From Lachnospiraceae bacterium (GTDB taxonomy: Bacteria; Bacillota; Clostridia; Lachnospirales; Lachnospiraceae), in NCBI GenBank assembly GCA_017500935.1, contig JAFVXW010000066.1:1-64000 (forward strand): a stretch of DNA of 64,000 nucleotides, read 5' to 3'. Positions 1 to 64,000 of the stretch are shown here, in pieces (position 1 is the first letter of the stretch; every line of letters starts with the position of its first letter). The position numbers and the translations under genes are program-made. The notes under the pieces are model-generated. The model searched no databases and was not told the origin of the DNA. It saw nothing but the letters and a program-made list of their open reading frames with translations.

Positions 1-22
1 ATTCGACTTTTTTCGAATGAGC

Positions 23-110
23 GGAGAAGGAGGGATTTGAACCCTCGCGCCGCTATTAACGACCTGCACCCTTTCCAGGGGTGTCCCTTCAGCCTCTTGG
101 GTACTTCTCC
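23..110 (-). tRNA. tRNA-Ser (anticodon GGA)
   Basis: The reverse strand folds as an 88-nt class II tRNA with acceptor GGAGAAG, a 7-nt anticodon loop CTGGAAA (anticodon GGA), a long variable arm typical of serine tRNAs, and a T-arm with GGTTCAAATCC. No CCA is encoded. It follows the second tRNA-Ser on the same strand, and both may share the promoter at 331-359. Bases 1-19 beyond it contain a short inverted repeat that may be part of a terminator but are cut by the window edge. Confidence 0.95.
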
Positions 111-191
111 AGGGTTGCTGACTTATCATCAACTATTCAATTTTGATTCAAACCACAGCTTGCTCCGTATGGATGCTTGATTGAATCTAAC

Positions 192-276
192 GGAGAGAGT
201 GGGATTCGAACCCACGCGCCCTTTCGGACAAACGGTTTTCAAGACCGCCTCGTTATGACCACTTCGATATCTCTCC
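192..276 (-). tRNA. tRNA-Ser (anticodon TGA)
   Basis: The reverse strand gives an 85-nt class II tRNA: acceptor GGAGAGA, anticodon loop CTTGAAA (anticodon TGA), a long variable arm and T-arm GGTTCGAATCC. It lies upstream of tRNA-Ser(GGA) on the same strand, and together they read four of the six serine codons. A good promoter lies 55 bp upstream. Confidence 0.95.
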
Positions 277-330
277 GGGTCACACGTTATGTGTCTTCCG
301 CGTTTTCGGCAGTGCCTCAGCGCAAGATGT

Positions 331-359
331 ATACTACCAAAAGCAATTCAAAAAGTCAA
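331..359 (-). promoter_or_regulatory. sigma-A promoter for the tRNA-Ser pair
   Basis: On the minus strand, -35 TTGACT (354-359), 17-bp spacer, -10 TAGTAT (331-336). It points at the two tRNA-Ser genes. Confidence 0.7.
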
Positions 360-427
360 CACCTTTTTTCAATTTTTTTTAATTTTTTTTGTTTTTGATG
401 AAATCTGCGTTTTTTTCCTCTTTGCAG

Positions 428-466
428 AATCCCGCAAACCCTTGATTTTACTGGGTTTGCGGGATT
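428..466 (-). terminator. hairpin after ispD
   Basis: A perfect 14-bp stem (AATCCCGCAAACCC and its complement) with an 11-nt loop sits just past the ispD stop. No clean U-tract follows on either strand, so termination is an inference from position and stem strength. Confidence 0.5.
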
Positions 467-485
467 TTGAGCTATTTGGAAGTCC

Positions 486-1229
486 TTATTCGTTTTTCTT
501 TAAAAAAGCCTGTGCGATCACAAGATCATCCGGTGTTGTGATCTTTATATTCTCATAAGATCCTTCCACAAGTTTCACTTTATGATCGCTGAAGGTTTCC
601 ATTACCATGGCATCATCCGTAATTTTGATTCCTTTTTGCTGCAGTTCTTCCCGGGCATCCTGCATTTTTTGGTATGCCTGCTGGATCAGCGCAAACTGAA
701 ATGTCTGCGGAGTCTGTATCATCCATACTCTGTCTCTGGGCGGTGTCATCTGTGCAAAGCCATTTTCATCTGCAATTTTGATCGTATCCTTGACAGGCAT
801 ACCCGCAGCACAGGCACCATACCCGGCCGCTGCCATATAACATCTTTCGATCATATCCGCTGTCACAAAGGGACGGGCACCGTCATGAATAAATACAATT
901 CCTTCTGCTGCCTGTGCAGGAAGTTTTTCTGAGACTGCACAAAGCGCACGGTACACAGAATCATAGCGTTCTTTGCCGCCGGTGGTTATGATCCCCACTT
1001 TTTTCAGCCCATATGTATCTATAATTGCTTCCTGACAATATGCAATCTGCTCGTCATCTCCGACAACCAATACAATCTGATCGACCAGATCAGAATCCTC
1101 AAAGGCTTTCAGAGTATAATAAAGGAGAGGCCGTCCGTCAATTTCAAGATACTGTTTGGCAACCTTTGTTCCCATTCTTTTTCCCTGACCTGCGGCCAGA
1201 ACTACTGCGGTACAGTATTTTTTATTCAT
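486..1229 (-). CDS. ispD: 2-C-methyl-D-erythritol 4-phosphate cytidylyltransferase
   Basis: Transfers CMP from CTP to methylerythritol phosphate in the MEP isoprenoid pathway; cytosolic. The 247-residue protein has the nucleotidyltransferase loop AAGQGKRMG near residue 12, then [10 protein letters not shown] around residue 110 and TPQTFQ further on, all IspD hallmarks, and the normal family length. I chose the ATG at 1229 because its product starts just before the conserved strand VVLAAGQG; an in-frame codon further upstream would lie inside tsaD. The start overlaps the tsaD stop (ATGA), so the two are translationally coupled. It is the last gene of the tsaE-ispD run. IspF is not in the window. 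Confidence 0.95.
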
Positions 1230-2260
1230 ATTCTTTCTCCCAGACGCAGACTGGGAACCGCATTCAGATCCCAACCGTGGCGAACCCCTTTGATGTATTC
1301 ATAATAAGCAGCTGCGCCGATCATAGCCGCATTATCGGTACAATAAACCGGTGACGGGTGATAAAAGGTCACTTTGTTTTTTCTGCATGCTTCTGTGAGC
1401 GCTTCACGCAGGTGGGAGTTGGAGGCAACACCGCCTGCAACGGCAAATTTTTTCATTCCATAGGTCTTTACCCCCTGCATGGAATGATCCACCAGTACAT
1501 CCACCACTGCTTTCTGAAAAGATGCCGCCACATCCGCCTGACTGAAGCTTTCGCCTTTCATCTGGCAGCCGTTTAAGTAGTTCAAAACAGCTGACTTTAA
1601 GCCGCTGAACGAAAAATCGTAAACATTGTCTTCCACTTTTGCACGGGGAAAACGGATCGCATCCGGATTTCCTTCACGGGATACCTTGTCAATTTTGGGA
1701 CCGCCAGGATATCCAAGGCCGATCGCACGCGCTACCTTGTCAAAGGCTTCACCTGCAGCATCATCTCTGGTCTTTCCCAGAATTTCATATTCTCCATAGT
1801 CTTTGACCATAACAAGATGAGAATGACCGCCGGATACCACAAGACATAAAAACGGCGGTTCCAGTTCGGAATTTTCTATATAATTGGCACTGATGTGTCC
1901 CTCAATATGATGCACGCCCACCAGCGGTTTCTGTGCCGCAAAAGCAAGCGCTTTGGCAGCAGATACACCGACAAGCAGGGCGCCTACCAGCCCCGGACCA
2001 TAGGTCACGGCAACTGCTGTCACATCCTGCAGTGTCATATTTGCATTTTTCAGTGCCTGATCCACTACCTGATTGATCTTTTCAATATGTTTGCGGGATG
2101 CGATTTCCGGAACCACACCGCCGTAAACGGTATGCAGATCGATCTGGGAGTAAATAACATTGGACAACACTTCCCTGCCGTTTTTTACAACCGCAGCCGC
2201 CGTTTCGTCACAGGAGCTTTCGATTGCCAGTATGATCACATCTTCATTTATCTGATTCAT
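1226..2260 (-). CDS. tsaD: tRNA N6-adenosine threonylcarbamoyltransferase TsaD
   Basis: Transfers threonylcarbamoyl to A37 of ANN-decoding tRNAs, working with TsaB and TsaE, both encoded 2-3 kb upstream on the same strand. The 344-residue protein shows the ASKHA-fold start [15 protein letters not shown], the metal-binding HHIEGH near residue 110, and the glycine-rich loops VSGGHSHLV and [13 protein letters not shown]. Length is normal. It overlaps ispD by 4 bp and follows rnz after 44 bp. Confidence 0.97.
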
Positions 2261-2304
2261 TCATTCGTCCTCTTTATAACTGTTTGGCTTCTTTACAGTT
2301 ATGC

Positions 2305-3216
2305 TCAATCTTCTTCAAACAAAAGATCCACAGTTCTTCCATCCTTTGCCGCAATTGCATCCGGGAATATCTTGCGTACTGCTCCCATAAATTCCTCCGG
2401 GTGCACCAGTGACGGGCTATAGTGGGTAAGCCAAAGCTGCGCTGCCTGTGCACGCTTTGCCATGTCGGCTGCTTCCGTAAACATCATATGTCTGTTTTCG
2501 CGTGCCTTGTCCTTTTTATCCGCTTCACCGTACATGCCTTCACAGATAAAAAGATCCGCTCCGGCTGCATTTTTTACAATATTTTCGGTAGGACGGGTAT
2601 CTGTGCAGTAAGTTACCTTTAATCCCTTGCGCGCTTCTCCCATCACCATATCGGGCGTATAGATCTTCCCGTCTATTTCCAGTGTTTCGCCCTTCTGCAG
2701 CTTATTCCAGTAACGTTTTTCAATGCCCAGCGCCTCTGCTTTATCCAGCTGGAATTTGCCGGCACGGTCCACAACGATGCTGTAGCCATAACATAAAACA
2801 CTGTGATTTACTTTAAATGCCTCAATCCGGAATCCGTCAAAGCAAAAACTCTGTTCCGGTTCTGTAATTTCCACACATTCGATTGAAAAAGGCAGCTCCG
2901 GCGCGATCACCCGGAGCGCATTGATCGTTTTTGTCAAGCCTTTGGGACCGATCAGCAAAAGCGGCTCTGTCCGCTCTGCATTTCCCATAGTCAGAAGCAT
3001 TCCGGGCAGTCCGCTTATATGGTCTGCATGAAAATGTGTAAAACAAATAATATCAATGGGTTTGGGACTCCATCCCTTTTCCTTCATCGCGATCTGCGTA
3101 CCTTCCCCGCAGTCGATCAGGATGCTTTTTCCGTTATAGCGGGCCATCATGGAAGTCAGCCACCGATAAGGCAGCGGCATCATTCCGCCTGTTCCCAACA
3201 GACATACTTCCAGCAT
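2305..3216 (-). CDS. rnz: ribonuclease Z
   Basis: Metallo-beta-lactamase-fold endonuclease that matures tRNA 3' ends; cytosolic. The 303-residue protein has the zinc motif FTHFHADHISGLPG near residue 60, an upstream GTGG loop at residues 8-11, an Asp in YCTDTRPT and the C-terminal metal His in LTHYSPS, the usual order for short-form RNase Z. It sits inside a run of tRNA modification genes, so co-expression with t6A synthesis is likely. The start ATG at 3216 places the protein directly at the conserved MLEVCLLGTGG. Confidence 0.95.
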   Translation of the reverse strand: MLEVCLLGTGGMMPLPYRWLTSMMARYNGKSILIDCGEGTQIAMKEKGWSPKPIDIICFTHFHADHISGLPGMLLTMGNAERTEPLLLIGPKGLTKTINALRVIAPELPFSIECVEITEPEQSFCFDGFRIEAFKVNHSVLCYGYSIVVDRAGKFQLDKAEALGIEKRYWNKLQKGETLEIDGKIYTPDMVMGEARKGLKVTYCTDTRPTENIVKNAAGADLFICEGMYGEADKKDKARENRHMMFTEAADMAKRAQAAQLWLTHYSPSLVHPEEFMGAVRKIFPDAIAAKDGRTVDLLFEED

Positions 3217-3238
3217 CTGTTATTCTATCTCCTTTTGT

Positions 3239-3487
3239 TCAGACCAATTCTGTCATCTGTTCGATCAAAACAGGGATGCAAAACTGCTTTGTCAGTTCGT
3301 GATAACACGCCTCACAAAGGTCAAAGCTGTGCATTTCCCCGTCCATGGAACTGAAGTAACCAAAGGCCTGCCTTCCGGCAAAACATCCTTCCTTCAGTTC
3401 TCCGTTCTCCACCTTAAGCTGCCTGCCACAGCAATTACAGGTGACAGATATCAGTTTTGGCTTCTCTATCTTATCAAACTTACGCAT
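3239..3487 (-). CDS. small Cys-rich protein, putative zinc ribbon
   Basis: An 82-residue protein I cannot assign. It has CNCC near residue 17 and CEAC near residue 59, two paired-cysteine knuckles that could bind one zinc ion, plus lone cysteines at about 35 and 69. There is no signal peptide or membrane segment. It lies 22 bp upstream of rnz and downstream of rimI, so it belongs to the tRNA/translation run. A good AAGGAGA site precedes the ATG. Confidence 0.75.
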   Translation of the reverse strand: MRKFDKIEKPKLISVTCNCCGRQLKVENGELKEGCFAGRQAFGYFSSMDGEMHSFDLCEACYHELTKQFCIPVLIEQMTELV

Positions 3488-3591
3488 GGTATTCTCTCCT
3501 TTTATCCTTATTTAAGCCCGGACAATTTCGTCTCACCTGATTATATAAGGATTTTCCCTAAAAAAATACCGGTAAATATTCCATACGCTTC

Positions 3592-4026
3592 CTATCTTTT
3601 CCACATAATCAGCGCATTTTCTGTCGGATTTTCGTAAAAATTCTTCCGCACGCCTTCTGTGATAAATCCGCATTTTTCATAAAGGCCGATGGCCGCTTCG
3701 TTTGAAGCGCGCACTTCCAGCGTAAATGCCGTAATGCCGCGCAGCTGTCCCCGGCGCATCAGTTCTTCCATCAGAAGTTCTGCGATTTTTTGTCTGCGAA
3801 AGGCAGGATCCACTGCCACATTCATAATATCGGCTTCGTCAAAAGACTGCCATAATCCGCACATGCCAGCAAATCTGCCGTCGGCTTCCGCCATCAGATA
3901 TAAGGTATTGGGATTATGCAGTGCATCCAGAAAGGATTTTTCTGACCAGGGCTGGGAAAAACACGCAGCTTCCAGCGCTGCGGCAGCCGCTGTATCTGCT
4001 TCTGTCATCTGCCGGATCTGTATCAT
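3592..4026 (-). CDS. rimI: ribosomal protein S18 alanine N-acetyltransferase
   Basis: GNAT acetyltransferase of 144 residues. The acetyl-CoA site appears as FRRQKIAELLMEEL (about 76-90), and the C-terminal part has LEVRASNEAAIGLYEKCGF, the RimI signature. RimI acetylates the N-terminal alanine of S18 in enterobacteria; relaxed substrates are known elsewhere. The gene overlaps tsaB by 4 bp (ATGA), the common tsaE-tsaB-rimI-tsaD order of Firmicutes. Confidence 0.92.
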   Translation of the reverse strand: MIQIRQMTEADTAAAAALEAACFSQPWSEKSFLDALHNPNTLYLMAEADGRFAGMCGLWQSFDEADIMNVAVDPAFRRQKIAELLMEELMRRGQLRGITAFTLEVRASNEAAIGLYEKCGFITEGVRKNFYENPTENALIMWKR

Positions 4027-4766
4027 ACGGACACTCCTTTGGATGCTTCCTGTTTTTCTTTTCGCTCTCTTTCTGCCTGAGACATGCGAAGATAATCCAG
4101 TGTAAAGTCATCTGCACTTTCCAGCTTGCCTTCTTTTGCCATAAGCAGACCGATATCCGCCACTGCTGCAGCCCTCTGTCTGTTGCAGGCTGCGGGTGCA
4201 AAACTGTAGGGACAGGTTAAAAGCTGCTGCAGCTTTTGACGGTAAACCGTCACCCCGTCTCCCAGAAAGATCACTTCTTCTCCCCGTTCATTGAGCATCT
4301 CTGCCAGTTCCTCTACGGAAAGGGCACACTGCGGCAGAACGGTTTCCATTTTGTAACCGCTGCCCGGCTCATTTTCTTTTCTAAAATGATAAAGCCCTGT
4401 ATACACCTGACTTCTTCTGGCATCCATCATCGGGCAGACCAGCGCATTTGCACCGTAGAGATTCCACGCCAGTGCATCCACAGTGGGGACTGCGGCCACA
4501 GGACAGCCCAGTGCATAGCCCAGGCCTTTCACAGTAGCTGCACCGATACGCAGACCGGTAAAAGATCCGGGACCTGCCGCCACAGCCAAAAGATCCACGG
4601 TATGCAGATCCAGATTCAGCATTTTTACAATTTCATCCAGCATCGGCAGCAAAGTCTGCGAATGTGTTTTTTTATCATTGGTGGTGTATTCTGCGAGCAA
4701 AATGTCATCTTCAACCAGCGCTGCGCTCGCCACCAGCCCTGAACTGTCCAATGCAAGAACTTTCAT
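4023..4766 (-). CDS. tsaB: t6A biosynthesis protein TsaB
   Basis: ASKHA-fold partner of TsaD, itself lacking the metal site. The 247-residue protein starts with MKVLALDSSGLVASAAL and holds AAGPGSFTGLRIGAATVKG near residue 65, the TsaB family hallmark. The C-terminal tail of about 25 residues is charged (many E, R, K). It overlaps rimI by 4 bp and lies 18 bp after tsaE. Together with TsaD and TsaE it forms the threonylcarbamoyl transfer complex; TsaC/TsaC2, which makes the precursor, is not in this window. Confidence 0.95.
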   Translation of the reverse strand: MKVLALDSSGLVASAALVEDDILLAEYTTNDKKTHSQTLLPMLDEIVKMLNLDLHTVDLLAVAAGPGSFTGLRIGAATVKGLGYALGCPVAAVPTVDALAWNLYGANALVCPMMDARRSQVYTGLYHFRKENEPGSGYKMETVLPQCALSVEELAEMLNERGEEVIFLGDGVTVYRQKLQQLLTCPYSFAPAACNRQRAAAVADIGLLMAKEGKLESADDFTLDYLRMSQAERERKEKQEASKGVSV

Positions 4767-4784
4767 TTTTGTTTCTCCATTGCC

Positions 4785-5210
4785 TTAAATTTCGTCTGCA
4801 GTGATCCTGCGGTAATCAAAACCTTTTTCCAGATCCTTTTCGATCGTGATCTGCGTGTAATGCTCCGGCAGGATCTCCTCGATCAGATTTGCCCATTCGA
4901 TCAGACATAAGCCTTCTCCGTAAAAGCAGTCTTCATATCCGATCTCTTCCATTTCCTCCACATCACCGATGCGGTAAACGTCAAAGTGATAAAAGGGCAT
5001 ACGGCCTTCGTCGTAAATCTGTACGATCGTGAAAGTAGGACTGTTGACCGCTTCCCGGATTCCAAGTCCTGCGGCCACGCCCTGTGTGAACACGGTTTTT
5101 CCCACGCCAAGATCCCCTATCAGGGTATATACCTGTCCGGGCTGTGCTTCTTCTCCGATCTTTTTTCCAAATGCAAAGGTATCCTCTGCGCTGTAGCTTT
5201 CAAATATCAT
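4785..5210 (-). CDS. tsaE: t6A biosynthesis ATPase TsaE
   Basis: Small P-loop ATPase of 141 residues that drives cycling of the TsaBD complex. Walker A GDLGVGKTVFTQG lies at about residues 32-44, then SPTFTIVQIY (switch-like) and FYHFDVYRI, and LIEWA in the position typical of TsaE. Length is normal. It is preceded by a YcxB-like gene at 12 bp and followed by tsaB at 18 bp. Confidence 0.95.
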   Translation of the reverse strand: MIFESYSAEDTFAFGKKIGEEAQPGQVYTLIGDLGVGKTVFTQGVAAGLGIREAVNSPTFTIVQIYDEGRMPFYHFDVYRIGDVEEMEEIGYEDCFYGEGLCLIEWANLIEEILPEHYTQITIEKDLEKGFDYRRITADEI

Positions 5211-5222
5211 GCGGTATCTCCT

Positions 5223-5699
5223 TTATGCCTTGATCTGCACTTTTGCAGGAGGCATGTGCGTTGAGATCATGGCGATCACATCTGTCTGCAGATCTCCCAG
5301 ATCTTTTCTGGGAAAAACACTGGCGTTGATCCTGCTTGTATACAGGATCAGGCTGCGGGGTGTGGAAACTGCCTTAAACATATCTTCCCATTTCTGAAAC
5401 TGTTCTTCTTCCCCCTGGGATACAAACACGCCTTCCTCTGTCATTCTGTAGTGAAGGGGCTTTTTAAAAACAGGATTCTGCGCCTGTCTTTTGGCACGCA
5501 GCCAGAGAGATACCGGTAAATATCCCAAAATGACCGCACCCATGATCAGATAGATCGCTGCGCCGTTCATAAAAAAGGCAACAATTCCCATCGCACCGAC
5601 TGTGCTGCCTAAAATTCCGGCAGGGCTGTTGAAGGTGTGACGGAGCATATAGTCATAAAGTGCCGCAGCATCGATTTTTACATCAAATTCCAATTCCAT
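5223..5699 (-). CDS. YcxB-like membrane protein
   Basis: A 158-residue protein with an N-terminal beta segment, two adjacent hydrophobic segments at about residues 30-70, and a cytosolic C-terminal domain of the YcxB type (TEEGVFVSQGEEEQFQKW, then a strand pattern ending SVFPRKDL). Function is unknown. The start at 5699 is chosen because GGAGG lies 6 bp upstream; a longer frame exists but lacks a ribosome site. It lies 12 bp before tsaE, so it is probably co-transcribed with the t6A genes. Confidence 0.75.
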   Translation of the reverse strand: MELEFDVKIDAAALYDYMLRHTFNSPAGILGSTVGAMGIVAFFMNGAAIYLIMGAVILGYLPVSLWLRAKRQAQNPVFKKPLHYRMTEEGVFVSQGEEEQFQKWEDMFKAVSTPRSLILYTSRINASVFPRKDLGDLQTDVIAMISTHMPPAKVQIKA

Positions 5700-5751
5700 A
5701 ATGTCCTCCTGTAACGGGCTTTTTGGTTCAAAGCTCACCTTACAGAATACA

Positions 5752-6480
5752 CTATTTTTGAGCCGCCTTCAAGACCGGACTGATTTTTTTATAAACAAGC
5801 ATTGTCAGAACAGACACCAGACTGCCTTTTAAAAGATTTAAAGGTGCCACGCACATCACCACAAAACCGGTGATTCCCTGAATGGCAGGATTGATGGCAG
5901 TTCCCATACCGATGATGGCATCCAGCGGCATCCCAAACATCTGCGCAAATTTGGGCAGAAGATAAACGGCATTAAAACAGGTTCCAAACACTGTCATAAC
6001 GGCTGTTCCGATTGCCGCACCGATCATGGCATTCTTTCTGCTCTTTCTAAACAGATATACTATTGATGCCGGGAGCACCAGCATGCAGCTGGTCACAAAA
6101 TTGGCAAGCTCTCCCACAAAGGCAGTGGATGTGGGCTTTAAGAAAATTTTGATCACTATCTTGCAGGATTCGATCATTACACCTGCCACCGGGCCGTAGG
6201 CAAAGGCACCGATCAGGGCCGGCAGTTCTGAAAAGTCAATGGCATAAAAAGAAGGTGCAAAGGGAACTGGAAATTCCAGGATCATCAAAACGGCGGACAT
6301 GGCTGAAAACACACCGATAATAACGATTTTTCGTGTAGTCAGAATTTTCTCATTATCTTTGTTTTTCTTTTTGACTGCTCTTTCCACGGCATAAGCGATC
6401 AGAAACATCACTGCAACAAGGGCCAGAAATTCCAGCACAAAAATCAGGTTGTCCATAACAGACTGCATCAGTTGGTTCAT
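5752..6480 (-). CDS. ribU: riboflavin ECF transporter S component
   Basis: Integral membrane substrate-binding subunit of an energy-coupling factor transporter. The 242-residue protein has about six to seven hydrophobic segments, a basic stretch after the first (RAVKKKNKDNEK), and the region FAPSFYAIDFSELPALIGAFAYGP-type that marks RibU-like S components. The FMN riboswitch directly upstream supports riboflavin as substrate. The ATG at 6480 is preferred over one at 6486 because GGAG is then 9 bp away. It is longer at the N terminus than many RibU proteins, with one extra membrane helix. The energizing EcfA/EcfT genes are not here. Confidence 0.9.
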   Translation of the reverse strand: MNQLMQSVMDNLIFVLEFLALVAVMFLIAYAVERAVKKKNKDNEKILTTRKIVIIGVFSAMSAVLMILEFPVPFAPSFYAIDFSELPALIGAFAYGPVAGVMIESCKIVIKIFLKPTSTAFVGELANFVTSCMLVLPASIVYLFRKSRKNAMIGAAIGTAVMTVFGTCFNAVYLLPKFAQMFGMPLDAIIGMGTAINPAIQGITGFVVMCVAPLNLLKGSLVSVLTMLVYKKISPVLKAAQK

Positions 6481-6518
6481 TATCATAATCTCCTTTCACA
6501 TGGTCCGGGATGATCTGC

Positions 6519-6593
6519 CTGTGCGCCTAAGCGATTGTAACCGCGTGCACGGAATGCCGTCAGGCAACAATTACCGCCCGTGCGGGTGCACAG
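6519..6593 (-). repeat. terminator-associated multi-hairpin repeat, copy C (diverged)
   Basis: A 75-bp GC-rich unit bounded by CTGTGC and GCACAG. It holds the core TGCC-GTCA-GGCA hairpin followed by CAATTACCGC, matching copies at 18092-18166 and 22097-22169. On the minus strand it begins right after the U-rich tail of the riboswitch terminator and lies between that terminator and ribU. It lacks the ATACGATAGGAAAC palindrome that accompanies the other two copies. Confidence 0.7.
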
Positions 6594-6596
6594 AAA

Positions 6597-6627
6597 CAAA
6601 CAACCCCGGAAACGTCGTTTCCGGGGT
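6597..6627 (-). terminator. FMN riboswitch terminator
   Basis: On the minus strand a stem CCCCGGAAAC / GTTTCCGGGG (6604-6626) is followed by a U-rich tail TTGTTTGTTT. It lies between the FMN aptamer and ribU, where a transcription-terminating expression platform is expected. Confidence 0.75.
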
Positions 6628-6689
6628 CTTTCATCTGCTTTCCATCTATCCGTATCCGCCCTTTTCAAACTATGACGGTGATACCGGGT

Positions 6690-6852
6690 ATGGCTGTCTT
6701 CTTTCATCCAGACTGTACTGTCGGCTTCGGAATTCCTGCGGAGCATATCCGCCAGACATCTATTGTCTGCTGTGAGGTCACCGAATCATGCCTTGCGGCT
6801 CGTGGGCTGTACCACCGGTTGGGAATTGCACCCGACCCTGAAGAACGTTACC
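6690..6852 (-). ncRNA. FMN riboswitch (RFN element)
   Basis: The minus strand carries the conserved RFN blocks in order: TTCTTCAGGGTCGGGTG, AATTCCCAACCGGTGGTA, AGCCCACGAGCCGCAAGG, GATTCGGTGACC, GGAATTCCGAAGCCGACAG, and AGTCTGGATGAAAGAAGA closing P1. It binds FMN and is expected to lower ribU expression when flavin is plentiful, through the terminator at 6604-6626. It starts about 45 nt after the tex stop codon. The stretch 6481-6897 is filled by this riboswitch, its terminator and repeat copy C. Confidence 0.95.
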
Positions 6853-6897
6853 TTTTGTGGTTCTATCTTACTCTGTCCTGTAAGAGTCTGTCAATCC

Positions 6898-9333
6898 CTA
6901 TTTATCTTTGTCCAGACGCATGGTCAGGCTGATACGTTTTTTGGGCACATCCACTTCCAGCACTTTTACGTCCACAACATCCCCCACGCTGACTGCTTCC
7001 AGAGGATGCTTGATAAAGCGTTCTGTAATTCTGGAAATGTGCACCAGACCGTCCTGATGAACACCGATATCCACAAACACACCAAAGTCAATGACATTGC
7101 GCACGGTTCCTTTCAGCACCATACCGGGCTTTAAGTCCTTCAGATCCAGTACATCGCTGCGCAGGATCGGTGCGGGCATATTTTCTCTGGGGTCACGTGC
7201 AGGTTTTTCCAGCTCCTTGATGATATCATCCAGCGTGATCTCGCCGATGCCGATCTGCTGCGCAAAGGCTTTTTTGTCGCGGATCTTTCCGGCAGCCAGA
7301 CTGGTCAGGGAAACGCTGTTTTTGTCTGCAGACATCGTTTTTTCCTTCTGCACCTTATCTGCATTTTTCCCTGTATTTTTATTTTTCTGTTCTTCTTCCA
7401 GAACCATACCGTTCATGGCTGCTGCCAGTGCTTTTCCCATGGCGGTATTGGTATTGCGAATCACAACCTGCTTGTTTTTACGGTCATTTTTGCGGTTGTT
7501 TGCCGCAGTTTTGCTATCTGCAGTCTGTTTTGCATTGTCTGCAGCACGCTCTGCCTGCCTGGAGGCTTTGGCGTTCCTGCTTTCAGTCTGCAGTTTTTTT
7601 ACATCCTCCATGGTCAGATCCAGGTATTTTAAAAGCTCCATGGCAGCGGCATAGGATTCCGGATGCACGCTGGTGGCATCCAGCGGGTTATCACCGTCCG
7701 TGATGCGCATAAAGCCTGCACACTGTTCAAATGCCTTGGGACCAAGTTTGGATACTTTCAGTAGCTGTTTTCTGTCTGTAAAGCGGCCGTTTTGTTCACG
7801 GTATTCCACGATATTTTTTGCAATGGTCTTGGAAACGCCGGAAATGTATTCAAGCAGGGATGCGGATGCGGTATTTAAGTCAACGCCGACCTTATTTACA
7901 CAGTCTTCCACAACGCCGTGCAGTGCTTCTCCAAGTTTTTTCTGGTTCATATCATGCTGATACTGTCCGACACCGATGGATTTGGGATCGATCTTTACCA
8001 GTTCTGCCAGCGGATCCTGCAGTCTGCGCGCGATGGATGCCGCACTTCTTTGTCCCACATCAAAATTGGGGAATTCTTCCGTCGCCAGCTTGCTTGCAGA
8101 ATACACGGATGCACCTGCCTCGCTGACGATCACGTACTGCAGGGGTCTTTTCACTTCTTTGATCAGTTCCACGATCACCTGCTCGGATTCTCTGGATGCA
8201 GTTCCGTTGCCCACAGAGATCAGGGAAATGTCGTATTTGTTGATCAGGCGCTTTAATTCTTTTTTGGCTTCTTCTACTTTGTTCTGAGGCGCGGTGGGAT
8301 AAATCACCTTGGTATCAAGCACCTTTCCCGTGGGGTCCACAACTGCCAGTTTACAGCCGGTTCTGAATGCCGGGTCCCAGCCAAGCACCACTTTCCCTGC
8401 AATGGGAGGCTGCATCAGAAGCTGCTGAAGGTTTTTGCCAAAAACATCAATGGCGCCTTCCTGGGCAGTTTCTGTCAGGCTGTTTCTGATCTCACGCTCA
8501 ATGGCAGGGGCGATCAGACGGTCATAGCTGTCTGCAATGACTTCTCTTAACACAGGCTCTGTATAAGGATTTTCTGCGGTAATGACCTGTTTTGCAAGAT
8601 ACTGCAGAATACGTTCTGTGGGTGCTTCAATCTTTACGGTCAGGATTTTTTCTTCTTCGCCGCGGTTTAATGCCAGAATTCTGTGTCCGGCGGCTTTTTT
8701 CACCGGTTCTTCATAGGCATAATACATTTCGTAAACACTGGCTGTCTTTTCATCCTTGGCAGAGCTTACGATCTTACCTTCCTCCACGGTGATGTCACGA
8801 ATATAGATGCGGTGATCCGCTTCATCGGAAATGGCTTCTGCAATGATATCTTTTGCGCCCTGCAGAGCCTCCTTGCTATCAGCTACCCCTTTTTCTTCAG
8901 AAACATAACGCGCTGCTTCCTCTTCAAGAGGCTGCTGTGCATTCTGATCCAGAATAAATTCTGCGAGTCCGTCCAGCCCTTTTTCCTTTGCCACGCTGGC
9001 GCGGGTCTTTCTCTTGGGTCTGTAGGGGCGGTAAAGGTCTTCCACCACAACCAGTGTCTCAGCAGCAAGAATTTTTTCTTTCAGTTCGTCAGTCATCTTG
9101 CCCTGCTCTTCAATACTTGCGATGACGCTTTCCTTCTTCTCTTCCAGATTCCGCAGATAGTGCAGGCGTTCATCGAGTTCGCGCAGCACTTCATCATTTA
9201 AGGAACCTGTCACTTCCTTACGGTAACGGGAAATGAACGGAATGGTATTGCCCTCATCAATGAGCTTTACGGCAGCTTCCACCTGCCAGCGTTCCACTTT
9301 CAGTTCGTCCCGGAGTTTGCTTAAAATATCCAT
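6898..9333 (-). CDS. tex: Tex-like RNA-binding transcriptional accessory protein
   Basis: Nucleic-acid-binding protein that associates with RNA polymerase in other bacteria. Domains in order: N-terminal helical domain with FISRYRKEVTGSLNDE near residue 35; YqgF/RNase H-like domain starting at GWDPAFRTGCKLAVVD around residue 320; helix-hairpin-helix pairs (GVDLNTASASLLEYISG, about 490); and an S1 domain near the end (LKPGMVLKGTVRNVIDFGVFVDIG, about 730). At 811 residues it is about 80-100 longer than common Tex, because a low-complexity K/N/A/D-rich linker (about 595-700) is inserted before the last helical/S1 part. I used the ATG at 9333 (AGAGG 7 bp upstream). Confidence 0.93.
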   Translation of the reverse strand: MDILSKLRDELKVERWQVEAAVKLIDEGNTIPFISRYRKEVTGSLNDEVLRELDERLHYLRNLEEKKESVIASIEEQGKMTDELKEKILAAETLVVVEDLYRPYRPKRKTRASVAKEKGLDGLAEFILDQNAQQPLEEEAARYVSEEKGVADSKEALQGAKDIIAEAISDEADHRIYIRDITVEEGKIVSSAKDEKTASVYEMYYAYEEPVKKAAGHRILALNRGEEEKILTVKIEAPTERILQYLAKQVITAENPYTEPVLREVIADSYDRLIAPAIEREIRNSLTETAQEGAIDVFGKNLQQLLMQPPIAGKVVLGWDPAFRTGCKLAVVDPTGKVLDTKVIYPTAPQNKVEEAKKELKRLINKYDISLISVGNGTASRESEQVIVELIKEVKRPLQYVIVSEAGASVYSASKLATEEFPNFDVGQRSAASIARRLQDPLAELVKIDPKSIGVGQYQHDMNQKKLGEALHGVVEDCVNKVGVDLNTASASLLEYISGVSKTIAKNIVEYREQNGRFTDRKQLLKVSKLGPKAFEQCAGFMRITDGDNPLDATSVHPESYAAAMELLKYLDLTMEDVKKLQTESRNAKASRQAERAADNAKQTADSKTAANNRKNDRKNKQVVIRNTNTAMGKALAAAMNGMVLEEEQKNKNTGKNADKVQKEKTMSADKNSVSLTSLAAGKIRDKKAFAQQIGIGEITLDDIIKELEKPARDPRENMPAPILRSDVLDLKDLKPGMVLKGTVRNVIDFGVFVDIGVHQDGLVHISRITERFIKHPLEAVSVGDVVDVKVLEVDVPKKRISLTMRLDKDK

Positions 9334-9390
9334 GTCTATTCCTCTCACAGCTGCATTGTCTGATGCCGCTGTGTCCTTTCACAAAAAAGG

Positions 9391-9419
9391 ATTATACCGA
9401 TTTTCGCAGAATTTGGCAA
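9391..9419 (-). promoter_or_regulatory. sigma-A promoter for tex
   Basis: -35 TTGCCA (9414-9419), 17-bp spacer, -10 TATAAT (9391-9396) on the minus strand, about 60 bp before the tex start. Confidence 0.75.
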
Positions 9420-9487
9420 GTGGGTTCTATAATCCCCTGTTTTGGTATCCCAAATTTATGACAAAACTGTGAAAAAATCGTTTTTAT

Positions 9488-9516
9488 TTGTGTTTCCATA
9501 AAAAAGGTGGTACAAT
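9488..9516 (+). promoter_or_regulatory. sigma-A promoter for the DUF4190-like/DUF975 pair
   Basis: -35 TTGTGT (9488-9493), 17-bp spacer, -10 TACAAT (9511-9516), about 40 bp before the first start codon. Confidence 0.6.
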
Positions 9517-9554
9517 ATCCTGACAATATATTTTTCCGGATTGGAGTTTTTGCT

Positions 9555-9929
9555 ATGAATCAGTCACCAAACCGGGCAAACGGTTTTGCAACAGCCTCCC
9601 TGATCATGGGGATTCTTGCGATTCTGAGTGCGCTTACCATGACCATTGTTCCTCCAATGGTTCTGGGATGCCTGTCGATCATCCTTGGCCTGTTATCCAG
9701 AGGAGACACCCGTCTGCCCCACAATTATGCCCTGATCGGTATTATCACCTCAGCCAGCGCGATCGTGATCAATATTGCAATCAGTATTCTGGCTTTTCAG
9801 TTTGTTTTCAAAAATCCCGAAGCCTTGGAGATGTACCATGATACGATAAACGAAACGTATGAGCAGATGTTGGGATTTACCTTCGATGAATTTCTCGAAG
9901 AATTCGGGCTGGGAGGTGAACTTGAATGA
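9555..9929 (+). CDS. small DUF4190-like membrane protein
   Basis: A 124-residue protein with two to three membrane segments (about residues 8-50 and 60-85) and a short acidic C-terminal tail (DEFLEEFGLGGELE). The opening NGFATASLIMGILAI resembles the DUF4190 family of small membrane proteins; function unknown. I chose the ATG at 9555 because GGAG lies 8 bp upstream and the upstream in-frame part covers the promoter. It overlaps the next gene by 4 bp (ATGA), so the pair is coupled. Confidence 0.75.
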   Translation: MNQSPNRANGFATASLIMGILAILSALTMTIVPPMVLGCLSIILGLLSRGDTRLPHNYALIGIITSASAIVINIAISILAFQFVFKNPEALEMYHDTINETYEQMLGFTFDEFLEEFGLGGELE

Positions 9930-10663
9930 ATCGTTACAGTACCCTTTCCCAGTTAAAAGCAATTGCCAGAGAGCAGCTTTTTGGCAAATATCTGCCCCTT
10001 TCCAGCACTTACCTGATCCTGTATCTGCTGCGTAATTTTGTCACCGCACCGGCTGCCCTGCTTACCATGCCGTCTCCCTTTGGTCACATCGCTTATTATG
10101 TGATCGAGTGGGCGATCACCCTGTTTTTTGCGATTTTCCAGGTGGGGATTTCCTATATTTTCTTAAGCAATGCCTGCGGGCAGCGTCCGATGACTGGAAA
10201 TCTCTATATCGGTTTCACAATGGGACCGTTGAAAGCCATTTCCATATGGCTGATCCCTTCCCTTTTGCTGGCACTTCCGACCTTTATTCCGAATATTGCC
10301 TTAAGTCTTATTCTGGAATTAAAAGGACAGCGGCTTCTGTGCGCACTTGCTGTCTGGATCTGCATTGTGCTGCCGCTTTGTTCCCTGATCTGCCTGCTGA
10401 TCCGGCTGCCTTATGCCCTGTGTTTTTATATTATGCTGGACTTCCCGGATATGGAGGCCAAAGCCTGCCGCTGTTATTCCGTCAAACTGATGAAAGGCAA
10501 TAAATGGCGCTATTTCAAGCTGCAGCTTAGCTTTATTCCCTTTTACATCTTAAGCTTTTTTACCTTCGGTATCGGCATGCTCTACATCCTGCCGTATAAA
10601 GCACAGACCACCGCAAATTTCTATCTGGATCTGATGCAGGTTCAGGATACTCCTGCCATCTGA
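9926..10663 (+). CDS. DUF975 family integral membrane protein
   Basis: A 245-residue protein with about five to six hydrophobic segments. The N terminus has the DUF975 pattern LKAIAREQLFGKY and the middle has YALCFYIMLDFPDMEAKACRCYSVKLMKGNKW-like spacing, where a conserved Ser/Lys-Met segment follows the aspartate in this family. Function is unknown. It is translated from a start that overlaps the previous gene and is followed by a strong terminator. Confidence 0.8.
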   Translation: MNRYSTLSQLKAIAREQLFGKYLPLSSTYLILYLLRNFVTAPAALLTMPSPFGHIAYYVIEWAITLFFAIFQVGISYIFLSNACGQRPMTGNLYIGFTMGPLKAISIWLIPSLLLALPTFIPNIALSLILELKGQRLLCALAVWICIVLPLCSLICLLIRLPYALCFYIMLDFPDMEAKACRCYSVKLMKGNKWRYFKLQLSFIPFYILSFFTFGIGMLYILPYKAQTTANFYLDLMQVQDTPAI

Positions 10664-10687
10664 TCCCCCCGGTAATCTTTCCAAAGC

Positions 10688-10728
10688 ATAAAAAGAGACA
10701 GTCGTTTTTGGACGCTGTCTCTTTTTTA
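10688..10728. terminator. bidirectional terminator
   Basis: AAAAAGAGACAG / CTGTCTCTTTTTT stem-loop with A- and T-tracts on both sides, between the converging DUF975 and HAD hydrolase genes. Confidence 0.85.
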
Positions 10729-11502
10729 TTATATGGTTTTCAATACATCCTGCACAGTTTTGGTGTGCAGGAACTTTTCATTGCGGTATCCCATCCGGTC
10801 AAGGGCACAATCCTGAATGATATAGGGATGTCCCACCAGCTCCAGCATGGAAAGGTCATTGAAATTATCCCCAAAAGCCATCACTTCGTCTGCCTCTATC
10901 CCAAGGGCGTCTATCAGTGCCTGCATGCCGCTTCCTTTGTTGGCCGTTGTAAAATCCAGCCATTCCATACCGGCAAGTGCAACATTGAAAGTATCACGCC
11001 AGGGATCTCCCATGGGCTTGTCATAGGCAGCAGAACCTCTGCGGCAGAAAGATGCCACTTTGAGAATGTCTTCCGGAATATCTTCCAGGGTTTCCACCAC
11101 TGTCACATTGTTTTTGTTAACATTTTTGATACGGTCCACAAAATCATAGCCTTTGGGCAGTACATAGCTGGTATTGGCACCGGAGATCAGAACTTCACAA
11201 TCCGGTGTATCCATGATCTGTCTGATCAGCTTAATGGTCGGTTCATAAGGCATGGGCAGTTTTGTCAGCACCTTGCCGTCTTTGTAAATGATTCCGCCGT
11301 TTTCACATAAAAACAGAATATCATCTGCAACCGGTGCAAAAAGGTTCTTTAAGCTGTTGTACTGTCTGCCGCTGGCAGCCACAAACAAAATTCCTTTTTT
11401 CTTTAATCTTTTGATCTGTGCAAATACTTCTTCGTCAATGACCGCACCTTCACTCTGCAGAAGCGTACCGTCAATATCACTGGCAATCAGTTTTATACTC
11501 AT
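10729..11502 (-). CDS. Cof-type HAD-superfamily phosphatase
   Basis: A 257-residue phosphatase of the Cof/YbiV type, cytosolic. Motif I is SDIDGTLL (residues 8-15), motif II is AASGR, motif III a Lys in the cap-to-core return, and motif IV GDNFNDLSML near residue 208. Such enzymes dephosphorylate sugar phosphates or flavin/pyridoxal phosphates; the substrate cannot be told here. It starts 2 bp after prfB stops, so it shares the secA-prfB transcript. Confidence 0.88.
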   Translation of the reverse strand: MSIKLIASDIDGTLLQSEGAVIDEEVFAQIKRLKKKGILFVAASGRQYNSLKNLFAPVADDILFLCENGGIIYKDGKVLTKLPMPYEPTIKLIRQIMDTPDCEVLISGANTSYVLPKGYDFVDRIKNVNKNNVTVVETLEDIPEDILKVASFCRRGSAAYDKPMGDPWRDTFNVALAGMEWLDFTTANKGSGMQALIDALGIEADEVMAFGDNFNDLSMLELVGHPYIIQDCALDRMGYRNEKFLHTKTVQDVLKTI

Positions 11503-11504
11503 AG

Positions 11505-12638
11505 TTACATCTCGTTTTCGTCAGTTTTCTTTGCGTTTGTCCATTTTAAGTATGCATTGATAAACGGATCAAGACCGCCGTCCAAAACACCGTCCGCATT
11601 TGCAATTTCATGGCTGGTACGCAGATCCTTTACCAGCTTATAGGGCTGGAGTACGTAAGAACGTATCTGGTTGCCCCATGCAATATCCTTGACTTCACCG
11701 CGGATATCGGAAAGCTTTTCTGCGTTGGCTTCCTGCTTTAACAGATACAGTTTTGCTTTCAGCATCTGCATCGCCTTATCCTTGTTCTGGAACTGGGAAC
11801 GCTCATTCTGGCACTGTACTACGATACCGGTAGGCAGATGGGTAATACGGATCGCAGAAGAGGTCTTGTTGATATGCTGACCGCCGGCACCGGAGCTTCG
11901 GTAAGTATCAATGCGCAGATCTTCCGGATTGATATCGATATCCAGATCTTCTTCAATATCAGGCATAACATCCAATGATACGAAAGAGGTCTGACGCTTG
12001 CCCTGTGCGTTGAAAGGAGAAATACGAACAAGACGGTGTACACCTTTTTCGGATTTTAAATAGCCGTAAGCATTTTCGCCGTTTACCTGGAAGGTTACGG
12101 ACTTGATACCAGCTTCTTCACCGTCCAGATAGTCCAGCACTTCCACGGAAAATCCCTTCTTTTCAGCCCATCTGGTATACATACGGTAAAGCATGCCGCA
12201 CCAGTCGCAGCTTTCGGTACCGCCTGCACCTGCATTGAGCTTTAAGATCGCATCATTGCGGTCATATTCGCCGGAAAGCAGGGTCTCAATACGCAGTGCA
12301 TCCAGCTCCGTGATAAACTCATCCAGTTCTGCACAGATTTCTTCTACCATATCGGGATCTTCTTCTTCATAACCCATTTCGATCAGGGTTTCAATATCGG
12401 AATACTGGGTCTTTAATTTTTCACAAAGCTCCTTGGTATCCTTTAAATTCTTTAATTCTTTCATTTTTTTGTTGGAGGCATCGGGATCATCCCAAAAGCC
12501 GGGGGCTTCCATTTCCATCTCCAACTCTTCGATTCTTTTGGTTTTGCCGTCAAGATCCAGAGAATCTGTCACTTCATGAAGCATATTTTCATAGCCTTGA
12601 AGCTCAAACTTCATCTGATCCAATTCTACCATTGCCAT
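11505..12638 (-). CDS. prfB: peptide chain release factor 2
   Basis: Recognises UAA and UGA stop codons. The 377-residue protein has the SPF tripeptide in VRISPFNAQGKRQTSF and the catalytic GGQ in SSGAGGQHINKTSSAI near residue 250. Unlike the classic prfB, the gene has no in-frame UGA and no programmed +1 frameshift: the region encoding DSLDLDGK, equal to the usual frameshift site, is read straight through (CTG GAT CTT GAC). It lies 18 bp after secA, the common secA-prfB order. Confidence 0.97.
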   Translation of the reverse strand: MAMVELDQMKFELQGYENMLHEVTDSLDLDGKTKRIEELEMEMEAPGFWDDPDASNKKMKELKNLKDTKELCEKLKTQYSDIETLIEMGYEEEDPDMVEEICAELDEFITELDALRIETLLSGEYDRNDAILKLNAGAGGTESCDWCGMLYRMYTRWAEKKGFSVEVLDYLDGEEAGIKSVTFQVNGENAYGYLKSEKGVHRLVRISPFNAQGKRQTSFVSLDVMPDIEEDLDIDINPEDLRIDTYRSSGAGGQHINKTSSAIRITHLPTGIVVQCQNERSQFQNKDKAMQMLKAKLYLLKQEANAEKLSDIRGEVKDIAWGNQIRSYVLQPYKLVKDLRTSHEIANADGVLDGGLDPFINAYLKWTNAKKTDENEM

Positions 12639-12656
12639 ATCTGTTTCTTACCTTTC

Positions 12657-15221
12657 TTATTTCAAACCGCAGCAGTTTTTATATTTTTTTCCGCTGCCGC
12701 AGGGACAGGGATCATTGGGATATACTTTTGATTTGTCGCGCTTAACGGGTGCTTTGACACCGGAATCATCTTTGTTGGTACCGGTTACTTTTGCCACCTG
12801 CTCACGCTCCAGCTTCTGCTCCAGACGAATGGTATAGAGGAAGCGTACGGTGTTTTCCTTGATGCTGTCAGTCATGCTGTCAAACATTTCAAAACCGTTC
12901 ATCTTGTACTCTACAAGAGGATCTCGCTGTCCATACGCCTGCAGGCTGATACCCTGGCGCAGCTGGTCCATATCATCGATATGAGCCATCCATTTTTTGT
13001 CAATTACTTTTAACAGCACAATGCGTTCTGCCTCACGGATCATTTCTGCATCCGGGAATGCTGCTTCCTTGGCTTCATAAAGTCTGACTGCTTCTTCTTT
13101 GAGCTGCTGCTTGAGTCCGTTTTTCTTAGGTACTGCAACACGCTCTAAGGTCACCGGTTTTAAGGGAATGATAGGTAAAAGCAGGGTATTTAACTCTGCA
13201 AAATTCCACTCTTCCACATGCGCATCTTCACCGATCACCATATCCACAGTATTGTCAACGATATCTGTGATCATCTTATAAATAACGTCGCGCATATTTT
13301 CACCGTCAAGCACTCTGCGGCGTTCCGCATAGATCACTTCACGCTGTTCATTCATAACCTGATCGTATTCCAGAAGGTTTTTACGCACGCCAAAGTTGTT
13401 GCCTTCGATCTTTTTCTGCGCATTCTCGATTGCTTTGGTCAGCATTCTGTGTTCAATTTCCTGTCCGTCCGGAATACCCAGGGCATTAAACATGTTGATC
13501 ATCTGTTCAGAACCAAACAGACGCATCAGATCATCTTCCAGAGAGATATAGAATTTGGATTCACCGGGGTCACCCTGACGGCCGGAACGTCCGCGCAGCT
13601 GGTTGTCGATACGTCTGGATTCATGACGTTCGGTACCGATGATCTTTAATCCGCCTGCTGCCTTTGCCTGCTCATCCAGCTTAATGTCCGTACCGCGGCC
13701 CGCCATGTTGGTCGCAATGGTAACAGCGCCGTGAATACCGGCATCCGCAACGATCTCCGCTTCCTTTTCATGGAATTTCGCATTCAGCACGTTATGGGGA
13801 ATCCCTGCTTTTTTCAGCATTTTGGATAATTCTTCTGATGCATCAATGGTAATCGTACCAACAAGCACCGGCTGACCTTTGTCATGTGCTTCCTTGACGC
13901 TTGCCACAATGGCATTGAGCTTTTCACGCTTGGTCTTGTATACCGCATCGTGATGGTCAATTCTGGCTACCGGGCGGTTTGTGGGCACTTCCACAACGTC
14001 CATACCGTAAATATCGCGGAATTCCTTTTCTTCTGTCAGCGCAGTACCGGTCATGCCGGCTTTTTTGGCAAATTTATTAAAGAAGTTCTGGAAGGTAATA
14101 TTGGCAAGTGTTTTGCTTTCTCTTTTTACCTTTACGCGCTCTTTTGCTTCGATCGCCTGATGAAGACCGTCAGAGTAACGGCGTCCGGGCATGATACGTC
14201 CGGTAAATTCATCGACGATCATAACCTGATCATCTTTTACCACATAGTCTTTATCTCTGTGCATCAGGTTATGCGCACGCAGTGCCAGAATCGTGTTGGT
14301 CTGGATTTCCAAGTTTTCAGGATCTGCAAGGTTATCCACACGGAAATATCTTTCTACTTTACTGATACCTTCTGCAGTCAGGATAACTGTTTTTTCCTTC
14401 TCGTTGACCACATAGTCACCGGTTTCCACAGCCTCCACACCCATGATCAGATCCATCTTGGTCAGCTCCTGTACATCCTCACCACGTTTTAACTGACGCG
14501 CCAAAAGGTCACAGGCTTCATACAGACGGGTGGATTTTCCGCTGGAACCGGAAATGATCAGCGGCGTTCTTGCTTCGTCGATCAAAACAGAGTCCACTTC
14601 GTCGATGATCGCATAGTTTAAGCCGCGCAATACCAGCTGTTCTTTATAGATTGCCATGTTATCACGCAGATAATCAAATCCCAGTTCATTGTTGGTAACA
14701 TAGGTAATATCACAGTTATAGGCAGCTCTTCTGTCATCAGGAGTCATGCTGTTGGTAACAACACCGACTTTTAAGCCAAGAAATTCATGCACGGCACCCA
14801 TCCACTGTGCGTCACGGGCAGCCAGATAGTCATTGACAGTAACAACATGGACACCCTTGCCTTCCAGTGCGTTTAAATAAGACGGCAAAAGCGCAGTCTG
14901 TGTCTTACCTTCACCGGTCTTCATTTCCGCAATACGCCCCTGATGCAGGATAATACCGCCCATCAGCTGCACCGGATAATGCTCCGTATGAAGAACACGT
15001 CTTGCCGCTTCTCTGACTACTGCAAACGCTTCCGGAAGAATCTGGTCCATAGTCTCACCGTCTGCAAGACGGCTTTTAAATTCCTTTGTCTTATCGCACA
15101 GCTGCGCATCAGACAATTCCAGCATGGACGGTCTGAGTTCTTCAATCTGCTTTACGATCGGTTCCAGTTTTTTCTGTTCACGTTCACTTCGGGTTCCAAA
15201 AAACTTTTCGAACAAATTCAT
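12657..15221 (-). CDS. secA: preprotein translocase ATPase SecA
   Basis: Motor of the Sec export pathway, at the membrane with SecYEG. The 854-residue protein has Walker [10 protein letters not shown] near residue 100, the DEAD-like [17 protein letters not shown], the helicase motif [28 protein letters not shown]-type arginine fingers, and a C-terminal zinc-binding tail [16 protein letters not shown]. Length is normal. I used the ATG at 15221 (GGAG upstream; product MNLFEKFFG). Its promoter overlaps the buk terminator (see separate entries). Confidence 0.97.
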
Positions 15222-15262
15222 TATTTTTCTCCATTCCAAATGTGCACACAAAATCACAGTAT

Positions 15263-15290
15263 ATTATAGCAGAATCGAAAAAAAAAGCAA
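15263..15290 (-). promoter_or_regulatory. sigma-A promoter for secA
   Basis: -35 TTGCTT (15285-15290), 16-bp spacer, -10 TATAAT (15263-15268) on the minus strand. The -35 and part of the spacer are the last stem bases and U-tract of the buk terminator. Confidence 0.65.
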
Positions 15291-15317
15291 GGCATCGGCT
15301 TTGCTGCCGATGCCTTA
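15276..15317 (-). terminator. buk terminator
   Basis: On the minus strand AAGGCATCGGC pairs with GCCGATGCCTT and is followed by GC and nine T residues. It lies about 20 bp after the buk stop codon. Confidence 0.85.
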
Positions 15318-15338
15318 TCACAAAAAGTTTACATTTTA

Positions 15339-16406
15339 TTAATAATTTTTTGCTGCTTCTTCACCGTTTAAGACACGAAGTGCGCCCTGTGCCAGTGCCA
15401 GAAGTTCATCTTCACCAGGATATACGGTGATAGGTGCGATCCAGCCAATGCTTTCCTGGAATTTTGCAACAGTGATCTTGGAGTACGCAATACCGCCGGT
15501 CAGAATGATCTGGTCAACCTTACCATGCAGAACTGCTGCCATAGCACCTGCATCCTTTGCCAGCTGATAGAAGAATGCATCCATAACAACTTTGGCATAC
15601 TCATTGCCTTCAGCCACCATTTTTTCAACATCACGCTGGTCATTGGTTCCCAGATAAGCGTTGTAGCCGCCCTTGCCGCAGATCTTTTTGTAGATTTCCT
15701 GCTGTGTATATTTACCGGAGAAGCAAAGTTTGATCAGGTCGCCTACAGGTACAGTACCTGCACGTTCAGGAGAAAACGCACCTTCGCCGTCCAGAATATT
15801 GTTGACATCAATGATCTGTCCCTTCTGATGTGCGCCGACAGATACGCCGCCGCCCAGATGGATCACGATCAGATTCACGTCTTCATATTTGACGCCCTGC
15901 TCTTTTGCATATCTTCTTGCTACCGCTTTCTGGTTGAGTGCATGGAAGATACTTCTTCTGGGAAGTTCAGGCATACCGGAGATACGGGCAACATCAGTCA
16001 GTTCATCAACCACAACCGGGTCAACGATGAAAGAGGGGATTCCGACCTGATCACCGATCTCTCTTGCCAGAATACCGCCAAGATTGGAAGCATGCTGTCC
16101 CTGTACACCGGCCTTTAAGTCTGCAAGCAGCTCATCACTTACCGCATAGGTACCGCCGGGAATGGGCTTTAATAAACCGCCGCGTCCTACTACAACATCA
16201 AAGGTATTGATGTCGCATTCTTTTGCAGCAAGGAAATTGGTGATGATCTCCTTACGGAAATCTTTCTGGTCAATAATGGAAGCATATTTTGCAATTTCTT
16301 CTGTCGGATGTCTTAATGTCTCTTCAAATAACAGGGTTTCATCTTCAAACACACCGATTTTGGTGGAGGTAGAGCCCGGGTTGATAATCAAACTTTTGAT
16401 TGCCAT
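15339..16406 (-). CDS. buk: butyrate kinase
   Basis: Converts butyryl phosphate and ADP to butyrate and ATP, the final energy-yielding step of butyrate formation. The 355-residue ASKHA-fold protein begins with [14 protein letters not shown] (phosphate-binding loop), has [13 protein letters not shown] near residue 72, [14 protein letters not shown] near 185 and ILTGGIAYS near 300, typical of Buk rather than acetate kinase (which is longer, about 400 residues). It follows ptb on the same strand, 93 bp apart, so the two form the Ptb-Buk route. Confidence 0.95.
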
Positions 16407-16499
16407 ATCACATTTCTCCTGTCAATATCAAACATATACACAGTCCGGAGTCAAAAATCCTGTGACTCCGGGCATAACTTCACATCTTAAAACTGTTTC

Positions 16500-17417
16500 T
16501 TATTTATTCTTTAAGCCTTCTGCAACTACTGCTGCCAGAGCAATGGAGTTAACTTTGGTTTCGAAATCATCAGAACGGCTGGTCAGGATTGCAGGAACCT
16601 TGGTACCGGTCAGAATACCGCCCAGTCTTACCTTGGTGGTATGAACCAGAGTCTTGTATACCAGATTGCCGGCGTGGATATCAGGGAACAGCAGAATGTC
16701 AGCATCGCCTGCAACTCTTCTGTTCATAGCGCCTTTATGTCTTGCAGCTTCGGGATCGATCGCGATATCCATGGAAAGAGGACCATCAATGATACAGCCG
16801 GTGATCTTGCCTTCCAGATTCATCTTGGTCAGCTCTGCTGCTTCTACAGTACAGGGCATCTTGGGGTTTACAACTTCAACAGCAGCCAAGGGAGCTACCT
16901 TAGGGCATTCCAGACCGCATGCATGTGCTACTTCAACAGTATTCTCAATAATGTTAACCTTATCTTCCAGAGTAGGGTAAGTCATGAATGCCACGTCAGT
17001 TAAGAACAGCAGCTGGGGAATGCTTTCCACATCAAATACTGCAACGTGAGACAGGGGCTTACCGGTACGAAGACCAACTTCCTTGTCCAGAATACTCTTT
17101 AAGAAGGATTTGGTATCGATCAGACCCTTCATGTACATATCAGCTTCACCGTCATGAGCAAGCTTAACAGCTGTCAGGGCTGCCTGCCAGTTATCGGGCT
17201 CATGGATGATTCTGAAACCTTCCAGATCAACATTGATAGAAGCTGCGATTTCTCTGATCTTTGCTTCATCACCTACCAGAATTGCATCTGCAATGCCGCG
17301 TTCTCTTGCCGCACTAACCGCTTCAAGAACCGCATCATCCTGTGCAACTGCAACAGCCAGAGTCTTCTTGCTGCATTCTTTTACTTTGGAAATAAGTCCA
17401 TCAAAATTAGTAATCAT
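16500..17417 (-). CDS. ptb: phosphate butyryltransferase
   Basis: Exchanges CoA of butyryl-CoA for phosphate, giving butyryl phosphate for Buk. The 305-residue protein matches Ptb in length and has GLIDTKSFLKSILDKEVGL and DGPLSMDIAIDPEAARHKG-like segments and LLFPDIHAGNLVYKTL near residue 245, the PTA/PTB signature. I used the ATG at 17417, with GAGGT 8 bp upstream. The product of the bcd-etf operon 7 kb away is its substrate. An isozyme acting on branched acyl-CoAs cannot be excluded. Confidence 0.93.
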   Translation of the reverse strand: MITNFDGLISKVKECSKKTLAVAVAQDDAVLEAVSAARERGIADAILVGDEAKIREIAASINVDLEGFRIIHEPDNWQAALTAVKLAHDGEADMYMKGLIDTKSFLKSILDKEVGLRTGKPLSHVAVFDVESIPQLLFLTDVAFMTYPTLEDKVNIIENTVEVAHACGLECPKVAPLAAVEVVNPKMPCTVEAAELTKMNLEGKITGCIIDGPLSMDIAIDPEAARHKGAMNRRVAGDADILLFPDIHAGNLVYKTLVHTTKVRLGGILTGTKVPAILTSRSDDFETKVNSIALAAVVAEGLKNK

Positions 17418-17501
17418 TTGTCTGCACCTCATCTTCTTTCATATTGTACCTGAAAAAGTCCACAAAAAACCATGTCTTTTTCAGACTTTTGTTATACTAA
17501 A

Positions 17502-17530
17502 ATCATAGCACTTTGCCTCCGTGGGGTCAA
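17502..17530 (-). promoter_or_regulatory. sigma-A promoter for ptb-buk
   Basis: -35 TTGACC (17525-17530), 17-bp spacer ending TGC, extended -10 TATGAT (17502-17507). A leader of about 80 nt follows before the ptb start. Confidence 0.7.
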
Positions 17531-17583
17531 GGGCTGACATGACACCTGTTTGTTTTTTATTCTGTCCAATCTGCTGTTTTAAA

Positions 17584-17612
17584 TTGAAAAAGCTGTTTTG
17601 ATATGATATGCT
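17584..17612 (+). promoter_or_regulatory. sigma-A promoter for the C_GCAxxG_C_C gene
   Basis: -35 TTGAAA (17584-17589), 17-bp spacer, -10 TATGCT (17607-17612). Confidence 0.6.
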
Positions 17613-17672
17613 CACATCAGGACAATGCCGCGGCACATATACCGCGGTTCATAACAGAAAGGGGGTTTACCA

Positions 17673-18077
17673 ATGAACAAAAAAGAACTCGCCATCGCGC
17701 TTCATGACAGAAAATTCAACTGCTGCCAGGCTGTTGCCTGTGCATTCGCCCAGGAGGTTGGCGTTGATGTTCCCACACTCTTTAAAGCAGGCGAAGCTTT
17801 CGGTGCAGGCATGGGCTGCATGAACGGCACCTGCGGCGCACTCTCCGGTGCACTGCTTCTTGCGGGCTTTAAAAACAGCGACGGCAACATCGATGCTCCT
17901 GCAACCAAGGCTGATACTTACAAGCTTTCCAGAGAAATTTTTGCAAAGTTTGAAGAAAAATGCGGTTCCACCATCTGCCGCGAGCTCAAAGGCCTTGATA
18001 CCGGCAAGATGCTCTGCTCCTGCCCCGACTGCATCACAAACGGCGTGGAAGTAGTGGAAGAAGTACTGAAACTGTAA
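17673..18077 (+). CDS. C_GCAxxG_C_C family protein
   Basis: A 134-residue protein of the C_GCAxxG_C_C family, a putative redox-active or metal-binding group of anaerobes. Conserved cysteines: FNCCQAV (about 18-19), GMGCMNGTCGALSGALL (about 48-54, giving the GCAxxG-like GTCGALSG), and the C-terminal CGSTICREL and LCSCPDC. No signal peptide. It stands alone with its own promoter, a strong AAGGGGG site 9 bp upstream of the ATG, and the repeat/terminator block behind it. The biochemical role is unknown. Confidence 0.88.
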   Translation: MNKKELAIALHDRKFNCCQAVACAFAQEVGVDVPTLFKAGEAFGAGMGCMNGTCGALSGALLLAGFKNSDGNIDAPATKADTYKLSREIFAKFEEKCGSTICRELKGLDTGKMLCSCPDCITNGVEVVEEVLKL

Positions 18078-18091
18078 TTACTTTTGAAATA

Positions 18092-18166
18092 GTGTGCGCT
18101 TGGCGCACACTCCGCGCCGAGCGCGGTTGCCGTAAGGCAACATTTACCGCGCGCGCGAGTGCGCAT
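18092..18166 (+). repeat. terminator-associated multi-hairpin repeat, copy A
   Basis: A GC-rich 75-bp unit made of three consecutive perfect hairpins: GTGTGCGC-TTG-GCGCACAC (18092-18110), CCGCGC-CGA-GCGCGG (18112-18126) and TTGCC-GTAA-GGCAA (18127-18140), then a conserved tail ACCGCGCGCGCGAGTGCGCAT. It is followed by the palindrome at 18172-18217 and then a terminator. Copy B at 22097-22169 is nearly identical in inverse orientation. It lies on the far side of the GH32 terminator. Confidence 0.9.
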
Positions 18167-18171
18167 AAATA

Positions 18172-18217
18172 TTTTTTTATACGATAGGAAACAAAGTTTC
18201 CTATCGTATAAAAAAAC
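18172..18217. repeat. T7-ATACGATAGGAAAC palindrome, copy A
   Basis: A near-perfect palindrome: seven T, ATACGATAGGAAAC, a 3-nt loop, GTTTCCTATCGTAT, seven A. The tracts have T on the 5' side and A on the 3' side on both strands, so it is not an intrinsic terminator by itself. The same palindrome occurs at 22045-22088 beside copy B. Confidence 0.9.
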
Positions 18218-18246
18218 TGCCGGTTTCTTTGCCGGCAGTTTTTTTA
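18210..18246. terminator. bidirectional terminator after GH32 gene
   Basis: AAAAAAACTGCCGG, a short loop, CCGGCAGTTTTTTT. It serves the GH32 gene on the minus strand and probably the C_GCAxxG_C_C gene on the plus strand; its A-tract is shared with the palindrome to its left. Confidence 0.85.
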
Positions 18247-18274
18247 TGTACACTCTCACTTTTTATTTTCTGGC

Positions 18275-19786
18275 TCAGTTTACTTTCCAATACTGTACTT
18301 CGTACTCTTCTTCCACAGAAAATCCACAGGCGCTGTCAGAAAGTTCCGCCAGAATATACTCGGTATCTTCCACGAAAATCTCCACAATCCTGTCATCCGT
18401 GATCACGCGGAGCTGACTTGCATCACAAGCAACAGTATACTGTTTTTCACCCACAAATAAAATACCGTTGGATTCATAGGCGATCGTCAGGTCTTCTCCG
18501 TTTTCTGCAAGAACTGTCAGCTGCGCATTCTCTCCGTTTAAAGTCAAGGTGCATTCAGATGCATTTTCTGCAGCTGCGCATTCCCTGGCCGCCTCATACT
18601 CTGCGACCGGTTTCTGGCATACGGTAAAGCTTTCGTCTTCTTCTTTTCTCACATACAGTTCTCTGGGAAGTCCGGCGCTGCAGTGATATTTTTTATCTGT
18701 GTCTGCAGTTGTCAGCCAGGGAACCAAAATACAGCGGCCGGGGGTATTGGCATAGAGCTGTGCTGCGTAAGGCGCTGCGGATTCAGAGGCATATTCTCTG
18801 TGGAACAGTTTCTGTATTTTGCCGCTCCATTTAAAGGTATATCCGTCAAATTCACCGGTATAACAGCTGCCTGCCGCATCAAAGATCATCCAGATGCTGT
18901 CTGAACCGTCTTCGGTATAAAGCTGTCTCATATTGGGACATTCGTATCCTTCGGGCAGCGTAATGCGCTGTGTTTCCTCCCAGGTCACAAGATCTGCAGA
19001 TCTGAAGATTCCAAAATCAAAACCATCGATCCACAGAACCATCACATAGCCTTTGCTCTCTTCATGCCAGAATACATTGGGATCACGGTTATAGTCTGCG
19101 ATGGTCGGAAGTATACCGATTTCAAGAGGCTTTAAAATTTCGCCGCCGTCACAGCTTACCGCCACTTTCTGGACAAATTTTTTGCCCTTGCTCCACACAT
19201 TGTTGCCGCCGGCAACGGTATAAAACGCTAAAATCGCATCCGCCGGATATCCAAGTGCAGCATGCTCATTGATCATGGCGCAGCCGGAATAAATGGTGCC
19301 GTCTGCTTCGGGAAGCATCGCGATATCTTTGTAGGTCCAGTGCAGAAGATCTGTACTTACTGCATGTCCCCAGCTCATATTTTCCCATTCTCTGTCCACA
19401 GGATTGTGCTGGAAATAAAAATGATATATACCGTCTTTATATACAAGTCCGTTGGGGTCGTTCATCCAGCCCACATTGGGAGTAAAATGATATGCCGGCC
19501 TTTTTTCCGTATTAGCAACAAAAGCGTCTCCGCAGCAAATTTTTGCAAGAAATCCTTCAGGAACTTCTCCTTCAATCTCTACCCTTTCCCCCTGATATGC
19601 AGGCATGGGAAGCTGTCCGTAATAATCAAATTCTCCGTTTTTCCAGTCACTGTTTCCCACACATACAGCAAGTTCCAGAATCTTTTCACCGTCACAGTAA
19701 AAATGCAGCGGCACTTTATTCTCCTGTTTTACACGTACGGGAATCTGCAGATATCTGTCTGTGATCTCTATTGCTTTTCTGCTCAT
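18275..19786 (-). CDS. GH32 fructosidase (sucrose/fructan hydrolase)
   Basis: Glycoside hydrolase of family 32, 503 residues, no signal peptide, so an intracellular beta-fructosidase. After an N-terminal region of about 100 residues come the nucleophile motif GWMNDPNG (about 106-113), the transition-state motif RDPNV (about 235) and the acid/base motif YECPN (about 286); a C-terminal beta-sandwich follows. The residues needed for catalysis are all present. The N-terminal extension is not part of the five-blade propeller. It overlaps mtnA by 4 bp (ATGA), an odd partner. Sucrose-6-phosphate, sucrose and short fructans are possible substrates. Confidence 0.9.
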
Positions 19787-20868
19787 TTTGCCTCTTCCTT
19801 TCTGCGAAAGATTTCTTTTAAGGACTCTGTATAGGGTGCTCTTGCCACACCAAATTCTGTTACGATACCGGTGATCAGCTCATTGTCTGTCACATCAAAT
19901 GCCGGATTGAATACCTTAACGCCTTCGGGAGCCATACGCTCTTTGTACCACATTTCGGTCACTTCATGAGCAGGGCGCTGCTCGATATGAATGTCGTCCC
20001 CGGTGGGAGTTACCATATCAATGGTAGAGGTAGGCGCACATACATAGAAAGGAACACCGTAACGCTTCGCTACCGTCGCAACCACGGATGTACCGATCTT
20101 GTTGGCAGCATCGCCGTTTGCCGCAACTCTGTCACAGCCTACAAATACGGCATTGACCCAACCGTTTTTCATCACCATGGCAGACATATTGTCACAGATC
20201 ACGGTCACATCCACACCTGCAGAATGCAGCTCATAAGCAGTCAGACGCGCACCCTGTAAAAGAGGACGGGTTTCGTCTGCAAACACTCTGAAATGATATC
20301 CTTTTTCATGTCCCAGATAAATCGGTGCTGTTGCTGTACCGTATTTGCAGGCAGCCAGCTGTCCGGCATTGCAATGGGTCAGAATACCGTCACCGGGTTT
20401 TACCAGTTCAAGACCGTATTCACCTATCGCGCGGCAGACACGGATATCTTCTTCTTTGATCTCAATGGATTCCTGTTTTAACAGTTCTTTGATCTGCGCA
20501 ACGCCGCAGTCTGCATGATCTGTTACCACTTTTTCCATTCTCTTTAATGCCCATGACAGATTTACTGCTGTCGGGCGTGAGGAATCCAGATATTCCTTGT
20601 ACTTTCTGAATTCAGCAAGAAATGTGTCATAATCATCCGTTTCAATACGGTCAGCCAGCACATAGATACCAAATGCCGCAGACACACCGATGGCAGGTGC
20701 CCCTCGTACCTTCAGCAGATAAATGGCATCCCAGATTTCCTGTGCGGTTGTCAGGCTGATAATTTCGGTTGTACAGGGCAGTTTTGTCTGATCGATGATC
20801 ACCACCGCTTTATTTTCTTCGTCCAGCATTACCGTTTCGTAATCCATAATTGTCTTATTGTCGCTCAT
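19783..20868 (-). CDS. mtnA: S-methyl-5-thioribose-1-phosphate isomerase
   Basis: Aldose-ketose isomerase of the eIF2B-like fold that turns 5-methylthioribose-1-phosphate (or 5-deoxyribose-1-phosphate) into the ribulose form. The 361-residue protein has RGAPAIG near residue 55, the catalytic Cys in [10 protein letters not shown] near 165 and the catalytic Asp in [18 protein letters not shown] near 245. No other methionine-salvage gene is in the window, so a role in the 5-deoxyribose (DHAP) shunt is as likely. It is coupled to the GH32 gene by overlap and preceded by a small membrane protein. Confidence 0.92.
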
Positions 20869-21101
20869 TTATTTTTCCTCCCTGCTTTGATCCGTTCTCT
20901 CAGACTGCCGTCATGAATCATATTGACAACAGTCGCTGTCAGAAACACCAGAAAATATGCTGCCGCAATGCACCAGTTCAGCTCACTTTCTATTTTTTTC
21001 CTGCGTTTTGCCAATGCTTTTTCTTTCTTTTTCTGCAGTTTTTTCTGTTGTCTGATTTCTTTTTTCGTCAACTCTGTCACTGTAAAATTCCTCACTTTCA
21101 T
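20865..21101 (-). CDS. small basic single-pass membrane protein
   Basis: A 78-residue protein I do not recognise: a strongly basic, probably coiled-coil N-terminal half rich in K, Q and R (about residues 10-38), then one membrane segment (about 42-62) and a short basic tail. Its stop overlaps the mtnA start by 4 bp (ATGA), so it is the first gene of the mtnA-GH32 unit. A longer in-frame version runs into the promoter and coding start of the divergent gene and lacks a ribosome site, so I use ATG 21101; a GTG a few codons later with GAGG upstream is also possible. Confidence 0.6.
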
Positions 21102-21134
21102 ACTAAACCAAATATACCATATAATCATCTTTTG

Positions 21135-21143
21135 TGCTATACT
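21135..21143 (+). promoter_or_regulatory. extended -10 promoter element
   Basis: TGCTATACT, an extended -10 box (TGn plus TATACT), 41 bp before the start of the isomerase-like gene. No good -35 is seen. Confidence 0.5.
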
Positions 21144-21184
21144 GAAACTACCATTAAGATACTCAGAGAAAGCAGGTTTTTTAT

Positions 21185-22000
21185 ATGAAAAAAATAGGCG
21201 TCCGTGCTCATGATTACGGAAAAATGGAACCCGAAAGGCTGGCTCAGGTTCTGCATGAAGAAGGTTATGCATGTGCCCAGCTGGCATTGCCCAAAGTGAT
21301 TGCCGGTATCGATACTTATGCCGACATTACCTTAAATCATCTGGAGCGCATCCGCACTTCCTTTGAAAAATATCAGATTGACATCCCGGTATTCAGCTGC
21401 TATCAGGATCTTGGCAATCCTGATCCCGATGTCCGCCGTTATGCCCTGGACACCATGAAAAAGTGTCTCGCTTACAGCAAAGAAGTCGGTGCCAAGGTTG
21501 TAGGCACCGAAACTGCTTATCCCCGCCTGACTGCCGAAGAGAAAAAAATCTGGCATCCTTTCATGATGGACAGCATCAAAGCTGCCGTGGAGGAGGCTGC
21601 CAGACTGGATGTAAAACTTGCCATTGAACCGGTTCACAGTCATCCGCTCAAGGACCTGGAAACCGTTTTGGAAGTATGCGATGCGATCAAGGATCCCGAT
21701 CATCTGCGCATGATCTTTGACATGTCTAATCTGCTGCCTGATCCCGACCACACAGACCAGAAAGCATATTGGTCCGAATGGCTTGCGCAGACCGGAAGCT
21801 ATATCGAAGCATGCCACATCAAGGATTTTGTACTTGATGACAACGGCAGCTATTGCGGAACCCTTCTGGGCGAAGGTGTTCTGGATTACGGCCCGCTGTC
21901 TGCATGGATCGCGGCGCAAAAGCACGATGTTTATCTGCTCCGTGAGGAAATGGACATTTCCGCTGCCAAGCAGGATATCGCCTATATGATGAAACTTTAA
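21185..22000 (+). CDS. sugar phosphate isomerase/epimerase-like TIM-barrel protein
   Basis: A 271-residue protein of the AP-endonuclease-2/xylose-isomerase-like fold. Metal-ligand candidates lie at strand ends: VVGTETAYP (Glu, about 103), LAIEPVHSHPL (Glu and His, about 145), FDMSNLL (Asp, about 178), HIKDF (His, about 206) and REEMD (Glu, about 256), the classical set for this family. The substrate cannot be told. It has its own promoter and a strong terminator right after the stop. No ribosome site better than AGCAGG precedes the ATG. Confidence 0.82.
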   Translation: MKKIGVRAHDYGKMEPERLAQVLHEEGYACAQLALPKVIAGIDTYADITLNHLERIRTSFEKYQIDIPVFSCYQDLGNPDPDVRRYALDTMKKCLAYSKEVGAKVVGTETAYPRLTAEEKKIWHPFMMDSIKAAVEEAARLDVKLAIEPVHSHPLKDLETVLEVCDAIKDPDHLRMIFDMSNLLPDPDHTDQKAYWSEWLAQTGSYIEACHIKDFVLDDNGSYCGTLLGEGVLDYGPLSAWIAAQKHDVYLLREEMDISAAKQDIAYMMKL

Positions 22001-22010
22001 AATGCAAAAC

Positions 22011-22051
22011 AAAAAGCTTCCTGATCTGTTCCGGATCAGGAAGCTTTTTTT
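22011..22051. terminator. bidirectional terminator after the isomerase-like gene
   Basis: AAAAAGCTTCCTGATC pairs with GATCAGGAAGCTTTTTTT around a 6-nt loop, starting 10 bp after the stop. Its T-tract is the start of the palindrome at 22045-22088. Confidence 0.88.
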
Positions 22052-22088
22052 ATACGATAGGAAACTTTGTTTTCTATCGTATAAAAAA
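22045..22088. repeat. T7-ATACGATAGGAAAC palindrome, copy B
   Basis: Same palindrome as at 18172-18217, with one mismatch in the right arm (GTTTTCTATCG). It joins the T-tract of the upstream terminator and precedes repeat copy B. Confidence 0.9.
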
Positions 22089-22096
22089 CACGTTTA

Positions 22097-22169
22097 TGCG
22101 CACTCGCACACGCGGTAATTGTTGCCTGCGGCAACCGCGCTCGGCGCGGAGTATGCGCTTGGCGCACAC
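22097..22169 (-). repeat. terminator-associated multi-hairpin repeat, copy B
   Basis: Inverse-orientation copy of 18092-18166. On the minus strand: GTGTGCGC-CAA-GCGCATAC (one G-U pair), CCGCGC-CGA-GCGCGG, TTGCC-GCA-GGCAA, then CAATTACCGCGTGTGCGAG. Differences fall mainly in loops or keep pairing. It follows the terminator and palindrome of the plus-strand isomerase-like gene. Confidence 0.9.
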
Positions 22170-22185
22170 TTTTTTATATCTTCAA

Positions 22186-22827
22186 TTATTTCTTTACAAA
22201 AACAGATTTCGGCTGTTTGCAGATTGGACATACATAAGTATCCGGCAGTTCTTCAAAAGGAGTCTCGCCTGCATATTCATAACCGCATACACCGCAAACC
22301 CACTTTTCTTCTTTCTGTACAGGAGCTTCTTCTGCGATGTAAGTGGGCGCATTCTTAGGGCTCTTGCCTTTTACCACTTTGTGATAATATGCATAGGTCA
22401 TGGGATCTTCCTGATTGAAAATATCCGCATCCGCCACTTTTCCTAAAAAGACAGTGTGAGTAGAGGTTTCCATTTTATCGATCACATCACACACAATATA
22501 AGCACAGGCATCCTTCACAATAGGCATATAACCTTTGAGTTCATAAGCAACACTGTCGAACTTATTCACGTTCTCACCGGACTGAAAACCAAATGTACCG
22601 ATAATGGAAGGATCAGACTGTTCTGACAAAATGGAAATTGCAAACTTGCCGGTATCCTGAATGCATTTGTTTGTATAGTTATTGTGATTGATGCTCACTG
22701 CAATCGTCGCAGGTTCAGATGTGATCTGCATTGCCGAATTGGCTGTACAGCCGGTGGGTCTTCCCTGATCCCAGGTAGATACTACATAAACACCGTAAGA
22801 TAATTTGTGAAAAGCACCTTTATTCAT
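22186..22827 (-). CDS. flavin reductase-rubredoxin fusion protein (Hrb-like)
   Basis: A 213-residue two-domain redox protein. Residues 1-155 are a flavin reductase-like FMN-binding domain ([10 protein letters not shown] near residue 26, typical of the family); residues about 172-213 are a rubredoxin domain with two CxxC knuckles, VCGVCGYEY and VCPICK, to hold one iron. This matches high-molecular-weight rubredoxin of anaerobes, which passes electrons from NAD(P)H to flavodiiron or rubrerythrin-type oxygen/NO/peroxide scavengers. No partner gene is adjacent. Its own promoter is at 22884-22912. Confidence 0.9.
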
Positions 22828-22883
22828 AAAATCTCCATTCCGCAGTTTAATAACTGCATCAATTAGTAATAGTTCTTGTTATT

Positions 22884-22912
22884 ATATTACTCTATTTCTC
22901 TGAAAAAAGCAA
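22884..22912 (-). promoter_or_regulatory. sigma-A promoter for the flavin reductase-rubredoxin gene
   Basis: -35 TTGCTT (22907-22912), 17-bp spacer, -10 TAATAT (22884-22889) on the minus strand. Confidence 0.55.
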
Positions 22913-22919
22913 TTCTTTT

Positions 22920-24020
22920 TTATAACAATGTGTAAAATTTTTCCAGAAACCGCTCCTGTTCTTTTACCGTACAAGAAGCGGTAATAAATGCGTTAAATCT
23001 GCCGTCTTCCCTGCGTGCCAGATTCACATATTCTTCCAACGAAATCTGCGGGAAACTGCCGTAATAACACATCTTTTTCCTGCCCAGCTCTTCCAAAACA
23101 GCTTTGGGATCATGTCTTTCAGGATTGCCGAAATTCAGTCCGATATTCCCTTTGATGCCAGGGATCAGCTCCAGCAGATGTCTGTTATCTCCGCAGTAAT
23201 GAATATAGCCGCCGCCAAAATGCTCCAGCAGCCTTTCCGTATAGGGTTTCATAAATTCCAGCAGATGCTCCTGGCAGATCAGTGTGCTGGTATCTTCACT
23301 GATCTTAAGAGGTGTTTGGACAGGCAGTACCAGATCATTATAATGACAGACATGGTCTGTGGGCTGTATGATCTCAAAACATTTTTCCATACCGTAAACA
23401 TCTGCAGCACAGGCCATTTCCAGCACCTTGCATATCAATTCCGGCTCATCATAAAGATCATAGAAAAAGGCATCTCCCAAAAACAGATGTGCCATATCAA
23501 CAGGCCCCTGCAGATCCATCGGATACAGTTCAATCCCGGTTCCCTCAAGCATCTCTTTCATAAAGCGCATCTGCTCCAGTCCGGCTTTAAATTCCTGTGA
23601 TTCTTCCAGCTTTTCAATGGTGATCTGTTCCACTTCTTCATGCGTCAGATGCTGTAAAAGCCAGGGCATTTTGTCCTCAAAAAAGGTCTGCGCCAACCCG
23701 CCGTAGAGACTGCAGAGCGCACCGCATCCCACATTGGCACGCACAGAAGCAATGCCGTCACCGTCTGCCATGGCTGTGCTCAGGGCTTTTTTTAATTCAC
23801 TGATGAACATTTTTTCCGGATCATAATGAATTTCATAAAGATTATAATCCGGCAGCAAGTCAGCCTCCGGAATATCTGTTACATGCAGAAGCAGGCTGCA
23901 AATGCCTTTTTCTCCCTTCCACTGACGAAGCTGTTTCTCTATTTTGTTTTTATTGTTTCCGCTGCGTTCCCGCAGCATGGGAAGAAGTTCGTTTTCCACA
24001 TATCGCAATTCAGGCAGCAT
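22920..24020 (-). CDS. uroporphyrinogen decarboxylase-like (URO-D family) protein
   Basis: A 366-residue TIM-barrel protein of the URO-D superfamily, which in anaerobes mostly holds cobalamin-dependent methyltransferases. Supporting segments are PMDLQGPVDMAHLFLGDAFFYDLYDEPEL (about 190-218 region, conserved order) and the metal-ligand motif GGYIHYCGDNRHLLE with His and Cys near residue 275. It has no corrinoid protein beside it. The ATG at 24020 is chosen because GGAGGGG lies 5 bp upstream. True haem-pathway UroD is unlikely. The substrate is unknown. Confidence 0.78.
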   Translation of the reverse strand: MLPELRYVENELLPMLRERSGNNKNKIEKQLRQWKGEKGICSLLLHVTDIPEADLLPDYNLYEIHYDPEKMFISELKKALSTAMADGDGIASVRANVGCGALCSLYGGLAQTFFEDKMPWLLQHLTHEEVEQITIEKLEESQEFKAGLEQMRFMKEMLEGTGIELYPMDLQGPVDMAHLFLGDAFFYDLYDEPELICKVLEMACAADVYGMEKCFEIIQPTDHVCHYNDLVLPVQTPLKISEDTSTLICQEHLLEFMKPYTERLLEHFGGGYIHYCGDNRHLLELIPGIKGNIGLNFGNPERHDPKAVLEELGRKKMCYYGSFPQISLEEYVNLARREDGRFNAFITASCTVKEQERFLEKFYTLL

Positions 24021-24087
24021 CAGATTCCCCTCCTGCTTTATCATATGGTTCATTATACCACAATACAGGAAAATGCGACAGCTTATG

Positions 24088-24127
24088 AAAACAAAAAGCG
24101 ATACCCGGCTTTGAGGCCGGATATCGC
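24088..24127 (-). terminator. terminator of the butyryl-CoA operon
   Basis: On the minus strand GCGATATCCGGC pairs with GCCGGGTATCGC and is followed by TTTTTGTTTT, about 20 bp after the etfA stop. Confidence 0.9.
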
Positions 24128-24145
24128 CAATTTGTGTTTTTTTAA

Positions 24146-25189
24146 TTAGTTGTTAGCCTTTGCTTCTCTGATCTTAGCGGTCAGTGCAGGAAGGATCTTG
24201 TTGAGATCGCCTACGATACCGTAGTCAGCTACATCAAAGATAGGTGCGGTTTCATCCTTGTTGATCGCAATGATCAGATCGGATTCTTCCATACCAGCCA
24301 GATGCTGGATAGCACCGGAGATACCGATTGCGAAGTAAACCTGAGGACGAACGGTCTTACCGGTCTGGCCTACCTGCAGATCTCTTTCTTTCCAGCCTGC
24401 GTCTACAACTGCACGGGAGCAGCTTACAGTACCGCCGATTGCGTCTGCCAGATCTTCAAGCAGAGCAAAGTTTTCAGCAGAACCAACGCCGCGGCCGCCG
24501 GATACCAGGATCTTAGCATCCATGATATCAGCAACGTCTTTTACAGCCTTAACAACTTCAAGGATTTCAACGTACTTATGGTCGGGAGTAAAACCAGGGT
24601 TAAACTCGATGATCTCAGCCTGTGCGCCGATTACGCGTTCAGCCTTCTGCATAACGCCGGGACGAACGGTAGCCATCTGAGGGCGGAAATCAGGACATGC
24701 GATGGTAGCGATGGTGTTGCCGCCGAATGCAGGACGGGTCATCAGCAGCTGATTGTGCTTCTGCTCTTTGCCGGGGATTGCAACCATGGGGAAATCGCCG
24801 ATTTCAAGCTGGGTACAGTCAGCGGTCAGACCGGTGTGTACTCTTGCGGAAACGCGGGGGCCAAGGTCACGGCCGATAGCGGTTGCGCCAACCAGCATAA
24901 TGTCGGGTTTGAAGTTGTTGATAACTTCAGCCAGAGCATGAGCATAGGGCTCAGTTCTGTATTCTTTCAGTTCGGGATCATCTACAACGATGATCTTGTC
25001 GGCGCCGTATTCAGCCAGTTCGGTGCAAAGGTCTTTTACATTGCTGCCGATCAGAACTGCGGTCACTTCAGTATTTAAGTCTTTTGCCAGATCTTTTCCT
25101 TTGCCCACCAGTTCCAGAGCGATGCCGCTCAGTTTGTTATCTACCTGCTGTGCAAAGACATATACGCCTTTATATGCTTCTAAATTCAT
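24146..25189 (-). CDS. etfA: electron transfer flavoprotein alpha subunit
   Basis: FAD-binding subunit that pairs with EtfB and Bcd in the electron-bifurcating butyryl-CoA dehydrogenase complex, which reduces crotonyl-CoA and ferredoxin with NADH. The 347-residue protein has the C-terminal FAD site SGGRGVGSAENF (about 230), SRAVVDAGW, QVGQTGKTVRPQVYFAIGISGAIQH-type segment and IAINKDETAPIFDVADYGIVGD at the end. I use ATG 25189, with GGTGA upstream; a GTG four codons earlier is possible. It follows etfB by 21 bp and ends the operon. Confidence 0.96.
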   Translation of the reverse strand: MNLEAYKGVYVFAQQVDNKLSGIALELVGKGKDLAKDLNTEVTAVLIGSNVKDLCTELAEYGADKIIVVDDPELKEYRTEPYAHALAEVINNFKPDIMLVGATAIGRDLGPRVSARVHTGLTADCTQLEIGDFPMVAIPGKEQKHNQLLMTRPAFGGNTIATIACPDFRPQMATVRPGVMQKAERVIGAQAEIIEFNPGFTPDHKYVEILEVVKAVKDVADIMDAKILVSGGRGVGSAENFALLEDLADAIGGTVSCSRAVVDAGWKERDLQVGQTGKTVRPQVYFAIGISGAIQHLAGMEESDLIIAINKDETAPIFDVADYGIVGDLNKILPALTAKIREAKANN

Positions 25190-25210
25190 CTCATTCACCA
25201 CGCTTTTCTA

Positions 25211-25993
25211 TTAAATGATATGTTTTGCAAGTAACTTGTCCATGATGTAGTCAACAGACTCAGTAGGATCAAGAACAACCTTTTCGCCTGCACCCTTACG
25301 AACTTTGTCGGATGCTTTTGCAATCTGGGTAGGAGAACCTTTCAGACCAAGGTTGAAATCTTCAACATCCTTCAGATCTGCTCTTCCCCATACGGTAACT
25401 TCTGCATCAAATGCATCGAAAATTCCGCCGGGAGTCATGTAACGGGGCTCATTTAATTCAGCCAGTGCAGTGATCAGACAAGGCATCTGTGCTTTTACTA
25501 CATGATAACCGTCATCATAGAGACGTTCTACGATAACGCTGTTGCCGTCGATCTTGATGTCCTGTGCATAGCTGATAACAGGAATGTCAAGATGTTCGGA
25601 GATCTGAGGACCAACCTGTGCGGTATCACCGTCGATAGCCTGACGGCCGGTAATGATCAGATCGTATTCGATATTGCGGATAGCGCCTGCCAGAGTCTGG
25701 CTGGTTGCCCAGGTATCAGCACCGCCCAGTACTCTGTCGGTAACAAGGATACCCTTATCAGCGCCCATAGCCATAGCTTCACGAAGAACTTCTTCAGCCT
25801 TGGGAAGACCCATGGTGATAGCAGTTACTTCTGCGCCGTACTGATCTTTTAAACGAAGAGCAGCTTCCAGACCAGCTTTGTCATCGGGATTCATGATGGT
25901 GAGCATAGCAGCTCTGTCCAGAGTACCGTCAGCTTTGAATTTAACGCCGCCCTTGGTATCGGGAACCTGTTTAATACAAACAACGATTTTCAT
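25211..25993 (-). CDS. etfB: electron transfer flavoprotein beta subunit
   Basis: Partner of EtfA; binds the bifurcating FAD and NADH in Bcd-type complexes. The 260-residue protein opens with MKIVVCIKQVPDT, has ITGRQAIDGDTAQVGPQISEHL near residue 120 and ARYMTPGGIF-like spacing later, typical of EtfB. The ATG at 25993 is used, because the GTG at 26005 is too close to its GGAG. It lies 29 bp after bcd and 21 bp before etfA. Confidence 0.96.
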   Translation of the reverse strand: MKIVVCIKQVPDTKGGVKFKADGTLDRAAMLTIMNPDDKAGLEAALRLKDQYGAEVTAITMGLPKAEEVLREAMAMGADKGILVTDRVLGGADTWATSQTLAGAIRNIEYDLIITGRQAIDGDTAQVGPQISEHLDIPVISYAQDIKIDGNSVIVERLYDDGYHVVKAQMPCLITALAELNEPRYMTPGGIFDAFDAEVTVWGRADLKDVEDFNLGLKGSPTQIAKASDKVRKGAGEKVVLDPTESVDYIMDKLLAKHII

Positions 25994-26022
25994 TGTATTA
26001 TTCACTCCTTATTCTCTTCAAA

Positions 26023-27174
26023 TTACTTTAACAGTGCGCCGGAGATAACCATTCTCTGAACTTCGCTGGTACCTTCGTAGATCTCGGTGATCTTAGCATC
26101 GCGCATCATACGCTCAACTTCGTATTCTCTGGTGTAACCGTAACCGCCGTGCAGCTGAACTGCCTTGGTGGTAACTTCCATAGCTACTTCAGCAGCATAC
26201 AGCTTAGCCATAGCAGCTTCTACGGAGTAAACCTTCTGGGTGTTCTTAGCAACCGCTGCCTTGTAAACCAGCATCTTAGCTGCTTCACACTTGGTAGCCA
26301 TGTCAGCGATCTGGAACTGAGTGTTCTGGAATGCGCCGATTGCTCTGCCGAACTGTTTTCTTTCCATTACATAATTGATGGTGGATTCCAGAGCGCCTTC
26401 CGCAATACCCAGAGCCTGAGAAGCGATACCGATACGGCCGCCATCCAGAGTGTGCATAGCGATTGCGAAGCCCTTACCCTGCTGACCTAACAGATTTTCC
26501 TTGGGGATTCTGCAATCCTGGAAGATCAGTTCGTAAGTGGAAGAACCACGGATACCCATCTTCTTTTCTTTGGTACCGAAGGAGAAACCGGGAGTACCTT
26601 TTTCTACGATGAATGCAGAAATTTCTTTGCTCTTGCGGCCGCGCTTTTCAACGATGCCGGTAACTGCGAAGATGATGTATACATCAGCTTCTTTACCGTT
26701 GGTGATAAAGCACTTGGAACCGTTTAATACCCATTCTTCGCCGTCTAAAACAGCCTTGGTCTGCTGACCCTGAGCATCGGTACCAGCGCCGGGCTCGGTA
26801 AGACCGAATGCGCCAAGCTTTTCACCCTTTGCAAGGGGAATCAGGTATTTCTGCTTCTGAGCTTCAGTACCGTAGGTCAGAATAGGATCACAGCAAAGAG
26901 AGGTGTGTGCGGATACGATAACGCCTGTGGTGCCGCAAACTTTGGAAAGTTCTTCTACACACATAGCGTAAGTTAAAATATCACAGCCCTGGCCGCCGTA
27001 TTCCTTGGGAATCGGAATACCCATGAAGCCTGCTTTAACCATTTTTTCAACGGTTTCTCTGGGGAACTCTTCGGTTTCGTCAACTTCCTGAGCCAGAGGT
27101 TTTACTTCTTTTTCGGCAAACTCTTTGAAGAGCTGTCTTGCCATTTCATGTTTTTTAGTTAACATAAAATCCAT
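26023..27174 (-). CDS. bcd: butyryl-CoA dehydrogenase
   Basis: FAD acyl-CoA dehydrogenase of 383 residues that reduces crotonyl-CoA to butyryl-CoA with EtfAB. It has FGLTEPGAGTDAQGQQT (about 125-141), KCFITNG, and the C-terminal LHGGYGYTREYEVERMMRD followed by ITEIYEGTSEVQRM, where the Glu is the catalytic base of short-chain dehydrogenases. Position between hbd and etfB fits the classic operon. Confidence 0.96.
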   Translation of the reverse strand: MDFMLTKKHEMARQLFKEFAEKEVKPLAQEVDETEEFPRETVEKMVKAGFMGIPIPKEYGGQGCDILTYAMCVEELSKVCGTTGVIVSAHTSLCCDPILTYGTEAQKQKYLIPLAKGEKLGAFGLTEPGAGTDAQGQQTKAVLDGEEWVLNGSKCFITNGKEADVYIIFAVTGIVEKRGRKSKEISAFIVEKGTPGFSFGTKEKKMGIRGSSTYELIFQDCRIPKENLLGQQGKGFAIAMHTLDGGRIGIASQALGIAEGALESTINYVMERKQFGRAIGAFQNTQFQIADMATKCEAAKMLVYKAAVAKNTQKVYSVEAAMAKLYAAEVAMEVTTKAVQLHGGYGYTREYEVERMMRDAKITEIYEGTSEVQRMVISGALLK

Positions 27175-27206
27175 GTCGATCTATCCTCCAAAATAATAAA
27201 CACTAA

Positions 27207-28046
27207 TTACTTTCTGTAATCATAGAAACCGATACCGGTCTTCTTGCCCAGCTTGCCTGCGCGAACCATCTTCTTAAGAAGGGGATGAGGACGGTACTTG
27301 GGATCGCCGGTTTCAGACTGCAGAACTTCCATGATTGCCAGAACGATGTCCAGACCAACCAGATCACCCAGAGCCAGAGGTCCCATGGGATGGGAAGCAC
27401 CAAGCTTCATAGCGGTGTCGATATCTTCTACAGTTGCGATGCCGTCAGCATAGATGCCGATTGCTTCGTTGATCATGGGGATCAGGATCTTGTTAACAAC
27501 AAAACCGGGAGCTTCTTTTACTTCTACGGGAACCTTGCCGATTGCAACGGAGATCTCTTTGATCTTTTCAACAAGTTCAGCGGGGGTGTTTTCACCAGCG
27601 ATAACTTCAACCAGTTTCATTCTGTCAGCAGGGTTGAAGAAGTGCATGCCGATCAGAGGTCTGTCAAGGCCTGCACCCATTTCGGTGATGGACAGGGAAG
27701 AAGTGTTGGAAGCGAAAATGCACTCGGGCTTAACGATATCCATCAGTTCCTTGAAGGTTGCCTTCTTGATTTCCATCTTTTCGGGAGCAACTTCGATAAC
27801 CAGATCACAGTCAGTACAGATATCCTTTAAACCGCAGGTGATCTTGTTCATGATCTCAGCGCCTTTTTCAGCGGAGATTTTTTCCTTGCCTACCAGGAAA
27901 TTGATGTTCTTCTGGATTCTTGCTTTGCCGCCTTCTGCGAATTCCATTTTAATATCGCAAAGACATACTTCAAAGCCATCAGTCATAGCAAAAGCCTGTG
28001 CAATACCAGCACCCATGGTGCCTGCGCCAATTACGCCAACTTTCAT
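27207..28046 (-). CDS. hbd: 3-hydroxybutyryl-CoA dehydrogenase
   Basis: Reduces acetoacetyl-CoA to 3-hydroxybutyryl-CoA. The 279-residue protein starts with the Rossmann loop [17 protein letters not shown], has [13 protein letters not shown] near residue 113, and the [15 protein letters not shown] catalytic His region near 138, and [15 protein letters not shown] in the C-terminal helical domain. It lies between crt and bcd. Confidence 0.96.
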
Positions 28047-28087
28047 TGTAATATCCTCCTACATAATGTGGTGTGTTTTTATGGTCA

Positions 28088-28112
28088 CCGCCTGCCGTTT
28101 TATGACAGGCGG
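28088..28112. other. intra-operon hairpin between crt and hbd
   Basis: CCGCCTG pairs with CAGGCGG in the 95-bp gap between crt and hbd, with no U-tract on either side. It may stabilise or mark a processing point in the operon transcript; this is inference from position. Confidence 0.5.
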
Positions 28113-28141
28113 CTTTGCAACCTGTTAATATTTTTTAACAA

Positions 28142-28927
28142 TTAGCAGTTCTTGAAGGGAACTTTTACCTTTTCTTTGTTCTTGTCAAGGAAGAATGCCA
28201 TGCCGTATCTCTGATCTTCGGTTTCGAAGCAGTCGCCAAACAGCTTTTCTTCAATTACAATTGCCTGGTCCATGTCAACATCAAGACCTTCGTTGATTGC
28301 TTTCTTGCAGTTGCGAACAGCGATGGGAGCGTTCTTTGCAATGCCTGCAGCCATCTTTTCAGCAGCGGGAAGCAGTTCTTCCTGAGTATAGATCGCATTT
28401 ACCAGACCGATTCTGTAAGCTTCATCAGCTTTGATGTTGCGTGCAGTATAGATCATCTGCTTAGCCATGCCTGCGCCTACCAGACGAGCCAGTCTCTGGG
28501 TGCCGCCAAAGCCGGGGGTGATGCCCAGACCAACTTCAGGCTGACCAAATACAGCATTGTCGGAGCAGATACGGATATCGCAGCTCATTGCGATCTCACA
28601 GCCGCCGCCCAGTGCAAAGCCGTTGATCGCTGCAATAACGGGAATGGGGAAAGTTTCCAGTTTGCGGAAAACATCGTTGCCCTTCTTGCCGAATGCTTCG
28701 CCTTCAGCCTTGGTCAGGGTGCTCATTTCAGCGATATCAGCGCCTGCCACGAAGGATTTTGCACCAGCGCCGGTCAGGATCAGACATCTTACTTCATCAA
28801 GGTTTACGTTGTCCAGAGTCTCGTTGAGTTCGTCAAGAACGGTGGAGTTTAACGCGTTGAGCGCTCTCTCACGGTTGATGGTAACGATCGCATACTGACC
28901 CTTCTGTTCGTATAAAATGTATTCCAT
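28142..28927 (-). CDS. crt: 3-hydroxybutyryl-CoA dehydratase (crotonase)
   Basis: Dehydrates 3-hydroxybutyryl-CoA to crotonyl-CoA. The 261-residue protein has the oxyanion-hole segments SFVAGADIAEM (about 62-72) and NGFALGGGCEIAMSCD (about 105-120), with the catalytic Glu in CEIAM and in QPEVGLGITPGFGGTQRLAR (about 135). The ATG at 28927 has AGTGAGG upstream. It lies between thl and hbd. Confidence 0.96.
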   Translation of the reverse strand: MEYILYEQKGQYAIVTINRERALNALNSTVLDELNETLDNVNLDEVRCLILTGAGAKSFVAGADIAEMSTLTKAEGEAFGKKGNDVFRKLETFPIPVIAAINGFALGGGCEIAMSCDIRICSDNAVFGQPEVGLGITPGFGGTQRLARLVGAGMAKQMIYTARNIKADEAYRIGLVNAIYTQEELLPAAEKMAAGIAKNAPIAVRNCKKAINEGLDVDMDQAIVIEEKLFGDCFETEDQRYGMAFFLDKNKEKVKVPFKNC

Positions 28928-28958
28928 TTTAAAATTCCTCACTTTTTACACACAATTC

Positions 28959-29000
28959 GGAGAATGTCTCCATTCCGAGGCATTCTCCGCTGTTTTTTTG
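28959..29000 (+). terminator. terminator-like hairpin read on the strand opposite to the operon
   Basis: GGAGAATG pairs with CATTCTCC between thl and crt and is followed on the plus strand by GCTGTTTTTTT. The U-tract is on the antisense side, so it could stop antisense transcription; on the sense strand it is only a hairpin. Confidence 0.5.
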
Positions 29001-29014
29001 TTATTTCGTACAGA

Positions 29015-30196
29015 TTAGTCTCTCTCTACGATGGTTGCGCAGCCCATACCGCCGCCGATGCACAGGGTAGCCAGACCCTTCTTAGCATCTTTTGCTTCCA
29101 TTTCGTGAAGCAGAGTAACCAGAATACGGCATCCGGATGCACCTACGGGGTGACCAAGAGCGATCGCACCGCCGTTGGGGTTTAATACTTCATCCTTAAA
29201 GCCAAGTTCTTTCTGAACAGCAACAGACTGTGCTGCGAAAGCTTCATTTGCTTCGATGATATCGAATTCATCGATAGTCATGTCAGCCTTCTTCATAACC
29301 TTCTTAACAGCTGCTACAGGACCGATACCCATAACGGAAGGATCAACACCTGCCAGAGCACCAGCAACCCAGGTAGCCATAGGCTTAACGCCCAGTTCGA
29401 TAGCCTTTTCTTCGCTCATAACAACGATTGCTGCTGCACCGTCATTGATGCTGGAAGCATTAGCAGCAGTTACCATACCGTCCTTTTTGAATGCGGGACG
29501 CAGTTTTGCGATGCCTTCAGCGGTAACGCCTGCACGAGGGCCTTCGTCCTTATTGAATACGATAGTGCCTTTTTTCTGCTTGATCTCTACGGGAACGATT
29601 TCCTTATCAAATGCGCCTGCTTCCTGAGCAGCTACAGCCTTCTGCTGGGAGTTTGCTGCGAAAGCATCCAGTTCTTCACGGGTAAGACCCCACTGGTCGC
29701 AGATGTTTTCAGCGGTGATACCCATATGATAGTCGTTGAATGCATCCCACAGAGCATCCTTAACCATAAGGTCAACCAGCTTGCCATCGTTCATTCTGTA
29801 ACCATAACGGCCCTGCATTACTGCATAGGGAGCCATGGACATGTTTTCCATACCGCCTGCAACAACGATGTCTGCATCGCCTGCTTCGATCATCTGTGCT
29901 GCCATGTTAACACAATTTAAACCGGAACCGCATACTACGTTAATAGTTACAGCGGGAGTTTCGATAGGCAGACCAGCTTTGATGGAAGCCTGACGTGCTA
30001 CGTTCTGACCCAGACCGCCCTGGATTACGCAGCCCATATATACCTGATCAACTGCTTCAGCAGGAACGCCTGCTCTGTTTAATGCTTCTTTGATAACGAT
30101 AGCGCCCAGCTCAGCTGCGGGGGTGCTGCTTAAAGTACCGCCCATAGAACCGATTGCTGTACGGCATGCGCCTGCTAATACGATTTTCTTAGCCAT
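29015..30196 (-). CDS. thl: acetyl-CoA acetyltransferase (thiolase)
   Basis: Condenses two acetyl-CoA to acetoacetyl-CoA, the first step to butyrate. The 393-residue protein has the acyl-accepting Cys in [15 protein letters not shown] (about 88), the NEAFAAQS loop, [17 protein letters not shown] (about 345) and the last catalytic Cys in [10 protein letters not shown] (about 380). The ATG at 30196 has GGAGG 9 bp upstream. It is the first gene of the operon, behind the promoter at 30286-30314. Confidence 0.97.
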
Positions 30197-30285
30197 GTCT
30201 TTCATCCTCCATTTGATATGAAATTCGGTAAACTTCGGGCTTATTTGTTTTTATTGTTAATTTTTTATCATAGCCCGTTGTTTCT

Positions 30286-30314
30286 ATTATAACATATTCA
30301 TATATGCAGGGCAA
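30286..30314 (-). promoter_or_regulatory. sigma-A promoter of the butyryl-CoA operon
   Basis: -35 TTGCCC (30309-30314), 17-bp spacer, perfect -10 TATAAT (30286-30291) on the minus strand, giving a leader of about 80 nt. Confidence 0.8.
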
Positions 30315-30362
30315 GAAAAAAATCGAACAAATTCATTTACTGTTTTTTCCTGTCCTCTGATA

Positions 30363-31367
30363 TCAGTCCGCATGATCCCGTACCGCAACACCGTGGTCTT
30401 CCCAGGACTCATACCCTTTCTGTCCGCGGCGGTCCGGGATTTCATAATTTTGTTTTAACCAGGAAGCAAGATGCGTTGTATACTTTACTGCCCCCTGTGC
30501 ATTTAAATGAGCATGATCTGCAAAATCCAGCGAAAAATCCATACCCATTTCCCGGTATACTTCCGGCTGATTATAGTCCTTAAACAACAGTCCGTGTTCT
30601 GCTGCCTGCCGGCTGATTTCATTAAAGCGCATCTGATCGGTTTCTTCCACCAGATAAGGTGCCGTCAAAAAAAGCAGCTGAATCCCTTTTTGCTCACAGA
30701 CTTCCATTATCTTTTCAAAATACATCTGGGACTTTTCTGTCAATGGCAGCGATTCCGTCACCTGACTTATATCCGGTTCTGTAAGTGCAGCATGATTCTG
30801 CAATTCCAAAAAACCTTTCCAGGTGGACAAAAGCTTTTTATTCCACCAGAAATTCATGAAATCTTCTTTGACAAGGTCGTCATAACGGTCATGATATCTC
30901 GGAAATCCCAGCATCCACTCCATATGATCCGAAGGTGCACTGGCCTGTATCGCTTTCCATTTATTCCCTGAAAAACGCATACCGTCAAGATTATCACCAA
31001 GCCAGGCCTCCTGTATATCATCCATAAATCTTACCGGTCCGAACATATCCACCACCACAAGCTTCGGTGTCTGGGTTTTGAGCGCCTCCAGAAGATAATG
31101 ATAGCTGTTCCACACAGGCTGTTCTGCTGTTGTCAGAAGATAAGCTGCAATCCCTTCCTGTTCCCAGAGTACACGGGTATCCACATTACAATGTACATGG
31201 CTGCTTCCCAAAAACAGAACATCAATCGTATTGCCGGGCTGGTTGTATAAATTTCTCGCCTGACTGGCTCCGTTTTCTGATTTTACACATAAAATGCGCA
31301 TAAGACATGCAAGCATAAATGCTGTCAGCGCTAAAAATACCAACATTCTGCACCATCTTTTTTTCAT
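30363..31367 (-). CDS. SGNH/DltD-like protein of an O-acylation system
   Basis: A 334-residue protein with one N-terminal membrane anchor (about residues 8-27) and an extracellular SGNH-type domain: VLFLGSSHVHCNVDT (Ser of block I, about 50-64) and DHAHLNAQGAVKY near the C terminus (Asp-x-x-His). Such proteins pair with MBOAT acyltransferases and transfer acyl groups to surface polysaccharide. It lies 11 bp after the MBOAT gene, so they form one unit. The acyl acceptor is unknown. Confidence 0.82.
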   Translation of the reverse strand: MKKRWCRMLVFLALTAFMLACLMRILCVKSENGASQARNLYNQPGNTIDVLFLGSSHVHCNVDTRVLWEQEGIAAYLLTTAEQPVWNSYHYLLEALKTQTPKLVVVDMFGPVRFMDDIQEAWLGDNLDGMRFSGNKWKAIQASAPSDHMEWMLGFPRYHDRYDDLVKEDFMNFWWNKKLLSTWKGFLELQNHAALTEPDISQVTESLPLTEKSQMYFEKIMEVCEQKGIQLLFLTAPYLVEETDQMRFNEISRQAAEHGLLFKDYNQPEVYREMGMDFSLDFADHAHLNAQGAVKYTTHLASWLKQNYEIPDRRGQKGYESWEDHGVAVRDHAD

Positions 31368-31378
31368 AACCCTGCCTC

Positions 31379-32890
31379 CTAAAACTGCATATAAATAAAA
31401 TCAGCAGGATCATATCCCACACCGTATTTTCCGCAGACAAAGATCATTGCGATCAGTCCCATACAAAATGCAGCCCTGAACCAATAAGGTGCTTCATACA
31501 GCCAATGCGCAAATTCTTTTTTCTTCCATTCACTGATCATATCAACAAACAATATGATCATCACCGCCACTGCTGCCACAAACATTTCTACTTTGTTAAG
31601 TCCCATCGCAAAGATAAATTCTTTGACATATAAAAATCCCTGCCATTTTGTAAACAGGTTTTTAAGACATACCAGCGCAACTTTCACGCTTTCTGCCCTG
31701 AAAAAAATCCACAGGCAGGAAACTGCCGCAAATGTCAAAAGGCCATGAACACCTTTCCAGATAAACGAAACTGCCGCAGGCCATTTATGCACACCGCCAA
31801 TCTTCCATTTCCCCGAAAGTTTTTCGATACAGTTTTCGAGTACCTGAAAGCTTCCGTGAAGCAATCCCCACATCAGATACTGCGGCGCACCGCCATGCCA
31901 CAGACCGCTGACCAGAAAGGTAAACAATACGTTCAGATTCCGGCGCAAAAATCCTTTTCTGCTGCCGCCAAGCGGAATATAAACATAGTCCTTAAACCAT
32001 CCGCTCAAAGACATATGCCAGCGGTCCCAGAAGCTGCGTATTCCTGCTGCAAAATAAGGCTGTCTGAAATTGGGCAGCAGCTCAAATCCCATTATTTTTG
32101 CCGCACCTGAGGCGATACAGGAATAACTTGCAAAATCACAGTAAATCTGCACGGAATAAAACACAGCAGCCATCATCATCGTAAAACTGTCTGTATTTTC
32201 ATAAATACCATACAGATAATCCACCAGGATCGAAACTCTGTCAGCGACTACCATTTTTAAAAAGAATCCCCACAGCATACTGATCGCACCCTGTACGATC
32301 CTGTCATAATCAAGAAGCTGTCTTCGTGACTGATTCCCTATCCTTTTAAGCTGCGGCAAAAAATGTCCGCCGCGTTCAATGGGACCGCTGGTAATATTGG
32401 GAAAAAATGTCACAAACACCGTATACCGGAGCAGATTTTTTTCCGCCGGATATTTTTTTGCAGATACATCCAGAAGATATCCCAGAGCCTGCAGGGTATA
32501 AAAGGAAATTCCAAGCGGAGCAACAAGCCCCCAGTTTCCTGCCAGATTGAATTTGAACCTGCGAAGTCCCCTGCCGTAAGCGGCATTTAAAAGCGTTTCC
32601 CATACCGGCAAATATCGAAATACTGCCAGCAAAAGCAGATTCAGCAAAAGTACGCTCAAAACCATCGCCTTTTTCTTCCATCCGCTTTCTGTCTTTTCCA
32701 CCAGACAGGCACAGACATGGGTACTCACCACAGAAAAAGCCAGCCAGATGATCGCTGACGGATCTGCAGCCATAAAAAACACCAGATTAGCCACTGCCAG
32801 CACATAAATCCGCCCGCGTGCAGGCACGAAAAAAAAGATACACAAAATACACAGCAGAAATGCTGCGAACTGAAATGATTGGAAAAGCAA
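31379..32890 (-). CDS. MBOAT family membrane O-acyltransferase (AlgI/DltB-like)
   Basis: A 503-residue multispan protein. Family marks are ISFYTLQALGYLLDV (about 115-130), FFPNITSGPIERG, SYSCIASGAAKIMGF and the catalytic-His region LNVLFTFLVSGLWHGGA (about 300-320). It moves acyl groups across the membrane for O-acetylation of an exopolysaccharide or wall polymer. The best start is TTG at 32890, because GGAGG lies 7 bp upstream and the protein then begins at the family-typical MLFQSFQF; a GTG at 32920 is worse placed. A leader of about 200 nt precedes it. Confidence 0.88.
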   Translation of the reverse strand: MLFQSFQFAAFLLCILCIFFFVPARGRIYVLAVANLVFFMAADPSAIIWLAFSVVSTHVCACLVEKTESGWKKKAMVLSVLLLNLLLLAVFRYLPVWETLLNAAYGRGLRRFKFNLAGNWGLVAPLGISFYTLQALGYLLDVSAKKYPAEKNLLRYTVFVTFFPNITSGPIERGGHFLPQLKRIGNQSRRQLLDYDRIVQGAISMLWGFFLKMVVADRVSILVDYLYGIYENTDSFTMMMAAVFYSVQIYCDFASYSCIASGAAKIMGFELLPNFRQPYFAAGIRSFWDRWHMSLSGWFKDYVYIPLGGSRKGFLRRNLNVLFTFLVSGLWHGGAPQYLMWGLLHGSFQVLENCIEKLSGKWKIGGVHKWPAAVSFIWKGVHGLLTFAAVSCLWIFFRAESVKVALVCLKNLFTKWQGFLYVKEFIFAMGLNKVEMFVAAVAVMIILFVDMISEWKKKEFAHWLYEAPYWFRAAFCMGLIAMIFVCGKYGVGYDPADFIYMQF

Positions 32891-33096
32891 CGTTTTTCCT
32901 CCGTATTCTTTGAGAAGCACCTTCTCCTATTTCTACGACTGCGATTTGCACTGCCTGTCTTTTCACTGTTCTGCAAATGCTTGCGGGGCATATCAACACC
33001 TTCCGTAAGCCATCTGCCAACTTAAAAGCATGGCTTATACAAGTTCCTTCCAGATAACATTTCTGTCTGTTATCTGTACACATCATAACTAAAATA
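32891..33096 (-). promoter_or_regulatory. long structured leader of the MBOAT gene
   Basis: About 200 nt of transcribed leader without a recognised gene. It contains CAGATAACA pairing with TGTTATCTG (about 33047-33072) and AAGCCAT pairing with ATGGCTT further on, both read on the minus strand. It does not match a riboswitch class I know. A short basic open frame begins at 32991 but I do not call it. Confidence 0.4.
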
Positions 33097-33125
33097 AGTA
33101 TACGAAACGCCGTCTTTTCCGTCAA
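33097..33125 (-). promoter_or_regulatory. sigma-A promoter for the MBOAT-SGNH genes
   Basis: -35 TTGACG (33120-33125), 17-bp spacer, -10 TATACT (33097-33102) on the minus strand. Confidence 0.7.
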
Positions 33126-33177
33126 CATTTTTGTAACAAACTTAATATTTTCTTAACTTTTATACAAAAACGTTCTA

Positions 33178-33211
33178 AACGAAAATCACCCCGGGAATCA
33201 TTCCCGGGGTG
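33178..33211 (-). terminator. hpf terminator
   Basis: On the minus strand CACCCCGGGAAT pairs with ATTCCCGGGGTG and is followed by ATTTTCGTTT, 32 bp after the hpf stop. Confidence 0.8.
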
Positions 33212-33243
33212 CATAACTGCTGTTATATCATGATTTTTTCTGT

Positions 33244-33774
33244 TTATGTTTCAGGTTCGATCAAACCGTAGGTGCCGCCTTTGCGCTTGTACACCACATT
33301 CACTTCATCTGTCTCTGCGTTGCAGAATACAAAGAAATTATGTCCCAAAAGCTCCATCTGTACACAGGCATCTTCCGGATACATGGGCTTGATATCAAAC
33401 TTCTTGGTGCGGACAATTCTGATCTCTTCTTCATCCTCATCGTAATCATTCTCGATATAGGAAGGCTGGAAGCTTCCTGCAGCCTGATGCTGCGCGATCA
33501 GTTTGGTCTTATATTTCTTGAGCTGTCTTTCGATGATCTCTTCTACAAGGTCGATGGAAACATACATATCATTGCTTGTCTGTTCAGAGCGGATGATATT
33601 GCCCTTAACGGGAATCGTCACTTCGATCTTCTGACGGTCCTTTTCCACGCTCAAGGTTACATGCACTTCGGTGTTGGCTGTAAAATACTTCTCCAGCTTA
33701 CCGATCTTGGCTTCCACGGCGCTTCGCAGTCCGGTTGTCACTTCCATGTTTCTGCCGTTGATAATAATATTCAT
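33244..33774 (-). CDS. hpf: ribosome hibernation promoting factor, long form
   Basis: Binds the 30S subunit and dimerises 70S ribosomes in stationary phase. The 176-residue protein has the N-terminal S30AE domain (MNIIINGRNMEVT, KIEVTIPVKGNIIRSE), a middle linker rich in acidic residues (about 110-120), and the C-terminal dimerisation domain ending FFVFCNAETDEVNVVYKRKGGTYGLIEP. Length is normal for long HPF. It has its own promoter and terminator. Confidence 0.95.
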   Translation of the reverse strand: MNIIINGRNMEVTTGLRSAVEAKIGKLEKYFTANTEVHVTLSVEKDRQKIEVTIPVKGNIIRSEQTSNDMYVSIDLVEEIIERQLKKYKTKLIAQHQAAGSFQPSYIENDYDEDEEEIRIVRTKKFDIKPMYPEDACVQMELLGHNFFVFCNAETDEVNVVYKRKGGTYGLIEPET

Positions 33775-33819
33775 TCACATCATCCCTTCTGGTCCAAGAT
33801 TAGGATTTCTCCTGATTTG

Positions 33820-33848
33820 ATTATAACACAGGCACTATCATTGAGCAA
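33820..33848 (-). promoter_or_regulatory. sigma-A promoter for hpf
   Basis: -35 TTGCTC (33843-33848), 17-bp spacer, -10 TATAAT (33820-33825) on the minus strand, about 45 bp before the start. Confidence 0.75.
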
Positions 33849-33849
33849 T

Positions 33850-34227
33850 GTTTTCTGATTCTTTTAAATAAGATTCAGAATTTTCTGATAATTATTTTTA
33901 TCCGTTTTTTCGTTTATTTGTTTGTCAACGTGGGAAACTCACCAAAACAGTTGTTTGTTTCTAACGCTTTTTTATCCTTATCCATCCTGTTTTTTCGCCT
34001 GTGGATAATGTGCATAACTTCGTGTATAAGTCTTTTTCCTTATAAATTAAGGCTTTTTAAATGTGGATAACTTTTTATTTCCATTTTTACCGTTTTCAGC
34101 AAAATTCATTCATTTTTGTGCATATTTACAGTTTTGCCAATATCCGGTTCTAAATCCCGGATGTAAACTTTCAGACAACTTGTCGGGAATTGTCAGTAAA
34201 CATCGAAATTTCTATCTATACGCAAAA
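33850..34227. other. AT-rich gap without genes, with DnaA boxes
   Basis: Between the hpf promoter and the GH172 terminator there is no supported gene. The stretch is AT-rich and holds the DnaA-box cluster at 34000-34070. I saw no RNA gene or long hairpin other than a weak CCCGG/TCGGG pairing near 34155-34190. Confidence 0.7.
34000..34070 (+). promoter_or_regulatory. cluster of four DnaA boxes
   Basis: TGTGGATAA (34000-34008), TGTGCATAA (34009-34017), CGTGTATAA (34021-34029, one mismatch) and TGTGGATAA (34062-34070), all in the same direction; the consensus is TGTGNATAA. The first two are directly abutted. The region is AT-rich. dnaA, dnaN, rpmH and gidA are not nearby, so this is not a standard oriC setting. 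Confidence 0.65.
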
Positions 34228-34252
34228 CAGCCGCCCTGTACAAGGGGCGGCT
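34221..34252 (-). terminator. terminator after the GH172 gene
   Basis: On the minus strand CAGCCGCCCC pairs with GGGCGGCTG and is followed by TTTTGCG, about 22 bp past the stop. Confidence 0.75.
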
Positions 34253-34273
34253 GCCGCACATTTCATAGATGCA

Positions 34274-35448
34274 TTAAATTACTTCCAGATCATCTCTTGA
34301 ACCAAGCTGCGGGAAGGGATTATGGGGTTCTGCCTGATACCAGTATGCAACAGAGCAGATGTCATCCTGCAGCGGCAGGTAACGGCCTTCGCTTCTCCAG
34401 CCGATCGCCTGCATGGTCACTTTCAGATCGCTGTCAAAACGGATCGGGTCCATAATGTGATAACGGTACAGACTGTGACGGTTGCCAACAGCATTGGTGG
34501 CACGTCTGTTTGTGGTCACAGGTGTCATATTCTGATACATGCTGTACTGGGAAGATCTGCTGATCTGTACAGCCATTCCGTCAGGCTCTGCCATCATCAG
34601 ATCCTGATAGCCAAAGAAGGGAGCGCTGAAATTCTCGCAAAAGCCCCATGCGCCGCCGAAATAATCTTCTGTACCGGTACCGCAGTAGGTCGGAAACTCA
34701 CTGTCTCCGTCAATAAAGGCCTTGATCTCGCCTTCGCCCCACCAGCCCTGGTTGTTCTGCTGCCAGCCCATCTGGGTGCCGACATAATGTCCCTTTCCTT
34801 TGATGCCGTCAACGATCACATAATCATCTTTGTATTTTAAAGGATTGCTGCGGCGGAACTGTGCATGGAAATATGCCTCATCATCGGCAACCTCGCCCAG
34901 TTCATAGCTGATGGCATAAAAGAATCCGTTGATCTTCTTGGGAGAACGGTTCTCCACGGTAACCTTTGCATGTTTTCTGAAAGGCATCGGGAAAAAGCAG
35001 TTCATACCGCCGCTGGGATTGACATTGATCGGAATCGCCGTAATCTTAAGTCTTGTCAGGAACGGACATCCGAAGAAATCACCGACCGGCACTTCCACGC
35101 TGGGAGTTTCCTCATTATCCCAGTAAAAACGCAGGATCAGATCACGGTAATAAGGGTTATCCACTGTGATCCAGATGTGATTGATATTTGCCGGACCGTC
35201 CACATCCATGATCGTGGTTACAGATTCCGCTTCCAGATCAATGCAGGGACGTACTTTCCATTTCTGTCCAAGCTGACTGGCTGCTGTCTGCGCGATGGAC
35301 GGAAGCTGACCGATCTTTTCTACTTCCGGCTGTGTCACACCGGTAATGTCAGCCATACCGCCTTTTCCTTTTTCACCGTAAACATTTCTGCGGTGATCAG
35401 ACGTGTCTTTCCATTTTTGATTTTTGTGATGGATGCAAAACTGTTCAT
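34274..35448 (-). pseudogene. GH172 (DUF2961) glycoside hydrolase, apparently frameshifted near the N terminus
   Basis: The main frame from 35356 encodes 360 residues with clear DUF2961/GH172 marks: DVDGPANINHIWIT (about 52-65), LRFYWDNEETPSVEVPVGDFFG (about 75-96 region), EGEIKAFIDGDSEFPTYCG and GTGTEDYFGGAWG. GH172 acts on difructose dianhydride or alpha-arabino-/fructofuranosides. The natural start looks to be ATG 35448, with GGAGG 5 bp upstream, but that frame leaves the main one: one A is missing in the AAA run at 35385-35387. Adding it gives AENVYGEKGKGGMADITG, matching the family N terminus. It may be a real mutation or a sequence error. The FGGY kinase is 27 bp upstream. Confidence 0.8.
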
Positions 35449-35475
35449 AGCCACCTCCGTCTCTGATCTGTCAGA

Positions 35476-37077
35476 TCAAAACTTAAAATTTTCAACTGCC
35501 GCATGCTCTACGGACAGGCATTTTTTGTACTGTTCGATAAACGCATCATATCCTGCTGCATCTGCCGCATCGGGCTGTATGGTCTCAGACTGCATGGAAG
35601 CAAAAACTTTACTGTTCAGGTATTCTGCCAATGTTTCATTTTCTGCTTTCCATACCATGTAAGCTGCCAAAAGTGCAACACCCCATGCACCGCCCTCACC
35701 GGCTGTTTCCATCACGGAAACCGGCGCGTTGATAGCTGCTGCCAGAACCTTCTGACCGACACCTTTTGTTTTGAACAGACCGCCGTGACCGGTGATGCAG
35801 TCAATCTGTACCTTTTCCTGCTTCTGCAGAATATCCATACCGGTCTTTAATGCGCCCAGACAGGTGTATAAATGGGTGCGCATGAAATTGGCCAGTGTAA
35901 ATTTACTGTCGGGACAGCGCATAAACAGGGGACGGCCTTCATTAAATCCAGTGATGTGTTCACCGGAAAAATAGTTGTATGCCATCAGACCGCCACAGTC
36001 CTTGTCACCTTCCAGTGCTTTGTTGTAAAGAAGTCCAAAAAGAGTATTTTTATCAACATCTGCGCCCAGACATGCTGCAAATTCACCAAACAGATTTACC
36101 CATGCGTTCAGATCAGATGTACAGTTGTTGCAGTGAACCATGGCTACCGCTTCACCGGAGGGAGTGGTTACCATATCCAGCTCTTCATGATGTGCAGACA
36201 GCGGTTTTTCCAGTACAACCATAGAGAATACACTGGTTCCCGCAGATACATTGCCGGTTCTTACTGCAACCGCATTGGTCGCAACCATACCGGTTCCCGC
36301 ATCACCTTCAGGAGGACAGAGCGGAATACCAGCCTTTAATTTACCGGAAACATCCAGAAATGCAGCACCCTCTTTTGTCAGCACGCCAGCATCCTGTCCG
36401 GCAGTCAAAACCTTAGGCAGAATGTCTGCCAGCTTCCAGGAATATCCCTTGTCTGCGATCAGCGCATCAAATTGTTCCATCTTGGCTGTATCGTAATCAA
36501 GCGTCGCAGAATCGATCGGGAACATACCGGAGGCTTCTCCCACACCAGCCACCTTCTGTCCGGTCAAAAGCCAGTGAATGTAACAAGCCAGCGTACTCAG
36601 ATATGTAATATCTGCCACATGCTCTTCACCGTTTAAAATGGACTGGTACAGATGTGCCACACTCCATCTCTGGGGAATATTAAAGGAAAAAAGCTCTGAC
36701 AATTTCTGTGCAGCTTCTCCGGTAATGGTATTGCGCCAGGTTCTGAAAGGCACCATCAGTTCATTCTTATCATTAAATACCATGTAGCCATGCATCATGC
36801 CGGAAATACCGATGGCAGCAACTTCTGTCAGCTCCTCATCGTACTGTTCCCAAACATTCTTTGCAAGATCGGCATAGCTGTCCTGCAGTCCATTGTGGAT
36901 ATCCTCCAGACTGTATGTCCATACGCCATTTTCCAGACGGTTCTCCCAGTCATAGCTTCCGGATGCAATGGGTTCATGTGCTTCATTGATCAGTACAGAT
37001 TTGATACGGGTGGAGCCAAGTTCGATACCGATCACGCAGCGACCGCTTTGTATACATTTTTTTGCTGTTTCATTCAT
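35476..37077 (-). CDS. FGGY-family carbohydrate kinase (ribulokinase/xylulokinase type)
   Basis: ATP-dependent sugar kinase of 533 residues with the ASKHA fold. It opens with [16 protein letters not shown] (phosphate 1 loop, about 15-30), has [13 protein letters not shown] (about 87) and the second-domain [26 protein letters not shown] and [15 protein letters not shown] (about 435-475). This subfamily is often near pentose isomerase/epimerase genes in Firmicutes, but here it lies before a GH172 gene only. The sugar is likely a ketopentose; arabinose-derived ribulose would fit the GH172 link. It shares a transcript with GH172 (27-bp gap). Confidence 0.85.
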
Positions 37078-37210
37078 AGGTGCAGCCTCCTGTTTCTACT
37101 CTGTTCCTGCCATTTTTGACAGGATTATCTGTTTATAATGATACTAGGCAAATCTGTGTTTGTCCACTGATATTCTTTTTATTGTACAAAATCAGATACA
37201 ATAAACAGGT

Positions 37211-37242
37211 AAAAAAACAGCGCAGCATTTTGATTGCTGCGC
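37211..37242 (-). terminator. terminator after the NlpC/P60 gene
   Basis: On the minus strand GCGCAGCA pairs with TGCTGCGC, followed by TGTTTTTTT, 24 bp past the stop. Confidence 0.88.
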
Positions 37243-37265
37243 CGTCAGGCTGTTCATTATTTGTA

Positions 37266-38528
37266 TCAGAAAATTCTTCTGATCGCCAAAGGTTTACGGT
37301 AGCTTGCATCAGATACCTTGATACCTGTCTTTTTGGTACTTGCATGAACGATCTGTCCGTTGCCGATGTAGATCGCTACATGACCGGAATAACAGATGAT
37401 GTCACCGGGCTGTGCCTCTGCCATGCTGCCTACTGCATATCCGACATATCTGTCAGAATAGGAGGAATGGGGAAGACTCACACCGAAATTCTTGTATACA
37501 CTCATAACAAAACCGGAACAGTCTGCACCGTTTGTCAGGCTAGTGCCGCCGTATACATAAGGATTGCCAACAAACTGCAGTGCAAAGCTTGCAACCGCCT
37601 GTCCAAGGCTGGAAGATGCTGCCGTAATTGCTGAAGCAGACTGTGTTGCCGCCTGCTGCGCTGCCTTTTCGGCTGCCTTGGCAGCTTCTTTTTCACGAAG
37701 CTTGGCTTCTGCTGCTTCTGCTGCTCTTCTGGATTCTTCTCTCGCCTGTGCTTCCGCTGCCAGACGTGCCGCTTCTTCCTCTTTGGATTCCGCAGTCACA
37801 TATTCTACAGCCACATCCACATAATCTGCGGATACCCAGCCGTCACCTTCTTCAATACTTACCTTAACAAAACCGTCTGCGGTATCCAGCACACTCAGCT
37901 GATCCCCTCTGGGAATCAGACCAAGGATCGTTGCTTCCAGACTGGGCTCTGTTCTGACACGCAGTGTCTCAGCTGTTACAGTTGCGATCTTATTACCGAC
38001 TTCATCCGCAATCTGTTTGGCTTCTGCACCGACCTTGAAATATTCAGCCTTTACATAACCTTCCACATTACCGGATTTGATCTGATACCAGTCATCCACC
38101 TGAGCGATCAGAGTACCAACGGAATTATCATACAGCTTACCGACAATCTCACCTTCTGTGCTGGGAGTATTGCGGATATTTACATGACTGTTGACCTGTG
38201 CGATGATCAGATCCGGTTCTTCGGTCTGTTCTTCGGTCAGCTTGGTCTTATTTTCTTTCACGCGGGGTTCCACTGCCCAGACAATTTCCAGATCACTGAC
38301 ATTGAGATTGCTGTTGTCCACATATGCGATATCGGTATCTGTTACAACTGCAGTGATCTCATTGCGGATCGCTGCTACAGAAGCTCCGTCATTCATTGTC
38401 AAACCCAGGCCTGCTGCCGGAAGAGATCCCATCACTGCATTCGCCGCAAAACTCTGAACACCGGAACCAGTAAAAAAGATTGCTGCCGCAATGGCGCAGA
38501 TACCTGCTTTTGTCCATATATGTTTCAT
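37266..38528 (-). CDS. secreted NlpC/P60 endopeptidase with SH3 domains
   Basis: Peptidoglycan DL-endopeptidase of 420 residues, exported. Order: signal peptide (about 1-28, ending near SFAANA), a spacer, two bacterial SH3 domains (about 110-170 and 185-245, each with the RxxPSxEAxxxG-type pattern), an Ala/Glu/Arg-rich coiled linker (about 250-295), and the NlpC/P60 domain with catalytic Cys in GADCSGFVMSVY, His in GHVAIYIGNG and His in IVHAST. ATG 38528 (AGGAG 6 bp upstream) is the only start that yields a signal peptide. WalR-like boxes lie in its leader, in line with control by the cell-wall two-component system. Confidence 0.92.
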   Translation of the reverse strand: MKHIWTKAGICAIAAAIFFTGSGVQSFAANAVMGSLPAAGLGLTMNDGASVAAIRNEITAVVTDTDIAYVDNSNLNVSDLEIVWAVEPRVKENKTKLTEEQTEEPDLIIAQVNSHVNIRNTPSTEGEIVGKLYDNSVGTLIAQVDDWYQIKSGNVEGYVKAEYFKVGAEAKQIADEVGNKIATVTAETLRVRTEPSLEATILGLIPRGDQLSVLDTADGFVKVSIEEGDGWVSADYVDVAVEYVTAESKEEEAARLAAEAQAREESRRAAEAAEAKLREKEAAKAAEKAAQQAATQSASAITAASSSLGQAVASFALQFVGNPYVYGGTSLTNGADCSGFVMSVYKNFGVSLPHSSYSDRYVGYAVGSMAEAQPGDIICYSGHVAIYIGNGQIVHASTKKTGIKVSDASYRKPLAIRRIF

Positions 38529-38553
38529 ATTTTCTCCTGCGTATTTATACTTT

Positions 38554-38590
38554 GTTACATTTGTTACAATTTTGTTACATGTCTTACACG
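38554..38590 (-). promoter_or_regulatory. WalR-like operator repeats
   Basis: On the minus strand three TGTAAC hexamers (38574-38579, 38563-38568, 38554-38559) and an upstream TGTAAG (about 38583-38588). The first two are spaced by 5 bp, fitting the WalR/YycF consensus of two TGTAAC-type hexamers with N5. They lie downstream of the -10 box, in the transcribed leader, so a repressor role is as likely as activation. Confidence 0.6.
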
Positions 38591-38598
38591 CAAGATTT

Positions 38599-38627
38599 AC
38601 TATAACATTTATGGGCTTTTTTGTCAA
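38599..38627 (-). promoter_or_regulatory. sigma-A promoter for the NlpC/P60 gene
   Basis: Consensus -35 TTGACA (38622-38627), 17-bp spacer, -10 TATAGT (38599-38604) on the minus strand. Confidence 0.8.
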
Positions 38628-38687
38628 TCTTGGGCAGTTGGCAAATTGTGTTATCCCGCAAAAAAATGACTTATTTTTTACATTGTA

Positions 38688-39608
38688 TTAAATTTTATAC
38701 AATTCTCTTAAATATTCCTCTGCCGAAGCCACTGCGTTGGCTCCGTCGGCAGCTGCCGTGATGATCTGGCGCAGCTTTTTGGTACGGATATCCCCTGCCG
38801 CATATAAGCCGGGGACAGAAGTTTTGCAGTCTTCTCCTGCGATCAGATATCCAGCTTCATCCATATCCGCAATTTTGGCAAACTGTGCTGTCTGAGGTGT
38901 AATGCCCACCGCAATAAAGACACCGTCTGTTTCCAGCGTCGTTTCCTCCTGTGTCTGTACATTATGAAGCACCAGTGAGGCCACTTTCTGTTCCCCGCAG
39001 ATTTCCTTTACGGTATGATGATACAAAATTTCCACATTCGGCAGTGCAAATAACTGCTCCTGCAGACTTTTTGCCGCGCGCAGCTCATCCCTTCTGTGGA
39101 TCAGATATACTTTTTTACAGCTTCTTGCCAGAAAAACCGCATCTTCCACAGCCACATCGCCGCCGCCCACAACGGCAGTCACCTTATTTCTGAAAAAAGC
39201 GCCGTCGCAGGTCGCACAATAAGAAACACCGCGGCCAGAAAATGCCTCTTCACCGGGCACTTCCAGATGTCTGTGTGTGGCTCCTGCCGCCAAAATCACT
39301 GCCTTTGCCTCAAAAATACCTTCTGTTGTGGTAACCTTCCAGGTCTGTCCGCATTTTTCGATCTGTTCGGCCCGGCCTTCCGTAAATTCAGCGCCCAGCC
39401 TGTCCGCATGCTCCCGAAACTGCATTCCCATTTCAAAGCCGCTGATTCCGGGCAATCCCAGATAATTGTCCACCTCATAAGTATTTAAAACCTGTCCGCC
39501 GCTCATGGGATTTTCCTCGATCACCAAGGTTGAAAATCCTGCTCTTTTTCCGTAAACGGCTGCGGAAAGCCCGGCGGGTCCGCTGCCGATAATGATCAGA
39601 TCATACAT
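38688..39608 (-). CDS. trxB: thioredoxin-disulfide reductase
   Basis: FAD enzyme of 306 residues that reduces thioredoxin or a similar protein. The FAD loop is IIGSGPAGLSAAVYG (about 6-20), the redox-active pair is CATC in SYCATCDGAFFRNK (about 131-134), the second nucleotide loop VVGGGDVAVEDAVFLA (about 148), and the final FAD motif GLYAAGDIRTKKLRQI (about 270). Length is normal. AGGAGG lies before the ATG. It stands alone, so its partner thioredoxin is elsewhere. Some Clostridia enzymes of this shape take electrons from ferredoxin; the sequence alone does not settle it. Confidence 0.92.
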   Translation of the reverse strand: MYDLIIIGSGPAGLSAAVYGKRAGFSTLVIEENPMSGGQVLNTYEVDNYLGLPGISGFEMGMQFREHADRLGAEFTEGRAEQIEKCGQTWKVTTTEGIFEAKAVILAAGATHRHLEVPGEEAFSGRGVSYCATCDGAFFRNKVTAVVGGGDVAVEDAVFLARSCKKVYLIHRRDELRAAKSLQEQLFALPNVEILYHHTVKEICGEQKVASLVLHNVQTQEETTLETDGVFIAVGITPQTAQFAKIADMDEAGYLIAGEDCKTSVPGLYAAGDIRTKKLRQIITAAADGANAVASAEEYLRELYKI

Positions 39609-39720
39609 CTGTATTTTCCTCCTTTTATTGCTGTAAATCTGTCGTCAATATCATTTTGACTTTGGTTAGTTTCAGTATACGCATTATAACTGTATTTTAC
39701 AATCCTTCCCGACAAAATGC

Positions 39721-39749
39721 TTTGCACCTTCTGCCGCAGATGGTATACT
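39721..39749 (+). promoter_or_regulatory. sigma-A promoter for the SDR gene
   Basis: -35 TTTGCA (39721-39726), 17-bp spacer, -10 TATACT (39744-39749). Confidence 0.55.
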
Positions 39750-39810
39750 ATTTAAAATATTAAAACCATCCTGTGTTTTCATTTTCTCTTGCCAAAAGAA
39801 AGGACTTTTT

Positions 39811-40533
39811 ATGCATACTAAAACAGCACTGATCACCGGCGCATCCCGCGGCATCGGAAAAGCACTCGCCGAAGCTTTTGCAGCTGCCGGCTATGATCTG
39901 TATCTTACCTGCATTCATTCTAAAGAGCTGCTTCATTCTCTTTGCCGCCGACTGTCAGAACAATATCAGATCCGATGTATTCCTTTTGTGGGTGACATGG
40001 GCGACTATGAAACCGTTAAACAGCTTTTTTCCGGAATTTCCCATCTGGATGTTGTGATCAATAATGCGGGAATCTCCCACATCGGTCTTTTGTCAGATAT
40101 GACACCGGCACAATGGCATCATGTGATGGCAACCAATCTGGATGCTGTCTTTTACACCAGCAAACTGGCAATTCCCCTGATGCTGCAAAAAAAATCCGGA
40201 CGCATCATCAACATTTCCTCCATCTGGGGAAATGCAGGTGCCTCCATGGAAACTGCCTATTCTGCTTCCAAAGGTGCTGTAAACAGCTTTACCCGTGCAC
40301 TGGCCAAGGAGCTTGCCCCCAGCGGCATCTGTGTGAATGCCATCGCCTGCGGTGTGATCTACACCGACATGAACCGCTGCTTTGACGAAGAAGAAATGCA
40401 GATGATCATCGACGAGATCCCTGCTGACCGACTGGGCAGACCGGAAGAAGTCGCTGACTTTGCCCTGCAGCTGGCAGATGCCCCTTCCTATCTGACCGGA
40501 CAGATCATCACCTTGGACGGCGGCTATTTATAA
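39811..40533 (+). CDS. SDR oxidoreductase, possible EF-P 5-aminopentanone reductase (YmfI-like)
   Basis: Short-chain dehydrogenase of 240 residues. It shows TGASRGIGKALAEAF (NADP loop, about 9-23), NNAGIS (about 87), the catalytic Ser in IINISSIWGNAGAS and YSASK (Tyr and Lys, about 150-154), and a C-terminal ADAPSYLTGQIITLDGGYL typical of FabG-like proteins. The order of segments resembles the B. subtilis YmfI type, which reduces the EF-P modification precursor, but a general FabG-like role cannot be excluded. AAAGGAC precedes the ATG. It is monocistronic. Confidence 0.82.
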   Translation: MHTKTALITGASRGIGKALAEAFAAAGYDLYLTCIHSKELLHSLCRRLSEQYQIRCIPFVGDMGDYETVKQLFSGISHLDVVINNAGISHIGLLSDMTPAQWHHVMATNLDAVFYTSKLAIPLMLQKKSGRIINISSIWGNAGASMETAYSASKGAVNSFTRALAKELAPSGICVNAIACGVIYTDMNRCFDEEEMQMIIDEIPADRLGRPEEVADFALQLADAPSYLTGQIITLDGGYL

Positions 40534-40576
40534 ATAAGCGCCCTGGTATAAAAAAGCGAGTCCCCAAAAATGCAGC

Positions 40577-40603
40577 GGCTGTGACCTTTCAAACGTCACA
40601 GCC
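40577..40603. terminator. hairpin between converging genes
   Basis: GGCTGTGAC pairs with GTCACAGCC around a 9-nt loop. On the plus strand CCCTTATTATTTC follows, on the minus strand GCTGCATTTTTG. It lies between the SDR gene and a minus-strand membrane protein gene. Confidence 0.65.
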
Positions 40604-40618
40604 CCCTTATTATTTCTA

Positions 40619-41017
40619 TTATCTTCTCTTTACACTCTTGGGAAAGGGTTTGGGTTTCATTTTCTTTTCTGCCTTATCCTTCATACGTGTCAAAATTCTT
40701 CTGATACAAAAGATCATATAAGCTGCTTCCGCATAAGTCAGAATCAGTACCGGCAGGATACCGCCCAGCACAAACAGCTGTGAAACCGTAAACACAAACA
40801 GGATCGGAAGCGGTACCACAAAGCTGTATTTTTCAAAACTGACTGCAAACCAGCCTACCACACCCATAAAAATCACATTTATGATCAGGTAAACCACCTG
40901 TGTTCCGTAAATACTAAACTGCTCATTGGGCACCAGATTGACCAGGATCGGGAGCGCAAAAAACAAAAACAAAGAAGCTGCCATCATGATCAGAAATACC
41001 TTTAAATCTCTTTTCAT
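40619..41017 (-). CDS. small membrane protein, unknown
   Basis: A 132-residue protein with about four hydrophobic segments (about 8-28, 42-60, 68-88 and 88-106), ending in a very basic tail (about 108-132, many K and R). I do not recognise the family. It has an AAAGGA site and a good promoter (41049-41077), so it is likely real. It is divergent from the D-lyxose isomerase gene. Confidence 0.7.
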   Translation of the reverse strand: MKRDLKVFLIMMAASLFLFFALPILVNLVPNEQFSIYGTQVVYLIINVIFMGVVGWFAVSFEKYSFVVPLPILFVFTVSQLFVLGGILPVLILTYAEAAYMIFCIRRILTRMKDKAEKKMKPKPFPKSVKRR

Positions 41018-41048
41018 TTTCTATCTATCCTTTCGTGCAATTTCTTCT

Positions 41049-41077
41049 ATTATATATTTCTATCTTTTGTTTGTAAA
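41049..41077 (-). promoter_or_regulatory. sigma-A promoter for the small membrane protein
   Basis: -35 TTTACA (41072-41077), 17-bp spacer, -10 TATAAT (41049-41054) on the minus strand. Its -35 lies 3 bp from the -35 of the divergent promoter at 41081-41109. Confidence 0.7.
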
Positions 41078-41080
41078 CAT

Positions 41081-41109
41081 TTGACAATCATTTTTGTATT
41101 TGATACGCT
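41081..41109 (+). promoter_or_regulatory. sigma-A promoter for the D-lyxose isomerase gene
   Basis: -35 TTGACA (41081-41086), 17-bp spacer, -10 TACGCT (41104-41109). Confidence 0.7.
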
Positions 41110-41152
41110 TTTATATAGAAACTTACAGGACTCTTAAAGGAGGATTTTATCC

Positions 41153-41839
41153 ATGAAAAGATCAGAGATCAATAAAGCGTTAAAAGAACTGGAAGCAATG
41201 TGCAAGGAATACCGTTTTGCACTGCCTCCTTTCTGTGATTTTACCCCCGAACAGTGGCAGACCATCGGTCATGAGTATGACGAAGTTCGCGACTGTATGC
41301 TCGGCTGGGATATCACCGACTTTGGTATGGGTGATTTTGACAAGATCGGCTTCTCTCTCATCACCATCCGTAACGGCAACCGTGCCATGATCGACAAATA
41401 CCCCAAGGTATATGCAGAAAAGCTGTTATACTTAAAAGAAGGCCAGAGCGCATGCAATCATTTCCACTGGTATAAAACCGAAGATATCATCAACCGCGGC
41501 GGCGGCAATGTTTTAATCCGCGTATACAACTCTCTGGAAAACGAAGAGATTGACTATGAATCCGATGTAACCGTACATACTGACGGCCGCACCTACACCG
41601 TGCCCGCGGGTACTCAGATCAAGCTGACCCCCGGCGAAAGCATTCATATCCAGCAGTTTATGTATCATGACTTCCAGGTAGAAGAAGGCTCCGGCCCGGT
41701 TCTGTTAGGTGAAGTCAGCCAGTGCAATGATGACAACACTGACAACCGTTTCAATCCTCCTGTTGGCAGATTCCCTACCATTGAAGAGGATGAGCCTCCT
41801 TACAGACTGCTCTGCAACGAATATCCTGCAGCAAAATAA
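41153..41839 (+). CDS. D-lyxose/D-mannose isomerase (cupin type)
   Basis: A 228-residue cupin enzyme that interconverts D-lyxose with D-xylulose and D-mannose with D-fructose. Metal-ligand pattern: NHFHWYKTEDIINRGGG (His-x-His and Glu, about 102-118) and a later His in IHIQQFMYHDF (about 165-175). Sequence length and the opening KRSEINKALKELEAMC fit the family. AGGAGG lies before the ATG. It sits next to a GH38 mannosidase, so mannose is the likelier substrate in the cell. A strong terminator follows. Confidence 0.9.
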   Translation: MKRSEINKALKELEAMCKEYRFALPPFCDFTPEQWQTIGHEYDEVRDCMLGWDITDFGMGDFDKIGFSLITIRNGNRAMIDKYPKVYAEKLLYLKEGQSACNHFHWYKTEDIINRGGGNVLIRVYNSLENEEIDYESDVTVHTDGRTYTVPAGTQIKLTPGESIHIQQFMYHDFQVEEGSGPVLLGEVSQCNDDNTDNRFNPPVGRFPTIEEDEPPYRLLCNEYPAAK

Positions 41840-41858
41840 TAAAAGTTTACACAAAAGC

Positions 41859-41889
41859 GGCGGTGCTGTAAAGCACCGCCATTTTTTTA
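41859..41889. terminator. terminator between D-lyxose isomerase and GH38 genes
   Basis: GGCGGTGC pairs with GCACCGCC and is followed by ATTTTTTTAT. It serves the plus-strand gene and may also stop the converging GH38 transcript. Confidence 0.85.
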
Positions 41890-41900
41890 TGATTCTGTTA

Positions 41901-44900
41901 TCAGATCTCAAATAACAAGGTCACGATCTCGTAAGGATTTACGGTAAGCTTAATCTCACCTTCCGCAAATGCAGTCTTTGCACGCTCCATCAGATCACTT
42001 TCTGCCCACGCTTTGTATGCAAAGCCGGGTTTTACGGAAACTTTCTGCTTGGAACCGGTGTATTCATGGAAACGTACCACGATATATTTTCCGTCTTCGG
42101 AGCACTTGATGGCATCCAGTTCCACCTGGTCATTGTCAAAGGCTACAAAGCTGTCCGCAAAAGGAAGCGCCGCTTTTCCTTCAAATGCACACAGAGGCTG
42201 ATTTAAACGATATGCTTCTTTGACAGTACCAGCTTCCACGAAATCGCCGGTATGAGGCAGCAGGGAGTAGGTAAATGCATGAGCCCCCTTGTCTGCCGCA
42301 TAGTCAGGATTGTTAGCGGATTTGATCAGGGTCAGACGGATCACGTTGCCGTATACGTCATGGCCGTATTTGCAGTTATTTAACAGGCTGACACCGTAAT
42401 TTCTCTCGGACAGATCCACCCAGCGGTGTGCACAGCTTTCAAATCTCGCGTAATCCCAGCTGGTATTCCAGTTGTTGGGTCTGCGTACATTGCCGTACTG
42501 CACATCATAGGTTGCATAGGTGCTGCGGATATCCACAGGGAATGCGGTCTTTAACAGCTTGTGGGTTTCCTGATAATCTGCATTGGTCACAAAGTCAATG
42601 CGTCTGTCTTTTGCATAGAAAATGATATCCTGCGCGATCTTTGATTTGCGGTATTCCCACTCAGCATGGATCACCAGACGAAGATTGCCGACTTCTTCCA
42701 CAGTCAGGGAGGTCACATTGGTGATCTCTTCCATTTTCTGGTTAAAGTAAATATCAACATCCCATGCGTCAAAATTCAAAGGCTTGTCTTCAAAGATCTG
42801 GAATACGTTGCCGCGCTGTCCTTTGGCCAGAACTTCACGGTCATTTTCCTTGTCATACAGTCTTTCCAGCTGACCTGCATTATTGATCACTGCAGAATAA
42901 AAAGGTGTCTCGATGGCAATGCCTTCCTCACTCTTTGCTGCCGCAAGATCGGTTTCCACTTCTTTGATTTCTCCGTCCTTACGGTAGATGATCTCTGCAC
43001 CGGCTGCGGGAACACTGTTCAGATATACATAAGTACCCTCTTTGGTATACTGGCTTTCCAGCTCCTGCTCCTTGTCATCCACAAAAACAGAACCTTCCTT
43101 CTGGTTGGGGATCAAAAGCATGCCGCCCAGATTCCATGCGCTGTCATTGAATACAGTGTAGCATTCCGCATCACCCTCCACTTTACAAAGTCCGGCTGTC
43201 TGCTTGAAATCATCAATGACTTCACAGGCGTTTTTCTCGATTGCCGCATAGTTGACGTGGGAATCCTCGTAAACTTCACGGATGGAAGAACCGGGAATGA
43301 TGTCATGGAACTGATGGGTCAGAATCTGTCTCCAGCCGTCATCCAGTTTTTCCTGCTGTGCCTTTAAAATGCTGTTTTCACCCATCATGCTGTCAAGCAG
43401 GGTAAACCATTCTGCCTGACGGTACAACAGTTCCATTTTTCGGTTCATCAGCTTATTGTATGCCTGACTGGTGTAGGTGCCTCTGTGATATTCCAGATAC
43501 AGCTCGCCGTCCCATTCATGCACGTACTGATCGGTATTTTTAATGGTTTCTTTTAATTTTTCAAAATAATCGGTCGCCGTGCCGGTTTTGACATTGGGCA
43601 GACCGGGAATCTTGTCCATTCTTCTGTGGCGTTCCAGATTGTCTCTGTTTACACCGCCGCCGCCATCGCCAAAGCCATAGGAAATCAGCAGATCCTGATT
43701 GATCTCCTTATCTTCGTATTTATCCCATACGCCCTTAACAGTCTCGGGAAGGAGCTGTCCGTTGTAGGTTGCACCCCAGGTATCCGGAGACTGTCCCACA
43801 TTGGGAGTTGTGATAAAGTGTGCCAGCACCTCACTGCCGTCAATACCTTTCCACTTGAAGGTGGAGCTGGGCATTCTGTTAAACTGGTTCCAGCTGATCT
43901 TGGTGGTCATAAACATATCAATGCCGGATTTTTTCAGAATCTGGGGAAGTGCCCAGGAATATCCGAATACGTCAGGCAGCCACAGATAATGAGGTTCAGT
44001 GCCAAACTCTTCTTTGAAAAATTTTGTGCCCAGCAGAATCTGACGGGTCAGGGATTCGCCGCTTGTCAGATTGCAGTCTGCCTCAACCCACATCGCACCG
44101 TCGGGTTCCCAGCGGCCCTCTGCCACTTTCGCTTTGATCTTTTCGTAGATTTCCGGGAAATCTTCTTTAATATACGCATAAATCTGGGGCTGTGTCTGTA
44201 AAAAGATATATTCGGGGAACTGCTCCATCAGGCGCAGAACGGTAGAGAAAGAACGGGATGCTTTTTCTCTGGTATGTTTTAAGCGCCACAGCCATGCAGT
44301 ATCAATATGGGTATGGCCGACACAAATAACATTGACTGCACTCTTTTTATCCATTGCATCCAGCTGCGCATTTAAAAATTCGTCTGCTTCCTGAACGGAT
44401 GCATAGTATTCTTCACTGCCCGGTTCACTCCAGTCGATCTTCATAAAGGCTCTGTCCAGCGCGCGGACCAGTTCACCTTTTACAGGATCATTGTCATTTA
44501 AAATCTGCGCGGTCTGCAGCATCATGTCAGCCAGATAATACAGATCATCAGAATAAGGGTCCAGCCAGCCAAACTGTGCAAACTTGATCTCATGCTCCAT
44601 GGCACGGGGCACACCGCCGCCTTCCAGACCGGACCAGAGACGGAAGGTCAGATCCAGTTTTTTGCCGGTATGCTCTTCCTTGAAAAATACTTCCTTGTGG
44701 TTTAAATCCACTGCCTGATAGGGCTCGCCGTTTACATATAAAAGTGACTCAAAACCGGTATTGTTGCCGTCGCCGGTAATGCCAAAGTCAAACACACCAA
44801 CCGCAGCCTTATTTGTCCATTCAGCAGGAATTTCAATTTCTGTATGCAGCCACAGATACAGGTCTCTGCCTGCCCAGCGGTACTTTTCCTCCACACTTTC

Positions 44901-45056
44901 CCAGCCGTCAAAACATACCGGAAGCTCGGGGCGGGCCAGACCGGAACAGTCTTCCTTTACCAGCATGGGGGTAACCTTTTTTAAGTCCCTGTAACGCAGG
45001 GAGCAGACTTCTGCAATGCGCTGCTTTAATTTCGGTTCAGTCCAGAACATATTCAT
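41901..45056 (-). CDS. GH38 alpha-mannosidase
   Basis: Intracellular alpha-mannosidase of 1051 residues, no signal peptide. The catalytic domain starts with VGHTHIDTAWLWRLKHTREK (zinc His and Asp, about 258-276), the nucleophile Asp lies in WVEADCNLTSGESL (about 365), followed by LPDVFGYSWALPQIL and a third zinc His in the HFITTPN segment, with GFGDGGGG later. A beta-rich C-terminal half completes the GH38 layout. ATG 45056 has GGAGG 8 bp upstream. It is followed by a D-lyxose/mannose isomerase gene and preceded by a YihS-type isomerase gene, which points to mannoside use. Confidence 0.93.
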   Translation of the reverse strand: MNMFWTEPKLKQRIAEVCSLRYRDLKKVTPMLVKEDCSGLARPELPVCFDGWESVEEKYRWAGRDLYLWLHTEIEIPAEWTNKAAVGVFDFGITGDGNNTGFESLLYVNGEPYQAVDLNHKEVFFKEEHTGKKLDLTFRLWSGLEGGGVPRAMEHEIKFAQFGWLDPYSDDLYYLADMMLQTAQILNDNDPVKGELVRALDRAFMKIDWSEPGSEEYYASVQEADEFLNAQLDAMDKKSAVNVICVGHTHIDTAWLWRLKHTREKASRSFSTVLRLMEQFPEYIFLQTQPQIYAYIKEDFPEIYEKIKAKVAEGRWEPDGAMWVEADCNLTSGESLTRQILLGTKFFKEEFGTEPHYLWLPDVFGYSWALPQILKKSGIDMFMTTKISWNQFNRMPSSTFKWKGIDGSEVLAHFITTPNVGQSPDTWGATYNGQLLPETVKGVWDKYEDKEINQDLLISYGFGDGGGGVNRDNLERHRRMDKIPGLPNVKTGTATDYFEKLKETIKNTDQYVHEWDGELYLEYHRGTYTSQAYNKLMNRKMELLYRQAEWFTLLDSMMGENSILKAQQEKLDDGWRQILTHQFHDIIPGSSIREVYEDSHVNYAAIEKNACEVIDDFKQTAGLCKVEGDAECYTVFNDSAWNLGGMLLIPNQKEGSVFVDDKEQELESQYTKEGTYVYLNSVPAAGAEIIYRKDGEIKEVETDLAAAKSEEGIAIETPFYSAVINNAGQLERLYDKENDREVLAKGQRGNVFQIFEDKPLNFDAWDVDIYFNQKMEEITNVTSLTVEEVGNLRLVIHAEWEYRKSKIAQDIIFYAKDRRIDFVTNADYQETHKLLKTAFPVDIRSTYATYDVQYGNVRRPNNWNTSWDYARFESCAHRWVDLSERNYGVSLLNNCKYGHDVYGNVIRLTLIKSANNPDYAADKGAHAFTYSLLPHTGDFVEAGTVKEAYRLNQPLCAFEGKAALPFADSFVAFDNDQVELDAIKCSEDGKYIVVRFHEYTGSKQKVSVKPGFAYKAWAESDLMERAKTAFAEGEIKLTVNPYEIVTLLFEI

Positions 45057-45075
45057 GTTTTTTTCCTCCATTTTG

Positions 45076-45108
45076 AAAAACGGCTCAAATCCGGAAGGGT
45101 CTGAGCCG
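45076..45108 (-). terminator. terminator-like hairpin between the isomerase and GH38 genes
   Basis: On the minus strand CGGCTCA pairs with TGAGCCG and is followed by five T, 20 bp before the GH38 start. It may reduce read-through into GH38. Confidence 0.65.
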
Positions 45109-45131
45109 CTTTAACATTTCATTTTTATGTA

Positions 45132-46373
45132 TTATTTGCCTTCTTTTACTGCAGGAGCGATGGACAGGTCAACTGCATGATAAGGGATCAGGGTTGCCTG
45201 AACTGCGTGATACAGGTCAGATTTGCCGGGCCATACAGTGCCGATTACATTGTTGCTGCAGTCAAGCTGATGGAACCAGGAACCGTTTACATGATCCAGA
45301 ACCTTTTCATCCAGATACTGCATAAATTCTGCAAAATCAGCTGCATATTTTTCCTTGCCGGTTACGGTTGCAAGCACTGCGGAAGTGTTGATGGCTTCTG
45401 CCAGAGTCCAGTGCATTCTGTCGCGAACGATCGGAACGCCGTCCCAGCCGGTGGTGTATGCGATGCCGGGTGCGCCGTCAGCGTTCCATGCATCTGCAAC
45501 AGCCTGGTTGTACAGGTTTTCTGCGATGGTGATGTATTTTGCTGCGCCTTCCTTGTCATCGCCAAAAGTGGAGGTTGCCCACTGGGTGATCAGTCTGGAC
45601 CATTCAATGCCGTGACCGGGAGTTGCGCCGTAGGGTTTGAACTGGTCATCGGGCTTGTCCTTGTTGCATTCAAGGTCTGCTACCCAGTCGTCGGAGAAGT
45701 GCTCAGGGATTCTCCAGTTGTTCTCTTCTGCCCAGCCAACTACGTGGTCGATGATGCGGCCTGCTCTTACACGATACTTTTCATCGCCGGTCACATCTGC
45801 AGCTGCCAGAAAAGCTTCTACAGTGTGCATGTTGGCATTGATGCCGCGGTAGGTGTCAAGCTCGGTAAATTCGGTATTCCAGGTATCGCAGGAAAGACCT
45901 TCTTCTTCATTCCAGAAACGAAGATCATATAATGCAAGTGCTTCATCCAGAAGCTCCTTAGCACCTTCAATGCCTGCCAGGTAAGCAGAGGAAGTTGCAA
46001 GGATTACAAATGCATGTGCATAGCACTGCTTGGTGGGAACGATCTGGCCGTCTGCGGTAAGACCTGCATACCAGCCGCCGTTTACGGTGTCGTGCAGTTC
46101 GCCCTGTAAGCCCTTTAAGCCTGCTGCTGCCAGTTCCTTTGCGCCCTCATGTCCCAGAAAGCTTGCCATGCTGTAAACATGTACCATACGGCTGGTGATC
46201 CAGGTTTCACGGTTTCTCTCAGTCCAGGGAGTACCGTCATCGCCCAGATAGTAGGAACCGCCGCCGGGTGAGGGGAATTTGTGACCGAAATTGAACAGGG
46301 TGTTGCGGATCTCTTCCATAAATGCCTTGTTCTCTTCGGTATTGAAAAGATACTTTTTGTTGATTTCGCTCAT
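45132..46373 (-). CDS. AGE-family aldose-ketose isomerase (YihS/mannose isomerase type)
   Basis: A 413-residue (alpha/alpha)6-barrel enzyme of the N-acylglucosamine 2-epimerase family, close to E. coli YihS: TWITSRMVHVYSMA (about 57-70), GGWYAGL, YRGINANMHTVEAFL (His, about 180), GATPGHGIEWSRL (His, about 250) and NGSWFHQLD near the end. YihS-type enzymes isomerise sulfoquinovose and also mannose to fructose. No sulfo-sugar genes are nearby and a GH38 gene follows, so D-mannose isomerase is my preferred reading. Confidence 0.88.
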   Translation of the reverse strand: MSEINKKYLFNTEENKAFMEEIRNTLFNFGHKFPSPGGGSYYLGDDGTPWTERNRETWITSRMVHVYSMASFLGHEGAKELAAAGLKGLQGELHDTVNGGWYAGLTADGQIVPTKQCYAHAFVILATSSAYLAGIEGAKELLDEALALYDLRFWNEEEGLSCDTWNTEFTELDTYRGINANMHTVEAFLAAADVTGDEKYRVRAGRIIDHVVGWAEENNWRIPEHFSDDWVADLECNKDKPDDQFKPYGATPGHGIEWSRLITQWATSTFGDDKEGAAKYITIAENLYNQAVADAWNADGAPGIAYTTGWDGVPIVRDRMHWTLAEAINTSAVLATVTGKEKYAADFAEFMQYLDEKVLDHVNGSWFHQLDCSNNVIGTVWPGKSDLYHAVQATLIPYHAVDLSIAPAVKEGK

Positions 46374-46423
46374 GATTATATACCTCTCTCGTCATAATGA
46401 TCGTGGTGCAATATCTGATATAA

Positions 46424-46453
46424 ATTATACCGCAAACAGGGTATAGTGCACAA
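46424..46453 (-). promoter_or_regulatory. sigma-A promoter for the YihS-type isomerase gene
   Basis: -35 TTGTGC (46448-46453), 18-bp spacer, -10 TATAAT (46424-46429) on the minus strand. Confidence 0.65.
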
Positions 46454-46499
46454 GAGAAAAGAAGTCCCTATGGTCATAAATTTATGTGCTATTTTTCAG

Positions 46500-46528
46500 T
46501 TGTCGCAGTTTTTTTACTGTGTTAAAAT
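46500..46528 (+). promoter_or_regulatory. sigma-A promoter directly before recQ
   Basis: -35 TTGTCG (46500-46505), 17-bp spacer, -10 TAAAAT (46523-46528). The expected start of transcription falls at or next to the recQ ATG (46536). Confidence 0.55.
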
Positions 46529-46535
46529 CAAAACC

Positions 46536-48422
46536 ATGAATACTTCAGCCAAATACGAAATCTTAAAAACTTTTTATGGATATGACAGCTTCCGCGACGG
46601 TCAGGAAGCTTTGATCGATCATCTGCTTGCCGGACAGGATGTATGCGGCATCATGCCCACAGGCGCCGGAAAATCTCTGTGTTATCAGGTTCCCGGGCTT
46701 GTTTTTGACGGCATTACACTGGTCATTTCCCCGCTGATCTCCCTGATGAAGGACCAGGTACGGGCTTTGAACCAGATGGGCGTCCACGCAGCTTACTTAA
46801 ACAGCTCCCTGACCTTTGGACAATATAAAAAAGCGCTCGCCTTTGCCCGGGAAGGCCGGTATAAGATCATTTATGTGGCACCTGAACGGCTTTTGACGGA
46901 TGAATTCCTTGATTTTGCCATACATGCTCCTATTGATCTTGTTGCCGTGGACGAAGCCCACTGTGTTTCCCAGTGGGGACAGGATTTTCGTCCCAGTTAT
47001 TTAAAGATCCCTGAATTTCTGTCCAAACTCGCGCATCGTCCTGCAGTGGGTGCATTTACTGCCACTGCTACCCGCACGGTACGCGAGGATATCATCCGGA
47101 TGCTTGAACTTTGTGATCCTTTTACCACTGTTACCGGTTTCGACAGACAGAATCTGTATTTTGAAGTGCGTCACGACAAAGATAAATATAAAGGTATCGT
47201 CAATTATCTGATAAAGCACCGTGACCAGTCCGGCGTCATTTACTGCGCCACCCGCAAAAATGTGGAGGAAGTCTGCGAAAAGCTGCTTTCCGACGGCTTT
47301 GCGGCCACCCGTTACCACGCAGGTCTTTCCGATCAGGAGCGTCAGGCCAACCAGGAAGCCTTTACCTATGACGAAGCGCCTATCATGGTTGCAACCAATG
47401 CCTTTGGCATGGGCATCGATAAATCCAATGTCCGTTTTGTCCTGCATTACAACATGCCAAAAAACATGGAAAGCTACTATCAGGAAGCCGGACGCGCCGG
47501 CCGTGACGGTGCCAAAGCCGACTGCATTTTGTTCTACAGCGGTCAGGATGTGATCACCAATCAGTTTTTCATCGAATCTGACCGTGAAAACGAAGAGCTG
47601 ACAGGAGAAGCGCTGGAACAGGTACGCCATCAGGATCGGGAACGTTTAAAGAAAATGACCTATTATTGTCATACCACCGACTGCCTGCGCGACTATATGC
47701 TGCGCTATTTCGGGGAATACGGTTCCAGCTATTGCGGCAACTGTTCAAACTGCCTGCAGAGCTTTGAGACCATCGACATCACACAGATCGCCAACGATCT
47801 GATCGGCTGCACTCTCACCTCCGGTATGCGCTTTGGCATCAATACGATCCTGGACACCCTGCGGGGCAGCAAAAATGACAAAATCCGCAGAAGCGATCTG
47901 GATGAAAACCACTTCTACGGTTCCTGCTGCGCAGAAACCATTGTCTTTTTGCGTCAGGTATGCAATCACCTGATCCAGAATGATTATCTGACAGTCACCG
48001 ATGACCAGTATCCGATTCTGAGAGTAAAGGAAAAAGGACTTACCTTTTTTGCCCAGACAGGGGATTTCAGACCGGTGCTGACGATGAAAGCGGCGAGGAA
48101 GGATGGCGGAACTGAGGCCGATGTTTCGAACCGTAATGCAGCCGGAACACATTCCCCCTCTGCAAAAACCGGAAAATCGTCTGCAGCCTCCGCTTCTCCC
48201 TTCGAGACACTGCGCAGCCTGCGTACTGCCATTGCCCGCAAAAACCATGTTCCTCCCTATCTTGTCTTTTCCGACAAGACTCTCGAAGCCATGTGCGTGA
48301 TGCTTCCCCAGACCAAAGAAGAAATGCTCACAGTGCCCGGTGTGGGTGAGCTTAAATTCCAGAAATACGGTAAGGAATTTTTACAAGTCTGTCGGGAACT
48401 GGCCAGAGAGGATGAATTCTAA
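46536..48422 (+). CDS. recQ: ATP-dependent DNA helicase RecQ
   Basis: 3'-5' DNA helicase of 628 residues. Motif 0/I: FRDGQEALIDHLLAG then MPTGAGKSLCYQ (about 33-44), motif II DEAH in VAVDEAHCVSQWG, motif VI YYQEAGRAGRDG (about 315), the RQC zinc cysteines in CLRDYMLRYFG ... CGNCSNC (about 385-410), and a C-terminal HRDC domain (about 550-628) after an Ala/Ser-rich linker. I chose the ATG at 46536, where the sequence matches RecQ N termini; there is no ribosome site in front of it, and the promoter is so close that the mRNA may be leaderless. Confidence 0.94.
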   Translation: MNTSAKYEILKTFYGYDSFRDGQEALIDHLLAGQDVCGIMPTGAGKSLCYQVPGLVFDGITLVISPLISLMKDQVRALNQMGVHAAYLNSSLTFGQYKKALAFAREGRYKIIYVAPERLLTDEFLDFAIHAPIDLVAVDEAHCVSQWGQDFRPSYLKIPEFLSKLAHRPAVGAFTATATRTVREDIIRMLELCDPFTTVTGFDRQNLYFEVRHDKDKYKGIVNYLIKHRDQSGVIYCATRKNVEEVCEKLLSDGFAATRYHAGLSDQERQANQEAFTYDEAPIMVATNAFGMGIDKSNVRFVLHYNMPKNMESYYQEAGRAGRDGAKADCILFYSGQDVITNQFFIESDRENEELTGEALEQVRHQDRERLKKMTYYCHTTDCLRDYMLRYFGEYGSSYCGNCSNCLQSFETIDITQIANDLIGCTLTSGMRFGINTILDTLRGSKNDKIRRSDLDENHFYGSCCAETIVFLRQVCNHLIQNDYLTVTDDQYPILRVKEKGLTFFAQTGDFRPVLTMKAARKDGGTEADVSNRNAAGTHSPSAKTGKSSAASASPFETLRSLRTAIARKNHVPPYLVFSDKTLEAMCVMLPQTKEEMLTVPGVGELKFQKYGKEFLQVCRELAREDEF

Positions 48423-48444
48423 ATCAGCAAAAACTGCAATTTAC

Positions 48445-48500
48445 CAAAAAAGTGAGCATGCAGAAAATTTGCGGCAAAAATTTCTGCATGCTCACTTTTT
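48445..48500. terminator. long bidirectional terminator
   Basis: AAAAAGTGAGCATGCAGAAA pairs with the complementary arm up to CTCACTTTTT around a short loop, between recQ and the converging RmlD-like gene. Confidence 0.9.
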
Positions 48501-48529
48501 ATGTTCAATATAATATTTCTGTACTTTTT

Positions 48530-49408
48530 TTACCCAACAATCTTTCTGATGCAGCGCGCCAGTCCTGTTTTGGTATCATCAAAATGAATCCCTGCCTCTT
48601 TAATCCTGCTGATATCCATAGTCAGATTACGCAGATTGCCGCCTTCTGCCTTGACAACATATTCTGCGCACAAATCCGCCAGACCGGCTTGTGCAAAAGC
48701 AGCGCACACCGCTTCATAAATAGAACCGGCGGAAGAACTTCCGTAATTGTATACACCGCCGGGCAGCTGCCAGACTTTTTCCATATTTGCCACTACTTCA
48801 TTGATATCTGTCACTGCACGGTAATCCGTTTCGGAGAAGGTTACGGGCTTTTTGTCCAGAATCGCTTCGCGCAGGATCACTTCCATGTTGCGGCGGCCTG
48901 CAGCTGTTTCCTTTTCATTGAGCGTTCCGTACATCCAGGTCAGACGAAGGCCTACGCTGGAAGGGCAGATTTTCTGACAGATCTGTTCTGCCGTGAGCTT
49001 GTGTTTTCCGTACAAAGGCTTCGGATCTTTGCCATCCTCTTCCTTCCAGGGTGTCAGGTATTCGTCTGCACTTTCGTCTTCATACCGGCTGCGCACATAA
49101 ACCTGGTCGGAGCTGCAGTATACCAGTTTGATACCGGCTTCTGCACAGCAGACCGCCAGATTGACAGTACCTTCCACATTGACCTTCTGGGAAAGCTCTG
49201 GATTTTTTTCACAGGTTCCCACATCGGAAATTGCTGCACAGTGCAGCACCACATCGGGCTGATAGCCTGCAATGCCTGCGCGCGCCGCTTCCTGATCGGT
49301 AAAATCAAATTCATGATGGGAGGGTGTCCACACATCGTATTTTTTGCCGTAATATTCAGCCAGCCGGCTTCCCACGAAACCGCCTGCACCGGTAATCAGA
49401 ATCTTCAT
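48530..49408 (-). CDS. RmlD-like NAD(P)-dependent sugar nucleotide reductase
   Basis: A 292-residue extended SDR protein. The Rossmann loop is ILITGAGGFVGSRLAEYYG (about 3-20); VLHCAAISDVGTCEKNPE lies near 72, and the catalytic Tyr/Lys in YGKHKLTAEQ (about 140), where dTDP-4-dehydrorhamnose reductases carry the same spacing. No other rhamnose gene is here, so the substrate is unsettled. ATG 49408 has AAGGAGG 8 bp upstream; the longer frame runs into greA. It is the last gene of the ADP-ribosylglycohydrolase-to-RmlD run. Confidence 0.82.
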   Translation of the reverse strand: MKILITGAGGFVGSRLAEYYGKKYDVWTPSHHEFDFTDQEAARAGIAGYQPDVVLHCAAISDVGTCEKNPELSQKVNVEGTVNLAVCCAEAGIKLVYCSSDQVYVRSRYEDESADEYLTPWKEEDGKDPKPLYGKHKLTAEQICQKICPSSVGLRLTWMYGTLNEKETAAGRRNMEVILREAILDKKPVTFSETDYRAVTDINEVVANMEKVWQLPGGVYNYGSSSAGSIYEAVCAAFAQAGLADLCAEYVVKAEGGNLRNLTMDISRIKEAGIHFDDTKTGLARCIRKIVG

Positions 49409-49421
49409 ACTCATTTCCTCC

Positions 49422-49922
49422 TTAAAAACTGCGGATCTGTTCATCATCGGTTGCTGTTTTGTCAATGGCTTTGACCACCACATAATAACCTGCGCCTTTT
49501 CCGATCTCCACAAAAACACGGTCTCCCACCTTTTTGCCAATCAGGGCTTTTCCCAGAGGCGATTCCACAGAAATCAGACCTTCCAGAGAATTCTGACGCA
49601 TGGTGGTGACAATCTTGTAAGTTTCCATCTCACAATCTTCTTCAAACCATACATCCACACGATTGTTAACACCAACCTCATCCGCAGCAGAATCATCTTC
49701 GATCACCTCTGCGGTCCGTATCATACGCTCTAAAAAACGGATACGGCTTTCATTTTTATTCTTGAATTTTTTAGCAGCATAGTATTCAAAATTTTCAGAA
49801 AGATCGCCCTGTGCTCTGGCTGATTTTACATCCTCCAGTGCTTCCTGACGCACCACAAGCTTTCTGTATTCGATCTCCTCCTGCATTTTTTTGATATCAT
49901 TTTCTGTCAACTGGTTGCGCAT
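49422..49922 (-). CDS. greA: transcription elongation factor GreA/GreB family
   Basis: RNA polymerase secondary-channel factor that triggers cleavage of stalled transcripts. The 166-residue protein has the coiled-coil finger with its tip ARAQGDLSENFEYYAAKKF (acidic Asp and Glu, about 39-53) and a C-terminal FKBP-like domain with SPLGKALIGKKVGD. I prefer ATG 49922; a GTG three codons earlier is too near its GGAG. It lies 28 bp after the GTPase-nuclease fusion gene and 13 bp before the RmlD-like gene. It may be a second greA in the genome, as the tip (NFEYYAAKKF) departs from the common form. Confidence 0.92.
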   Translation of the reverse strand: MRNQLTENDIKKMQEEIEYRKLVVRQEALEDVKSARAQGDLSENFEYYAAKKFKNKNESRIRFLERMIRTAEVIEDDSAADEVGVNNRVDVWFEEDCEMETYKIVTTMRQNSLEGLISVESPLGKALIGKKVGDRVFVEIGKGAGYYVVVKAIDKTATDDEQIRSF

Positions 49923-49950
49923 CGCGCTCACTGCTCCTTTTTTAAACCTG

Positions 49951-52806
49951 TTATAATTCTCTCTTGCCCAATCGTACCTCTTCCATCATGGCCGCCATCT
50001 CTTCATCCATATGGTTGAAAAGATAGTTTTTGCCGGACTGCCGCCTTGCTTCCCAGGTTTCCAGAATTTCCTGTCTGGTGCGCTCCACTTCCTCTTTAAG
50101 CTCTCTGGCAGAAAGCCTTCTTGCACCCTGTCCGAAAATAATGATCTGCTCCAGCGCGTCAGAGGTTGCTACCGTGACATGATGCTGTTTTCCCAGTTCA
50201 TGGGCTGTCTTTTCGATATACTGATCGGCCGTTTCCGCTTCTTTTGTAAATACCACATCAATGTTATGGTATTTTAAAACAGAACCGGGATTTCCGGGGA
50301 CACGATAGGCGTCAAAAACCAGAATCAGCACACACTGTTTAAAGCCCTGATAGTTGCACAGAATGTCCATCAGCTTGTCACGGGCGCTTTCCACATTGAC
50401 CTGCGCCAGTTCCTTCAATTCTTCCCATGCAAAAATGATATTGTAACCGTCCACCAGCAGATATTCCTGCACAGCGGATTTTGCCTCTGCCTTTAAAGCT
50501 CTTTTCCCGGCAGCAGTCTGCTCTGCACCCTTTTGGACGCCGAAAGCTCCCGGCGTCTGCTGTGTACCGGTGTCTGCCCCTAAAATACGCGGGCCGTTTG
50601 CGGTTGCCCTTGACTGGCTGGTTACACCGATTCCGGCTCCTTTTGCCGGTTTGGAATCACTTTTGCCTGTATAACGGCGTTTTTCATAGCCATGCTTTTC
50701 CCGCTTGTTCTGTCCGTATGTGCGGGCAAAAATCTCATCCAGTTCTTCCTGGCTGATCCCTTCCGGCAGCTCATAAGTGCGCACCTGCTGCTGCGGCACT
50801 TCTTCCTCCTGCCTGCGGGGGTTTGAATAAGGCGTTTCCACATGCATATAATCCGGCACTTCATACCAGGGCACCACAAATCCTGCTCCGTGGGCACAGA
50901 AAACGGAATCCGGCGAATTTTCCAGATCCGCTTCCGGATCATAGGCACGCGCTGCGATCACCTCTTCTGCATTGTGGCAGGGTTCATATCCCTTTAACGT
51001 ACAGAAAATCCGTCCGCGTCCTTTTGTGTAGGCAGTCAGCTCTGTCTGATAGCCGCGCATGGTGACAACCGGTGCGCTGCCGGTTAACACAGACATATCC
51101 CCTTCCATCATCGGAGGTTCAAAACTGCCCTGCATCTTCTGAATATCCGTCATGGCACGTCCCACATTCTCCGTGGGCAGCTCGATCCTAAACGCATAGA
51201 CCGGCTCCAGAAGCTGACTCTGGGTACTCATCAGGCCCTGCCGGATCGCCCGATAGGTGGACTGTCTGAAATCGCCGCCCTCTGTATGTTTTAAATGCGC
51301 CCTGCCGCCCACCAGTGTGATCTTCATATCCGTGATCTCTGACCGGGTCAGCACGCCCACATGCTTTTTTTCTTCCAGATGGGTCAAAACCAGCCTTTGC
51401 CAGTTTTTGTCCAGCTCATCTTCGCTGACACCCATTGCAAACTGCAGACCGCTTCCGCGCTCTGTCGGTTCCATCCACAAATGCACCTCCGCATAATGGC
51501 GCAGCGGTTCATAATGTCCCACACCTTCCACCGGTGCAGTGATCGTTTCTTTATAAACAATACTGCCGGAGCCAAATTCCACCGAAACACCGTAACGCTC
51601 TGCGATCTGGCTTTTTAAAATCTCGATCTGCACTTCGCCCATGACCTGTGCATGGATCTCGCCGCTTTCTTCTTCCCATACGATATGCAGCTGCGGCTCC
51701 TCTTCTTCCAGTGCCCGCAGTTTTAACAGCATCTGATGTACATCGCAGTCTTCCGGCAATATGATGCGGTATGTCAGTACCGGCTCCAGAACCGGCAGTA
51801 CACTTTCTGTTTCCCAACCAAGTCCCTGACCGGCAAAAGTCTTTGTCAGACCGGTCACCGCACAGATTCCGCCGGCTTCCATTTCCTGTACCGGTGTAAA
51901 GGAAGAACCGGAATACACCCGCAGCTGATCTGCCTTTTCCTCCCAATACTCCTGCGAAGCACTGTCAATCCCCGGCTGACCTGCATTGCTTAACAGCTGT
52001 TTGACTCTGAGCGTTCCGCCGGTCACCTTTACATAGGTCAGGCGTTTTCCCTGCTCATCTCTGGCAATTTTAAAAACTCTGGCTCCAAACGCTTCCGGCC
52101 AGGAGGGTACCACAGCATAAGTATCCAGAGCATCAAGCAGCTCCTGTACACCTTCCACTTTCAGCGCTGATCCAAAAAACACCGGAAAGATTTTTCTCTC
52201 CCGAATCGCTCCTGCAATCTGCGGCACTGACAATTCTGCATTTTCCAGAAAATATTCCAGCAGTTTTTCATCACAGACTGCTGCGTTTTCCCAAAAAGTT
52301 TCGTCATTATCCGCTGCATCCGAAAAATCCACACAATTTTCATGCAGCCGGGCTTTTATTTCTGAAAGAAGGGCCTGCTTATCAGTATCCGGCTGATCCA
52401 TTTTATTTACAAAAATGAACACCGGAATTTCATAACGTATCAGCAGACGCCACAAAGTTTCCACATGTCCCTGTACTCCGTCCGCACCGCTGATGATCAG
52501 CACCGCATAATCCAGCACCTGCAGTGTCCTTTCCATTTCTGCCGAAAAATCCACATGCCCCGGCGTATCCAGAAGCGTCACTTTATGACAAGGCAGCTCA
52601 CACTCTGCCTGTTTGGAAAAAATCGTGATTCCTCTGGCTCTTTCCAACGCATAAGTATCCAAAAAGGCATTCTGATGATCCACTCTGCCAAGCTTGCGGA
52701 TCCTGCCGGTCAGATACATAATGCTTTCTGCCAGAGTGGTCTTGCCGGCATCCACATGGGCCAACAGACCAACACTGATATTCTTTTTTCTTCTCTGTTC
52801 GCCCAT
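49951..52806 (-). CDS. TetM/EF-G-like translational GTPase fused to a Rae1/YacP-type NYN nuclease domain
   Basis: A 951-residue two-part protein. Residues 1 to about 700 form a ribosomal-protection-type GTPase: P-loop AHVDAGKTT (16-24), RGIT (58-61), DTPGH (80-84), NKMD (134-137), GSAL (about 215), then EF-G-like domains II-V with GRAHLKHTEGGDFR in domain IV. About 700-781 is a low-complexity linker. Residues 782-951 match Rae1/YacP: LLVDGYNII, LVFDAYR, VVFTKEAETADQYIE, TSDALEQIIIFGQGARRLSARE; candidate metal Asp are at about 786, 832, 861 and 883. Rae1 of B. subtilis cuts mRNA in the ribosomal A site, so the fusion suggests ribosome-delivered mRNA cleavage. Tetracycline resistance is not implied. 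greA follows by 28 bp. Confidence 0.9.
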   Translation of the reverse strand: MGEQRRKKNISVGLLAHVDAGKTTLAESIMYLTGRIRKLGRVDHQNAFLDTYALERARGITIFSKQAECELPCHKVTLLDTPGHVDFSAEMERTLQVLDYAVLIISGADGVQGHVETLWRLLIRYEIPVFIFVNKMDQPDTDKQALLSEIKARLHENCVDFSDAADNDETFWENAAVCDEKLLEYFLENAELSVPQIAGAIRERKIFPVFFGSALKVEGVQELLDALDTYAVVPSWPEAFGARVFKIARDEQGKRLTYVKVTGGTLRVKQLLSNAGQPGIDSASQEYWEEKADQLRVYSGSSFTPVQEMEAGGICAVTGLTKTFAGQGLGWETESVLPVLEPVLTYRIILPEDCDVHQMLLKLRALEEEEPQLHIVWEEESGEIHAQVMGEVQIEILKSQIAERYGVSVEFGSGSIVYKETITAPVEGVGHYEPLRHYAEVHLWMEPTERGSGLQFAMGVSEDELDKNWQRLVLTHLEEKKHVGVLTRSEITDMKITLVGGRAHLKHTEGGDFRQSTYRAIRQGLMSTQSQLLEPVYAFRIELPTENVGRAMTDIQKMQGSFEPPMMEGDMSVLTGSAPVVTMRGYQTELTAYTKGRGRIFCTLKGYEPCHNAEEVIAARAYDPEADLENSPDSVFCAHGAGFVVPWYEVPDYMHVETPYSNPRRQEEEVPQQQVRTYELPEGISQEELDEIFARTYGQNKREKHGYEKRRYTGKSDSKPAKGAGIGVTSQSRATANGPRILGADTGTQQTPGAFGVQKGAEQTAAGKRALKAEAKSAVQEYLLVDGYNIIFAWEELKELAQVNVESARDKLMDILCNYQGFKQCVLILVFDAYRVPGNPGSVLKYHNIDVVFTKEAETADQYIEKTAHELGKQHHVTVATSDALEQIIIFGQGARRLSARELKEEVERTRQEILETWEARRQSGKNYLFNHMDEEMAAMMEEVRLGKREL

Positions 52807-52874
52807 GAAAAAAAGGACCCCCTTCTGTGCATAATAAAGTATTATAGCACAAAGGAGGGCTTTAGTCGATATTG

Positions 52875-52912
52875 GAAACGACCTGGAGCGGAAAATTGTC
52901 CGCTTTCGGTCA
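52875..52912 (-). terminator. hairpin after the UroD-like gene
   Basis: GACC/GGTC and AGCGGA/TCCGCT pair in a two-part stem directly after the stop of the UroD-like gene, with only GTCGTTTCC behind it on the minus strand. A weak terminator or attenuator ahead of the GTPase-nuclease gene; inference. Confidence 0.4.
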
Positions 52913-52917
52913 CCAGC

Positions 52918-53982
52918 TTATCTGCCTGTGTAATCCACACATGCCTTGATATAAGCCACTACGTTTTCCACCGGAACTTCCGGTTCCAAAAGATGGGTCG
53001 GGCATACGTACAGACCGCCCTGCTTTCCGGCGATATCCAGATTTTCAAATACTTTCCGGCGTACCTCATTGGGCGTGCCAAAGGGCATGGTTGTCTGGGT
53101 ACCGATGGTGCCGTGGAAGGAAAGCTGTTCACCGTATTTATCATGCAGTTCTTTAAAATCCATACATTCAGGCTGAACGGGATTCAATACCTCCACACCC
53201 GCTCTGATCAGGTACGGAATCAGTTCTGTCACATGACCGCAGGAATGGTAGAAAATGATGATTTCCGGGTTGATCGCTTTTGCTGCATCAATGACACGCT
53301 TTAAGCGGGGCATGATCCACTCGCTGTAAAGTCCTTCACTCATCATAATGGTATGCTGCATTCCCACATCATCGCCCAAAAACAGACCGTCCGCACCGGC
53401 TTTTGCAAAGCTTTGGGCGCGCAGGATCGCCAGATCTGTCACCTTATCCAGAAGCACTTCCGCCATGGGGTCTTCTGCCATCATGTCACACATCAGATTT
53501 TCCATACCGCGCATGTACCATGCGGTTTCCCATACGGTACACTGCATGTCCCCGATGGCAGGCTGGTCCTGTGCGTGGAACTGTTTTACCTGCTCTGTCT
53601 GCAGTGCCAGATCTTCCTCATGAAATACCGGAAGCGGATAGCTTTCAATCTGCTCCACGGAATCAAAATTACGCATGGGATTGTGCATATAAGTCATATG
53701 AAAGGCAGCTTCCGAACCCGGTTCATGGGCAACGCCCCAATCGTCGATGGTTGTACCGGGCTTAAAGTTTTTATCCTGATAATACTCCATAAAAGTCTCG
53801 TTTGAGGCTCTTGTCACGGAAAGATGTCTGATATAAGCAGGTCCTTTGGGAATCCAGATATCATGTTCCTTTACATAATCATCATATTTTGCCTGCAGAC
53901 TGGGACACATGGAAAAATGCACCGGCATATATTCATAGCCTTTGCGTCTGGCAATGGCGATATAGTTTTCACGATTGGTCAT
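52918..53982 (-). CDS. uroporphyrinogen decarboxylase-like (URO-D family) protein
   Basis: A 354-residue URO-D superfamily protein, probably a methyltransferase-type enzyme of anaerobic metabolism and not the haem enzyme. Segments: ADGLFLGDDVGMQ (about 195-207), IIFYHSCGHVTELIPYLI (metal His and Cys, about 245-262), VLNPVQPECMDFKELHDKYG and LSFHGTIGTQT. The ATG at 53982 has AGGAG 7 bp upstream. It is the fourth gene of the unit ADP-ribosylglycohydrolase, MaoC, SDR, UroD-like. It differs clearly from the other URO-D protein at 22920-24020. Confidence 0.85.
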   Translation of the reverse strand: MTNRENYIAIARRKGYEYMPVHFSMCPSLQAKYDDYVKEHDIWIPKGPAYIRHLSVTRASNETFMEYYQDKNFKPGTTIDDWGVAHEPGSEAAFHMTYMHNPMRNFDSVEQIESYPLPVFHEEDLALQTEQVKQFHAQDQPAIGDMQCTVWETAWYMRGMENLMCDMMAEDPMAEVLLDKVTDLAILRAQSFAKAGADGLFLGDDVGMQHTIMMSEGLYSEWIMPRLKRVIDAAKAINPEIIIFYHSCGHVTELIPYLIRAGVEVLNPVQPECMDFKELHDKYGEQLSFHGTIGTQTTMPFGTPNEVRRKVFENLDIAGKQGGLYVCPTHLLEPEVPVENVVAYIKACVDYTGR

Positions 53983-54028
53983 GACCATTCTCCTTATCCT
54001 GATTTTTTGATACAGCTTCCGATTCTGC

Positions 54029-54760
54029 TCATCTGCCGCCTGTTATGGCAAAATTCTGTCCTGTGACGGCATCTGCCGCATCCGACAGCAAAAAGGCTGC
54101 CATCGGAATTACATCATCCAGATTCAAGTTTCTGCCGATGGGGCTGGTTGCTGCATTGTTTTCTGCGATCAATGACGCCACATCCGCCAGAAATTTTGTT
54201 TCTGTCATGTCGGGTGAAATGCCGTTTACCGTGATCATTTTGTCTGCATACTCACTGGCAAGACTTTTTATAAGTCCCAGCATTGCATATTTGATCGAAG
54301 TATAGGCACTTAAATATTTGGGTGCTGTTCCGACCGTGCAGGAGGAAAGCATCACCAGCACTTTTCCGTATTTCTGCTTTGCCTGCGCCGGAAGCACCAC
54401 TTTTGCCACCTCCACAAAGGAGCGCAGGGAAATCTGTATTTCCGCCTCAAAATCTTCCCAAGAGGATTTTGCAAATTTTTTATGACTGATCCGTTTTGCC
54501 GGAAAATGCGCAAAATGGTCGATCACAGGATACTGCGCCTTTAACTGTGCTGCAAATCGTTTTGTTTCTTCTTCATCTGAAAAATCAGCCTGCATACCCA
54601 CAAACTTATCTCCCAGCGCATTCTGCAGCTCTTCCAGCTTTTCATTCCAATGGGCATAATGGGCGATAACAGTCCGGTAGTTTGCCGCCACTCTTCTGAT
54701 CAGATCACATCCCATGTCGGAAGAAGCACCGGTTACCAGCAAAATCTTATTCTCTTTCAT
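54029..54760 (-). CDS. SDR family oxidoreductase
   Basis: Short-chain dehydrogenase of 243 residues: NAD(P) loop VTGASSDMGCDLI (about 9-21), a catalytic Ser in VMLSSCTVGTAPKYLSAYTSIKYA, with Tyr and Lys in YTSIK (about 152-156), and a C-terminal DAADAVTGQNFAITGG. HFAHFPAKRIS replaces the usual NNAG motif, so the cofactor or substrate may be atypical. It overlaps the MaoC gene by 14 bp, a strong sign of coupled expression. Confidence 0.85.
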   Translation of the reverse strand: MKENKILLVTGASSDMGCDLIRRVAANYRTVIAHYAHWNEKLEELQNALGDKFVGMQADFSDEEETKRFAAQLKAQYPVIDHFAHFPAKRISHKKFAKSSWEDFEAEIQISLRSFVEVAKVVLPAQAKQKYGKVLVMLSSCTVGTAPKYLSAYTSIKYAMLGLIKSLASEYADKMITVNGISPDMTETKFLADVASLIAENNAATSPIGRNLNLDDVIPMAAFLLSDAADAVTGQNFAITGGR

Positions 54761-55172
54761 CCAAAACCCCCACTCTCATCTTGCCGCGAAGCACTTTTTC
54801 CCCTCTCTGGTTGGTGACAGTCACCTTCATCCAGAAAAGCCGGAAGGTCTCATTAACTTCGCTGACAGTTCCGGATACCTTTAAAACATCGCCTGCATAA
54901 ACAGGTTTTGCAAATTTGACTTCCACTTCATGGATCAGACTGTTTTTGCCGGGCAGATAAACCCCTGCCAGTGTGGATAAAAAGGACGCTGTCAGCATCC
55001 CGAAAGCCACTCTGGCCGGATGTCCCTTTTTTTGTGCAAATGCTGCATCATTGTGCAGGGGATTGACATCGCCGGTGATATCCAGAAATCTGTCAAACAT
55101 TTCCTCTGTCACCGTCACTTCAAAGCCCTCTGTCAGTCCCACTGCGATCTCTTCAAATACATATGCGTTCAA
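54747..55172 (-). CDS. MaoC-like hot-dog dehydratase
   Basis: A 141-residue (R)-specific enoyl-CoA hydratase-type protein. It has the hydratase-2 motif region ITGDVNPLHNDAAFAQKKGHPARVAFGML (catalytic Asp and His, about 33-61). It may hydrate an enoyl-CoA or a similar thioester that the neighbouring SDR then oxidises or reduces. It overlaps the SDR gene by 14 bp and follows the ADP-ribosylglycohydrolase gene by 13 bp. Confidence 0.88.
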   Translation of the reverse strand: MNAYVFEEIAVGLTEGFEVTVTEEMFDRFLDITGDVNPLHNDAAFAQKKGHPARVAFGMLTASFLSTLAGVYLPGKNSLIHEVEVKFAKPVYAGDVLKVSGTVSEVNETFRLFWMKVTVTNQRGEKVLRGKMRVGVLDERE

Positions 55173-55185
55173 ATTGCCTGCTCCT

Positions 55186-56544
55186 TTACAGCTTTACATG
55201 CTTCATGGTCATTTTTACGCGTTCGGAAATCTTCACAGTGCCCACACCGAAAATGGAAGTGTAGAGAGTATCACGGATCGGATCTTTCCAGTATGCATCA
55301 ATGCCGTCGATACCCAGCATCATACCCAGTACGGAACCTACGGTTGCACCGTTGCAGTCTGTATCGAAACCGGTTTCTACAGACATACAGATGGATTTGC
55401 CGTAATCTCCCTCGCCGTACAGCAGGGCAGCCGCTACGATCATCGCATTGGAATTGGTATGACACCAGCCATGCTCGGTATATTCATCATAAGCCTCATG
55501 GATGTGTGCAAAACAGTCTTCTTTGGAAACACCGCTGTCATAATCGTTGATCACAAGCATCACATCGCGGTAAAGTCTGGAGGTTGCAGGAACCTGTGCC
55601 AGACCGCCCAGGATCACATCCTTGATATTGTTTGTTTCTGCTGCGCAGGCAATCATTGCCGCTGCAAACATTTCACCGTAGATACCGTTCTTGATATGGG
55701 AAATGGAAGCATCACGGAATGCCATATCTGCTGCGGTCTGAGGATCGCCGGGATTGATATAGCCAAAATAGTCACCGCGGATCTGCGCGCCGATCCATTC
55801 GCGGAAAGGATTCTGGTATACCGCAGATACCGGAGGCTCATAACCGTTTACAAAATTACAGAATGCAACGCGTTCAGCGGTACAGTAAGCATCTTTTCTC
55901 TGATCAGCAAGCCATGCTCTGGAAACATCCCAGGAGGTAAAATCGCGTCCGTATTTTTCCACGAGCTTCTGTGCCAGAACCACATAGTTGGTATCATCAT
56001 CCACAGGCATACCATCCACTTCATCCGCATAGCAGGTATTGACAAAATCAAACTTATATTTTTTCAGCGTTTCTTCTGTGATATCGCTCTTGTAAATATA
56101 TCTGTGCATCGGATAATTGCCGCTCTCTGTCAAAAACGGAATCAGCTCATTGGTACGGATACCTTCCACGGTTTTGCCCAGCAGACAGCCGCAGATCCTG
56201 CCCATCCATGCACCGTGAATCTTCTCTTCCAGCTTATCGGGATCGATGGGAGTCTTTTCATATTCATAAGGTTTTCTCAACGCAAAAATACCGGGCAGAT
56301 CCGAAGGTTCATTATAGGGGTAGCCTTCCACTGTGGGTGCATTTTTTACCACCTCAAACAAAGCATCACTCAGCTGCTTTTTGATCTCGTCCTTGGGCAG
56401 TTTGGATACAGCCTCAAACACTTCTTTGTAGGAAGCGATGTCCAGACCTTCCTCGATGGACTGCTCATATTCGGTCATCAGATAGGAACCGTAAAATTCC
56501 CAGTCGTGAAGTTTGTTGTAATTGGGTTTGATCGTTTTATTCAT
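55186..56544 (-). CDS. ADP-ribosylglycohydrolase family protein
   Basis: A 452-residue DraG-type fold protein. The core starts at HGAWMGRICGCLLGKTVEG (about 112-130), metal ligands lie in VDDDTNYVVLAQKLVE (about 185-200) and near the end in TGFDTDCNGATVGSVLGMMLG (about 400-420), the family pair. About 100 N-terminal residues precede the core. The substrate may be an ADP-ribosyl group or another glycosyl bond, as family members of gut bacteria are diverse. ATG 56544 has GGAGG 7 bp upstream; it is the first gene of the run. A + strand open frame opposite it is a shadow. Confidence 0.88.
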   Translation of the reverse strand: MNKTIKPNYNKLHDWEFYGSYLMTEYEQSIEEGLDIASYKEVFEAVSKLPKDEIKKQLSDALFEVVKNAPTVEGYPYNEPSDLPGIFALRKPYEYEKTPIDPDKLEEKIHGAWMGRICGCLLGKTVEGIRTNELIPFLTESGNYPMHRYIYKSDITEETLKKYKFDFVNTCYADEVDGMPVDDDTNYVVLAQKLVEKYGRDFTSWDVSRAWLADQRKDAYCTAERVAFCNFVNGYEPPVSAVYQNPFREWIGAQIRGDYFGYINPGDPQTAADMAFRDASISHIKNGIYGEMFAAAMIACAAETNNIKDVILGGLAQVPATSRLYRDVMLVINDYDSGVSKEDCFAHIHEAYDEYTEHGWCHTNSNAMIVAAALLYGEGDYGKSICMSVETGFDTDCNGATVGSVLGMMLGIDGIDAYWKDPIRDTLYTSIFGVGTVKISERVKMTMKHVKL

Positions 56545-56635
56545 AAGACTACCTCCAAAATTGGTATTTTTATCTATTAACAGCATAACGTACCTGACAT
56601 CTTTTATCAAGTTAAGAATTGATGTATCCATACTC

Positions 56636-56664
56636 TTGCCAAACAAACTTCGACAGGCTACAAT
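56636..56664 (+). promoter_or_regulatory. sigma-A promoter for upp
   Basis: -35 TTGCCA (56636-56641), 17-bp spacer, -10 TACAAT (56659-56664), 50 bp before the upp start. Confidence 0.7.
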
Positions 56665-56714
56665 AACAGCAGGAGCAAATGCCAAAGAACTGACACCACA
56701 GAAAGGAATCCATC

Positions 56715-57356
56715 ATGTATAACGAAAATCCCAATATTGTGATCTGCAATCACCCCCTTTTAAAACATAAAATCACCATGCTGCGCAGCAAAGAAACCGG
56801 CACCAATGAATTTCGCGCCATTGTGGAAGAGATTGCCATGCTGATCGGCTACGAAGCACTCCGCGATCTGGAGCTTACGGAAGTTGCCGTTGAAACTCCC
56901 ATCGAAACCGCTATGTGTCCTGTCATCGCAGGCAAAAAGCAGGCCATTGTGCCTATTTTAAGAGCAGGTCTTGGCATGGTGGGCGGTATGCTCAAATTGA
57001 TGCCTGCAGCCAAAGTCGGCCACATCGGTCTGTACCGTGACGAAGTGACCTTTGAACCTCATGAATACTACTGCAAGCTCCCCACTGCGATCGACCAGCG
57101 TAAGATCTTTGTGGTAGACCCTATGCTCGCCACCGGCGGTTCCGCAATTTCTGCCATTGATTTCATCAAACAGCACGGCGGCAAAGATATCACCTTCCTG
57201 TGCGTGATCGCTGCTCCCGAAGGGTTAGAAAAGCTGGCCAGCGCACATCCCGATCTGAAGATCTTTGTCGGCAATCTGGACAGATGCTTGAACGAAAATG
57301 CATATATCTGCCCCGGTCTTGGCGATGCCGGCGACCGTATTTTCGGCACCAAATAA
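56715..57356 (+). CDS. upp: uracil phosphoribosyltransferase
   Basis: Salvages uracil with PRPP to UMP; cytosolic. The 213-residue protein has [17 protein letters not shown] (about 82-98), the PRPP loop [19 protein letters not shown] (about 133-151) and a C-terminal [11 protein letters not shown], the Upp signature. Length is normal. It converges with uraA, whose product imports the same base; the two share a bidirectional terminator. Confidence 0.96.
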
Positions 57357-57391
57357 TTCCGAAGTTCAAACTTTTTCATAAAAAATACGCA

Positions 57392-57440
57392 TAAAAAAAC
57401 TTCCGCATATCGCTGTTTTGGGCGAGGCGGAAGTTTTTTA
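57392..57440. terminator. bidirectional terminator between upp and uraA
   Basis: AAAAAAACTTCCGC pairs with GCGGAAGTTTTTT around a loop, between the converging upp and uraA genes. Confidence 0.85.
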
Positions 57441-57473
57441 TTGTTATTAGTTTTTTAAAAGGAATTACTGCGA

Positions 57474-58835
57474 TTATTCGCGGCTTCCCACTTCAAAATT
57501 CACGCCGGTATCACCGGGTGTCTCTTCATCAAATTCATAATCCTTCTCAGGCAGAACTGCATTTAAAATAATACCTGTCAGCGCACCCACAGCCAGACCG
57601 GTCAGCTTGATGGTAATGCTGCCGATACTGAACATGATAGCACCCGCCGTACTGTAGTTGATGCCGATGGAAAGTACCAGAATCAGTGCTGCAACGATAA
57701 CATTGCGGGATTTTGCAAAATCCACCTGATTTTCCACCACGTTGCGGACACCGACTGCGGAGATCATACCGTAAAGGATCAGGGAAATGCCGCCTACGGT
57801 AGCGGTGGGCATCACCTGGATCACAGCCGCAAACTTGGGACAGAAGGAGAAAAAGATCGCAAATCCTGCTGCCAGTCTTACTACAAAAGGATCAAATACT
57901 TTGGACAGATTCAGCACACCTGTATTTTCACCGTAAGTAGTATTGGCAGGCGCACCAAACAGGGAAGCGAGCGTTGTTGCCAGACCGTCACCCAAAAGGG
58001 TTCTGTGCAGACCGGGATCCTTGATATAGTTGATACCGGTTGTGGAAGAGATTGCAGAAATATCGCCGATATGTTCCACAACAGTTGCAAGTGCGATGGG
58101 CATAATAGTGATAATTGAAGTTATCAGCAGGGACGCATCAAAATTTTCACCAAACAGTGCAAATACGGTGTGATCCATGTTGATGGGCAGACCGATCCAG
58201 GAAGCTTCTTTTACCGCGGTAAAATCAACCTCTCCCAGCAGAATGCCTGCAAAATAAGATACCACTACGCCGATCAGGATCGGAACGATCTTGATCATGC
58301 CCTTGCCGAAAATATTACATACAATTACAACAACAATCGCAGTCAGCGCGATCAGCCAGTTTGCATTGCAGCTGTCGATCGCAGATTTGGACAGTGTCAG
58401 ACCGATCGCAATGATGATCGGACCGGTAACGATCGGCGGGAAATAACGCATAACCTTTTTTGCTGAAAACAGCTTGATCAGTCCTGCAAGGATCAGATAG
58501 ATCAGCCCTGCACATGCCACACCGAAACATGCGTAAGGAATCATGGCGTCATTGCTGCTGCCATCCTCCAGCAAAGGAGCGATCGCCGCATATCCTCCCA
58601 GAAATACAAAGGAAGATCCCAGAAACGCAGGTACTTTTTTCTTGGTTATCAAGTGGAACAGCAAGGTTCCCAGACCCGCAAACAATAAGGTTGCTGAAAC
58701 ATTAAGCCCTGTCAGAAGCGGCACCAGCACGGTAGAGCCAAACATGGCAAACATGTGCTGCAGACCCAGTATGAAGGTCTTTGAGCTTCCCAGTTCTCTG
58801 GCATTATAAATGCCATCCTGTACTTTTTTTTCCAT
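57474..58835 (-). CDS. uraA: uracil permease (NCS2 family)
   Basis: Nucleobase:cation symporter of 453 residues with about 14 membrane segments. Marks are LQHMFAMFGSTVLVPLLTGL (about 26-45), the substrate-binding TVVEHIGDISAIS (Glu and His, about 240) and the second Glu-bearing segment GDGLATTLASLFGAPANTTYGENTGVL (about 285-310). The adjoining upp gene supports uracil as the substrate. AGGAG precedes the ATG. No PyrR-binding attenuator was recognised upstream. Confidence 0.93.
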   Translation of the reverse strand: MEKKVQDGIYNARELGSSKTFILGLQHMFAMFGSTVLVPLLTGLNVSATLLFAGLGTLLFHLITKKKVPAFLGSSFVFLGGYAAIAPLLEDGSSNDAMIPYACFGVACAGLIYLILAGLIKLFSAKKVMRYFPPIVTGPIIIAIGLTLSKSAIDSCNANWLIALTAIVVVIVCNIFGKGMIKIVPILIGVVVSYFAGILLGEVDFTAVKEASWIGLPINMDHTVFALFGENFDASLLITSIITIMPIALATVVEHIGDISAISSTTGINYIKDPGLHRTLLGDGLATTLASLFGAPANTTYGENTGVLNLSKVFDPFVVRLAAGFAIFFSFCPKFAAVIQVMPTATVGGISLILYGMISAVGVRNVVENQVDFAKSRNVIVAALILVLSIGINYSTAGAIMFSIGSITIKLTGLAVGALTGIILNAVLPEKDYEFDEETPGDTGVNFEVGSRE

Positions 58836-58963
58836 TTTCTTTCTCCTGTTTTCTCATACAGTATGCAGAAATATACCTGCGAAAATGATTATATCATGAA
58901 ACTGCTTTTTTCTGCATTATATTTTTTGCAGATTCTTTATTATTTTATGGCTACACCGTTTAC

Positions 58964-58992
58964 TTTACACAAAAAATATATTAAAATATACT
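58964..58992 (+). promoter_or_regulatory. sigma-A promoter for pfp
   Basis: -35 TTTACA (58964-58969), 17-bp spacer, -10 TATACT (58987-58992), 32 bp before the start; AAGGAGA is the ribosome site. Confidence 0.75.
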
Positions 58993-59024
58993 CTGTATGA
59001 AAATTTGAAAAAGGAGATGTAATT

Positions 59025-60686
59025 ATGAAACTTTCATCTTTACAGAAAGCCAGATATGAGTATTCTCCCAAGCTTCCCGGAATGCTGAGAAACGGCATTG
59101 CAGATATTTGTGTGAACGAAGGCGCAGAAACTCAGAGTGTTGCAGATCAGGACAAGATCAAGGCTCATTTCCCCAACACCTATGGCAAAAAAGAAATCAC
59201 TTTCCAGAAAGGTCAGAATACCTCTGCTGCCAAGAAGCAGGTTGTAGGTGTTATCCTTTCCGGCGGACAGGCACCCGGCGGCCACAACGTAATCTGCGGC
59301 TTATACGATGCTCTGAAAGCTACCAACCCTGAAAACGTTCTGTACGGCTTCAAGGGCGGCCCCAGCGGTCTGATCGAAGACAGCTACGTAATCTTTGATG
59401 ACGAATATATCAACCAGTACAGAAATACCGGCGGTTTCGACATCATCGGTTCCGGCAGAACCAAACTGGAAACCAAAGAACAGTTTGCAATCGTTGCTGA
59501 AGTATGCAAGAGCCACGGCATCACCGCTTTAGTTATCATCGGCGGCGACGACTCCAACACCAACGCTGCTGTTTTAGCAGAATATTTTGCAGCAAACAAC
59601 ACAGGCGTACAGGTTATCGGCTGTCCCAAGACCATCGACGGCGACTTAAAGAACGAAGACATCGAATGCTCTTTCGGTTTCGACACCGCTACCAAGACCT
59701 ACAGCGAGATCATCGGCAATATCGCAAGAGATGCCAACTCCGCTAAGAAATACTGGCACTTTATCAAGGTTATGGGCCGCAGCGCTTCTCACGTTGCACT
59801 GGAATGTGCACTGCAGACCCAGCCCAACATCTGTCTGATCTCCGAAGAAGTTGCTGAAAAGAAAATGTCTCTGGCACAGATCACTGATTATATCGCAGAT
59901 TCTGTAGCTAAGAGAGCTGCAAAGGGCATGAACTTCGGTATCGCAGTCATTCCCGAAGGCGTTGTTGAATTCGTTCCCGAATTCTCCGCTCTGATCCACG
60001 AGATCAACGAACTTCTGGCTGGCAGCAAAGCGGATGCTTTCAACGCTCTTCCTACCTGGGAAGAAAAATACACCTTCATCCAGAACGGTCTCTCCAAAGA
60101 ATCCATGGATGTATTCGCAATCCTTCCTCAGGCAATCCAGCAGCAGTTATTCTTAGAAAGAGATCCTCACGGCAATGTACAGGTTTCCCTGATCGAATCC
60201 GAAAAGCTGTTCTCTGCTATGGTTGCTGAAAATCTGGCTGCAAGAAAAGCTGCCGGCACCTACAACGGCAAGTTCAGCGCACTGCATCACTTCCTCGGCT
60301 ACGAAGGAAGATGTGCATTCCCTTCCAACTTCGATGCTGACTACTGCTACTCCTTAGGTTACAACGCATTCATGCTGATCCAGTACGGCTACAACGGCTA
60401 CCTTTCCAAGGTTTCCAACCTCTCTTCTCCTGCCAACGAATGGGTTGCAGGCGGTATGCCCATCACCAAGATGATGAACATCGAAAGAAGACATGGCGAA
60501 GACAAGCCCGTTATCAAGAAAGCTCTGGTTGAACTTGACGGCGCACCCTTCAAATACTTTGAAGCTCACCGTGAAGAATGGGCAGAAAACACCTGCTTCG
60601 TTTACACCGGCGCAATCCAGTACTACGGTCCCAGCGAAGTTTGCGACGCTACTACCGTAACCCTGGCTCTGGAACAGGCTAAATAA
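59025..60686 (+). CDS. pfp: diphosphate--fructose-6-phosphate 1-phosphotransferase
   Basis: PPi-dependent phosphofructokinase, long form of 553 residues, catalysing the reversible step of glycolysis. It has [18 protein letters not shown] (about 76-93), [16 protein letters not shown] (about 175), the catalytic PKTIDGDL (about 203-210) and [15 protein letters not shown] (about 250), the order of plant-like PFP. The GGDDS form with Asp in place of the Gly of ATP-PFK marks PPi use. Coding shows many C-ending codons (AAC, GAC, TTC), unlike most neighbours, fitting high expression. It has its own promoter and terminator. Confidence 0.95.
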
Positions 60687-60701
60687 TTTCCGTAAACATT
60701 T

Positions 60702-60738
60702 TGAGGCGACTGCACACTGTGCAATCGCCTCTTTTTTT
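60702..60738 (+). terminator. pfp terminator
   Basis: GAGGCGATTGCAC-type stem (GAGGCGAC with CGCCTC arms) followed by seven T, 15 bp after the stop. Confidence 0.88.
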
Positions 60739-60757
60739 GGCTGTATATATAAATCAC

Positions 60758-62191
60758 TCAGATCCACATTTCCACAACATAGGTTCCGGGCTTACAGTAA
60801 CAGATCTTTTCTCCAGGCTGACCGTTGATCAGAATCTTTCTGCCGCTTTCATCCTTGCTGCGCACGATCAGCGTCATATCCAATCCGCGAACCTTAAGTC
60901 CTTTTAAGCAGATGCTGCCAAAGCCTTCCGGCAGACAGGGACGGAAATAAATTCCTTCTTCTGCAAGCTCCACACCACACAAAGCATATACGATCATGCG
61001 GATAAATCCGGTCGCAGACCATGTCTGATCCGGTACAGATTCCCAATGGATACCGATCTGCCAGCCGCCGTCAGGCTCACCTGTTTCCGGATTGTAAATT
61101 TCATAAAAGCCTTTGGTTGCCAGGGCCAGTTTGGCCATGTGAAGAATCTCTTCTCCAGCCAGATCACCGCGTCCTTTTTTGGCAGCCATATCCGCAAAAA
61201 AGCCATTCACAAAAGGCCAGATCAGATTGTTGTGACGAACCGGCATCTCCACGGATGAAAGTCCTTCAAAGGGCGGCCAGATGGAAACCAGTCCCAGCTT
61301 ATTTACATGTATATTTTCAAGGATCCGGTCTGCTTTTTCACCGTCACACACACCATACAGCACCGCAAAGGAAAGACCGCAGCCTTCCTGGGACTCATCC
61401 AGTGTACCGTCGGGATAGATAAAGTAACCGTATCTGCCCAGTTTATCACTCCATAAATAGTTGTTGACAGAAGCTTTGAGCGTATCGGCTTTCTGCAGAT
61501 ATATTTCTTTTTCGGCAGGATCTTTTTTCAGGATGCGGACCATATCTGCAAGAATCAGGTATGCTTTATAGTACAGACAGTTTGTACTCAAAGTCATGAT
61601 CCCTGCTGTAGCAGGATGTTTTTTTACAAAGGAGGCATTGTTGCCTTCCTCGTGAAGATTTTTGGGATATCCGGTAATACCGTCATTGAAAAAGGAGCCG
61701 CCGCAGAACAGACCGTATTCTGTATTAAACTGCATCTCTTCCAGCTGACTTACGGAATTGGATACAGTTTCATATGCCAGTGCCAGAAACTCTGTGTCAC
61801 CGCTTGTCAGATAATAATACCAGGCACCGATGGCCCATACGATCTTATCCCAGCTCTGTTTATCCATCTGGAAACACAGTTTTCCGTCCACACGCTCACA
61901 GACTGCCCAAAGAGTATTTTTTGCCACTTCCGGCTCTAAAAAGCAGGCGGCATTCATGGTATTGATGGCTGCATCACGGGTCCAGGGAGTGGGATAAGTG
62001 CCGCCGGCACGGATCATCAGACCCGGATTTTCTTCCAGCAGGCCGGTCTTATTATATTCTTCCATGGGACATTCCACGGTACTGATATTTAACAGGGTAT
62101 GCAGCGCCAGATTCCAGGCATCCACAAGCACTTTATTATCTGCTTCCAGCACAGGGGCATTGGCCAATGCTTTTGCAATGTATTCTTTCAT
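60758..62191 (-). CDS. six-hairpin glycosidase (GH63/GH15-like fold)
   Basis: A 477-residue (alpha/alpha)6-barrel protein, no signal peptide, family not certain. It has YPTPWTRDAAINTMNA (about 68-83; Arg-Asp usual in such glycosidases), QSWDKIVWAIGAWYYY, MPVRHNNLIWPFVNGFFAD (about 330-348) and HWESVPDQTWSATGFIRMI (about 400-418), with a small C-terminal beta domain. Asp/Glu of the second and last segments are candidate catalytic residues. It lies 13 bp after a GH92 gene, so the two act together, probably on mannose-containing or host glycan. GH63 and MGH1-type glycosidases are the nearest fit I can give. Confidence 0.75.
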   Translation of the reverse strand: MKEYIAKALANAPVLEADNKVLVDAWNLALHTLLNISTVECPMEEYNKTGLLEENPGLMIRAGGTYPTPWTRDAAINTMNAACFLEPEVAKNTLWAVCERVDGKLCFQMDKQSWDKIVWAIGAWYYYLTSGDTEFLALAYETVSNSVSQLEEMQFNTEYGLFCGGSFFNDGITGYPKNLHEEGNNASFVKKHPATAGIMTLSTNCLYYKAYLILADMVRILKKDPAEKEIYLQKADTLKASVNNYLWSDKLGRYGYFIYPDGTLDESQEGCGLSFAVLYGVCDGEKADRILENIHVNKLGLVSIWPPFEGLSSVEMPVRHNNLIWPFVNGFFADMAAKKGRGDLAGEEILHMAKLALATKGFYEIYNPETGEPDGGWQIGIHWESVPDQTWSATGFIRMIVYALCGVELAEEGIYFRPCLPEGFGSICLKGLKVRGLDMTLIVRSKDESGRKILINGQPGEKICYCKPGTYVVEMWI

Positions 62192-62204
62192 TTTGTATTC
62201 TCCC

Positions 62205-64000
62205 TTACTTTCTTGCCCAGTCAGACGGCTGATCGCCCATCACAAAATGCAGCTTACCGCCCTGTACGATCTGATCATGGGTCAGCTTGCAGACATTGAG
62301 CTCTTCCCCGTTCCAGGTTGCGCTCTGCACGTAAATATTGCCGGGAGCCACATTTTCACCGGTTATGGTAAAATCATTGCCGTTTCCTAAATGGAACGTG
62401 ATCTTTTCAACACGGGTACCGTGCAGATAGTAGTTTCTGGTGGTGGCATAAGGGAAGAAGCCGCACATCAAGAACACATAGTAAGAGGACATACCGCCGT
62501 TGTCTTCATCGCCGGGATAATCATTTTCCAGAGAAAAACGCTTGATAACGCCGTCGATCACCTTCGCTGCCAGATCAGGACGTCTGATCTCATCGGTGCA
62601 GAAAAACCACGGGATATGGAAGGAAGGCTCATTGGTAAAGTTCAGATATCCTTCTTTACCGCCGTCATCGTTAAAGTAGTTGACGCTGTGCTCGCAGGCC
62701 CATACCAGTCTTTCTGTAAAGGTTTCGGGACCGCCCATGATCTCTACCAGACCTGCAACATCGTTGTATGTAATATAGGAAGCATCCCAGCCGGTTGCCT
62801 CATAAAAATGCTTGTTAAAGCCGCCGTGCGGATCAAAACCTTCCTCAAAGCTGCCGTCGGGATTGGGATTCTGGGGGAATCCGCGGAAGCCTTCGCTGAC
62901 AATGTCCATATTCCAGACATTGCGCCAGTTTTTGGAGCGCTTCTCATACTTCTGATAATCTTCTTCCTTACCCATTTCCTTTGCCATGGTCGCGATTGCC
63001 TTATCGTTTAAGGCAAATCCCATGGTGGCAGCACCGGGTTTGAATCTCCAGGTATAGGGAACACCGCTTACAGTGGTTTTTACCTCTGAAACAAAACCTT
63101 TTTCCACATATTCGGGAGAACGCATCTCTTCTGCGCTTCTTAACAGCACTTCGTATGCATCATCCCAGGTATGTTTGTTAAGTTTTATACCCTTTAAATA
63201 CGCATCCACGATGGCATTGTCGATATCATTGCCGCCCTGACCTGCCGCAAATTCCTTGGCAGTACAGAACTCGTCACCAACAACAATACCGGAGCCTTCT
63301 GCTTTATTTTTCTTTGCGCGGTCGATAAAGGAATCCACGATCATACCCATTTTATCGGGATACAACAGACAATACATGGGGAATACCGTCTTCCAGCTGT
63401 CCCATAAGGTATGGAAATCATCCCAGAAGCCATGATCGTCCATACGGTTTCTGGGCTGCAGATTCATATGATACATAGCGGTATAGAAGCTTCTTAAAAG
63501 CGCCTCGTTGGAAGTACCAAGCTCGATCACGCCCATTGCTTCTCTCCACTTATCCTTTGCAGCTTCCTTTACTGCCTCATGGTCAAAGGCAGGGATCTGC
63601 GCTGCCAGAAATTCTTTTGCTCTGTCGGCGCTGTCAAAGGAAATGGCAACTTTTACCTTAACAACCTTGCCGCCTTCGGGAGACACACCAAATTTTACAT
63701 AAGCGCCCAGACGCTTTGCCTCATCGATTTCCACGGTATATGCCTCATTTTGGCAGGCAGGGATCAGATTTTCTCCTTCCATGGTACCGATCTCTGTAAA
63801 ATCAGCGTCAAATTCCATTGCAAAGAACATATCCCAGTCGATCTGGCTCCAGTTGCCAAAATGGCGGCCGCCGCCGTAAATCATTTTCGCCGCAGGGTCA
63901 ACCGTGATATAGCCTTTTTTCATGCTGGCATCAATGTCCAGTTTGTGAGCTGCGTCCATCAAAAAAGACGCTTCCTTTCCTGCCGGATATGTAATCGTGT
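62205..64000 (-). CDS. GH92 alpha-mannosidase, partial (N terminus beyond the window)
   Basis: About 598 C-terminal residues of a calcium-dependent family 92 alpha-mannosidase. The frame stays open to the window edge, so the start lies beyond 64000. Marks are MYHMNLQPRN-type segment (about one third in), NEPSFHIPWFFCTDE, and YPGDEDNGGMSSYYVFLMCGFFP with the catalytic Glu/Asp, then a C-terminal beta domain. Typical GH92 have 700-760 residues, so about 100-160 are missing. It precedes the six-hairpin glycosidase by 13 bp and shares the mannose theme with GH38 at 41.9-45 kb. Export cannot be judged without the start. Confidence 0.9.
   Translation of the reverse strand, partial: TITYPAGKEASFLMDAAHKLDIDASMKKGYITVDPAAKMIYGGGRHFGNWSQIDWDMFFAMEFDADFTEIGTMEGENLIPACQNEAYTVEIDEAKRLGAYVKFGVSPEGGKVVKVKVAISFDSADRAKEFLAAQIPAFDHEAVKEAAKDKWREAMGVIELGTSNEALLRSFYTAMYHMNLQPRNRMDDHGFWDDFHTLWDSWKTVFPMYCLLYPDKMGMIVDSFIDRAKKNKAEGSGIVVGDEFCTAKEFAAGQGGNDIDNAIVDAYLKGIKLNKHTWDDAYEVLLRSAEEMRSPEYVEKGFVSEVKTTVSGVPYTWRFKPGAATMGFALNDKAIATMAKEMGKEEDYQKYEKRSKNWRNVWNMDIVSEGFRGFPQNPNPDGSFEEGFDPHGGFNKHFYEATGWDASYITYNDVAGLVEIMGGPETFTERLVWACEHSVNYFNDDGGKEGYLNFTNEPSFHIPWFFCTDEIRRPDLAAKVIDGVIKRFSLENDYPGDEDNGGMSSYYVFLMCGFFPYATTRNYYLHGTRVEKITFHLGNGNDFTITGENVAPGNIYVQSATWNGEELNVCKLTHDQIVQGGKLHFVMGDQPSDWARK

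Follow-up and report, generated by a model that had tools for sequence, protein, structure and literature searches.

The sequences that admit the nuclease Rae1 to the ribosome are still poorly defined. Few bacterial nucleases are known to act on mRNA in the A site of the ribosome, and Rae1 is described as one of them (PMC12320835; further background in PMC11780869), and for the Bacillus subtilis enzyme translation-dependent cleavage of mRNA at this site has been reported (PMC10100781, PMC12320835). Here we have analysed a stretch of 64,000 nucleotides (the window) from a gut-type Clostridia bacterium of the family Lachnospiraceae, which contains a gene whose product joins an EF-G-like GTPase to a Rae1-type domain. 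The locus raises the question of whether such a protein is an accident or a family and, if it is a family, how it relates to the free Rae1 of other Clostridia and to the Tet proteins to which its GTPase half was initially likened.

A GTPase and a Rae1-type nuclease in one open frame

The gene is read from 52806 to 49951, and its 951 codons contain zero internal stops, which agrees with the position and length given in the initial annotation and adds the strand (minus) that had been left unstated. Its features are collected in Table 1. The layout of the EF2 family is complete, a G domain with its motifs being followed in order by domains 2, III, IV and V (Pfam), as had been read from the letters alone. 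In a fold search, the predicted model of the protein resembles EF-G chains across residues 3-626; among the matches listed, all within that span, there are no Tet(M) or Tet(O) chains. This search barely touched the NYN part, whose fold assignment is sequence-based: the NYN_YacP profile is matched from position 1 to 165 of 166 (Pfam, E 2e-55; 187.7 bits against a cut-off of 24.6), and comparison with solved structures returns the B. subtilis YacP chains 5mq9/5mq8 (best E 6.5e-29). The earlier identification of the C-terminal part as Rae1/YacP is thereby secured. The whole NYN domain can be aligned with the B. subtilis protein, D7, D53, D81 and D104 of which correspond to D786, D832, D861 and D883 of the fusion. 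The Pfam search of the fusion protein found no domain beyond the GTPase/EF-G set and NYN_YacP.

Table 1. Positions of the fusion gene, its parts and adjoining features in the window
Feature	Position	Strand	Basis or remark
GTPase-linker-NYN fusion, whole gene, 951 aa	49951..52806	(-)	ATG start at 52806
GTP-binding domain, residues 8-231, complete G motifs	52114..52785	(-)	Pfam PF00009 (GTP_EFTU), E 9.4e-52
EF-G domain 2 (EF-G_D2), residues 241-325	51832..52086	(-)	Pfam, 25.1 bits, slightly below the cut-off of 27
EF-G domain III (EFG_III), residues 341-412	51571..51786	(-)	Pfam
EF-G domain IV (EFG_IV), residues 415-527	51226..51564	(-)	Pfam
Domain IV tip loop GRAHLKHTEGGDFR, residues 501-514	51265..51306	(-)	Tet(M)/Tet(O) rows there: YYSPVS
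EF-G domain V (EFG_C), residues 531-612	50971..51216	(-)	Pfam
Subfamily-specific C-terminal extension, residues 613-657	50836..50970	(-)	unfused relatives stop directly after it
Linker, residues 658-780, mostly predicted disordered	50467..50835	(-)	72-160 residues long in 81 fused proteins
Conserved short helix within the linker, residues 686-697	50716..50751	(-)	structure model and column counts
NYN_YacP (Rae1) nuclease domain, residues 783-945; Asp 786, 832, 861, 883	49972..50460	(-)	Pfam, PDB-chain match, conservation
GreA/GreB transcription elongation factor gene	49422-49931	(-)	begins 19 bases after the fusion gene, same strand
Promoter-like site TCGACT-17-TATAAT	52841..52869	(-)	consensus match only; leader to ATG about 28 nt

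A scan of genome contigs found at least 590 genome stretches that encode a relative of the query, not necessarily all of them fusions. At all of the best 80 of these at least 590 loci the fusion lies in a single open frame (L001, the window's own gene in cut form, being excluded from this set), and it is therefore not an assembly accident. Together with the window protein, the best 80 of the at least 590 loci make up a set of 81 fused proteins. In all 81 of them the GTPase residues K22, T61, D80, H84, N134, K135 and D137 are invariant, as are H504, K506, H507 and D512 at the tip of domain IV and the nuclease residues D786, N789, D832, D861, S882 and D883. D786, D832, D861 and D883, the four aspartates whose conservation in homologues had been expected, we take to be the catalytic set of the NYN domain. 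Since the GTPase and NYN residues are identical throughout this set, both enzymes look active. The linker is predicted to be disordered, as proposed initially, with pLDDT below 50 at 662-685 and 697-777; the exception is the helix at 686-697, conserved among the 81 proteins at E688 (79), I692 (80) and T696 (76). These column counts were used in place of motif searches, in which a strict regular expression matched 7 of the 81 sequences and a looser one 39.

The fusion family is thus real and widespread, and its presumed spread in the Lachnospiraceae is supported. One relative, from Monoglobus, is annotated as a 'translation factor GTPase family protein'. Broken fusion frames were seen in genomes G044 and G190, and in genome G337 (locus L218) the GTPase and the NYN domain of the fusion are encoded in two separate, overlapping frames of 712 and 214 residues, which reflects fission, a frameshift or an assembly error.

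Relationship of the GTPase half to Tet proteins and EF-G

The 'TetM' part of the initial label did not hold. The tet_protect model (NF012153) is the best NCBIfam match of the GTPase, but at 402.3 bits it does not reach the equivalog cut-off of 775; the EF-G equivalog TIGR00484 is likewise not reached (306.6 bits against 659.4). A quick tree with 52 rows places its 33 fused GTPases (15 from the 81-protein set and 18 others, partial rows excluded) in a single group with an SH-aLRT of 94, which is joined by 12 unfused GTPases whose grouping among themselves is weak (59). The fused and unfused members are parted together from Tet(M)/Tet(O) by a long branch with a support of 99, a value for which the program warns of long branches. 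On these comparisons the GTPase half forms a separate subfamily, also found unfused. The unfused members have about 655 residues and end directly after the C-terminal extension.

The tip of domain IV also sets the subfamily apart. Its loops read GHxEPLRHYAEVHL and GRAHxKHTxGGDFR, whereas the Tet rows have YYSPVS; this Tet-type tip loop, presumably the one that displaces the tetracycline drug in Tet proteins, is missing in the fusion, where AHLKHT takes its place. Tet domain IV has been described with three loops (PMC4342817). Tet(M) and Tet(O) share the EF-G-like domain order and are about 29-30% identical to the fusion over residues 3-609, but they lack both a C-terminal extension of the subfamily type and the nuclease. 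The classification of the GTPase as a certified Tet protein was rejected because of its score below the cut-off, its position in the tree and its differing domain IV loops. As for EF-G, the EF-G-type proteins of the window's own genome are about 24-27% identical to the fusion and have another domain IV tip, and the nuclease domain is a feature of the fusion.

Several other GTPase genes were seen along the way. The window's own genome has two genes of EF-G length (L083 and L085; 713 and 711 codons). Genome G027, in which a free rae1 is retained, encodes a protein resembling Tet(M) (L144, about 644 residues), whose identity to the query equals that of tet(M). Genome G106 has unfused-GTPase matches at two sites (L141, L145), and in genome G146 two GTPase matches (L142 and L146) look overlapping or neighbouring, the longer frame having 729 residues.

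Distribution of fused and free Rae1

A YacP domain was found in 133 of 196 Clostridia genomes, each with exactly one above the cut-off. Sixty-nine of these domains lie in long frames, 59 are free proteins of 168-216 residues and five lie in broken or contig-cut frames. If fused and free forms were distributed independently, about 22 genomes with both would be expected (Fisher p 6e-16 over 196 genomes, kinship ignored). Two fusion carriers, G120 and G174, each have a second YacP match below the cut-off. In a sample of the phylum, 71 of 119 genomes have a YacP match, again one each, and eight of these lie in long frames over the cut-off. In the window's own family, 80 of 90 genomes have YacP, and the exception to the rule of one is G334, with two matches, the second cut by the contig start. 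That the fusion genomes sampled have no separate nuclease suggests that the fused protein took over its job.

The chromosomal site of free rae1 provides a second line of evidence. In B. subtilis, rae1 is co-transcribed with rlmB/yacO (PMC6613710). In the class sample, rlmB lies directly before and sigH shortly after the gene at 31 of 37 free loci, and at the remaining six only one of the two is nearby; in the window's family, five of six free loci follow rlmB. The sixth (L212, genome G348) is a free NYN gene with neither rlmB nor sigH within 8.5 kb; G348 also encodes an unfused GTPase. Of the class sample, this check covered 22 of the 74 genomes with the fusion and 37 of the 59 with free rae1. 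Within 1.5 kb downstream of rlmB, an intact rae1 is absent from all 22 fusion genomes, 17 of which have sigH as the next gene. The window's own genome has the same arrangement: rlmB runs into sigH, and the fused NYN domain is at a different locus. In three of the 22 genomes, a search with a free-Rae1 model found decayed remnants of rae1 in the slot, at the expected place and on the expected strand: G022 (E 3e-11), the only one strong by itself, and the weak G097 (3.5e-5) and G075 (3.5e-4). A control with reversed sequences gave no match. We read these remnants as what are probably native rae1 genes decaying since the fusion arrived.

Taken with the grouping of the NYN domains given below, the exclusion, the empty slot and the remnants make it very probable that the fusion replaces free Rae1 and has taken over its job. 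The link to Rae1 made in the initial annotation is thus upheld as a replacement rather than a mere likeness.

The halves also occur on their own. Eleven genomes of the class have an unfused GTPase, six of them with a free rae1 and five with no YacP. Genomes G178, G025, G054, G068 and G028 lack YacP altogether and encode unfused members of the subfamily (L173-L177), which indicates that the GTPase has a life of its own. Conversely, at E 1e-50 no GTPase match was found in 27 of 35 genomes with free Rae1, and in two others the matches are to other Tet-type proteins alone. As each half occurs alone, nothing points to an obligate partnership preceding the fusion, and such a pairing was rejected on the five of 11 unfused-GTPase genomes without YacP. 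In the window's family, four genomes (G343, G323, G348 and G380) have both halves unfused; the GTPase frame of G380 is interrupted.

Fused and free nuclease domains compared

Twenty-one of the 23 positions conserved among 53 free Rae1 are also kept in 101 fused domains (L127, L090, L128 and L126 left aside), and the four catalytic-type Asp columns are present in all 53 free proteins. The two positions that are not kept, R897 and E902, stand at the opening of the C-terminal part. B. subtilis Rae1 is a free protein of 170 residues, whereas the fused form is the C-terminal domain of a GTPase, sits at another locus and often has a shortened tail. Counted from the TSD motif, this tail has 61-70 residues in 53 of 55 free Rae1 but 26-92 in the fused proteins, with 36 of 101 distinct fused rows (relatedness ignored) at 55 residues or fewer. 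The comparison used 104 fused rows, 101 of them distinct, without L127, L219, L220, L222, L230, L090, L126 and L129; the free outliers are L217 (142 residues) and L193 (25), the latter probably explained by an erroneous motif hit, since the domain itself is matched over its full length. Tail lengths do not differ significantly in a Mann-Whitney test (p 0.42), because the fused tails deviate in both directions; the medians are alike, and the count of short tails alone differs. The profile match ends before position 160 in 44 of 73 fused against 1 of 59 free domains (counted by eye; the contig-cut G071 left out). In B. subtilis, R166P, which lies in the tail, is among the class II (loss-of-function) suppressors (PMC6613710). 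We infer that the tail helps free Rae1 to act on ribosomes and could be spared once a GTPase does the docking.

As to the origin of the fused domain, the fused NYN domains group, with a support of 99, with free Rae1 from the order and family to which the window belongs (43 fused and six free rows). This tree excluded 15 free rows that were long or redundant as well as L127, L090, L128, L115, L125 and L126; it retained L217, a row of 56 residues that sits misplaced on a very long branch. In unconstrained quick trees the fused domains do not all fall in a single clade, and in one of them (L127, L090 and L128 excluded) the free Rae1 of G140 sits inside the fused group; a single fused clade is nevertheless not rejected (p-AU 0.86 and 0.947 for two NYN trees). 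One genus holds both states, fused in G022, G120 and G174 and free in G051, which fits swaps. The simplest account would be one fusion from an rae1 of the window's order or family, which then spread.

Possible mode of action and prior work

Most likely, Rae1 has moved in the fusion onto a translational GTPase, which carries it to ribosomes whose A site is accessible. That the GTPase guides the nuclease is somewhat more probable than otherwise; ribosome binding, cleavage in the A site and the order of GTPase before nuclease are deduced. The EF-G-shaped half in its GTP form would bind paused or stalled ribosomes with an accessible A site, and the tether would keep the nuclease beside that site. 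GTP hydrolysis would then withdraw domain IV, allowing the nuclease to enter and cut the A-site codon, and mRNA decay and ordinary rescue would follow. The separate occurrence of the two halves counts against this mechanism, as does the fact that Rae1 and domain IV would be competitors for one site, so that they would have to act in turn or on different ribosomes. More tentatively, and with the balance slightly against it, the protein may be a GTP-gated mRNA surveillance nuclease in one chain, in which the GTPase picks paused ribosomes and times the entry of Rae1, the docking tail being dispensable. Such a GTP-gated nuclease would be the convergent equivalent in bacteria of eukaryotic no-go decay, in which the same stalled ribosomes are targeted by both a translational GTPase and an endonuclease.

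The fusion might also have replaced Rae1 with its GTPase merely keeping the nuclease near translation, performing for example another ribosomal job, so that the two activities are not mechanically coupled. Such a loose union would suit the independent existence of the halves and the long, mostly disordered linker; we consider it rather unlikely, since the fused form persists widely with its G motifs and aspartates intact in all 81 proteins (best 80 of at least 590 loci plus the window), the helix in the linker is conserved and the nuclease tail is relaxed in the fused form only. The competition for a single A site would be avoided altogether if the GTPase bound one of two collided ribosomes and the tethered nuclease cut in the A site of its neighbour, a distance that linkers of 72-160 residues could perhaps span. 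However, Pfam found no further domain in the fusion, and we regard this action in trans as improbable.

An antibiotic-resistance factor was proposed earlier: Atkinson 2015 (PMC4342817) describes in one passage Tet proteins of ten Clostridiales that carry an NYN domain like that of YacP, with the hypothesis that an RNase added to a Tet-like ribosomal protection protein is a new resistance mechanism. These proteins have the same architecture as the fusion and evidently belong to the same family. Their classification as Tet in that work, the relatedness of the GTPase half to Tet and the rank of tet_protect as top NCBIfam match (402 bits) speak for resistance. However, that score is far below 775, Tet(M) and Tet(O) fall outside the subfamily and the Tet tip loop is missing; the fusion has a chromosomal-type spread accompanied by loss of rae1, which a resistance gene should not require, and the leader in the window is short, with no room for an attenuator. 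We therefore consider resistance the least probable of these readings.

The architecture has thus been in print since 2015, and the statement of the initial annotation that no experimental report on such a fusion was known stands for experiments only, none being found among the titles listed in our literature searches, where Atkinson 2015 was also the sole title on the fusion among the matches listed. What is new is that the protein stands in for Rae1, on a GTPase subfamily that is separate, both of which go beyond what that passage reports. Such a natural stand-in for free Rae1, occurring in many Clostridia, singles out as a partner a GTPase subfamily with no known function, and it allows recruitment to be tested directly in common gut bacteria. 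At the same time, the 2015 remark on Tet and an RNase becomes a specific hypothesis, of mRNA surveillance rather than drug resistance, and Tet-type labels for the family may mislead.

Gene surroundings

A search for a conserved neighbourhood at 81 loci (the 80 and the window) found no general neighbour family. An ABC-ATPase-like group occurs at 14 of the 81, in scattered places, and a greA-like gene at 10, mostly directly downstream. No terminator-like hairpin (attenuator) was found in the leader of the window. Among the 73 loci whose upstream sequence is long enough, 10 have such hairpins within 300 nt upstream, where a crude shuffle predicts 0.1; these hairpins may be part of the preceding gene. 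Elsewhere in the window, all on the minus strand, are an FMN riboswitch (6692-6849, 90.7 bits), an alpha-mannosidase (GH38) gene adjoining a GlcNAc 2-epimerase-family gene (41901-46373) and an ADP-ribosylglycohydrolase-family gene (55186-56685).
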